Assembly: GCA_024275145.1 (NCBI GenBank)
Contig: JAJRZR010000085.1
Coordinates: 1 to 35,231, forward strand
DNA from: Deltaproteobacteria bacterium
Lineage (GTDB): Bacteria; Desulfobacterota; Dissulfuribacteria; Dissulfuribacterales; QOAL01
DNA: 35,231 nucleotides
Reading direction: 5' to 3'
The notes under the pieces were generated by a model, which made no database searches, was not told where the DNA came from, and saw nothing but the letters and a program-made list of their open reading frames with translations. The translations under genes were made by a program, and so were the position numbers. Every line of letters starts with the position of its first letter. Position 1 is the first letter of the stretch. Positions 1 to 35,231 of this stretch are shown here, in pieces.

Positions 1-103
1 ATTGGGAATTTTTTGCCGTGCCATACCCGAATAGTGGCACCGAGGTGTTTATTGATTGACATGACATGAAACGATAAGATAGAAAGGTAATAGGAGAATT
101 AAG

Positions 104-553
104 ATGAAAATTTATACAGACCTGCCAAACGTTCCCGTCACGTCTAAGCAGAAACAGCGGGTAGGCAATGTCGCTTCGAAAGCCGGAAATACATTTGCCG
201 AAAGCCTGCGTGGGGCCATGAATTCTGTTCATGAATCAACTGATTCACCCCAAACGGCTGCCTTGCACCGTGTAACGGCAACCACGCAGACCCGGTTACA
301 GACCGAGGCCATGACTATAGGTGAACAGGCGTTATCCTTGATAGAACACCTCTATACACGATTGGACAATCATGAGACCTCACAAGGGTTACTGGACACT
401 ATTGCATCAGGCCTGTCAGATCAGGTGGAACGGCTTCGGGCAATCAGGGATAGCCTGGAGGAAGGGGACCCTCTCAAACAAATGATTGAACAGATCGGAA
501 TACTTAGTGCAGTGGAATCCGCCAAGATCAACCGTGGCAATTATTCATCATAA
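104..553 (+). CDS. Hypothetical protein, 149 aa, mostly helical
   Basis: I do not recognise a named family. The ATG follows an AGGAG ribosome-binding site at 92-96 with 7-base spacing, which supports a real gene. The protein has no signal peptide and no membrane segment. Residues 1-60 are polar and low in order; the rest is predicted amphipathic helix and ends in SAVESAKINRGNYSS. A short protein with a disordered N-terminus and a helical tail ending in a K-x-NRG-x-Y-like motif resembles small uncharacterised proteins that I associate from memory with flagellar or chemotaxis loci of Desulfobacterota. That association is weak and no flagellar gene is visible here. The next gene in the same direction is a single-domain response regulator about 370 bases on. 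Coding status fairly likely; function unknown. Confidence 0.6.
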   Translation: MKIYTDLPNVPVTSKQKQRVGNVASKAGNTFAESLRGAMNSVHESTDSPQTAALHRVTATTQTRLQTEAMTIGEQALSLIEHLYTRLDNHETSQGLLDTIASGLSDQVERLRAIRDSLEEGDPLKQMIEQIGILSAVESAKINRGNYSS

Positions 554-924
554 GGGTATCTCCAGACCTTCTGCGGCACGTATATTCGATGTCGCACACC
601 CCAGAGGATGAAAACACGGCCAAGGGCAAGATGCACTTTCACGATGGAAATCAGCAAGTATATTTAGGCAAGTATATGAACTCAAATTATGCACTTCAAA
701 TGCCGAATGAAAATACTATTTCTTTCATTTAAGGCGGTTATGACTATTTTGAGACACATAAACATTCGCTCAAAAGGTACTTTGAAATCAACCCAAAGAT
801 GTTCGGCATTTGAAGTACGTTAAAAGAAATAACCATGGGCATATTGTTGATATTTCGGTAAACGGATAGTCCGTATATCGGGGGGAAACGATCTTTTTCA
901 GGTTATCCACGATGAAAGGTGACA
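554..924. other. Intergenic region with one inverted repeat
   Basis: No open reading frame with a ribosome-binding site is seen. The stretch is AT-rich in its middle and contains the 15-bp inverted repeat listed separately (693-816). I see no clear Rho-independent terminator for the upstream gene and no convincing sigma-70 or sigma-54 promoter for the response regulator. Confidence 0.5.
693..816. repeat. Perfect 15-bp inverted repeat bracketing 94 bp
   Basis: ACTTCAAATGCCGAA at 693-707 is matched by its exact reverse complement at 802-816. The 94 bases between carry no gene. No target-site duplication is visible outside the arms. It could be a small non-autonomous mobile element, a remnant of one, or a paired protein-binding site. 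Confidence 0.5.
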
Positions 925-1293
925 ATGACTGAGGATAAGAAGAAACGTATCTTAATCGTAGAAGATGATCCTGAGGTCCGGAGTATGCTGGAGGACTATC
1001 TGTCCTATTTGAACTACGCAACCGATGTCGCAGCGGATGGCCTGGAGGGACTCAGGAAGATAAAAGAACAGGATTATCACCTTGTCATCACGGACATAGC
1101 CATGCCATACGTCAGTGGTATCGGGATCATTTCCATATTGAAACAGGAACATCCAGATGTCCCTGTCATTGCCATCACTGGATATGGCTATCATGCCGAG
1201 GAGCTTGCCCATGAAAAAAAGGCCGATCGCATCATTGGTAAACCGTTCGACATTCAAGAACTGAAAAATGCCATAGAAGAACTCCTTACCTGA
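925..1293 (+). CDS. Single-domain response regulator (CheY-like receiver)
   Basis: This 122-residue protein is a receiver domain only, with no output domain. The acidic pocket is D14/D15 (VEDD), the phospho-acceptor is D57 (VITDIAMP), and the switch and lysine positions are T85 (AITGYG) and K106 (IIGKPFD). All five signature residues are present, so it should be phosphorylated by a histidine kinase. No kinase lies in the window. I chose ATG 925 over an in-frame GTG at 919 because AAAGGTG at 915-921 is correctly spaced for the ATG. As a stand-alone receiver it probably acts through protein contact (motor, kinase or phosphorelay) rather than DNA binding. Confidence 0.93.
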   Translation: MTEDKKKRILIVEDDPEVRSMLEDYLSYLNYATDVAADGLEGLRKIKEQDYHLVITDIAMPYVSGIGIISILKQEHPDVPVIAITGYGYHAEELAHEKKADRIIGKPFDIQELKNAIEELLT

Positions 1294-1818
1294 AATCACC
1301 TCCCTTGCGCTCCATCCCTATAAGTCCGTCCGACAAATCAAGGACTAGGGAGGACTCACCCCCGCCTCCATCCAGTGCCCGCTGCACTCTCCAGGGTTCC
1401 ATTCGCCCGCTTTGCCGCTTGCACAGTTGCCGCATGACAGGTTATAAGAGACCTCTGAAAAAACTTCCTCTTTTACACGATGGCTGTTTACTCATCGGCA
1501 AAAACGCCCCATCTGCCCGGCATGATGTGTTTTTTAGCCTCGCCGACGCCTTAGTCTCGAACAAAACAGTCGTTTTACAGAGGCCTGAAGTATAAGTTAT
1601 GAATCTTGTTCAGCCTACTGCATGTGAAGGCTGTTTCCATATCCAGGACTGCGGCATCGTAACAAACAGTCCACACGAAAGTTGTTACCCGACCCGTTCG
1701 CGTGGATTTTGACCTGTATAACTCACAACATGGCAAATCTGGTAAGAACCCATTGTCATCATGAAATCGATATTCGTAATCCCTTGTAGGTAAGAATTAA
1801 TCATGAAATCCTTGAAAC
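1294..1818. other. Gene-free intergenic region
   Basis: The 525 bases contain no reading frame with credible composition or a ribosome-binding site; an open frame over 1305-1595 is rich in Pro, Ser, Arg and Cys and looks non-coding. The region holds an imperfect inverted-repeat element (1452-1583) and a small hairpin, CAGCCT at 1611-1616 with AGGCTG at 1628-1633. No clear promoter for the glycosyltransferase operon was found. Confidence 0.5.
1452..1583. repeat. Imperfect inverted-repeat element, MITE-like
   Basis: The ends are CCTCTG (1452-1457) and its complement CAGAGG (1578-1583). The arms continue with further complementary blocks: a run of A facing a run of T, CTGTTT facing AAACAG, and CGGC facing GCCG. 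The pattern suggests a degenerate foldback element about 130 bp long. No coding content or target duplication was seen. Confidence 0.35.
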
Positions 1819-2787
1819 ATGCCATCAAAAACTGACAAAAAAATACCACCATACATATCCGTAATCGTGCCTGTCTATAACGAGGCACTCAACCTGTCAC
1901 CCCTGGTTGACCGACTGCTCCATAGCCTGAGGCCAATGGGCAAGCCTTTTGAAATCATCCTTGTCGATGACGGGAGCACAGATGAAGGGCCCCAGATCCT
2001 GCGGGACATCAAGGCCAAGGTACCTGAACTCAAGGTAGTGCTCTTCAGACGCAATTTTGGTCAAAGCGCTGCCATGACCGCTGGATTCGACTATGCCAAA
2101 GGAAATATAGTAATATCTATGGATGGTGATCTTCAAAATGATCCCAGGGACATCCCCCGCCTGGTGGCCAAGCTCGAAGAAGGATACGACGTAGTCAGCG
2201 GCTGGAGGAAAAACCGTAAGGACCCCTTCATATCCAGGAAACTGCCGTCGGTTATAGCCAATTGGATCATAGGAAGATCCACCGGCGTAAGGCTCCATGA
2301 TTACGGATGCTCCCTCAAGGCATACCGCAAGGAGGTGGCCAAGAACCTCCTCCTTTATGGTGAGCTGCATCGGTTCATCCCGGTACTGGCCAGCCTGTAC
2401 GGGGCAAACATCGCCGAGGTGGTTGTAGATCACCACCCCAGGGCCAAGGGAAAGAGTAAGTATGGCATTGGGAGGACATACAGGGTGATTCTTGACCTTC
2501 TGCTGATGCTATTCTTCCAAAAATTCGCCACTAGGCCCCTACAGTTCTTCGGCCTCTCAGGGGGGCTGTTCCTCGCCTCTGGCATATTGATCGAGACCTA
2601 CCTGACATTCCTTAAAATCTTTCTTGGCCAGGATATAGGCAACCGTCCCCTGCTGCTAATGGGGGCGCTGTTCATAATATGTGGCCTAGTACTGGCAGGA
2701 ATCGGCCTGTTGGCAGAACTGGTGATAAGGACCTACTATGAATCCACGGGCAAGAGGATCTATACGGTAAGGGAGGTCCTTGATTGA
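1819..2787 (+). CDS. Family 2 glycosyltransferase, polyprenyl-phosphate sugar type (GtrB/ArnC/DPM1-like)
   Basis: The 322-residue protein has an N-terminal GT-A domain. It shows VIVPVYNEA (15-23), the nucleotide-sugar motif VDDGSTD (49-55) and the metal-binding DGD at 102-104 followed by LQNDP. The C-terminal third carries two strong membrane helices (about 233-257 and 268-293). This layout is that of enzymes that move a sugar from a nucleotide donor to undecaprenyl phosphate on the cytoplasmic face of the inner membrane. It is the first gene of a run of four; its stop codon overlaps the TTG start of the next gene. The exact sugar cannot be read from the sequence. The ATG at 1819 lacks a good ribosome-binding site, but the alignment of the GT-A core supports it. 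Confidence 0.9.
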   Translation: MPSKTDKKIPPYISVIVPVYNEALNLSPLVDRLLHSLRPMGKPFEIILVDDGSTDEGPQILRDIKAKVPELKVVLFRRNFGQSAAMTAGFDYAKGNIVISMDGDLQNDPRDIPRLVAKLEEGYDVVSGWRKNRKDPFISRKLPSVIANWIIGRSTGVRLHDYGCSLKAYRKEVAKNLLLYGELHRFIPVLASLYGANIAEVVVDHHPRAKGKSKYGIGRTYRVILDLLLMLFFQKFATRPLQFFGLSGGLFLASGILIETYLTFLKIFLGQDIGNRPLLLMGALFIICGLVLAGIGLLAELVIRTYYESTGKRIYTVREVLD

Positions 2788-3731
2788 AGCTACGGCTAAA
2801 GGCCACCATAAAGGCCTTGTTGAGAATTGGTATCAGCCTTGGGCTCCTTGCCTGGCTGGTATCCCGTACAGACCCAAGGGGAATAATGGATGCCATACTG
2901 AATCTATCTCCCCTGATATGGGCCCTAGCCTTCTTGATGTATCTCGTCTCCCAGATTGTCAGCAGCCTCAGATGGTACTTCCTGGCCCACGCCCTGGGAT
3001 TTGGAGGGGCCTGGCTCATGTATCTGAAATATTACTTTGTAGGGATGTATTTCAACCTCTTCCTTCCCACGAGCGTGGGTGGTGACGTATTGAAGGTGAT
3101 ATTTCTTTCGAGGGGAACACCCAATAAACTTAGGGCCACCTACAGCATCCTTTCCGACAGGCTCTTCGGATTGGCCGCCATGTTTATCCTGGGGGCAGGG
3201 GCAGCCTTTCTCACTCCCAGTGTACTGCCATCCTATTATCGTTCAATTCTCTATATGGCAGGAGGCGGCTCTGTTGTACTCCTTCTGTTCTTGCCGCTCG
3301 TACACAAGGTCATCAGCAAACTCCTGCCGGTCGTGGGGCAAAGGATCTCGATCATCCTGGCCTTCTGGAGACAGCCAAAGGCACTGTTTGCCGGCATAGG
3401 GCTCTCCCTGGTACTTCAATCACTTGGGATGGGAGCTGTAAGCCTGCTGGCAATAGACATGGGGCTTCCACTCCCTCCAGCCTTCTACTTCGCCGCATTT
3501 CCCCTGGTGGCAATCATAACACTTCTTCCGATCAGCTTTAATGGTATAGGTGTCCGGGAGGGTGGTTTCATCTACTTTCTTGGCCTAAAGGGAGTGTCTT
3601 CCAGTCAGGCCATTACCCTGAGCCTGTGTTTTTTTGCAATCCAGGTCTCTGCCAGCCTCATTGGCGGACTTGCGTATGCCGCAGGTTTTCACAAACAGGT
3701 GATAACAACAACTGAGGACAACGGGCAGTAA
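2784..3731 (+). CDS. Multi-span membrane protein, lysylphosphatidylglycerol-synthase transmembrane / UPF0104 family
   Basis: The 315-residue protein is almost entirely hydrophobic, with about eight membrane helices. It carries the family signature NLFLPTSVGGDVLK (about 91-104) and a second conserved stretch, LPISFNGIGVREGG, in the C-terminal third. Proteins of this family include the flippase half of MprF and the AglD/YbhN-like proteins. The soluble lysyl-transferase domain is absent. Placed between a polyprenyl-phosphate glycosyltransferase and an ArnT-like transferase, it is a reasonable candidate for moving the lipid-linked sugar across the membrane; that role is inference. Translation starts at TTG 2784, inside the previous stop, with GGGAGG at 2771-2776 as ribosome-binding site. 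Confidence 0.85.
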   Translation: MKLRLKATIKALLRIGISLGLLAWLVSRTDPRGIMDAILNLSPLIWALAFLMYLVSQIVSSLRWYFLAHALGFGGAWLMYLKYYFVGMYFNLFLPTSVGGDVLKVIFLSRGTPNKLRATYSILSDRLFGLAAMFILGAGAAFLTPSVLPSYYRSILYMAGGGSVVLLLFLPLVHKVISKLLPVVGQRISIILAFWRQPKALFAGIGLSLVLQSLGMGAVSLLAIDMGLPLPPAFYFAAFPLVAIITLLPISFNGIGVREGGFIYFLGLKGVSSSQAITLSLCFFAIQVSASLIGGLAYAAGFHKQVITTTEDNGQ

Positions 3732-3735
3732 GTTC

Positions 3736-5346
3736 ATGTCTCTTTCACACGAGCTGGATCGGATAAATTACGGAAGAGACAGGGCATTCTGGTTCCTGTT
3801 GGTCGCCCTGTTGGCATGGCGCCTGTTATATCTCCTGGTCGTACCCCTGGATCTATCCCCTGACGAAGCCTATTACTGGGACTGGTCCCGTCACCTTGAT
3901 TGGGGTTACTACAGTAAGCCTCCCATGGTGGCTTGGTTGATTGGCCTGTCCACTTCCATCTTTGGGAACAATGAATTCGGTGTCAGAATGCCTGCGGCTC
4001 TACTTGGTACATGCGCGTTGGTACCTATTTTTCTGATAGGTAAAGGGATTTTCTGCCACAAGACCGGTTTTTTTTCTGCAATCGTGGTGGCTGCCTCCCC
4101 AGCCGCCTGCGTAGGGGCAATGATCATGACCATAGACGCCCCCTTGTTGTTCTTTTGGGCCGTCTCCGTGCTCTTCCTTTTTTACGCAATGGAACCGGAT
4201 GACTACTCCAGGAAAAGCGGAGGGGTTCCCAGGCGCCTCGCACCTGGAAAATACTGGTGGTATCTTACCGGACTGACAGCGGGCCTTGGACTACTGAGCA
4301 AACAGACCATGCTTGCATTCTGGCCCGTGGCCTTTCTCGTGCTGGCTGCCAGCCACTCCAAGAGACATCTCCTGAAAACCATGGGGCCCTACATCGCCCT
4401 TCTGATCTCCATCCTGGCCACGGTTCCGGTGCTCATTTGGAACTGGCATCACCAGTGGATCACCTTTCAACATACGGCCCATCACTTCAAGGGGATAAAC
4501 GCAACGGCCGGCCTTCACTTTGAAACCTTTCTCAGGTTCGTGCTGTCCCAAATAGGTCTTATATCCCCGATCACTTGGTCCCTGATGATGCTAAGCGGTG
4601 CCCTCGGGCTTGTGGTATGGGCACGATGCATACTGTCCAAAAATCCCAAGCCAGGGGGGCAAAATATCCCTTTGCTTACCGGGTTGGGCCCAGCACTTTT
4701 CTTCCTGGTAATGATCCTGAGTCTTCGCCAACAGGTAAATGCCAACTGGCCCGCCCCATTCTATCTGACATCGGCTGTCTTGGTATCGGCCTGGGCGCTG
4801 GGCCATTTCCCTGTATACGGCGCAACCGCACGGCTCAGGATCCTCTTAAGGCCCGGCCTAGTCCTGGGGGCAGCCATGGCCGTTTTTCTATACCTCGTGC
4901 CCTTGCTCCTGCCTGCCTTGCACCTCAATGGCACCGGATTCGATCCCACGGTGCGCCTGAGGGGCTGGCATGAACTTGGGACCGATGTGGGCAAGATCCT
5001 TGAAGACATGCCCAGGCCAGAAAAGACCTTTATCCTGGCCGGTAAAAGACAAATAGTCAGTGAGCTCGCATTTTACGTTCCTGGAACCCCTCGTGTCTAC
5101 AGATGGCACCATAAAGGTGGGGCCAGGGCTGTAACCAGCCAGTACGAGATATGGGGTTCTCCACTTGACAAGACCGGTTGGGACTGCCTGTTCATCTCGA
5201 AGGGAGAACGTAAGCCGCCCGGGGAGCTGGTGAAATCCTTCGAAAAAATGACCCTGGCAAGGATAATCCAAATACCCCTTGGCAATAATCGATCAAGATC
5301 CTTCAGGGTCTATTATTTGAAAAACCTTATCCGCTGGCCGGGATAA
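3736..5346 (+). CDS. ArnT/PMT-type membrane glycosyltransferase (GT39/GT83 superfamily)
   Basis: The 536-residue integral membrane protein has a first membrane helix followed by the periplasmic loop motif SPDEAYYWDWSRHLDWG (about 41-57). D43/E44 is the conserved acidic pair of GT-C enzymes, and YYSKPPMVAWLIG follows. About 10-12 membrane helices occupy residues 15-400, and the last ~130 residues form a soluble periplasmic domain. Known members take a sugar or aminosugar from a polyprenyl-phosphate donor and attach it to lipid A or to secreted proteins. The gene begins 4 bases after the flippase-like gene, and the donor could be made by the first gene of the operon. Acceptor and sugar are not determined. 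Confidence 0.88.
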   Translation: MSLSHELDRINYGRDRAFWFLLVALLAWRLLYLLVVPLDLSPDEAYYWDWSRHLDWGYYSKPPMVAWLIGLSTSIFGNNEFGVRMPAALLGTCALVPIFLIGKGIFCHKTGFFSAIVVAASPAACVGAMIMTIDAPLLFFWAVSVLFLFYAMEPDDYSRKSGGVPRRLAPGKYWWYLTGLTAGLGLLSKQTMLAFWPVAFLVLAASHSKRHLLKTMGPYIALLISILATVPVLIWNWHHQWITFQHTAHHFKGINATAGLHFETFLRFVLSQIGLISPITWSLMMLSGALGLVVWARCILSKNPKPGGQNIPLLTGLGPALFFLVMILSLRQQVNANWPAPFYLTSAVLVSAWALGHFPVYGATARLRILLRPGLVLGAAMAVFLYLVPLLLPALHLNGTGFDPTVRLRGWHELGTDVGKILEDMPRPEKTFILAGKRQIVSELAFYVPGTPRVYRWHHKGGARAVTSQYEIWGSPLDKTGWDCLFISKGERKPPGELVKSFEKMTLARIIQIPLGNNRSRSFRVYYLKNLIRWPG

Positions 5347-5374
5347 CAATCGTCCAGGAGGCATTCAAAAATCC

Positions 5375-5995
5375 ATGCCCATACTGCACTTTATAACCAA
5401 TCTCGACAGAGAGCTCCTGCTGGCAATAAATGGTTCCAGGACACCCGTATTTGACTGGTTGATGCCTATTCTTTCCGATTTTAACAAGGTGGCGCCTGCC
5501 CTTGCCATCCTGATTGCCTGGAGGCTATGGAAGGGCAACAATTATGAAAGAATCATGTGGATAGGGGTAGTTGCCGCCGTTCTTATCGGTGATATGCTCT
5601 GCGCAAGGATCTTAAAGCCCCTTGTAGCAAGACCAAGGCCCTTTATCGTCACAGATGGCATCCACCTTTACAAAAAGGGCGAGTGGCTACTTACTACGCC
5701 CGGAGTGCGTGCCCATTTGGCAGCAAGTATGTCCTGGCCATCTTGTCATGCGGTAAACGCATGGACGGCTGCTGGCTTTATACTTCGTTATTCAAGGGTA
5801 TGGGGGATATTCCTTGCCACGATCGCCCTTGGTATCTCTTATTCCAGGGTATATCTCGGGGTCCATTATCCCCTTGATGTAATATGCGGGGGAATCATTG
5901 GTATCTTGTGGGGATGGCTTGCAGCAGCATCACTCAGACGGACCTTTTCTGCGGACAAGGACATTGTCGGAACGTCCAAGCCTCATCAGGCTTGA
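5375..5995 (+). CDS. PAP2-family phosphatase, undecaprenyl-pyrophosphatase or lipid A phosphatase-like
   Basis: The 206-residue membrane protein has the three phosphatase motifs: K81-x6-R88-P89 (KPLVARPRP), PSCH at 122-125, and S157-R158-x5-H164-x3-D168 (SRVYLGVHYPLD). The second motif is normally PSGH; here Cys replaces Gly, but the catalytic His is kept. Five to six membrane helices surround the motifs, with the active site expected on the periplasmic side. AGGAGG lies at 5356-5361 upstream of ATG 5375. As last gene of the glycosylation operon it probably recycles the lipid carrier or trims a lipid phosphate. Its last 66 bases overlap the end of the convergent SAM-hydrolase gene. Confidence 0.9.
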   Translation: MPILHFITNLDRELLLAINGSRTPVFDWLMPILSDFNKVAPALAILIAWRLWKGNNYERIMWIGVVAAVLIGDMLCARILKPLVARPRPFIVTDGIHLYKKGEWLLTTPGVRAHLAASMSWPSCHAVNAWTAAGFILRYSRVWGIFLATIALGISYSRVYLGVHYPLDVICGGIIGILWGWLAAASLRRTFSADKDIVGTSKPHQA

Positions 5996-6745
5996 GGCGC
6001 TTCCGCGGTTTACGGCAATCTCTAGCAGGCCCAGGCTGCCTTCCAGGGCCAGCGGCGCACCCGGCGGCACATCACTATAGGTGCTTGCCAGTGGTATGTG
6101 CCTTCCACCCGCCTCCACCACCAGAAATTTCCCAGGAATCCACCTACTGTCGGCAGGCACCAGCCTCTTTAGAAGATCCCATGGGATGTCCGTAACCAGG
6201 TTGCCGAACACATCCTTGTATATGACCCTGCCCTGTATCCTGTCAGCCAGAGTTACAGGGTTAAACCACTCCAACAGTTCTATATCCTTGCATACGGGAC
6301 CAAACATACTGGTACTTACACCAGCACTGATATGGGCGGCAACCGGTCCGAATATATCCCTGGCATGGAAGGTGTTACTGACTGGATGCCTGAAATAGGA
6401 AGAATTTTTTATTTCAACGCACCTGTGCTCCCTGTTATCCTTTATGACTCCAGTGAGGATACCATTGTCAGGGGCCACGAAACGATATGACCTTGTTTCG
6501 AGTACAAGGGCTCGACGGCTGGAGCCAACACCAGGATCAACCACTGCCAGGAAGACCGTTCCGACCGGGAAGGCCCTATAGGCGCCCCACAGGTGCATTG
6601 CTCCACAGAATACGTCTTGGGATGGAACCTGGTGGGTAAGGTCCACGATCCGTACCTGGGAATTTATTCCAAGAATTACGCCTTTTACCGTACCTACATA
6701 GGGATCTTTCAGACCGAAATCACTCAAAAAGGCCAATATGCCCAA
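5930..6745 (-). CDS. SAM hydrolase (adenosine-forming), DUF62 / SAM hydroxide adenosyltransferase family
   Basis: The 271-residue protein starts LAFLSDFGLKDPYVG. It carries the family's catalytic set D70 (VVDPGVGSSRR), R77 and H127 (NTFHARDIF), plus APDNG around N94. Family members use a hydroxide ion to split S-adenosylmethionine into adenosine and methionine; related chlorinases and fluorinases use halide instead. The fit is to the hydroxide type. Translation begins at TTG 6745 behind an AGGTGG site, 13 bases after spermidine synthase, so the gene is the third of a SAM-using operon. Its 3' end overlaps the convergent PAP2 gene by 66 bases, leaving no room for a terminator between the two. 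Confidence 0.9.
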   Translation of the reverse strand: MGILAFLSDFGLKDPYVGTVKGVILGINSQVRIVDLTHQVPSQDVFCGAMHLWGAYRAFPVGTVFLAVVDPGVGSSRRALVLETRSYRFVAPDNGILTGVIKDNREHRCVEIKNSSYFRHPVSNTFHARDIFGPVAAHISAGVSTSMFGPVCKDIELLEWFNPVTLADRIQGRVIYKDVFGNLVTDIPWDLLKRLVPADSRWIPGKFLVVEAGGRHIPLASTYSDVPPGAPLALEGSLGLLEIAVNRGSASSLMRLGRSDNVLVRRKGPSE

Positions 6746-6758
6746 GGCCGTTCACCAC

Positions 6759-7634
6759 CTAGAATATGTCCGTTGATTCCACCGGCACCGTTCCATCGTC
6801 CTCATACTCCTCGATGAGTTCGTTCCACCAGGCAGGCAGTGCGAATGACGCCTTGTGCACCGCAGGTGTATAATAACGGCCGCTATACGTAGAAGAAGGA
6901 AGGGCCAGACCCTGTCCGTCCTTGGTGGCCGCCACGAAGGCCATCTCGTCTCCATAGGTTGGTACAGGGGCCCTATAAACCTCAACCCGTGGCAGGATCT
7001 CTGCAAATCTCTTGATCACAAAGGGCATGAGCTTTGGCATGGTAAGCGGGATACCCGATTGCCTGACAACCACACCTGAGTCAGACAGACACGCAGCCAG
7101 ATCTTCATGGAATGGCCGTTCGAACAGTACGACCGCCGGCCCCAATGGATCGGTGGAATCCAAAATTATGAGATCGAATCGCTCTCCCCTGGCCCTGGCC
7201 TCCCTGAGAAACTCTGCACCGTCCCCGATGACAAGCTCCACCCTGGGATCGCGCCAATCGCCGCATATCCCCGGAAGGTACTTACGGCTGGCCCGCAGGA
7301 CCGCCTCGTCCAATTCCACATGCACAATCCTTTTTATATCACTGTACCTGAGGACCTCTCTGAGTGCCCCGCCATCACCCCCCCCGATGATCAGGACCGA
7401 TTCTGTAGTTGTCCGGCGCCCGAGTATAGGGACGTGGACCATCATCTCGTGATAGATAAACTCGTCACGCTCGGTAAGCTGTACAACTCCGCTCAGGACC
7501 AGGACCTTGCCCCACAAGGGTGTATCAAAGATAAACATGTCCTGAAATGGTGTGCGCTCCTCGTACAGCAGTTCAACCTCGTACCCGTGGGAAAACCCAG
7601 GCCCGACTCTCTCGGACCACCAATAGTCAGTCAA
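6759..7634 (-). CDS. speE: Spermidine synthase (aminopropyltransferase)
   Basis: The 291-residue protein matches the SpeE family over its whole length. An N-terminal beta domain contains QLTERDEFIYHEMMVHVPI (about 52-70). It is followed by a Rossmann fold with GGGDGG (84-89), VELDE (106-110) and the catalytic loop ILDSTDP (D159, D162). The enzyme transfers an aminopropyl group from decarboxylated S-adenosylmethionine to putrescine or a related amine in the cytoplasm. Translation starts at TTG 7634, overlapping the stop of the AdoMet-decarboxylase homologue (TTGA), with GGAGG upstream. The C-terminal substrate loop reads PVPTYGDEMAFV, so the amine acceptor may not be plain putrescine. Confidence 0.93.
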   Translation of the reverse strand: MTDYWWSERVGPGFSHGYEVELLYEERTPFQDMFIFDTPLWGKVLVLSGVVQLTERDEFIYHEMMVHVPILGRRTTTESVLIIGGGDGGALREVLRYSDIKRIVHVELDEAVLRASRKYLPGICGDWRDPRVELVIGDGAEFLREARARGERFDLIILDSTDPLGPAVVLFERPFHEDLAACLSDSGVVVRQSGIPLTMPKLMPFVIKRFAEILPRVEVYRAPVPTYGDEMAFVAATKDGQGLALPSSTYSGRYYTPAVHKASFALPAWWNELIEEYEDDGTVPVESTDIF

Positions 7635-8080
7635 GTGTCTTCAGCCTCCAATAGCTGGCCCCTGGTAAGTTCCATTACATGGACATATACTGGCCGGATC
7701 CGATTCTTCATTCTCTCCAGCACCTCGTAGGCATCCTCATTGCCCCTGGCATAGATATCAACAGCCGCATATTCCTTCTCAGGCCAGGTATGAATCAGCA
7801 CGTGGGCGAGAGGGCTGCTCGCCGTACCTGAAACCCCGTAGGGGTTAAACTGGTGTACACGCACCTCTGTCTGGGTGGAATTGCAGCCATCAGACAAAGG
7901 GCCCGTACAGTCCAGGGCCTTACTGATAATTCTGGCATCAGCCAGTATTGCAAAGGGGGCCCGCCACATCTCCACAAGAAGGTGCGTTCCCATACCAATA
8001 CCCACCCCCCCTGCTGCAGGGCTGTGCCTTCCACTTGGCTCAAGCATTCTATGATTTGTGGTGGAAAAGGCTAGAGTCAT
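7631..8080 (-). CDS. AdoMet decarboxylase (SpeD/SpeH class) homologue lacking the pyruvoyl serine
   Basis: The 149-residue protein aligns with prokaryotic class 1B AdoMet decarboxylases: GTHLLVEMW near the start, then HQFNPYGVSG, IHTWPE and YAAVDIY. In this class the proenzyme cleaves itself at Glu-Ser in ESH, and the Ser becomes the pyruvoyl cofactor. Here the aligned residues are Leu-Ala-His, so the Ser is Ala and the Glu is Leu. The catalytic Cys (in a TCG context) is Arg (DIYARG). The His of IHTWPE is kept. I checked these codons on the minus strand (GCC for Ala, AGG for Arg). The start at ATG 8080 has GGAGG 6 bases upstream; open frame continues upstream into the tRNA, which rules out the longer form. 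Probably a pseudoenzyme, regulatory subunit or repurposed protein. Confidence 0.88.
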   Translation of the reverse strand: MTLAFSTTNHRMLEPSGRHSPAAGGVGIGMGTHLLVEMWRAPFAILADARIISKALDCTGPLSDGCNSTQTEVRVHQFNPYGVSGTASSPLAHVLIHTWPEKEYAAVDIYARGNEDAYEVLERMKNRIRPVYVHVMELTRGQLLEAEDT

Positions 8081-8122
8081 GGCCGGCCTCCTAAAAAACA
8101 ATATGTACCAGACACACAGAGA

Positions 8123-8154
8123 GCTCTTTGACTCAAAAAAACCGGCCAAAGAGC
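8123..8154 (-). promoter_or_regulatory. Leader hairpin upstream of the speD-like gene
   Basis: GCTCTTTG and CAAAGAGC (8123-8130 and 8147-8154) form a perfect 8-bp stem in the leader of the SAM operon. On the minus strand the loop begins GCCGG. This can pair with the CCGGC that lies between the GGAGG ribosome-binding site and ATG 8080. A pseudoknot masking the start is therefore possible but unproven. Confidence 0.35.
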
Positions 8155-8212
8155 CCTCGAAGTAAAAAGTCACTCCAGATAACCAACTGGTCGGAGGACC
8201 GCTTTTCTTAAA

Positions 8213-8289
8213 TGGTCGGGACGAGAGGATTTGAACCTCCGACCCCCTGAACCCCATTCAGGTGCGCTGCCAGACTGCGCTACGTCCCG
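8213..8289 (-). tRNA. tRNA-Pro, anticodon GGG
   Basis: The minus strand folds into a standard cloverleaf. The acceptor stem is CGGGACG/CGTCCCG with discriminator A and an encoded CCA (8213-8215). The D arm contains AGTCTGGCAG. The anticodon stem CCTGA/TCAGG closes the loop ATGGGGT, giving anticodon GGG and G37, typical of proline tRNAs. The T arm has GGTTCAAATCC. It reads CCC and CCU codons. It lies 132 bases upstream of the speD-like gene on the same strand, so co-transcription is possible. Confidence 0.96.
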
Positions 8290-8601
8290 TTTGAATAGCT
8301 AAGGCAATAAAAAATACATCCTTTGACTGGGCTCCGTTAACATTTTTTTTGAAGGCCGTCAAGAAAATACAGCCTGTTAAACCTTCCTCCCGATACATGT
8401 ACACACGGCCCTGATGCAGGATGTATTTGAACGATATACTAGTTAAAAATGACTGCCCTGTCCAGGAGCTTATGATTCCTTTGGCTGATGCCGAAATAAA
8501 TAAACATGAACGTGTCTGCCAAACGGGATAAGGGCTATTCCTATGCTTCATGCCCTGACCGCTAAACCAAGAACCTCGATGTCAACAAGGAGGAATACAT
8601 C
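8290..8601. other. Intergenic region between tRNA and chemoreceptor
   Basis: This divergent 312-base spacer must hold the promoters for tRNA-Pro (minus) and the chemoreceptor (plus). I see no strong consensus promoter on either strand and no sigma-28 motif. The only clear signal is AAGGAGGAA just before ATG 8602, the chemoreceptor's ribosome-binding site. Confidence 0.5.
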
Positions 8602-10140
8602 ATGAAATTTGAAGGCATACAGGGGAAGATAGGTGGAATCCTGTTACTGCTCCTTCTGGTCAATATAACCGTTGTTCTCACGACCTTCTGGTGGCTGTCG
8701 GCACAGGAAGAAGACAGCATCTACGTGGACATCGCGGGTAAAGAAAGAATGCTTTCCCAAAAGATGACCAAAGAGGCATTGCTGTTTTCAACGCGTAGAA
8801 GCGAGCAGCTGCGTAAGGACCTGGAGGATACAGCCCATCTATTTGAGAAGAATCTCAATGCCCTGAAAAATGGCAACCCCGCCGTGGGCCTTGCCCCTAC
8901 GAAAGATGCAACCATCCTAGAGAAACTTGCAACGCTGCGCTCAATGTGGCGCCCCTTTCACGAGAAGATTGATGTCATCCTGTCATCGGACGGCGCAGGC
9001 CCTGAAGCAGCCTCAGCACTGAATTTCGTAAAAAATAACAATCTAAAACTTCTCAAGCAGGCAAACGACGTAACCCAGGCCTATAAAATGCTGGCGGTAA
9101 ACTCCGTGGCAAGGCTCAAGGTCCTTGAGCTGATAATGCTGGCAGCAGCGATTTTCATATTTGGGTTCGGCGCATGGCTGGTACATGCCCAGGTGCTCGG
9201 GCCTCTGAACAAGCTCCTTCCAGTCATTGAACAGATTGCACGGGGGGAGCTTTCCGCAAGGGCAACGGTGAACATAGGGGGAGAACTCGGGCGGCTTGCC
9301 AACGCGGTAAACGACTGCGGTGAAAAACTCAAGGACATGGTACATGAAATCCAGGCGGACTCCGACAAGATAAAGGCATCCTCTGCCGAACTCAACTCGG
9401 TAAGCACTGAGGTCTCATCAGGCACCTCGGAAATGAGCGAGTTGGTGGATCGTGTATCACAGGCCGCTGCCAACGTAGGCGACAAGATACGGGCGGTTGC
9501 CCAGGCATCCCAAGAGCTTACCGCCGCCACTACCGAGATCGCACAGAGTGTTACCCAAACTGCATCCATCACAAACGAGGCACAGCAAAAGGCCACCTCG
9601 GCAAACGAAGTGATTCAACGCCTTGGGGAAAGCTCCAACAAGATAGGCAGCATTATCCAGGTAATCAACACCATTGCCGAACAAACCAACCTTCTGGCGC
9701 TCAATGCCACCATAGAGGCCGCAAGGGCAGGAGAGGCAGGCAAGGGTTTTGCAGTGGTTGCCAACGAAATAAAGGAACTTGCCCGTCAAACAGGGGAGGC
9801 CACCGAAGAGATCACCAACATGATCGAAACGATACAGGGGGAAACCGATGGTGCCGTAAGTTCTGTAGAAGAGATTACCGGTATAGTTGGCCAGGTAAAC
9901 GACCTTGCCAATACCATTGCATCGGCCGCTGAGGAACAAACTGCCACGGTTTCCGAGATCAGCATGAACATGGAGGATGCATCCCAGGAGGTGGAAGGGG
10001 TACGGGCCAAGACGAGTGAAACAGCTGAGTTGGCCCACTCGGTGGCCAATATTGCGGAGAAGACCGCACAATCCGCGCAGAATTTGTCACTTCTGGCGGA
10101 AAATCTTCAGGCCTTGACGAACAATTTCAAGACATCCTGA
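8602..10140 (+). CDS. Methyl-accepting chemotaxis protein with PilJ/NarX-like sensor domain
   Basis: The 512-residue transducer has a first membrane helix (about 11-33), a periplasmic domain, a second helix (about 174-196), a HAMP linker (about 197-250) and a long coiled-coil signalling domain. The invariant hairpin tip lies at about 357-395 ([20 protein letters not shown]). The periplasmic domain opens with [19 protein letters not shown] (43-61). This resembles the type IV pili chemotaxis sensor domain (PilJ_N) and the nitrate-binding P-box of NarX/NarQ. The ligand could be nitrate, nitrite or another oxyanion, or pilus-related input; that is inference. There is no C-terminal CheR-binding pentapeptide. 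The gene stands alone, followed by a strong terminator, with no che genes in the window. Confidence 0.95.
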
Positions 10141-10178
10141 TTGATTCTGCGTACAGCTGTGGTCCCATTAAAAAACAA

Positions 10179-10206
10179 GGGCGGGATATGTTCCCGCCCA
10201 TTTTCT
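10179..10206. terminator. Bidirectional Rho-independent terminator
   Basis: The 8-bp GC stem GGGCGGGA/TCCCGCCC (10179-10186 and 10192-10199) has ATTTTC on its plus-strand side and AAAAACAA upstream, which becomes a T-run on the minus strand. It can end both the chemoreceptor transcript and the oppositely oriented merR transcript. Confidence 0.85.
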
Positions 10207-10252
10207 GGCAGGGCATCGAGCCCCGCCAGCGATGTGGTTTCCCTGCATGCCT

Positions 10253-10654
10253 TTAATGTTCGGTTGGACTGCCAAAGGCCATACACCTTTTTCTTTTCGC
10301 CTCAGGACATCCTACGATCTCATGGCAAGAGGTAAACATCAGTATCCTCTTTATGCCGGCGATACTGATGCCATGATCGTGGATCATATTACGTAGACAA
10401 GCTATCCATTGGATATCGTTAAGAGAAAAATAGCGCCTGCCCGCCTTTGTAAAGGGCCTTATCAGTCCCTCTTTTTCATAGATCCTGAGAGTCCTGGGAT
10501 GGACTTCCAGAATATTGGCCGCTGTCCCTATGGAAAACATGGGTTTTTCTGGATCGATCCCGTCAAATCCCGTGGCATTTTCTGCAGGATAGGAAGCCGG
10601 AAGTGCCATTGGATCGAACTTGGATCTGCCTATCTTGTTCTTATGTATTTCCAT
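10253..10654 (-). CDS. MerR-family regulator, four-cysteine type (module 1)
   Basis: The 133-residue protein has a MerR helix-turn-helix with wing at about 40-80: IGTAANILEVHPRTLRIYEKEGLI, then GRRYFSLNDIQWI. A short dimerisation helix follows, then a cysteine-rich tail. The cysteines are C86 in the helix (WIACLRNM) and C110-x5-C116-x7-C124 (TSCHEIVGCPEAKRKRC). The same four positions recur in the two other MerR proteins of this window. It lacks a large ligand-binding domain, so metal, Fe-S or thiol sensing by the cysteines is a fair inference. It is the last gene of the small protein-nrfD-merR module, and AGGGGG precedes ATG 10654. It is closest to the regulator at 17518-17934. Confidence 0.92.
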   Translation of the reverse strand: MEIHKNKIGRSKFDPMALPASYPAENATGFDGIDPEKPMFSIGTAANILEVHPRTLRIYEKEGLIRPFTKAGRRYFSLNDIQWIACLRNMIHDHGISIAGIKRILMFTSCHEIVGCPEAKRKRCMAFGSPTEH

Positions 10655-10691
10655 GACGTCCCCCTGTCTTTGCTTTCAGATCTTGACTGGA

Positions 10692-10719
10692 GGTGGGCCT
10701 TTCATTGTCCAGGCCCGCC
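10692..10719 (-). promoter_or_regulatory. Intercistronic hairpin between nrfD and merR (module 1)
   Basis: GGTGGGCCT (10692-10700) pairs with AGGCCCGCC (10711-10719) around a 10-base loop, with one G-T wobble. No T-run follows on the minus strand. It probably protects the 3' end of the nrfD message or lowers merR expression. A similar hairpin separates nrfD and merR in module 3. Confidence 0.5.
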
Positions 10720-10764
10720 CCCGTCCATTCTCGTTTGGATGAAGTGAACGGTTTCGCTCAGATA

Positions 10765-11949
10765 CTATTCATGCCAGCTAGCACCGAACACCCTTCCAAA
10801 GATCCTTTCTCCAAGCAAGAAGCCGGCAACCGTGAGAGATATTCCTCCGAGGACCACCATGAGTTCCCCGGCAGAAGGTACATAACCCAGATAACTTGGC
10901 AGGTGATCCCATCCATAGAAGACCGGAACCTGCTCGCCCCCCACAACAAGGTCATATCTTTGGAAGAAGGCACCGACGAGGGCCATGAGCGCGGCTGCAG
11001 AAAGGGCTGACATGTTTTTCATCTGGGTACCTACCAGGAGGAACAATGGGAGAACCAGACCAAGAATCACCTCGAACACCCAGAAGTTTATGGACATTGG
11101 ACCTGTTAAAAGGTTCATAGCAGCTATCTTGGCCATCTCCGTACCACCTGTAAAGAAGGAAACGAACCGCCATATTGTCGCAACGATCACCAGGAATATG
11201 GTGAGCGCCAGGATCTTTCCTGCACTCCTCACACCGTTGGCAGAACCTTCATCCAGGCTGCGACCCCGCATCCTTGCAGAGATATTGGTGAAGAGTATAA
11301 GAGCAGCCGAGCCGGTCAGGAAGGCTGAGCAGAGGAAATATACCGGTAGCTGGGCCCCGTACCAGAATGGACGGGCCGACAAGGTGGCAAAGACCGCTCC
11401 AAGATTGGTATTCGCCCCGACCTCTGCCAAGGCACCAAGTACGCCGATAGCCAGGGCAGCGCCCCAACGCCTGGTCAGGATCGCATAGAATTCAAGAAGC
11501 ATACACCCAACTGCCAAGCCATACAGTGTCCCCATCCACCATATATTAGATGTAAGGTTAGGGGATATCACGTTATATAGTAACATCCTCCAGGGATTTT
11601 CCAGTTCAAGTCCTATGACAGAGAATGCTGAAAATATCGTGATTATGGATAGATAGACCGCCCGGTTGCCCAGCGGGGCCAAAGGGGTCCCACCGAAGGC
11701 ATGCCCAATTGCTGCAAGGAGAACCAACCCTGTGGAGGTAATGGCAAAAAAGGCATAGGTGGAAATCAATACCCCCCAGGGCACCATTCTCGTAATCCCG
11801 TAGACGTGCTGATGGCCTGCAAAAAAGGCGTAGACGCCCACTCCCAGGCCCAATACTGTGAACAAGATCGCCGCAGCGGTTGCCATATTTATATTAGGTT
11901 TTACTACTGCTGGATCGGAAAATACGGAAACGGATATATTGCTAGCCAT
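10765..11949 (-). CDS. Stand-alone NrfD/PsrC-family membrane protein (module 1)
   Basis: The 394-residue protein has about ten membrane helices and the features of the NrfD/polysulfide-reductase membrane subunit family: VPWGVLISTYAFFAITSTGL, ENPWRMLLYNVISPN and WWMGTLYGL. Family members exchange electrons with quinones and normally sit beside a four-cluster ferredoxin subunit and a catalytic subunit. Neither partner is encoded here. Start ATG 11949 has GGAGG 7 bases upstream; an in-frame extension upstream has no such site. The gene follows a 77-aa membrane protein and is followed by merR. It is much more like the paralogue at 16241-17428 than that at 13440-14633, which points to a recent duplication. 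Confidence 0.93.
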   Translation of the reverse strand: MASNISVSVFSDPAVVKPNINMATAAAILFTVLGLGVGVYAFFAGHQHVYGITRMVPWGVLISTYAFFAITSTGLVLLAAIGHAFGGTPLAPLGNRAVYLSIITIFSAFSVIGLELENPWRMLLYNVISPNLTSNIWWMGTLYGLAVGCMLLEFYAILTRRWGAALAIGVLGALAEVGANTNLGAVFATLSARPFWYGAQLPVYFLCSAFLTGSAALILFTNISARMRGRSLDEGSANGVRSAGKILALTIFLVIVATIWRFVSFFTGGTEMAKIAAMNLLTGPMSINFWVFEVILGLVLPLFLLVGTQMKNMSALSAAALMALVGAFFQRYDLVVGGEQVPVFYGWDHLPSYLGYVPSAGELMVVLGGISLTVAGFLLGERIFGRVFGASWHE

Positions 11950-12013
11950 TTTTTTGTCCTCCCTAAGCAAAGGTTCATCCTGCCTGCCAATGCGAACCGC
12001 CAAAGATTAAACT

Positions 12014-12247
12014 CTATACCCCTGCCGGTTCGTCTACATCCACCTCCGAGGCAAGTGAAAAGACCGCAAAGAGGGCCGGTACGGCCGCAAATGGTCCCAT
12101 GATCAGAAACAGTAGGAACGATATCGAGAACCATACGGCCTCACTCAACCTTGAGGCCTCTGCACTGTCCTTGGCGGTCTTCTTTGTGAATCTATTGGTG
12201 GGCCTGTTGATATTTATTTTTTCAGCCAAAAGGGTCAGGGCACTCAT
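12014..12247 (-). CDS. Small membrane protein, 77 aa, first gene of nrfD module 1
   Basis: It has a polar, basic N-terminal half (1-35) followed by one long hydrophobic stretch (about 38-68, FSISFLLFLIMGPFAAVPALFAVFSLAS) that makes one or two membrane passes, and an acidic tail. AAAGGAGG sits 5-6 bases before ATG 12247, one of the best ribosome-binding sites in the window. The gene ends 64 bases before the nrfD start, so the two should be co-transcribed. I know no family for it. A small subunit or assembly partner of the NrfD protein is the simplest reading. Confidence 0.82.
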   Translation of the reverse strand: MSALTLLAEKININRPTNRFTKKTAKDSAEASRLSEAVWFSISFLLFLIMGPFAAVPALFAVFSLASEVDVDEPAGV

Positions 12248-12325
12248 TTTTTCCTCCTTTCATGCCTTTAAAGGCACTGATCTACCTGTATCAGGGATCT
12301 TGTAGGTCGTTACTAAACCTCTTTC

Positions 12326-12343
12326 TCCGAGCCGCCACTCGGA
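12326..12343 (-). promoter_or_regulatory. Hexaloop hairpin H1 in nrfD module 1 leader
   Basis: A perfect 6-bp stem TCCGAG/CTCGGA encloses CCGCCA on the plus strand, so the module 1 transcript shows the loop UGGCGG. It lies 79 bases before the 77-aa gene and 58 bases (centre to centre) from hairpin H2. Confidence 0.55.
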
Positions 12344-12384
12344 TAAAGAGTCTAAATGGTTTGATGTTCCGTCAGGTTTGAAAA

Positions 12385-12400
12385 GAAGGCCGCCACCTTC
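12385..12400 (-). promoter_or_regulatory. Hexaloop hairpin H2 in nrfD module 1 leader
   Basis: A perfect 5-bp stem GAAGG/CCTTC encloses CCGCCA (UGGCGG in the module 1 transcript). The stem is unrelated in sequence to H1 but the loop is identical. Confidence 0.55.
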
Positions 12401-12523
12401 CATTCAGATTTTTGGGAACCCCGTTTGCCTCTCTCACCTCCTTATTGTTTTTCTCATCCGTTTGAGGTCTGTGTCCTTTTGAAAAGGATATAGAGCAACT
12501 TGTATGCCAAGCCTTGGAAAATG

Positions 12524-12538
12524 GGCTAAAAATAAGCC
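12524..12538. promoter_or_regulatory. Dyad operator-like site S1
   Basis: GGCTAAAAATAAGCC is a near-perfect dyad, with 4-bp outer arms GGCT/AGCC plus an inner A/T pair. It matches the spaced pattern GGC-NN-A-N3-T-NN-GCC shared by the other sites in the nrfD leaders. It is the site nearest module 1. Confidence 0.45.
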
Positions 12539-12635
12539 TATTATTAAAAAATATTTTGTAATTTCAACATATTACAACTAACACAACAAAGACAACCAGT
12601 TATATTATGGACAATTTTTCTTCAATATATCTCTG

Positions 12636-12712
12636 AATAGGGCGCATTTTTAGCCATTGTTTTACCCAATAGGGCGCATTTTTAGCCCTAACCATAAAAA
12701 TGCGCCCTATTG
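12636..12712. promoter_or_regulatory. Operator cluster: 20-bp direct repeat plus 18-bp inverted copy
   Basis: AATAGGGCGCATTTTTAGCC occurs identically at 12636-12655 and 12668-12687, exactly 32 bp apart (about three helical turns). The second copy is also one arm of a perfect 18-bp inverted repeat: CAATAGGGCGCATTTTTA at 12667-12684 and its complement at 12695-12712, with a 10-base spacer. It sits just upstream of a TATAAT promoter for module 2. This has the look of a multi-site regulator-binding region. The likely binder is one of the local MerR proteins (inference). Confidence 0.72.
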
Positions 12713-12718
12713 TAGTTT

Positions 12719-12746
12719 TTGTTTAACAATTTTAACAACTTATAAT
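12719..12746 (+). promoter_or_regulatory. Candidate distal sigma-70 promoter for nrfD module 2
   Basis: TTGTTT (12719-12724) is followed at 16-base spacing by a perfect -10 box TATAAT (12741-12746). The -35 match is partial. The promoter lies immediately downstream of the operator cluster and would give a leader of about 490 bases before the 40-aa gene. Confidence 0.4.
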
Positions 12747-12838
12747 ATCACATTCAGCCCGCCAACCAGGCTGAAATCCTGCATGCTCGAGGCAACCTTA
12801 AAAAGTCCCCAATAATTTAAGCTAGATACAATTCATAG

Positions 12839-12853
12839 GGCTTATTTTGCGCC
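12839..12853. promoter_or_regulatory. Dyad operator-like site S5
   Basis: GGCTTATTTTGCGCC fits the same GGC-NN-A-N3-T-NN-GCC pattern and is preceded by CATAG, like the main repeats (AATAG). It lies about 90 bases downstream of the distal module 2 promoter. Confidence 0.45.
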
Positions 12854-13006
12854 ATAATCTCAAAAAAGGCGTGACCATATCCCTAATATACTCTTTTCTT
12901 GTTATTTCACATAATTATGCCCAGATATGTCCAGCGGGCGATAACCTTTTCCAAAAGTATAGGATTTCGAATGGACAAAAACATATTTTTTTATATTCCT
13001 TTTTTC

Positions 13007-13045
13007 TTGACAATTAGAATTTCCCATGATATGGAAAATTTCCAT
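13007..13045 (+). promoter_or_regulatory. Candidate proximal promoter with palindromic operator for module 2
   Basis: A perfect -35 box TTGACA (13007-13012) is followed after 17 bases by a weak -10, TATGGA (13030-13035). The -10 region overlaps the palindrome ATGGAAAATTTCCAT (13031-13045), which has 7-bp arms. A repressor there would block the promoter. Confidence 0.4.
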
Positions 13046-13065
13046 AGTGAAAAGGTTGATGCCAT

Positions 13066-13083
13066 TGGTCCCCGCCAGGACCA
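13066..13083 (+). promoter_or_regulatory. Hexaloop hairpin H3 in nrfD module 2 leader
   Basis: A perfect 6-bp stem TGGTCC/GGACCA encloses CCGCCA on the plus strand. The module 2 transcript therefore shows the loop that is complementary to those in the leaders of modules 1 and 3. Confidence 0.55.
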
Positions 13084-13127
13084 GACAAACAGGGCACTAA
13101 CTGATCAAAAAATCTTCACGAAAGGAG

Positions 13128-13141
13128 GGCACCGCCATGCC
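13128..13141 (+). promoter_or_regulatory. Hexaloop hairpin H4 overlapping a start codon
   Basis: A 4-bp stem GGCA/TGCC encloses CCGCCA. It covers the last base of GGAGG and the ATG of the nine-codon frame, so folding would mask that start. It lies 60 bases from H3, almost the same spacing as H1-H2. Confidence 0.4.
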
Positions 13142-13163
13142 AGTCAATGTAAGTCCCGGATGA
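13137..13163 (+). CDS. Possible leader peptide, 8 aa
   Basis: ATG 13137 has AAAGGAGG ending 8 bases upstream and reads M-P-V-N-V-S-P-G before TGA. The ribosome-binding site is as good as that of the real module genes. Right after it, GATGAC (13159-13164) and GTCATC (13169-13174) form a hairpin that includes the stop codon. It may be a translated leader controlling module 2, or the decayed start of a lost gene. Very short, so the call is tentative. Confidence 0.35.
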   Translation: MPVNVSPG

Positions 13164-13243
13164 CACGGGTCATCACCTCTTGTGAACGTTCCAGTTCAAT
13201 ATCAAGCTACATAAGGTTATTAAAAAATTAGGGAGTTACAAAA

Positions 13244-13366
13244 ATGAAAGGTGTAGTTTTTCTCGTCCTGTGGTTTACCTTTGCTGCTCTTCATACCTTT
13301 TTCGACCTGAAGGTACGTCCTTATATCCGCGAGAAGAAGGATGAATGGGGACAACAGATCGACTAA
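13244..13366 (+). CDS. Small membrane protein, 40 aa, first gene of nrfD module 2
   Basis: The protein begins with a membrane helix (residues 2-20, KGVVFLVLWFTFAALHTFF), then DLKVRPYIREKK and an acidic end. GGGAG at 13231-13235 precedes ATG 13244 by 8 bases. It lies 73 bases before nrfD of module 2 on the same strand. It has no visible sequence similarity to the 77-aa protein of module 1 but occupies the same position. I do not recognise a family. A one-helix accessory subunit of the NrfD protein is the best guess. Confidence 0.75.
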   Translation: MKGVVFLVLWFTFAALHTFFDLKVRPYIREKKDEWGQQID

Positions 13367-13439
13367 CGATCTGAACACCGGCCAAGAGATCAAACCGTTT
13401 TTTTAAACGTCAACCTCAGGGAAAAGGAGTCTGTGTCCA

Positions 13440-14633
13440 ATGATTGAACAAAAAGTAGCTTCGTTAACGGCTGATCGTCCATTAACCGTTACCTCCAGCA
13501 AACCATATAATCTGATGGTGGCTTTGTTCGGCCTGTTGGGGGCCGTGGGAATAGCCTTCGGCCTCCATGCGTTCATAGCAGGCCACGAACAGACATATGC
13601 AGTCACCAGGGAAATACCCTGGGGGCTGCTGATTGCCACCTATGTCTTCTTCGTGGTCACCTCCACGGGTCTTTGCCTCATCTCCTCCATAGGGCATGTA
13701 TTTGGTGTAAAAACACTTCAACCGATAGCAAAAAGATCGGTCTTCCTGGCCATAGCCACTATAATCAGCGGATTCATGGTCATCAGTTTCGAGATCGAGA
13801 ATCCTTGGCGCATGGCCATCTACAATGTAATCTCACCCAACCTGACCTCCAACATCTGGTGGATGGGTACGCTTTACGGGGCCTATCTCTTCTTCATGGT
13901 GACGGAGTTCGCCCTACTGCAAAGCGGCAAACACAAGGCGGCCGGCCTCCTTGGCCTCATGGGTGTAATAGCTGGGGTCGCGGCCCACAGCAACCTTGGT
14001 GCCGTATTCGGGCTTCTCAATGGAAGGGAGTTCTGGCATGGTCCTTATATGCCTATCTATTTCATCACCTCTGCGATGATGTCAGGATGCGCGGCAGTAC
14101 TCTTTTTCACATGGCTGGCCTACAGGATCAATGGGTGGGAAATGAGCCCGTCTATGCAAAAGGCGCTTTCAGCCACTGCCAAACTGGGAGCCCTTCTAAT
14201 GGCCATCATCATGTTCTTTACCACCTGGAAGGTCCTGTCAGGCATCGCCGGGAAACCTCCGGGAAAATACGAGGCCATGCTGGCCATAATAAAAGGAAAC
14301 TACGCCCTTAATTTCTGGGGTGCCGAGGTCCTTATGGGCATGGTCATTCCGTTCATCATTATCCTGGCCGTAAGGGCAAAAAAGATGAAGGCATTGTTCA
14401 TCGCAGGTGCGCTCTCCATGGTCGGTATCTTCTTCATGCGCTACGATCTGGTAGTAGTTGGACAGATAGTGCCCCATTTCCATGAAATGGCGCTCACGGG
14501 TATACCGCAATATTTCAGCTACGTGCCTTCTTTCCATGAAATAATGATCACCCTTGGGGGATTCAGCTTCTGTGCCATGGCCTTTCTCATAGGTGAAAAA
14601 CTGTTCCATGGCCATGTTTCAGAGATCCATTAG
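13440..14633 (+). CDS. Stand-alone NrfD/PsrC-family membrane protein (module 2)
   Basis: The 397-residue protein has about ten membrane helices and the same core blocks as its two paralogues: IPWGLLIATYVFFVVTSTGL, IENPWRMAIYNVISPN, SNIWWMGTLYG. It is the most divergent of the three; after residue 130 the helices differ clearly from modules 1 and 3. AGGAG at 13424-13428 is the ribosome-binding site. It follows the 40-aa gene and precedes merR by 24 bases. Quinone-linked electron transfer in the inner membrane is the known role of the family. The electron partner is not encoded nearby. Confidence 0.92.
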   Translation: MIEQKVASLTADRPLTVTSSKPYNLMVALFGLLGAVGIAFGLHAFIAGHEQTYAVTREIPWGLLIATYVFFVVTSTGLCLISSIGHVFGVKTLQPIAKRSVFLAIATIISGFMVISFEIENPWRMAIYNVISPNLTSNIWWMGTLYGAYLFFMVTEFALLQSGKHKAAGLLGLMGVIAGVAAHSNLGAVFGLLNGREFWHGPYMPIYFITSAMMSGCAAVLFFTWLAYRINGWEMSPSMQKALSATAKLGALLMAIIMFFTTWKVLSGIAGKPPGKYEAMLAIIKGNYALNFWGAEVLMGMVIPFIIILAVRAKKMKALFIAGALSMVGIFFMRYDLVVVGQIVPHFHEMALTGIPQYFSYVPSFHEIMITLGGFSFCAMAFLIGEKLFHGHVSEIH

Positions 14634-14657
14634 CAGGAGACGGTCAGGAGAAGAAAG

Positions 14658-15125
14658 ATGGTGAGTAAACAAGCACCTTGCCACGGATACCAATTGGGGA
14701 ACGGTGGCGCAGACGATCCAACCCTCAGCCTGGGCCACCTGGTCTCCCTACTTGATATATCCCCACAGACCATCCGAACCTACGAAAGGGAAGGCCTGGT
14801 CAAACCAGGCCTCTCCCAAAAGGGAAAACGCTACTCACAAAACCACGCAACGTGGATATCCTGCCTCCAGTTCATTATCCAGGAACAGGGGCTAGGGATC
14901 CCCGGCACCAAGCGGCTTCTGGACCTGGCGCCGTGCTGGGAGATCGCTGGTTGCAAACCCCATGTCAGGGATACCTGCAAGGCAAAGTCTAGCCCTGTAA
15001 ACCCGCAATCCCATGCCAGGTGGTCTAGGCACAAAATTTACGAAATGGGGACTGGCGCAGACCGGTGTATCATCAACCATCCGGACAGCCGGCCCGAGGA
15101 AGGCTGCCAAGACACCCGGCTATAA
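14658..15125 (+). CDS. MerR-family regulator, four-cysteine type (module 2)
   Basis: The 155-residue protein has a MerR helix-turn-helix at about 24-64 (LGHLVSLLDISPQTIRTYEREGLV ... GKRYSQNHATWI). The four conserved cysteines are C69 (WISCLQFI) and C93-x5-C99-x7-C107 (APCWEIAGCKPHVRDTC). It is the outlier among the three regulators, just as its nrfD neighbour is the outlier among the nrfD genes. It has an extra ~45-residue tail with two more cysteines (C72-like positions excluded). AGGAG lies 9 bases before ATG 14658. A strong terminator follows at 15277. Probably controls its own operon through the dyad sites upstream. Confidence 0.9.
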   Translation: MVSKQAPCHGYQLGNGGADDPTLSLGHLVSLLDISPQTIRTYEREGLVKPGLSQKGKRYSQNHATWISCLQFIIQEQGLGIPGTKRLLDLAPCWEIAGCKPHVRDTCKAKSSPVNPQSHARWSRHKIYEMGTGADRCIINHPDSRPEEGCQDTRL

Positions 15126-15276
15126 GGTGACTGGCTGCTTTCCCGCCACTGTGTCCCTTTTGCCCAAATTATTGCAGCCCGCAAACTTGCCAAAGATTTA
15201 AGGCGGAAGGGACGCAAATGAAAAAGAGGAGGTGGTTTTTTCATTCGGCACTTGCAACATGTAATTTTGGTCTATA

Positions 15277-15320
15277 GCCCTTGTAAGGGGTACCATCTAC
15301 CCCCTGCAAGGGCCTTTTTC
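15277..15320 (+). terminator. Rho-independent terminator after merR (module 2)
   Basis: GCCCTTGTAAGGGGTA (15277-15292) pairs with TACCCCCTGCAAGGGC (15298-15313) with one or two imperfections around a 5-base loop, followed by CTTTTTC. It is the natural end of the module 2 transcript. Confidence 0.85.
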
Positions 15321-15632
15321 TTTGACAGGGCCTTTCTTCCGATAAGCCAAGGCACCATCAAAAGGCTACGCGGTCCTGTAAGCCTATTGTGAAGACGTAT
15401 AGATAGTTGGCAGGTCCAGGCAGCCCGATACGACTGCCGTAGCCATATCTGTCTACAGGAATGCTATAGGGGGTAAAAGAGATGGACATGGGGAAGAAGG
15501 TACGAGAAGAAAGACTGTCTGTATTCGAGTGCCTAGCAACACAGTAGATGCGCCAATAACCAGATACAAAGTTCTCTTATCCGGTTACTGGCATATTTTA
15601 CTAGCAGAAGATAGAGCCTGCCAGAACAAAAA

Positions 15633-15647
15633 GGCGCAAAATGCGCC
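15633..15647. promoter_or_regulatory. Dyad operator-like site S6
   Basis: GGCGCAAAATGCGCC is a perfect dyad with 6-bp arms GGCGCA/TGCGCC and a 3-base centre. It is the most symmetrical version of the motif found in the leader of modules 1 and 2. Confidence 0.6.
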
Positions 15648-15797
15648 CATAACTTCAGCAATCCTCAAAATCAAAATCCCGAATGGACTGAAAAAAATAG
15701 CTGCCTTCCTGCTACAACAACGCCTTTTCTACATACGATCCCGTGGATCTGGTACATGATGATACCAGGATCATATAGTCCAAAAATCCAGACATAG

Positions 15798-15812
15798 GAC
15801 GCATATTGCGTC
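15798..15812. promoter_or_regulatory. Dyad operator-like site S7
   Basis: GACGCATATTGCGTC is a perfect dyad with 6-bp arms GACGCA/TGCGTC and the same 3-base centre. It is preceded by ATAG, as in the main repeats at 12636-12687. It lies about 140 bases upstream of the TATAAT box at 15949. Confidence 0.55.
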
Positions 15813-16052
15813 TTTTCTCTCCATACCGAGCGCATTTTACTCCCATTTTTCACCAAACTCCACCTTCCCGGCAAATATTGTATCTTATTTTTTTGGAAAT
15901 TAACTATGTAATTTAATAGAAAAAAACAAAGAGCATCAAAGTGGAAATTATAATTTATAACTTTTGGAATACTTTTTGCTGAACTGACAGATAAAGAGTG
16001 AAAAAATGGAGGGCAAGGGACGAAAAACACTAGCTACGGAGAAAACAAAAAG

Positions 16053-16078
16053 ATTCCCCGGGTGGCGGCCCGGGGAAT
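16053..16078 (+). promoter_or_regulatory. Hexaloop hairpin H5 in nrfD module 3 leader
   Basis: A perfect 10-bp stem ATTCCCCGGG/CCCGGGGAAT encloses TGGCGG, the same loop seen in the module 1 transcript. No T-run follows, so it is not a terminator. Downstream, AGGT/ACCT (16089-16103) encloses the related loop TTGGCTG. Confidence 0.6.
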
Positions 16079-16240
16079 GGAATTTTAGAGGTTTGGCTGA
16101 CCTACAAAAAAATGAGCGCCCTCTTAGGGAGTGTGGAAAAACAAACTCTCTATCTGATTTTTTTATATCCGTGCACCTGGTTTGTCAATAGTCAAGTATC
16201 CAAAAAACATAAATCTGATCAAAAAAGGAGGAACAGAGTC

Positions 16241-17428
16241 ATGGCAAACACATTAGCAACTGCGATATCAACATGGGCGGAGCCACGCCTGGCCAAGGCC
16301 AACATCAACATGGTCACGGCCCTGGTGGCGATGCTCACGGCCATTGGATTGGGTACGGGTGTCTATTCGTTTATAGTGGGGCATCAGCACCTGTATGCAG
16401 TAACTCGGGAAGTCCCCTGGGGGATACTGATCTCTACCTACGCATTTTTTGCAATAACCTCAACAGGGCTGGTTTTGATTGCGGCCATCAGCCATATGTT
16501 CGGAGGTACTGCCTTTGCTCCCCTTGCTAACAGGTCGGTATACCTATCGATAATCACGATTTTCTCAGCTTTCGCAGCAATCGGGGTGGAACTGGAAAGC
16601 CCCTGGCGGATGTTGATCTATAATGTAATCTCACCTAATCTTACCTCTAATATATGGTGGATGGGTACCCTTTATGGTCTTGCCGTTGGCTGTATGCTGG
16701 TGGAATTTATCGGCATCCTAACAAGCAGATGGGGACTGGCACTGGCTGTTGGTGTATTGGGAGCATTGGCTGAGGTTGGAGCAAATACCAACCTTGGAGC
16801 GGTCTTCGCCACCTTGACTGCCCGACCCTTCTGGTACGGATCCCAGCTTCCGGTCTTCTTCCTCTGCTCTGCCTTTGCATCAGGTGCCGCTGTTATCATC
16901 CTGTTCAGCTACCTTGGGGCCAAGATGCGGGGCACAGAGATGTCCGAGGGAAGCTTCAAGGCACTCCAAAGCGCTGGCAAGGTACTTGCTTTGACCATCT
17001 TCCTGCTGGCAGTGGCCATTACCTGGAGAATGATTTCTTTCTTCGTCGGAGGAACCCAACTCGGACAACTTGCCGCCCTGAACCTGCTTAAGGGTCCCCT
17101 GTCCGTCAACTTCTGGGTATTCGAGATAGTCATCGGGATCGTATTGCCCTTCGTCATCTTGGTAGGCACACAGATGAAAAACCCAGCGGCCATGTCAACT
17201 GCCGCTCTCATGTACCTGGTCGGCGGATTCTTTAATCGTTTCGATATAGTAGTTGCTGGTCAACAGGTCCCCGTCTATTACGGATGGGACAATCTGCCCA
17301 GCTACATGGGTTACTTCCCGTCCGCAGGTGAATTGATGGTAGTTATGGGCGCCATCAGCCTCACACTACTGGGCTTCCTGCTGGGAGAGAGATTCTTTGG
17401 AAAGGTCTTCACCTCTGGCCACCATTAA
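16241..17428 (+). CDS. Stand-alone NrfD/PsrC-family membrane protein (module 3)
   Basis: The 395-residue protein has about ten membrane helices with the family blocks VPWGILISTYAFFAITSTGL, ESPWRMLIYNVISPN and WWMGTLYGLAVGCML. It aligns nearly end to end with the module 1 protein, including NTNLGAVFATL and the C-terminal PSAGELMVV. ATG 16241 has GGAGG at 16227-16231; an in-frame upstream extension to 16112 has no ribosome-binding site and is rejected. Unlike modules 1 and 2, no small membrane protein gene precedes it. It is followed by a hairpin and merR. Electron partners are not encoded nearby. Confidence 0.93.
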   Translation: MANTLATAISTWAEPRLAKANINMVTALVAMLTAIGLGTGVYSFIVGHQHLYAVTREVPWGILISTYAFFAITSTGLVLIAAISHMFGGTAFAPLANRSVYLSIITIFSAFAAIGVELESPWRMLIYNVISPNLTSNIWWMGTLYGLAVGCMLVEFIGILTSRWGLALAVGVLGALAEVGANTNLGAVFATLTARPFWYGSQLPVFFLCSAFASGAAVIILFSYLGAKMRGTEMSEGSFKALQSAGKVLALTIFLLAVAITWRMISFFVGGTQLGQLAALNLLKGPLSVNFWVFEIVIGIVLPFVILVGTQMKNPAAMSTAALMYLVGGFFNRFDIVVAGQQVPVYYGWDNLPSYMGYFPSAGELMVVMGAISLTLLGFLLGERFFGKVFTSGHH

Positions 17429-17454
17429 TCACAGGGGCAAGGCCCATAACACTA

Positions 17455-17479
17455 CCCCCGGTCTGGAAAAGACCGGGGG
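17455..17479 (+). promoter_or_regulatory. Intercistronic hairpin between nrfD and merR (module 3)
   Basis: A perfect 9-bp stem CCCCCGGTC/GACCGGGGG with a 7-base loop is followed by CAATCAAACCC, with no T-run. It is likely an mRNA-stabilising or expression-adjusting element, the counterpart of the one in module 1. Confidence 0.55.
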
Positions 17480-17517
17480 CAATCAAACCCATTGCGTTAC
17501 CGGGAAAGGACTGACAA

Positions 17518-17934
17518 GTGCATAGCTCAAAGGCAGATTTCGACATCATAAACAAGGAAACACGGGGCAAGGTGGACGGTGCCGATATCGTTGCCCGGGC
17601 CGGAAAGGGCTTCCAGGGAGTAGACCCGGACAACCCTATTTTCCCAATTGGTACTGCCGCAACTATGCTTGAGGTCCATCCCAGGACACTGCGAATCTAT
17701 GAAAACGAAGGACTTGTAACGCCCATGCGCAAGGGAGGTAGAAGGTATTACTCCCTTAACGATATCCAGTGGATTTCGTGCCTGAGGCACATGATACACG
17801 ATCAGGGGATAAGTATCGCCGGGATAAAAAAATTGCTGCAATATACCTCTTGTTGGAATATAGTTGAATGTCCCATGGAAAAAAGAAAGAATTGTACCGC
17901 GTATCGAACACCCAATACCAGGGCAAAGGGCTAA
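17518..17934 (+). CDS. MerR-family regulator, four-cysteine type (module 3)
   Basis: The 138-residue protein has a helix-turn-helix at about 44-85 (IGTAATMLEVHPRTLRIYENEGLV ... GRRYYSLNDIQWI) and cysteines C88, C112, C118 and C126 in the shared pattern (TSCWNIVECPMEKRKNC). It is close to the module 1 regulator across its whole length, including the VDPDNPIFPIG / IDPEKPMFSIG lead-in. It begins at GTG 17518 with AAAGGA upstream. It follows its nrfD by 89 bases and is closed by a strong terminator. Probable autoregulator of the module, with the cysteines as sensor (inference). Confidence 0.92.
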   Translation: MHSSKADFDIINKETRGKVDGADIVARAGKGFQGVDPDNPIFPIGTAATMLEVHPRTLRIYENEGLVTPMRKGGRRYYSLNDIQWISCLRHMIHDQGISIAGIKKLLQYTSCWNIVECPMEKRKNCTAYRTPNTRAKG

Positions 17935-18358
17935 AGCCCCTGATATCGTTAACTGCATGAAAACGCTTGAAGAATTGCCTTAAGGGCGATGAAGCGCCAA
18001 ACATCCGTGTGCCCGGCCAGGCATCTTGATACATATCCGCACATGAATACGGCCCCTTGCCTGGGCCGTATTTTTATCGTAAGACATACCCTGCCTTAAA
18101 AGTGATTTCATGCCCCCAGGAGGGCAGCTCTAGGCGTACAGGCCATATTAGGGCCTCTGAGCAAAAGTGCCATTAATCCCGGCCCTAGCAGTAAGAGGCC
18201 AAGCAGAAATTGAAGCACTCGCTTCTCCATGCCATAAATATGGTGTTATTTCCCCGTACTTTTTACCATGACAACAGATCCTGCCCTTGAACGGTGATTC
18301 CCTTTTTATTGCTCGCCACTCGCATCTTGGGCAAAATTGACAATTACAAGACTTAAGT
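17935..18358. other. Intergenic region with terminator and alternative hairpins
   Basis: After the terminator at 18046 the spacer contains TAGGGCCTC (18149-18157). Its 5' part pairs with GGCCCTA (18181-18187) and its 3' part with GAGGCC (18195-18200), so the two pairings exclude each other. A short match to cobalamin-riboswitch elements (GGTGATTCC ... CGCCACT near 18290-18330) lacks the other conserved boxes and is not called. No gene seen. Confidence 0.5.
18046..18075 (+). terminator. Rho-independent terminator after merR (module 3)
   Basis: A perfect 10-bp stem AATACGGCCC (18046-18055) and GGGCCGTATT (18063-18072) closes a 7-base loop and runs into a T-run (TTTTT at 18071-18075). It ends the nrfD-merR transcript of module 3. 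Confidence 0.92.
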
Positions 18359-19024
18359 ATGAAAAAATCGATCCTGTTCGACATGGATGGCGTTATACTA
18401 AACAGCATGCCCTATCATGTCAGGGCCTGGCAGGAAGCGCTTGCAGAGCACGGACTACAGGTGAATGATAGGCTCCTTTATCTGCACGAAGGTGCCATAG
18501 AACCGGAAACAGCCACGGCAATATTCTCCCAGAACGGCTGCGCCATGACGTGTGAGAAGTTCCATGAAATCCTGAAACGGCAAATGGAGATATTTACCAG
18601 ATATTACAGATCAAGTATCCGTCCGTTTCCCCAGGTCCCTACACTCCTTGAGGATCTACGTGCAGCAGGCTGGCACTTGGGCCTGGTTACAAGCTCCCAT
18701 GTGGACATATTGAAAGGTATCCTGCCGGGGGATATTGCATCCTGCATGGACTGCATCGTCACCGGCGATGCGGTCAAAAGGCGAAAGCCCTTCCCGGACC
18801 CATACCTTACGGCCCTGGAACGTATGGGCGTATCCTGTTCCAATGCAATAGTTGTCGAAAACGCCCCTGCCGGCATAAGGGCGGCGAAGGCGGCAAATCT
18901 TCCCTGCCTGGCCTTGAAGACCACGCTCGAAGAGAAACACCTGGCAGGGGCCGACCTCGTACTCGAAGACCATGTTGAACTAAAGAGATACCTGCTAGGC
19001 AGGGGGGTTCCATGCATGCCCTAA
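18359..19024 (+). CDS. HAD-superfamily phosphatase / phosphoglucomutase-like hydrolase
   Basis: The 221-residue protein has the HAD motifs in order: nucleophile D8 and acid D10 (FDMDGVILNS), T111/S112 (LVTSSH), K143 (RRKPFPDP) and E167-N168 (VVENAPAGIRAA). A helical cap (about 15-85) places it in subfamily I with beta-phosphoglucomutase and small-metabolite phosphatases. Its end overlaps the start of cobU by 13 bases, and cobU overlaps cobT, so the three are translated together. No CobC-type alpha-ribazole phosphatase is present here. A role in removing phosphate from alpha-ribazole phosphate or cobalamin phosphate is possible, but this is inference from position only. Confidence 0.9.
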   Translation: MKKSILFDMDGVILNSMPYHVRAWQEALAEHGLQVNDRLLYLHEGAIEPETATAIFSQNGCAMTCEKFHEILKRQMEIFTRYYRSSIRPFPQVPTLLEDLRAAGWHLGLVTSSHVDILKGILPGDIASCMDCIVTGDAVKRRKPFPDPYLTALERMGVSCSNAIVVENAPAGIRAAKAANLPCLALKTTLEEKHLAGADLVLEDHVELKRYLLGRGVPCMP

Positions 19025-19605
19025 TAGATGACAGACCTCCTAACACCCTAATTTTGGGGGGGGCGAGGAGCGGCAAGAGCCGAATCGCCCTGGCCCTTGG
19101 AGAATCCATCCTACACCCCGAACAGGAAGGCGGACCACCAGGATCCAAGGGGCTGTTTCTGGCTACGGCCCAGGCACTTGACCGTGAAATGGCCGAACGT
19201 ATACAACGTCACAAGCAGGAACGGGGATCCATGTGGAACACCATCGAGGAACCGGTGCATCTTTCCCGGGTAATACGGGAAAATCATGCCTCTGGCTATG
19301 GGACGATCCTTGTGGACTGCCTGACCCTCTGGCTCTCAAATATCCTATCGTGGCCCGAAGACGAGATATTGGAAGCAATGCACGATCTTTCCTTGGCGCT
19401 CGACAAAAGCCGTATCCCTGTAATACTCGTATCAAACGAGGTGGGGCTGGGCATCGTGCCGGGAGACAGGGAAAGCCGGAGATACCGGGATCTTGCGGGT
19501 ACACTCCACCAGAGACTTGCAAGGACCTGTGAATCAGTGATATTTGTAGCCGCTGGAATCCCTATGTATCTGAAAGGAGAACCGAGAGCTTGGAAGACAG
19601 ACTAA
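19012..19605 (+). CDS. cobU: Adenosylcobinamide kinase / adenosylcobinamide-phosphate guanylyltransferase
   Basis: The 197-residue protein matches CobU/CobP. It has a P-loop GGARSGKS at 16-23, ATAQALDREMAERIQRHK (about 52-69) including the guanylylated-His region, VDCLTLWLSN and VSNEVGLGIVP. The enzyme phosphorylates adenosylcobinamide and then attaches GMP, giving AdoCbi-GDP for assembly of the lower ligand loop of vitamin B12-type cofactors. It overlaps the HAD gene at its 5' end and cobT at its 3' end by 16 bases. CobS, the next enzyme, is not in the window. Confidence 0.95.
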   Translation: MHALIDDRPPNTLILGGARSGKSRIALALGESILHPEQEGGPPGSKGLFLATAQALDREMAERIQRHKQERGSMWNTIEEPVHLSRVIRENHASGYGTILVDCLTLWLSNILSWPEDEILEAMHDLSLALDKSRIPVILVSNEVGLGIVPGDRESRRYRDLAGTLHQRLARTCESVIFVAAGIPMYLKGEPRAWKTD

Positions 19606-20669
19606 GGTCCTTGATCGCCTCCATAGAACCTGTTGATTGCCACCTTGACGAAAAAATTCAGGCACATCTTGACAATCTCACCAAACCGAAGGGAAGCCTT
19701 GGCCGTCTGGAGGAGCTGGCAAAACGCTACGCCCTCATAAAGGACTCCACCTGGCCTGAGCTGCCGGCTGGAAAATCCGTGGTGGTCTTTGCCGCCGATC
19801 ATGGTGTTACAGAAGAAGGGGTCAGCGCCTTCCCAAAGGAGGTCACCTTCCAGATGGTACGGAATTTCCTGGCCGGAGGGGCAGGGATAAACGTACTGGC
19901 AAGACATGCCGGCGCCAAGGTAAAGGTGGTGGATATAGGCGTAGATCACGATTTCCCCGATCTTGAGAATCTCATATCCCGCAAGGTGGCATACGGAACG
20001 CGGAACATGGTCAGGCAGCCTGCCCTTACCACCAAGGAGGCCGTTGACGCGATCCTTGCAGGGGCGGATATTGCCAAGGCCGAATTCCCTGAGGGTACCG
20101 GGCTTCTGGCTACCGGAGAGATGGGAATAGGCAACACCACGGCAGCCAGTGCCATCACCGCAGTACTTTGTGCACGCAGCCCAAGAGAGGTTACCGGCAG
20201 AGGGACCGGCATCGCAGAGGATGCCTACAGGCACAAGATCAAGGTCATCGAAAAGGCGCTCGAAAACCGGCAACCGGACCCTGAAAACCCCCTGGATGTC
20301 CTAGCTAAGGTGGGAGGGCTTGAAATTGCAGGCATCTGTGGATTGATACTTGGAGCCGCGTCCCGAAAGATACCGGTAGTAATAGATGGGTTCATATCCA
20401 CCGCGGGGGCAGTGGTGGCAAAGGCCCTTGTCCCCCATGTCACGGATTACCTGTTTGCAGGGCACCTGTCCGTCGAGGCAGGACACAAGGCGCAGATGGA
20501 GTTTCTGGGCCTCAGGCCTCTTCTCGACCTGGACATGCGACTTGGAGAGGGAACAGGCGCTGTCTTGGCAATGGGGCTGATAGAGGCTGGGATCAAAATC
20601 TACCGGGAGATGGCGACCTTCGACGGCGCCAGGGTCTCTCCAGGAAACGAAGAACCCGTCCGGTCATGA
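19590..20669 (+). CDS. cobT: Nicotinate-nucleotide-dimethylbenzimidazole phosphoribosyltransferase
   Basis: The 359-residue protein has the full CobT pattern: TKPKGSLGRLEELA (31-44), FAADHGV (67-73), FLAGGAGINVLAR, GEMGIGNTT (176-184) and LGEGTGA, with E320 in the position of the catalytic glutamate. It makes alpha-ribazole 5'-phosphate (or an analogue with another base) from nicotinate mononucleotide for the cobamide lower ligand. It starts at TTG 19590 inside cobU, with AAAGGAG about 10 bases upstream. It ends 27 bases from a convergent antiporter gene, with no clear terminator between them. Confidence 0.96.
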   Translation: MEDRLRSLIASIEPVDCHLDEKIQAHLDNLTKPKGSLGRLEELAKRYALIKDSTWPELPAGKSVVVFAADHGVTEEGVSAFPKEVTFQMVRNFLAGGAGINVLARHAGAKVKVVDIGVDHDFPDLENLISRKVAYGTRNMVRQPALTTKEAVDAILAGADIAKAEFPEGTGLLATGEMGIGNTTAASAITAVLCARSPREVTGRGTGIAEDAYRHKIKVIEKALENRQPDPENPLDVLAKVGGLEIAGICGLILGAASRKIPVVIDGFISTAGAVVAKALVPHVTDYLFAGHLSVEAGHKAQMEFLGLRPLLDLDMRLGEGTGAVLAMGLIEAGIKIYREMATFDGARVSPGNEEPVRS

Positions 20670-20696
20670 TGCAGGGGCAAGAGGGCAACCGTAAAC

Positions 20697-21926
20697 CTAC
20701 ATCCTGCCCTTGGCAAGTCGTTCTATGGTAAGCCCTTGGACCACGATGGAAAAGACCACCACTATGTACGTTACGGTCATCACTACAGGCCGGCCATATC
20801 CATCGGGTATGGAAAGGGCCAAGGCGATGGATATGCCACCCCTCAAACCTCCCCAGGTAAGTATCTTTACGGCATTCGGACTGAATTGCCTGAACCTATT
20901 CAACAGGACCACTGGTATACCAACGCTCAGCAGCCGGGCAAACAATATGACCGGAACGAGGATGGCCCCCAGGGCAAGGTACAGTCCATTGATATCTATC
21001 AAGAGTACCTCAAGGCCTATGAGGACGAAGAGCACGGCGTTCAGCATCCCGTCAAGCAACTCCCAGAATGAATCCAGATGTCTGCGTGTCCTGGCGGACA
21101 TGGCAAACAGCCTGCCGTGATTCCCGATCAGCAACCCTGCCACCACCACGGATATGGGACCGGATACATGCAAATGGTCAGCCAGGGCATAGCCCCCTAT
21201 AACCAGGGCAAGGGTTATCAGGATTTCGACCTGGTAGTCATCGACATCCTTCAGCATGAAATAACCCAGGCCACCAAGACCCAGGCCAAAAACTACTCCA
21301 CCAGCGATCTCCCTTACCAACAATTCGCCCACATCGAATATATCCAAGCTGCCGGAACCAGTGGCCACTTCCATCAACACGATGAAGAAAACCACCCCTA
21401 TGCCGTCGTTGAAAAGGGATTCCCCTGCAATCTTGGTTTCAAGACCCTTTGGGATCCTGGCCCTTTTCAAAATGGCAAGTACGGCTATGGGATCCGTGGG
21501 CGAGATGAGGGCACCAAAGAGCAGCCACATGGAAAGCGGAAGGGCAATGCCAACAACCCCTGCTACAAGCCAGGCAGCGGTCCCCACCACAAAGGTTGAG
21601 ACCGCCACTCCCAGGGTAGCTAGGAGGGTTATTACGTATTTCTGCCTGGCGATATCGTTCAGGTTGACGTGAAGAGCCCCGGCGAAGAGTAGGAAACTCA
21701 ACATGCCATGGAGCAGGGCCTGGTTGAAGTCGATACCGGACATAAATATACGCAGGTCATCCTCGAACCCTATTCCAACCCATCCCAAGGCCACTATCGC
21801 CAGTGACAAGACAAGGGATATGAGCATCAGGCCAATGGTGCTCGGAAGATGAATGAATCTGTAATTTATGTAGCTGAACAGGGCACTCGTCGTCACCAGC
21901 ACCGAAACAGTATCGAAAAAATTCAC
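20697..21926 (-). CDS. Na+/H+ antiporter, CPA1 family
   Basis: The 409-residue protein has about twelve membrane helices and the CPA1 hallmarks: SPTDPIAVLAILK (about 143-155), ESLFNDGIGVVFF with the ND pair of the ion site, and TWGGLRGGISIALALSIP near the C-terminus. It exchanges cytoplasmic Na+ (or K+) for external H+. There is no large C-terminal regulatory domain. It starts at GTG 21926, 15 bases after folE2, so it is the last gene of the cooC-folE2-antiporter operon. The physiological link to those two genes is unclear. Confidence 0.93.
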   Translation of the reverse strand: MNFFDTVSVLVTTSALFSYINYRFIHLPSTIGLMLISLVLSLAIVALGWVGIGFEDDLRIFMSGIDFNQALLHGMLSFLLFAGALHVNLNDIARQKYVITLLATLGVAVSTFVVGTAAWLVAGVVGIALPLSMWLLFGALISPTDPIAVLAILKRARIPKGLETKIAGESLFNDGIGVVFFIVLMEVATGSGSLDIFDVGELLVREIAGGVVFGLGLGGLGYFMLKDVDDYQVEILITLALVIGGYALADHLHVSGPISVVVAGLLIGNHGRLFAMSARTRRHLDSFWELLDGMLNAVLFVLIGLEVLLIDINGLYLALGAILVPVILFARLLSVGIPVVLLNRFRQFSPNAVKILTWGGLRGGISIALALSIPDGYGRPVVMTVTYIVVVFSIVVQGLTIERLAKGRM

Positions 21927-21941
21927 CTTGGCCTGCCCATG

Positions 21942-22748
21942 TCAAAATCGTTTCAAAGGATCTTTGCCCCAGGTGGTAAAGGCATATGCCGAATGCTTAT
22001 GGATGGATTCGAAATTTTCTGCCTCTACTGAAAACCACGTGATCTCAGGCAGGCCTCTAAGCCCCTGGTAAACAGAGCGCACGATATCTTCCACAAACAT
22101 GGGCCGCTCATATGCCTTTTCCGTGACGAATTTCTCGTCAGGCCGCTTCAGTACAGAGTAGACCTCGGAGGAGGCGGCCCTTTCCACCTGGGCGATGACG
22201 TCCTCAAGCCACAGAAACTTCTTGAATCTCACCTCCAGCCTTACTTCACCCCTCTGGTTATGCGCCCCGTATCTGGAAATCTCCTTTGAGCATGGACAAA
22301 CGGTGGTAATGGGCACCCGCACGAGGAGCTTCATGTCAAGAATGTCGGACAGGGTGCCGTGTAGCCCACATATATATTCCATAAGACCCGGAGTGGAGGT
22401 AACCGGAGCCTCCTTTTCTATGAAGTATGGAAAATCCACCTCGAGATGTGCCTCCTGGGAAGCTAGCCGCCTCTTCATCTCACTCAGTATGTCCGCAAAG
22501 GTCCTGACGTTTATCTCACGCCGGTACTGGTTGAGTATCTCCACGAACCGGCTAATATGAGTACCCTTGAAGTGATGGGGCAGGTTCACGTACATGTTTA
22601 TGTTGGCTACCGTCTGCTGTGTACCCTTAACCTTGTCCAGGACCGTAACCGGATACCTTATATTCTTTATGCCTACCCGCTGGAGTGGTATCCTCCTGTC
22701 ATCGGGCAGGCCCTGCACGTCGGTCAACTCAAGTTCCGTAACCTTCAC
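21942..22748 (-). CDS. folE2: GTP cyclohydrolase, FolE2 type (IB)
   Basis: The 268-residue protein shows the FolE2 signature TTVCPCSKEISRYGAHNQRG (about 148-167; C151, C153, H163) and the start PDDRRIPLQRVGIKNIRYPV. It opens the GTP ring to form 7,8-dihydroneopterin triphosphate, the first step of tetrahydrofolate synthesis. FolE2 enzymes accept several metals and often replace zinc-dependent FolE1 under zinc limitation; I see no Zur site. It starts at GTG 22748, overlapping the cooC stop (GTGA), with GGAGG 8 bases upstream. Confidence 0.95.
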   Translation of the reverse strand: MKVTELELTDVQGLPDDRRIPLQRVGIKNIRYPVTVLDKVKGTQQTVANINMYVNLPHHFKGTHISRFVEILNQYRREINVRTFADILSEMKRRLASQEAHLEVDFPYFIEKEAPVTSTPGLMEYICGLHGTLSDILDMKLLVRVPITTVCPCSKEISRYGAHNQRGEVRLEVRFKKFLWLEDVIAQVERAASSEVYSVLKRPDEKFVTEKAYERPMFVEDIVRSVYQGLRGLPEITWFSVEAENFESIHKHSAYAFTTWGKDPLKRF

Positions 22749-23497
22749 CTCATTGCCTCCAGCCTTTCTATGAGACGCCTGGCCTCCTTGCTACACTCTG
22801 TACACGCCTTGAAAACCGGCATCGCCTCGCGCTCGGCCATCTTGACCCCACGGGAGTCCGGAAATGCCGCCATGGGCACCACCCCTATCTTGTCCTGTAT
22901 GAACCTTATATCTTCATTACCCTGACAATAGTTGGCAACTATATGGATATTCCTTATGTTAAGATCCCTAGAAAGCCGGGTAATCTTCAATGCCGTCTCC
23001 AGGCTGCCGAGATAGGGCTGCACGACCACAAGAATGTGGTCCACCGTGGCTATAGTCCCCCTTCCCAAATGCTCCACACCTGCCTCCATATCGAGCACTA
23101 TATCCTCTTCTGGACCAAGCAACAGGACATTCAAGAGATTCCTGAGCACCGCGTTATCTGCACATGCACAACCCGCCCCGCCCTGTTCGATGGCCCCCAA
23201 AACCATCAGCTTGATATGGTCCTTTTCGAGCATAAACCGTTCGGGAAGGTCACCCACCTTTGGATTCAGAGAATAAAACGGACCGTTCTTCTGGGATCGT
23301 TCCCGCAAAAGCTCCTTCATTTCGGCAATAGGAACTATCTTTTCCCGGTCCGCAAGCCCAAGGGCCCTTGCCAAATGAGGGCTGGGATCCGCATCAATCG
23401 CAAGGCATTTCCTTCCAGAGTCTGCCAATGCCCTTATCAGGAAGGCACTTACGGTAGTTTTACCAACCCCTCCCTTTCCACATACTGCTATCTTCAT
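22745..23497 (-). CDS. cooC: CooC-type nickel-insertion ATPase for carbon monoxide dehydrogenase
   Basis: The 250-residue SIMIBI-class ATPase has the deviant Walker A GKGGVGKTT (7-15), the switch region AIDADPSPHLA (33-43) and DMEAGVEHLGRGT. The C110-A-C112 pair is the metal-binding motif that joins the CooC dimer. Its known role is ATP-driven maturation of the Ni-Fe-S cluster of CO dehydrogenase. No CO dehydrogenase gene is present in the window. Being first in an operon with folE2 hints at Wood-Ljungdahl C1 metabolism, which needs both the nickel enzyme and folate. GGAG precedes ATG 23497. Confidence 0.92.
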   Translation of the reverse strand: MKIAVCGKGGVGKTTVSAFLIRALADSGRKCLAIDADPSPHLARALGLADREKIVPIAEMKELLRERSQKNGPFYSLNPKVGDLPERFMLEKDHIKLMVLGAIEQGGAGCACADNAVLRNLLNVLLLGPEEDIVLDMEAGVEHLGRGTIATVDHILVVVQPYLGSLETALKITRLSRDLNIRNIHIVANYCQGNEDIRFIQDKIGVVPMAAFPDSRGVKMAEREAMPVFKACTECSKEARRLIERLEAMR

Positions 23498-23577
23498 AGA
23501 TAATCTCCAGATCTTTCAACAGCCGATCACCTGATGCTGTACTGTCAAATCAAGGCATTAACCCAGATTATGCACTT

Positions 23578-25092
23578 TCAATCTATAACCAGGCAACAGC
23601 CACCCCTGCGTGGATCCCCTGCACCGGTCTTCCCGGGCGCAACTGCCTGAACCCCTCCGAAATATACATCGATCGAGGCCCATTGGTTCACAGGCGCGAT
23701 GAGGCCTAGGCTGTTCAATCCTTTCTCCGGGAACCCGGGTTCCACCTGTAAGGCCTGCCCATCCCAGTGTATACGGGGCGATTCCACTGCATCCTTTACA
23801 GACATGCCAAAATCGATGACGTTCATCGCCACCTGTATCATGGCAGTCCTTATCCTCTTGCTTCCTCCACTGCCAAAGACCAATTCCACCTTGTCACCAT
23901 GCATCACAAGGCTTGGGGACATCATGGAGGATACGCGTTGTCCCGGCCGTGCACTGAAGAAACCCTCAGGGTGCAGATCGTCTTCCCCCATCATGTTATT
24001 CAACATTATCCCTGTTCCAGGGACAAAATGGCCTGAGCCCTCACCATTGGAGGTGGTCATACTGGCCACGTTTCCTTCCCTGTCGGCAATACTCACGTGG
24101 GTGGTACCACGGCTGAAAAGCCTTTGGATCTTGCACGCAGACCGTGAAAGCCACCCATCGTCCAGATCTTCCGGACCACATGCGCCAGCCTGCCTGACAT
24201 CATCTACCAGCATCATGGTCTTTGCCCAGGCGGCAAGATGTCCTGGCGATCCCCAGCCAGCGTCTCCGAACCGGACGGTATCAAGAAGCCCAAAGGCCAT
24301 GGCGATCAACGGACCGCCGAAGGAAGGACACGGGTTGGTGAAAATACACCTGTCACGGTAGGAAGCCTCCAGAGGACGACGCTCCATCACCCTATAGCTC
24401 TCAAGATCAACAAGGGTTAAAAGACCATTGCCCCTGCCCATCATATCTGCGAGACGTCTTGCGGTCTCACCGGCATAAAATCCTTCAGGCTCCTTCTTAA
24501 GGCCCTCGAGGAACTCTGCAAACCTGGGATTCCTGAAGACATGCCCATTCCTGCAACGCTCCCCATGGTCGCCGAATAGATCCCTGCCTTCCTGACTGAG
24601 GGTCATTATGGGTCTCAGCATGGAAAGGAAGCAGGACTGATGGGCATTGATCTCTATCCCGTTCCTCGCATAATCTATGGCAGGCTCCAACACAGCGGCA
24701 AGCGGAAGCCTTCCCAGCCTCCTCTGGAAGTGTACGAATCCCTTCAGGTTCCCAGGTACCGCTACCGATCCCAGTCCTACGTTGAACTCCTGATCAGCAC
24801 CTGGAAAACGAATGGTTACAGGGAAAAAGTGCGGCTCCAGGGACTCCCTGGCCAGGCCCCTGCCCGGCGTATCGGTAAAGAAATCGAACAGAACCTGTCT
24901 TCCGCCAACGGTCCTTGCGAGTAAAAATCCGCCTCCTGCAAGACTAGTAAGGGCGGGCTCTGCAACCGCACCAGCAAAACCCGCGGCCGCGGCCGCATCA
25001 AATGCATTGCCACCTGCCTCTATCATCAAGGCCGCGGCCCTGCTGACCAGGGGATGACCTGTAGCTATCACCGCCTTTCCCATGCTCTTCAT
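23578..25092 (-). CDS. Gamma-glutamyltransferase-like Ntn hydrolase, cytoplasmic
   Basis: The 504-residue protein matches the GGT fold. The self-cleavage nucleophile is T330 in GTTHVS, giving large and small chains of about 329 and 175 residues. The small chain keeps NVASMTTSNGEGSGHFVPGTGIMLNN and FGSGGSKRI. Two points differ from classical GGT. There is no signal peptide, and the Arg of the DFRE motif that holds the gamma-glutamyl carboxylate is replaced (DFFTDTP, about 70-76). It may therefore act on another amide. The start overlaps the stop of the upstream GCS2-type ligase gene (ATGA), so the two proteins are made together. Confidence 0.88.
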   Translation of the reverse strand: MKSMGKAVIATGHPLVSRAAALMIEAGGNAFDAAAAAGFAGAVAEPALTSLAGGGFLLARTVGGRQVLFDFFTDTPGRGLARESLEPHFFPVTIRFPGADQEFNVGLGSVAVPGNLKGFVHFQRRLGRLPLAAVLEPAIDYARNGIEINAHQSCFLSMLRPIMTLSQEGRDLFGDHGERCRNGHVFRNPRFAEFLEGLKKEPEGFYAGETARRLADMMGRGNGLLTLVDLESYRVMERRPLEASYRDRCIFTNPCPSFGGPLIAMAFGLLDTVRFGDAGWGSPGHLAAWAKTMMLVDDVRQAGACGPEDLDDGWLSRSACKIQRLFSRGTTHVSIADREGNVASMTTSNGEGSGHFVPGTGIMLNNMMGEDDLHPEGFFSARPGQRVSSMMSPSLVMHGDKVELVFGSGGSKRIRTAMIQVAMNVIDFGMSVKDAVESPRIHWDGQALQVEPGFPEKGLNSLGLIAPVNQWASIDVYFGGVQAVAPGKTGAGDPRRGGCCLVID

Positions 25093-26300
25093 CTCCAGAA
25101 CTCACTCTTCATGCCTTGGATTACAGGCTGGAACCCGTTATATTTCCGATATAGTTTTCGCTGCCTGTGGTAACTTCCACCCCTGGCCATCAGGGCGTTG
25201 ATTTCGCGGATATATCCCTTGCAACCAAGAGCGTGGGAATATACCTCAAGCCTGTCCAGCAGATGAGATATTGTGTTCCTGATCGGAATCTGTTCCAGCG
25301 ATACGGGATCTACCATATCTGCCTCAAGACCAAAACTGGCTGCCTGCCACTTGTTGTTCAATATGATCGCCCTTCGCACATCATATCTTGGAAGCCCATC
25401 CTCGAGAATTGCCGCCACCAGGGACTGTATAAAGGCGGTGATCCCCAGTATTTCGGAAAAACGCCCAGGTACGTCGCATATCCTTACCTCTATGGTTCCA
25501 AAAAGCGGATGTGGTCTTACATCCCACCAGATATCCCTCACCGTTTCTATGATCCCGGCCCTCTCGAGAAGGGTCGCAAGACGCTGATATTCGTCCCAGC
25601 TCCCCATGGCCTCAGGAAGCCCGGCCCGCGGCAAGGCGTCGAATAGTTTCGACCTGTAGGAGCATAATCCCGTATCTTGCCCCTCAAAGTATGGAGAGGA
25701 TGCGCTAAGGGCGAGCAACAAGGGCAGATAAAACCTGATCTGATCAAACACCTTGACAGCGGAATCACCATCTGGCAGTCCCACATGGACATGTAGACCC
25801 TGGGTGACCATCCTGCGGCCAACGATCTGAAGCTCCTCCATGATCTCACTATAGCGTTCATTCGTGCTAAGTCTCTGATCGAATGCCCTGGCAAAGGGAT
25901 GAAGGCTCGACGCATATATCTGACAACCACAGACCAGGGCATACCGTTCCAATCTCTCTATGACAGACCTTAGATCCCCTTCAACCTCTTCCACACCTTG
26001 GCATATCCCTGTAGTGACCTCCACCATGGATTCAATAAATTCCTGTTTTATCTTGGCATCGGGTTGTCTCCCGGCCCTTTCGAGTATGCATGTGGCCTTG
26101 GGTACAAGATCCAGGCTGAAGGGATCTACCAACTGGAATTCCAATTCAACGCCAAGGGTAAATGGCTTACTTTGTCTGAAAACCAGGTGTTTTTTTCTAG
26201 AATATTCCCTGCTTGTCCCCGTTTGGGCAAAATACATATCCCTTGTGATACCTTCTCCGGTCAGCAGCAGCCTTTTAAAGGGATGCCACCTCTTTTTCAT
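25089..26300 (-). CDS. GCS2-type carboxylate-amine ligase (YbdK-like)
   Basis: The 403-residue protein belongs to the glutamate-cysteine ligase 2 family: FTLGVELEFQLVDP (about 47-60), GLHVHVGL, TIEVRICDVPG and NNKWQAASFG. E. coli YbdK has weak gamma-glutamylcysteine ligase activity; plant-type GCS2 enzymes make gamma-glutamylcysteine. It is longer at the N-terminus than YbdK by about 40 residues. ATG 26300 has no good ribosome-binding site and ATG 26237 is an alternative start. The downstream overlapping GGT-like gene suggests that one enzyme forms and the other splits the same gamma-glutamyl or related amide. Confidence 0.88.
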   Translation of the reverse strand: MKKRWHPFKRLLLTGEGITRDMYFAQTGTSREYSRKKHLVFRQSKPFTLGVELEFQLVDPFSLDLVPKATCILERAGRQPDAKIKQEFIESMVEVTTGICQGVEEVEGDLRSVIERLERYALVCGCQIYASSLHPFARAFDQRLSTNERYSEIMEELQIVGRRMVTQGLHVHVGLPDGDSAVKVFDQIRFYLPLLLALSASSPYFEGQDTGLCSYRSKLFDALPRAGLPEAMGSWDEYQRLATLLERAGIIETVRDIWWDVRPHPLFGTIEVRICDVPGRFSEILGITAFIQSLVAAILEDGLPRYDVRRAIILNNKWQAASFGLEADMVDPVSLEQIPIRNTISHLLDRLEVYSHALGCKGYIREINALMARGGSYHRQRKLYRKYNGFQPVIQGMKSEFWR

Positions 26301-26511
26301 CGTCTATGCCAGCGGGCATCCGATCTCTCCATGGGCCTGGCATGGCTAGTGCAAGGAAAACATATGGGGTGACTTCTGCTCATCCTTGAAAAAACCATGG
26401 CTCTGGGCAATAATAGTAGCCCAGTTGTTATAATCAGAAGCAGTAGGTCATTAAACAAATCCGTTATATACAATTAAACCAGAAAACTGACATCAAAGCT
26501 AGGAGACACCA

Positions 26512-27042
26512 ATGGACATCTTTTCCCATAGGACATTATCCTTATCAATCATCGCCAGCCTCTTCATCCTCCTTCTCTACGGGCAAGCCCTGGCCGGTTC
26601 CTATGAAGACCTGTACCAGTGTTTCAGGGACATCCCTGGCTGGCATGGCGAAAAACCAACCGGCATGGCCGCGCAGACACCCGGATTCAACATGATAAAT
26701 GCCTCCAGGGAATACAAAAGGGGAGACGAAGACCTGGAAGTGACGGTATTGATAGGCCCCCAGGCCATGGCCTCATGGATGCCCATGGTGGAAGGAACAA
26801 GGATCGCCACGCCAGAAGGGGAGATGAAGATCTCCAGGATCAAGGGCTTCCTTGTACAGGCCATTAACGGAAAGGCCGGCACCTCGTCATCGATCATGGT
26901 ACGGCTTTCCGGGGAAAAGGACAATTCCAATGGGGCCATGCTTGTGTTCTCAAGTGACAACGTAGCGTTTGAAAAACTCTACTCGGTGGCACGATCCTTT
27001 GACTGGAATTGTTTCAAGAAAAAGGCAGCGAGTGTCAAGTAG
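26512..27042 (+). CDS. Secreted protein of unknown function, 176 aa
   Basis: A clear Sec signal peptide (1-28) ends in GQALA-GS. The mature part (~148 residues) is a mixed alpha/beta domain with two cysteines (C37 in YQCFRDIPGW and one near the end, DWNCFKKK) that could form a disulfide in the periplasm. I do not recognise a family. AGGAG precedes ATG 26512. Its end overlaps the probable GTG start of ftsK, so the two may share a transcript. A small hairpin (CTGGGC/GCCCAG, 26403-26424) and a TATAAT box (26429-26434) lie upstream. Confidence 0.85.
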   Translation: MDIFSHRTLSLSIIASLFILLLYGQALAGSYEDLYQCFRDIPGWHGEKPTGMAAQTPGFNMINASREYKRGDEDLEVTVLIGPQAMASWMPMVEGTRIATPEGEMKISRIKGFLVQAINGKAGTSSSIMVRLSGEKDNSNGAMLVFSSDNVAFEKLYSVARSFDWNCFKKKAASVK

Positions 27043-29242
27043 CAGCGCGACAAGGGGGGCAGCTAGGCCTAAAAAAAAAGAGGCCAGGATTCCCCCTGGA
27101 GAAAAACAGAAGCGGCCCTTTGCAAACGAGATTGCAGGGCTTCTACTCCTGGCTGCAGGGGTATTCGTTGCAGCCTCTCTCCTGAGTTTCTCCCCGAGCG
27201 ATCCATCCCTCAACCATTATAGCATCGCACGCTCATCCAACTGGATGGGGCCAGTAGGGGCAAACCTGAGCGATTTTCTGCTTGAGATACTGGGCTATGG
27301 TGGCTGGTGGCTACCGATATTTCTGCTCGCCACGGGATGTTCCCTCATATTAAGAAGGCCCAAGCCACAAAGATCCGTGACGTTACTCTTCGTGGGTTGG
27401 GTAACCGTACTATTTTCCACCTGTATGCTGCTAGCCCTACTGCCCCTTGCCGATACCGGTTCCATGCCTGGAGGCATAGCAGGCACCATACTTTCAGACT
27501 TCTTCGCAAAATGGACCGGCCTGTGGGGGGCTGTCCTCATAGGTTTCGTATCCCTCCTCACAGGCCTTATGCTGGCTACTCCCTTCACCTTTTCCGGGCT
27601 AGTGGAATATGTATCACGGCTTTGGCCAATACCCTCGCCGAGACAGGTCAGGCAAAATCTACATCCCGTATCCTCATCATGCAGCAGGCCCAAGTCATCG
27701 AAGACAGAGGTGATGATGCCGGCAACGGAAGGGGCTAGGCAACTTCCAAAGATCACCGAGCCAATCAAACCGAAAAGGGCCAATGAAGGAAACGGTGAGC
27801 ACGACGAGGAGTCAAAATTCCAGATCACGCCCCCAAAGGGCGAATTCACCCTCCCTTCACTTGGTTTCCTCAAGGATCCACCAGAGGAGACGATCTCCAC
27901 GGACAAGGAAATCTATATAAAAAATGCACGGGCACTCGAACAGAAGCTGCTCGATTTCGGGGTTGCAGGGAACGTGGTGGAAATATGTCCAGGGCCAGTG
28001 GTCACCATGTATGAATTTTCCCCTGCCCCAGGGGTAAAGATCAACAAGGTGGCCGCCCTGGCGGATGATCTGGCTCTTGCCCTGAGGACACACAGCGTAA
28101 GGATCGTTGCCCCCATCCCTGGGAAGGCGGTAATAGGGATAGAACTTGCAAATGCACACAGGCAGATAGTCTACCTCAAGGAAATATTGGCCAGCGACGT
28201 GTTCCAGAAGAATAAAGGAGAACTACTCCTCGCCCTGGGGCAGGACATCGTAGGGCAACCTGTCGTAACGGATCTCGCCAGGATGCCCCACCTTCTTATT
28301 GCTGGAGCCACCGGGACCGGAAAAAGCGTTGGTCTCAATGCCATGATATGCTCACTGCTCTACCGGCTACATCCTGACAAGCTCAGGATACTTATGATCG
28401 ACCCGAAGAGGATCGAGCTATCCCTCTACGATGGCATTCCACACCTGATACACCCGGTCGTAAGCGAGCCCAAGGAGGCCACAAGGGCCTTGCGATGGGC
28501 TGTTCTCGAGATGGAACGCCGCTACCAGATACTGGAAGAGGCCCAGGCACGAAACCTTGTTGGCTACAACAAAACGGCAGAGGAGCCCCTTCCCTACTTG
28601 GTCGTGATCATAGACGAACTGGCAGACCTCATGATGGTATCGTCAAAGGAGGTGGAGTCTGCCATTGCCAGGCTGGCCCAGATGGCACGAGCTGCCGGTA
28701 TCCATCTGCTAATCGCAACCCAGCGGCCGTCCGTGGACGTGCTGACCGGGCTCATCAAGGCAAACTTTCCGGCAAGACTTTCGTTCAAGGTCTCCTCAAA
28801 GGTGGATTCAAGGACCATACTCGACGTAATGGGCGCAGAAAGGCTGCTTGGCATGGGGGACATGCTGTTCCTTCCGCCTGGTTCCGCGGCCCTTGAAAGA
28901 ATCCATGGGGCCTACGTATCAGAGGACGAGATAAACCGGATCGTGGACTTCCTCAAAGCACAAGGGGAGCCGGATTACGACATGAGCGTGGTGGAGCCCA
29001 CTCCAGGCGAGGATGAAAACAACGGGCAAGGGGATTCCGGTGACTACGTGGATGCAAAGTATGACGAGGCGATCGAGGTAGTCACTCAGTCCGGCCAGGC
29101 ATCCATAAGCGGCCTGCAAAGACGTCTCAGGATAGGTTACAACCGGGCGGCAAGAATGATAGAACAGATGGAGAAGGATGGGATAGTTACCCCCACGGAC
29201 AACATGGGACGGCGGCAGGTGATTGCAAGAAAATATGAATAG
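27032..29242 (+). CDS. ftsK: DNA translocase FtsK/SpoIIIE
   Basis: The protein has four N-terminal membrane helices, a short Pro/charged linker (about 200-285), the motor domain and a C-terminal gamma winged-helix domain. The motor has Walker A GATGTGKS (about 425-432) and Walker B VVIIDELADLMM. The gamma domain is ASISGLQRRLRIGYNRAARMIEQME, which reads KOPS/SRS guide sequences. It pumps chromosome ends through the septum and aids dimer resolution. I prefer GTG 27032 (AAAAAGG upstream, 736 aa); the frame is open to TTG 26969, which would overlap the previous gene by 74 bases. The linker is short compared with E. coli FtsK. Confidence 0.95.
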   Translation: MSSSSATRGAARPKKKEARIPPGEKQKRPFANEIAGLLLLAAGVFVAASLLSFSPSDPSLNHYSIARSSNWMGPVGANLSDFLLEILGYGGWWLPIFLLATGCSLILRRPKPQRSVTLLFVGWVTVLFSTCMLLALLPLADTGSMPGGIAGTILSDFFAKWTGLWGAVLIGFVSLLTGLMLATPFTFSGLVEYVSRLWPIPSPRQVRQNLHPVSSSCSRPKSSKTEVMMPATEGARQLPKITEPIKPKRANEGNGEHDEESKFQITPPKGEFTLPSLGFLKDPPEETISTDKEIYIKNARALEQKLLDFGVAGNVVEICPGPVVTMYEFSPAPGVKINKVAALADDLALALRTHSVRIVAPIPGKAVIGIELANAHRQIVYLKEILASDVFQKNKGELLLALGQDIVGQPVVTDLARMPHLLIAGATGTGKSVGLNAMICSLLYRLHPDKLRILMIDPKRIELSLYDGIPHLIHPVVSEPKEATRALRWAVLEMERRYQILEEAQARNLVGYNKTAEEPLPYLVVIIDELADLMMVSSKEVESAIARLAQMARAAGIHLLIATQRPSVDVLTGLIKANFPARLSFKVSSKVDSRTILDVMGAERLLGMGDMLFLPPGSAALERIHGAYVSEDEINRIVDFLKAQGEPDYDMSVVEPTPGEDENNGQGDSGDYVDAKYDEAIEVVTQSGQASISGLQRRLRIGYNRAARMIEQMEKDGIVTPTDNMGRRQVIARKYE

Positions 29243-30539
29243 ATGCGAGCTGCTGGCCCCAGCCGGAAGCCTTGAAAAGCTCAAGATCGCCATCTCCTAT
29301 GGCGCCGATGCGGTCTACCTTGGCGGAAAGGACTTCAGCCTGAGGGCACAGGCCGCCAATTTTACCCGCGAAGAGCTGGGCGAGGCCCTCTCATATGCCC
29401 ATGCAAGGGGTGTCCGCGTATATGTTACGGTAAACGTCTTTGCCCACAACCAGGACCTCGACGCCATAAGGCGCTACCTCAGGTACCTTGGCGAGCTTGG
29501 TGTGGATGCTGTCATCGTATCAGACCCTGGCGTATTCAGCCTGTCCAGGCGGGTAGCTCCCCAGATCCCCGTACATCTTTCCACCCAGGCAAACGTCACC
29601 AACCTTGAAAGCGCGCTCTTCTGGCAACGCCAGGGTGTAAAACGCATCAACCTTGCCAGGGAGCTTGGCATCAGAGAGATCAGGGCCATATGCGCTGCCA
29701 CTGAAATGGAGATAGAGGTGTTCGTCCACGGTGCCCTGTGCATCTCCTATTCAGGCAGATGCATGCTGAGCCTCTATCTTACAGGCAGGGATGCAAACAA
29801 GGGCATGTGTGCACACCCATGCCGATACAGATACAGGCTCGAAGAGGAAAAAAGGCCTGGGAATTTCTTCCCTGTCGAAGAGGATGGCAGAGGAACGTAC
29901 ATATTCAACTCCAGGGACCTGTGCCTTGTAAACCGCCTTCCCGAACTCATGGATGCGGGGGTAAGCAGCGTAAAGATAGAGGGAAGGACCAAGGGCATCT
30001 ACTACCTGGCAGAGGTAGTCCGGACATACCGGGCAGCCCTTGACTATGCAGCCACCCACAGCGGCAGCGGAGAATCTAGTGACATCTCGATGCCTGGAAG
30101 ATTCATGGATGGACTCTCAAAGATAGGCTCCCGGGGCTATACGGAAAATTTCTTTGACTCGCTGCCAGGGCCCAAGGACATGCTGTACGAAGGCCCTGCG
30201 GTGGATCAGACCTTTGTACCCGCTGCCATCGTAGCCTCTGCCTCTCCTGACCCGACATTTAAAATAAACACCGTTTTAAGGCCAGGGGACCGACTCGAAT
30301 ACATGGGGAAGGGATTCGAGACCAGCCGCTTTACCGTAAAGGAGATATTCAACCTGGAGGGCCAGCCTGTCCCCCAGGCACTCGGTGGTGAGACTGTCCG
30401 GATAATCCCTGTCCCGGAAGTCCGTTTTGAAGAATACAGACTTATAAGAAAAAAGGCCAAAAAATCCATGCCAGCCGCATGCAAGGCATATCAGAAAAAA
30501 ACAGGCAATGACATGGACGAACATACAATGCTCCCTTGA
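29235..30539 (+). CDS. Peptidase U32-family protein (TrhP/YegQ/RlhA-like)
   Basis: The 434-residue protein starts with CELLAPAGSLEKLKIAISYGADAVYLGG, the U32 TIM-barrel signature. It keeps the four cysteines C169-x6-C176-x15-C192-x3-C196 (LCISYSGRC ... MCAHPC) that hold a [4Fe-4S] cluster in UbiU/UbiV and TrhP. Despite the name, studied members hydroxylate tRNA U34, 23S rRNA C2501 or ubiquinone precursors using prephenate or similar donors. The C-terminal half carries the U32 C-domain (RPGDRLEYMG ... GETVRI). A tRNA or rRNA hydroxylase is likely. The ATG sits in the ftsK stop (ATGAATAG); TTG 29223 is an alternative. It leads into rng. Confidence 0.9.
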   Translation: MNRCELLAPAGSLEKLKIAISYGADAVYLGGKDFSLRAQAANFTREELGEALSYAHARGVRVYVTVNVFAHNQDLDAIRRYLRYLGELGVDAVIVSDPGVFSLSRRVAPQIPVHLSTQANVTNLESALFWQRQGVKRINLARELGIREIRAICAATEMEIEVFVHGALCISYSGRCMLSLYLTGRDANKGMCAHPCRYRYRLEEEKRPGNFFPVEEDGRGTYIFNSRDLCLVNRLPELMDAGVSSVKIEGRTKGIYYLAEVVRTYRAALDYAATHSGSGESSDISMPGRFMDGLSKIGSRGYTENFFDSLPGPKDMLYEGPAVDQTFVPAAIVASASPDPTFKINTVLRPGDRLEYMGKGFETSRFTVKEIFNLEGQPVPQALGGETVRIIPVPEVRFEEYRLIRKKAKKSMPAACKAYQKKTGNDMDEHTMLP

Positions 30540-30571
30540 GGTTGAGACCACGAGCCTTTATTTTTGTTCCC

Positions 30572-32104
30572 ATGAATTCAGAATTGATCATAAACGTGGC
30601 TCCATGGGAAACCAGGGTGGCCCTGCTTGAAAATGGATCGGCAGTGGAATTCCATGTGGAAAGGGCCGCCCAACGTGGATGTGTGGGCAACATCTACAAG
30701 GGCCGTGTAGTCAGGGTGTTGCCCGGAATGCAGGCCGCCTTCGTGGATATAGGTCTTGAACGAACGGCCTTTCTCTACGTAACCGATGTATACGACCATC
30801 TTTCGGAATTCGAGGCCATGCTTGGAAAGGCAGACTCCCATGGGCAGCCGGAGCGGTATAACCACGAAGAAAACGAACCAGAACTCCACTATACCCCTCC
30901 CCCATTCAGGATAGAGGATCTTCTGTATGAAGGACAGGAAATCCTGGTACAGGTGGCAAAGGAACCCGTCGGCAGCAAGGGGGCCCGGGTGACCTCCCAT
31001 GTCTCCCTGCCAGGACGCCACCTTGTTCTCATGCCCACCATGAACCATGTGGGCATCTCCAGACGAATAGAGGATGAGACCGAACGCCAACGGTTGAAGG
31101 ATACAATCGAGGCATTAAGACCCAACGGGATGGGTTTCATCGCAAGGACTGCCAGTGAAGGGGTATCTGCCCAGGATATAGAGGCGGAGATGGACTTCCT
31201 GCTGCGTCTATGGGAAGATATCCAGAAAAAGGCGGCAAATCTCTCTATGCCCAGCCTGGTCTATGAAGACCTGGATATCACACTCAGGGCAGTAAGAGAT
31301 CTTTTTACCGGGGATGTAAAACGCCTGGTGGTGGATTCCCGCCAGGCATACGACAGAATATTGGAATTTATAGAGACATTCGCCCTTCACCTACGGCCAT
31401 GTGTGGAGCTGTACGACCAGCCCATGCCCATCTTCGATTTCTTCGGGATCGAGGTGGAGATGTCAAGGGCCCTCGACAAGAAGGTGTGGCTTAAATCCGG
31501 AGGCTATATAGTCATCGAAAGTACAGAGGCATTGACCGCCATAGATGTGAACACCGGGCGTTATGTGGGCAAAAGGCATCTGGAGGATACGATACTCAAG
31601 ACCAACCTGGAGGCGGCAAAGGAAATCGCCTATCAGCTTCGCCTCAGGAACATAGGCGGTCTCATCATAATCGACTTCATCGACATGGAGGATGCGGCCA
31701 GCCGCGACGAGGTCTTCAACACCCTCAAAAGCTCCATAAGGAGGGATAAGTGCAAGTCAAACATCCTGAGGATGTCCGAATTGGGCCTTATACAGATGAC
31801 GAGGAAACGTAACCGTGAAAGCCTGCACAGGCTCCTTTGTGAACGATGTTTCTACTGTGAGGGATCGGGTGTATTAAAATCGAAACGAACCCTGTGCTAT
31901 GATATCTTTCGACGCATACAAAGGGAGGCGAAAAGCAGAAGCACCACTAGCATCCAGGTTATGGTACATCCCAAGATAGGCGAGGCACTGCTCAAGGAAG
32001 AGGCCCACTATCTGGAAATCCTGGAAAAGGACATAGAACGAGAGATCACCATTATATCAAGGCCTGATCATCATCTGGAACAGTATGAGATCAGATACAG
32101 CTGA
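30572..32104 (+). CDS. rng: Ribonuclease G/E family endoribonuclease
   Basis: The 510-residue protein matches RNase G or the catalytic half of RNase E. An S1 domain is interrupted by an insert (VGNIYKGRVVRVLPGMQAAFVDIGLERTAFL, then a charged linker). It is followed by the RNase H-like and DNase I-like domains, with catalytic aspartates in TAIDVNTG and LIIIDFIDM, and the zinc-link CERCFYC, which joins dimers. There is no long RNase E-type scaffold tail. It cleaves single-stranded, 5'-monophosphate RNA in rRNA processing and mRNA decay. The first canonical residues (MNSELIINVAPWETRVAL) fix the start at ATG 30572, although the frame is open to TTG 30536 and no good ribosome-binding site is visible. 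Confidence 0.94.
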   Translation: MNSELIINVAPWETRVALLENGSAVEFHVERAAQRGCVGNIYKGRVVRVLPGMQAAFVDIGLERTAFLYVTDVYDHLSEFEAMLGKADSHGQPERYNHEENEPELHYTPPPFRIEDLLYEGQEILVQVAKEPVGSKGARVTSHVSLPGRHLVLMPTMNHVGISRRIEDETERQRLKDTIEALRPNGMGFIARTASEGVSAQDIEAEMDFLLRLWEDIQKKAANLSMPSLVYEDLDITLRAVRDLFTGDVKRLVVDSRQAYDRILEFIETFALHLRPCVELYDQPMPIFDFFGIEVEMSRALDKKVWLKSGGYIVIESTEALTAIDVNTGRYVGKRHLEDTILKTNLEAAKEIAYQLRLRNIGGLIIIDFIDMEDAASRDEVFNTLKSSIRRDKCKSNILRMSELGLIQMTRKRNRESLHRLLCERCFYCEGSGVLKSKRTLCYDIFRRIQREAKSRSTTSIQVMVHPKIGEALLKEEAHYLEILEKDIEREITIISRPDHHLEQYEIRYS

Positions 32105-32149
32105 CAGGGGCATCCCGCTAAACATCTTCACCAAGCAGAGGTAAAAAAC

Positions 32150-33214
32150 ATGACCTTCAAACCCAATGCGCTGCCCACCCTGATTGGCAGTCTGCCCGTC
32201 TCCGACCACGAAGAGGCCACGGATATCATATTGAGATACATGAAGGAGATTCCCCTGTGGGCACAGCTTCCATGCTATCCTGAGGAACGTCTGCTATCCC
32301 AATTTGCTGAAGGGCTGCCAGGGATAAAGGGCCAGGGGGATTCGCTCTATTTTGACACCGACTCCCCTGCCTTTGACCAGGAGCTCCTCGCCTTCTACGA
32401 GGCATACATGGAGGTTACAGAGGGGAAACTCCCTCTGAAGGATTCCATATTCGCCTTCTCGGAAAGGACCGGCAAGGGCTTCAAGGTCTTTCTTAAGAAG
32501 ATCGCTGCACTTGACAGGCCGCCAACGGCCTTGAAGGGACAAATAACCGGGCCCTTTACCATGCTCACCGGACTCAAGGACAAGGAGGGCCGCCTTTCAT
32601 ATTTCAATCCCCTGCTGAGGGACGCAGTGATCAAGGCACTTACCCTCAAGGCACGCTATCAGGCAGAGGAGATGCAGAGACTCTGCCCCAACGTCATGGT
32701 ATTCCTGGACGAACCAGCGCTTTCCGGGTTCGGCTCATCCACCATGGTAGGCATAGGCAGGCAGGACGTAATAGATGACCTCACCCAGGTGATAGAAGAA
32801 CTCCACGGGGCCGGTGCCCTTTCCGGTGTCCACGTATGCGCCAATACCGACTGGTCCCTGGTGCTCAACACCCCTGTGGATATACTCAGCTTCGATGCCT
32901 ATGGATTCTTTGACAGGATACTGCTGTTCAAAGAGGAGCTGAAGGACTTCATGGAAAGGGACAAGATCATCGCATGGGGTCTTGTTCCCACTTTGAACCA
33001 GGAGGATCTCAAACGTGAGAATGTGGCCGGCCTCAAAAGACGCTGGGAGGACTACAACGGTAAACTTGGGACCGATCCCGATCTGACGAAAAGGCAGGCC
33101 CTTATTACCCCAAGCTGTGGCACGGGTCTACTCACCAGGGAGCTTTCCATCAAGGCACTGGAGCTCACCCGTGATCTCTCCATGGCGATAAGGGATAGCC
33201 GGGAGGCCAAATGA
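32150..33214 (+). CDS. Core methionine synthase (MetE C-terminal domain only)
   Basis: The 354-residue protein is a single UROD/MetE-like barrel. The zinc ligands of MetE are visible: H228-x-C230 (GVHVC) and C323 (PSCGTG). LDEPAL (186-191) and SFDAY (247-251) are also conserved. The N-terminal half of full MetE, needed for the polyglutamyl-folate donor, is absent. Core MetE proteins of this size in anaerobes are reported to use methyl-cobalamin or a methylated corrinoid protein as methyl donor to homocysteine. With cooC, folE2 and cobU-cobT nearby, a Wood-Ljungdahl-linked methionine synthase is a reasonable inference. A different thiol methyl acceptor cannot be excluded. Confidence 0.87.
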   Translation: MTFKPNALPTLIGSLPVSDHEEATDIILRYMKEIPLWAQLPCYPEERLLSQFAEGLPGIKGQGDSLYFDTDSPAFDQELLAFYEAYMEVTEGKLPLKDSIFAFSERTGKGFKVFLKKIAALDRPPTALKGQITGPFTMLTGLKDKEGRLSYFNPLLRDAVIKALTLKARYQAEEMQRLCPNVMVFLDEPALSGFGSSTMVGIGRQDVIDDLTQVIEELHGAGALSGVHVCANTDWSLVLNTPVDILSFDAYGFFDRILLFKEELKDFMERDKIIAWGLVPTLNQEDLKRENVAGLKRRWEDYNGKLGTDPDLTKRQALITPSCGTGLLTRELSIKALELTRDLSMAIRDSREAK

Positions 33215-33266
33215 GCAGGATGTCGAACCTGACCCCCTATGCCATCATGGTTGGCAGCGAAAATCG

Positions 33267-34253
33267 GTGAAGATCCTCGCCGGGGACATAGGTGGCACCA
33301 ATGCACGATTTGCCGTAATGGAAGGCACAGAGGTGCTATTCGAAAGGACCTATCCAACCAGGTCCACCAATAGCCTGGAAGACTGTCTCCTTAACTTTGA
33401 GGCAGACCTTGGGACCAACATACCGCGACAGGCATGCCTGGCTGTGGCAGGCATAGTGGAAGGAGGCCGCGCCAAGGGGACCAACATCCCATGGAACATG
33501 GATGCCGAAGAAATAAGGAGGCGTTTTCGCCTGGAATCGGTCAAGCTGATAAACGATTTCGAGGCAGCGGCATGGGGCGTGACAAGGCTTGTACCCGAAC
33601 AGTATGTCCAGCTAGGGGGTGGCAGGCCTGAACAAATGTTCCCGAAGGCCGTAATAGGCGCTGGAACCGGGCTTGGCCAGGCCATCCTGGCGCCTTGCAG
33701 GGGTGGGGGTTACAGCGTACTGGCTACTGAAGGAGGGCATGCGAGCTTTGCTCCAGAAACCGAAGACGAAATATGCCTCCTTGAATTTCTCATGAAAAGC
33801 CATCCGCATGTCAGCGTGGAACGCGTCCTTTCAGGACCTGGCATCGATAATATCTACGAATTCTATAGAAGGCGCCTGGAACGGCCCTGGGAAAAGTGCC
33901 TGGGACAGGCACGGGAGGGACATGCGGCTCCGTTTATCGCCGCGGCTGCCCTTTCCGGATCTGACCATATCAGCGTCCTTACCCTCAACCTCTTCTGCCG
34001 GTGCTATGGGGCCGAGGCAGGGAACCTCGCGCTAAAGTGCCTGGCAAGAGGCGGGGTGTTCGTGGCAGGCGGGATCGCCCCCAGGATCCTGCCGCTATTG
34101 AAAAAGGACGATATATTCAGGAAGGCCTTTGAAGCAAAGGGACGCATGAAAATTATCCTGCAACAGATACCCACGTATGTAGTCACCACCCCGCATATTG
34201 GGCTGATCGGCGCTGCCACTTGCCTCATGAATCCAGGCCACGGTCCCACATGA
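33267..34253 (+). CDS. glk: Glucokinase
   Basis: The 328-residue protein has the bacterial glucokinase pattern: phosphate loop LAGDIGGTNARFAV (4-17), LINDFEAAAWG with catalytic Asp, IGAGTGLGQAIL and TEGGHASFAPE, and the late GGVFVAGGIAPR block. It phosphorylates glucose at C6 with ATP. It starts at GTG 33267 without a strong ribosome-binding site, 52 bases after the core metE. It ends 6 bases from the convergent crp-type gene, so no terminator fits between. Confidence 0.94.
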   Translation: MKILAGDIGGTNARFAVMEGTEVLFERTYPTRSTNSLEDCLLNFEADLGTNIPRQACLAVAGIVEGGRAKGTNIPWNMDAEEIRRRFRLESVKLINDFEAAAWGVTRLVPEQYVQLGGGRPEQMFPKAVIGAGTGLGQAILAPCRGGGYSVLATEGGHASFAPETEDEICLLEFLMKSHPHVSVERVLSGPGIDNIYEFYRRRLERPWEKCLGQAREGHAAPFIAAAALSGSDHISVLTLNLFCRCYGAEAGNLALKCLARGGVFVAGGIAPRILPLLKKDDIFRKAFEAKGRMKIILQQIPTYVVTTPHIGLIGAATCLMNPGHGPT

Positions 34254-34259
34254 ATCTGG

Positions 34260-34946
34260 CTAGACGAGCTTTATGTCACCAGTGGCCAGTTCCTCCAGGG
34301 TCTCCAGATCAAGGATAATTATATCCGGCCCGTCCATTCTGATCAATCCCCGGTCAGCCATCTTCTTCAGGACCCTCGACAAGGTCTCCGGAATGGTACC
34401 AAGAATAGATGCCAGTGCCGTCTTCGATATGTCGAGACGAACACTCGATCTGCTTTCCTGCTCGTGCCCCAGGTGGATAAGATAGGCAGCCAAGCGACCG
34501 GGCACCTCCTTGAGGGACAGGGATTCTATCATGTTGACCAGTTGCCGGAGGCGCAGGCAAAGTGTTGCCATCATGTTCATGGCCAGTGCAGGATCGGTCT
34601 TTATCACCTCCGAGAAAGTGGCCTTGGGGACGAAGAGCAACCTGGAATCCTTCATGGCCTGGGCATGGGCAGGGAAGACACTGTTTTCGAACAGTGCCAC
34701 CTCGGCGAAGACCTGGCCATTGTCGAAGACGTGAATTATCTGTTCCTTGCCATCCATTCCGACCTTGAAGATCTTCACCTGGCCCTCAAGGACTACATAG
34801 AACCCCGTGCCCTTATCCCCTTCGCTGAATATCCGCTCTCCCTTGCGAACACGGCGAATGGAAACCGCCGGTGCAAGCTCATCTAGCTGTTTTTCAGGAA
34901 GCCCCCTGAAAAGCGAGACCGTTGCCAGGTAGTCTGAGACCTTCAT
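34260..34946 (-). CDS. Crp/Fnr-family transcription regulator
   Basis: The 228-residue protein has an N-terminal cyclic-nucleotide-type beta-roll (SLFRGLPEKQLDELAPAVS, FSEGDKGTGFYVVLEGQVKIFK), a long dimer helix and a C-terminal winged helix (LDISKTALASILGTIPETLSRVLKKMADRGLI). There is no N-terminal cysteine cluster, so it is not an oxygen-sensing FNR. The beta-roll lacks a clear cAMP-pocket RxS pair, so the effector is unknown; CooA- or DNR-like haem sensing is possible. It overlaps the Nudix gene by ATGA and is therefore translated with it. Confidence 0.92.
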   Translation of the reverse strand: MKVSDYLATVSLFRGLPEKQLDELAPAVSIRRVRKGERIFSEGDKGTGFYVVLEGQVKIFKVGMDGKEQIIHVFDNGQVFAEVALFENSVFPAHAQAMKDSRLLFVPKATFSEVIKTDPALAMNMMATLCLRLRQLVNMIESLSLKEVPGRLAAYLIHLGHEQESRSSVRLDISKTALASILGTIPETLSRVLKKMADRGLIRMDGPDIIILDLETLEELATGDIKLV

Positions 34947-35231
34947 ACCTTCCCTTGGCCTTGGGCCGTTTCCTTACTACCGGATGCTATGACCCGGTTT
35001 GCCCATTCAAGGGCCTCCCTTACCCTTGGGGCAGTCAGGCTTTTGGCCTCTTCAAAGGTGACCCACCGGAATTCGTCGTGCTCCGGCCTGCCAAGCTCCG
35101 GGCTCACCGGCAGGCTGACTTCACTGGTCCTGGTCTCGGCAACGTAGTAGCGCGCAATCTTCCTTCCATTATTGTAGGGGCCTGTTTCCTTGTAGGCGAG
35201 CCCCCATCTGAAATCGAGATCCGTTATGGTG
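34943..35231 (-). CDS. Nudix hydrolase, C-terminal part (truncated by window edge)
   Basis: Only the last 95 residues are inside the window. They read ARYYVAETRTSEVSLPVSPELGRPEHDEFRWVTFEEAKSL in part, ending VREALEWANRVIAS. The HDEFRW-V-F-EA pattern is typical of Nudix enzymes of the diadenosine tetraphosphatase or RNA-pyrophosphohydrolase type. The Nudix box itself lies beyond the end, so the activity is not confirmed. Its stop codon overlaps the start of the crp-type gene. Confidence 0.7.
   Translation of the reverse strand, partial: TITDLDFRWGLAYKETGPYNNGRKIARYYVAETRTSEVSLPVSPELGRPEHDEFRWVTFEEAKSLTAPRVREALEWANRVIASGSKETAQGQGKV

Follow-up and report, generated by a model that had tools for sequence, protein, structure and literature searches.

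The Qrr RNAs of Vibrio are sigma-54-dependent sRNAs, and the dual hexaloop hairpins of ANTAR targets carry loops with A at position 1 and G at position 4. The hairpins analysed here resemble each of these in part. As with Qrr, a sigma-54 promoter, activator-dependent transcription and a Rho-independent terminator are predicted, but the targets are others and no Rfam match was obtained; the likeness is one of features rather than of demonstrated sequence or structural kinship. As with ANTAR targets, paired hexaloop hairpins lie in leaders; positions 1 and 4 are however U/C (UGGCGG) and C/C (CCGCCA), which places the loops outside that class, as an earlier note on this DNA had argued. Loop-loop (kissing) contacts are made by the trans-encoded sRNAs of the OxyS-fhlA and RNAIII-rot pairs (reviewed in PMC8383071). 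As in those pairs, the loop of a predicted sRNA has its complement in the target leader, an extra contact falls near the ribosome binding site and the model would be a block of initiation. Unlike in those pairs, a single fixed hexamer pair persists in tens of genomes on stems that vary in both partners, a paralogous operon carries the UGGCGG loop in its mRNA leaders as well, and Hfq (PF17209) was absent in the five genomes tested, where controls were positive. Among sulfate reducers, Dv_sRNA2 of Desulfovibrio vulgaris is a target of the response regulator DVU0679 (PMC3333781) and is similar as an sRNA under response-regulator control; it has no link to nrfD, and it was compared by description, not by sequence.

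The window, that is the whole 35,231-nt stretch of DNA that was analysed, holds three nrfD modules. The earlier note had reported five hairpins in their leaders, and all were recovered with the same stems and coordinates:

12326-12343, minus strand: H1, TCCGAG-CCGCCA-CTCGGA, UGGCGG hairpin of 6 bp in the leader of module 1 (short ORF - nrfD-A)
12385-12400, minus strand: H2, GAAGG-CCGCCA-CCTTC, UGGCGG hairpin of 5 bp plus an outer G.U in the module 1 leader
13066-13083, plus strand: H3, TGGTCC-CCGCCA-GGACCA, CCGCCA hairpin of 6 bp in the module 2 leader
13128-13141, plus strand: H4, GGCA-CCGCCA-TGCC, CCGCCA hairpin of 4 bp directly 3' of the SD-like AAAGGAGG
16053-16078, plus strand: H5, ATTCCCCGGG-TGGCGG-CCCGGGGAAT, UGGCGG hairpin of 10 bp in the module 3 leader

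The distances between centres, 58 for H1/H2 and 60 for H3/H4, and the presence of hairpins in all three nrfD leaders had also been given correctly. The wider split is that one class goes with nrfD-A and an sRNA, and the other with nrfD-B.

Perfect stems (4-10 bp) enclose 5 of the 32 CCGCCA/TGGCGG sites in the window. Perfect stems of at least 4 bp around a 6-nt loop occur at 151 of the 35,231 window positions; at the 32 sites roughly 0.14 such stems were expected and 5 observed, and for stems of at least 6 bp roughly 0.01 were expected and 3 observed. The runner-up hexamer in the window reached 3 (at least 4 bp) or 2 (at least 5 bp). As the hexamer had been chosen post hoc, the relatives constitute the independent test of loop enrichment. 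In the nrfD loci of relatives, CCGCCA hairpins with at least 5 bp numbered 19 against 3 for the runner-up hexamer, and CCGCCA with stems of at least 6 bp was present in 23 of 80 named loci against 4, counts that kinship among the genomes inflates, as it does the association and permutation values. Chance, which the earlier note had kept as an alternative, is contradicted both by the excess in the window and by the enrichment of CCGCCA alone in relatives.

The pattern of constant-loop hairpins extends to relatives from several orders. The sister species (G001) retains all five hairpins with compensatory stem changes (TCCGAG/CTCGGA to TTCGAG/CTCGAA; ATTCCCCGGG to AGCCCCTGGG), and orthologous leaders generally kept both loop and pairing. 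A genome-wide scan for CCGCCA hairpins found them to be locus-specific. In the 2.65 Mb genome of the window's own species, a covariance model placed H5, H1 and H2 at 29-36 bits, with the next match anywhere at 21 bits; this model, which prefers closure by a G-C pair, missed H3 and H4. The best match of the same genome to the target model was H4. The genes and predicted control elements around the hairpins are as follows:

10765-11949 (ORF listed 10765-12003), minus strand: nrfD-A of module 1, PF03916
12014-12247, minus strand: short membrane ORF (by its sequence) of 77 aa at the head of module 1, without Pfam or NCBIfam match
12494-12509, minus strand: predicted sigma-54 promoter of module 1, TGGCATACAAGTTGCT, score 14/14
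12641-12687, no strand: two enhancer-like palindromes GGCGCATTTTTAGCC (12641, 12673), 32 bp apart
13244-13366, plus strand: short membrane ORF of 40 aa, MKGVVFLVLWFTFAALHTFFDLKVRPYIREKKDEWGQQID, at the head of module 2
13440-14633, plus strand: nrfD-B of module 2, PF03916
14658-15125, plus strand: merR-type regulator after nrfD-B, PF13411
15798-15843, no strand: enhancer-like palindromes GACGCATATTGCGTC (15798) and AGCGCATTTTACTCC (15829), 31 bp apart
15965-15980, plus strand: predicted sigma-54 promoter of module 3, TGGAATACTTTTTGCT, score 14/14
16241-17428, plus strand: nrfD-A paralogue of module 3, PF03916
17518-17934, plus strand: merR-type regulator of module 3, PF13411

The two sigma-54 sites are the only ones with the top score in the window, and each stands before UGGCGG hairpins, H2 being the first hairpin downstream of the module 1 promoter. 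The module 1 palindromes lie 130-165 bp upstream of the sigma-54 site, with a third, weaker copy at 12839, and their tandem spacing recurs upstream of the sRNA promoter of relatives; those of module 3 lie upstream of its sigma-54 site and have a perfect copy at 15633-15647. The start of the module 2 short ORF follows the CCGCCA loops at distances of about 110 and 170 nt, and no convincing site emerged when the module 2 leader was scanned for sigma-70 promoters. Missing from the earlier note were the sigma-54 promoters, the enhancer palindromes, the Desulfobulbales sRNA and the short ORF after the CCGCCA hairpins.

Class 1 comprises UGGCGG hairpins downstream of predicted sigma-54 promoters with enhancer-like palindromes. 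Within the window such hairpins occupy the module 1 and module 3 leaders; in Desulfobulbales they occur in a predicted sRNA and in some nrfD-A leaders. The predicted sRNA, of about 80 nt, lies between ftsH and the nrfD-B operon and consists of a 5' hairpin, a UUCUCC-type linker and a terminator hairpin with the UGGCGG loop. A sigma-54 site precedes nearly every class 1 hairpin, at about 55-75 nt from the loop in almost all sRNA loci, and tandem palindromes 31-33 bp apart occurred upstream of class 1 at 4.3 versus 0.6 per kb. A PAS/sigma-54 activator gene adjoins nrfD-B in Desulfobulbales. In most sRNA loci the predicted Rho-independent terminator has a 9-14 bp stem and a U-tract, which some loci lack; 10 of 11 stem pairs show changes on both sides and 99% of cells are paired. 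In H5 and at two relatives' loci (L053/L054) it is the CCGCCA strand that has the U-rich side, hence these hairpins are not terminators of a UGGCGG transcript. The idea of one large conserved ncRNA filling the space between the two hairpins was set aside, since alignment there is confined to the sRNA, its promoter and the palindromes.

The predicted small RNA of Desulfobulbales is previously unlisted. Rfam 15 gave no match at sRNA or target in seven sRNA loci and, at gathering thresholds, a single tRNA in the window; the earlier note, too, had placed this loop in no named RNA class, and a literature search turned up nothing relevant on UGGCGG loops, CCGCCA hairpins or Desulfobulbaceae nrfD/merR. 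The element combines a predicted promoter, a predicted terminator, target complementarity and a target elsewhere, as a trans-encoded base-pairing sRNA would, judged by sequence; with no Hfq in the five genomes tested, it does not group with the Hfq-dependent sRNAs. A stand-alone sRNA was not found in the window's genome with either model (R1, R2), which returned leader hairpins only. The phylum-wide R2 scan scored no more than 12 candidates per genome, and its low count is not an estimate of distribution.

Class 2 comprises CCGCCA hairpins in the leader of the roughly 40-codon membrane ORF that precedes nrfD-B, as in module 2, unlinked copies included. CCGCCA was present in 44 of 58 short-ORF leaders, where only AAGGAG ranked higher. 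The inner four pairs of the target stem are always paired, with 6-15 double changes each. CCGCCA occurred without a local sRNA at eight loci. Unlinked nrfD-B copies at three loci (L195, L196, L197) have a sigma-54 promoter and sense-strand CCGCCA with the sRNA on another contig, and three genomes (G171, G305, G434) have a second nrfD-B with a CCGCCA leader on a contig other than that of the sRNA. The motif was absent from the nrfD-B leaders at L104, L113, L122, L124 and Desulfofustis-type loci, and from an nrfD-B paralogue on contig C39 of the window's own genome. Of the further matches to the target model in six genomes, those inspected were mostly weak and in coding-like context. In several loci compared by eye, no frame was kept for an upstream ORF that would begin at the SD-like AAGGAGGTG.

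The strand on which each class acts was read from single internal stem mismatches. On the UGGCGG strand class 1 showed 8 G.U and 0 A.C, and on the CCGCCA strand class 2 showed 17 G.U and 1 A.C. The wobbles are thus those of RNA, on opposite strands in the two classes, and the loops are exact complements of each other. Perfect inverted repeats also occur as DNA features, and the earlier note had allowed for a DNA site; an asymmetric core with variable inverted arms, or a hairpin acting as DNA, is nevertheless very improbable, for the arms are unrelated, orientation follows gene type and the wobble polarity largely contradicts it. Many class 1 hairpins being terminators, one might see in both classes ordinary terminators with chance loops and nothing more. 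We give this almost no credence, since constancy of the loop across families is not a property of ordinary terminators, CCGCCA is the sole enriched loop, and in class 2 the hairpins are short and often A+T-rich, lack U-tracts and stand before start codons. A constant loop on a free stem is also typical of hairpins bound by proteins, ANTAR targets for example. A protein that reads the loop without RNA-RNA pairing is improbable, as it would need to recognize both UGGCGG and CCGCCA on opposite strands, and the loop variants observed are those that keep pairing: CCGCUA and CCGUCA in the target still pair with UGGCGG.

The earlier proposals that constant loops on covarying stems mark conserved RNA hairpins and that loops of different leaders could kiss in trans are both strengthened, the former by the stems of relatives and the latter by covariation, wobble polarity and the sigma-54 sites, none of which precede class 2 hairpins on the UGGCGG strand. 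As a free duplex, the 6-bp pairing has a computed energy of -9.9 kcal/mol. The sRNA and the target tended to occur together (33/3/8/10, p 3e-4, a value inflated by phylogenetic relatedness). In several lineages the sRNA linker also complements the Shine-Dalgarno region, with the contacts in correct antiparallel order and with joint changes at L129 and L133; in Desulfobulbus proper (L140, L147, L149) the match is poor. No compensatory change in both loops was found in the loci compared. One sRNA loop (G430) reads CCGUGG, in a genome with no close nrfD-B.

We consider it likely that nrfD-B operons are controlled in trans by kissing with a sigma-54-induced RNA. An enhancer-binding protein would turn on sigma-54 transcription of UGGCGG-hairpin RNAs, carried in Desulfobulbales by the sRNA and some nrfD-A leaders, and the UGGCGG loop would kiss the CCGCCA loop, through 6 bp, in the 5' leader of the short ORF - nrfD-B - merR mRNA. 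The sRNA linker may additionally cover the Shine-Dalgarno region in several lineages, and the predicted outcome is less nrfD-B translation and more nrfD-A. The two RNAs can probably bind one another and thereby tune which form of a respiratory membrane protein is produced. The second nrfD-B copies, themselves sigma-54-driven, fit poorly with a simple 'A on, B off' switch; with them, sRNA and target could be co-made. Together with the position of the CCGCCA hairpin 23-165 nt before the start, often beyond the ribosome footprint, this would suit an activating or stabilising pair, in which contact with the sRNA or the A leader would open or shield the nrfD-B leader, or would tie nrfD-A and nrfD-B mRNAs together for joint subunit synthesis. 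Such activation appears unlikely, as the Shine-Dalgarno complementarity of the linker in several lineages points to occlusion.

If the kissing control holds, it would be a new sRNA family and a post-transcriptional circuit in sulfur-cycling bacteria, in which base-pairing regulation is little known, and it would link sigma-54 signalling to the choice among NrfD-type membrane subunits. A frozen hexaloop pair on freely covarying stems would also be an unusually clean natural case of kissing-loop recognition. That the sRNA shares its loop with mRNA leaders suggests mRNA-mRNA regulation. In the window's species the module 1 and 3 leaders may take the role of the sRNA. Tentatively, and with less confidence than in trans kissing as such, we propose that the nrfD-A leader there kisses the nrfD-B leader directly, between paralogous operons, the sRNA being the alternative form in Desulfobulbales. 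In this species only, H2 is followed by UUUU.

Re-examination of the window sequence found the five hairpins of the earlier note where it had placed them, in the leaders of module 1 (H1, H2), module 2 (H3, H4) and module 3 (H5). Perfect stems of 4–10 bp closed around 5 of the 32 CCGCCA/TGGCGG sites, where the background frequency of comparable stems in the window predicts about 0.14, and every other hexamer formed at most three such hairpins. As the hexamer was picked post hoc from the window, the real test lies in the relatives. CCGCCA was the sole enriched hexaloop in their nrfD loci, with 19 hairpins of at least 5 bp (next hexamer, 3), and stems of at least 6 bp enclosed it in 23 of 80 named loci (next hexamer, 4). 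A covariance model built from 18 hairpins of this kind (R1) scored H5, H1 and H2 at 29–36 bits in the window's own genome, where all else reached about 21 at most. Across 60 related genomes nearly all R1 matches lay within nrfD loci, and the hairpins, proposed from the window as a feature of nrfD leaders, are thus locus-specific. The exceptions checked lay near a contig end (L069), between porin and antiporter genes (L070), inside a coding region (L083, 26 bits) and beside ftsH (L073), the last being a full copy of the small RNA (sRNA) described below next to its usual neighbour.

The NrfD proteins of modules 1 and 3 (type A) and of module 2 (type B) share about 41–44% identity between types; their closest NCBIfam models are HmcC and DsrP, far under cut-off. 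The sense strand carries UGGCGG (class 1) 5' of nrfD-A, also in some Desulfobulbales leaders (L198, L199), and CCGCCA (class 2) 5' of nrfD-B. The motif was absent from the leader of the own-genome nrfD-B paralogue on contig C39 and from some other nrfD-B leaders. A stem selected as RNA tolerates G.U, and the same pair is A.C on the opposite strand. Read on the UGGCGG strand, class 1 stems had 8 single internal G.U mismatches and no A.C, effective numbers being smaller as several cases share one event by descent; class 2 stems, read on the CCGCCA strand, had 17 G.U and one A.C. This polarity argues that both classes are RNA hairpins, on opposite strands of different transcripts and with exactly complementary loops. 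Together with the stem changes in relatives it bears out the conserved RNA hairpin with covarying stem suggested earlier.

In Desulfobulbales the class 1 hairpin is, judged from sequence, the terminator of a short RNA. The predicted layout is a sigma-54 site, about 50 nt of transcript including a separate 5' hairpin (GCUACUC...GAGAUAGC), and a 9–14 bp stem with UGGCGG loop, usually followed by a U-tract. Both-side changes were observed in 10 of 11 pairs of the terminator stem among 18 sequences, with 99% of cells paired; since these were chosen for stem and loop, the information lies solely in how the pairs change. The sRNA has ftsH on one side and the short ORF–nrfD-B operon on the other. A search of 39 genomes around G171 with the covariance model R2 detected it in 11, and in 9 of these about 0.8–1.2 kb from nrfD-B; in G432, another R2 match, the nrfD-B contig begins near the gene. 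A full model match in G430 (L187, C185:21141-21219) has the loop CCGUGG in a genome without close nrfD-B. An Rfam search with the sRNA matched no family, and Hfq was not found in the five genomes examined.

Class 2 hairpins lie 23–165 nt ahead of the start of the roughly 40-codon membrane ORF preceding nrfD-B. CCGCCA occurs in 44 of 58 such leaders, second only to AAGGAG among hexamers, and the target stems, in sequences selected for stems, covary. Of 54 full loci, 33 held both sRNA and CCGCCA, 10 neither, 8 the target only and 3 the sRNA only (Fisher p 3e-4, uncorrected for relatedness); CCGCUA was present in two of the latter three. The natural target variants CCGCUA (L097, L137, L141) and CCGUCA (L108) keep all six pairs through G.U, which is supporting rather than decisive as transitions are common. 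L195, L196 and L197 are second short ORF–nrfD-B loci located on other contigs; each has a predicted sense-strand sigma-54 site and then CCGCCA, which in L195 sits on a 12-bp stem. At these copies the predicted transcript is hence the CCGCCA strand, and sRNA and target are not neighbours. In L145 (Desulfobulbus Pc512_bin139) the sRNA loop is altered (3105–3179) and CCGCCA in the leader preceding the short ORF (at 3765) is unpaired, as if sRNA and target were decaying together.

An extended match to the 16S rRNA 3' end, AAGGAGGUG(A), was observed a few to about 45 nt 5' of the hairpins in nine nrfD-B leaders (L103, L107, L127, L128, L139, L140, L142, L147, L152), none with a start codon or conserved reading frame at the match. 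It also occurs at window 13120–13130 and in the module 1 leader 5' of H2, and is possibly a ribosome standby site. Before H3, at 13004–13050, an inverted repeat, TTTCCCATGATATGGAAA, with TTGACA is found at the same place in L095 and is kept in the sister species; module 2 may have its promoter/operator here.

The sRNA linker is predicted to make a second contact, with the short ORF's Shine-Dalgarno region (GCUUCUCC with GGAGAAGC in L102, L110, L112 and L131; a near match in L139). Both sides are changed in L129 and L133 (GCUUGUUC/GGACAAGC; GCUUGUCC/GGACAGGC). Pairing runs were longer for matched than for mismatched sRNA/leader combinations (7.5 versus 6.5; 0 of 10,000 permutations, with no correction for relatedness); Desulfobulbus proper is an exception to this pairing. 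The two contacts are ordered as needed for an antiparallel complex, which together with the linker pairing favours repression through blocked initiation as the predicted effect. OxyS–fhlA and RNAIII–rot repress by blocking initiation (PMC8383071), a mode to which the predicted pairing is likened. As the second nrfD-B copies are themselves predicted to be sigma-54 driven, the sign of regulation is uncertain.

On the UGGCGG strand, nearly all class 1 hairpins have a predicted sigma-54 site, mostly scoring 12–14 of 14, about 40–110 nt 5' of their first loop; at class 2 hairpins no such site was found on that strand. Only two top-score sites occur in the 35-kb window. Further 5' lie palindromes (GGCGCA-N3-TGCGCC), often two copies 31–33 bp apart, at 4.3 per kb upstream of sigma-54 sites against 0.6 per kb in the rest of these loci.

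Predicted sigma-54 sites and palindromes in the window
12494–12509, minus strand: predicted sigma-54 site before H2/H1, top score in window
15965–15980, plus strand: predicted sigma-54 site before H5, top score in window
12641/12673 (span 12641–12687): tandem palindromes, module 1 side
15798/15829 (span 15798–15843): tandem palindromes, module 3 side
12839–12853: further palindrome copy
15633–15647: further palindrome copy

We infer that an enhancer-binding protein probably binds at the palindromes; in Desulfobulbales a gene next to nrfD-B codes for a PAS/sigma-54-activator/Fis-HTH protein. In many loci of this order the same palindromes are found 190–240 nt 5' of the sRNA hairpin. Single copies elsewhere in the window's genome (C1:6182, C14:5087, C107:6327) may mark other regulon members.

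Covariance model searches found no stand-alone sRNA in the window's genome. Its UGGCGG hairpins belong to the leaders that modules 1 and 3 would express from their sigma-54 promoters, about 60–155 nt past predicted starts (placed some 12 nt beyond the -12 element). As the U-rich side of H5 is on the opposite strand and H2 has a weak UUUU, missing in the sister species, they are more probably leader hairpins than terminators. Should they act on H3/H4 of module 2, as is possible, two mRNA leaders would be pairing with each other. At 16112–16130, ATGAGCGCCCTC after an A run is similar to the beginning of the short ORF in module 1 (ATGAGTGCCCTG), and may be what is left of a decayed copy of it in module 3.
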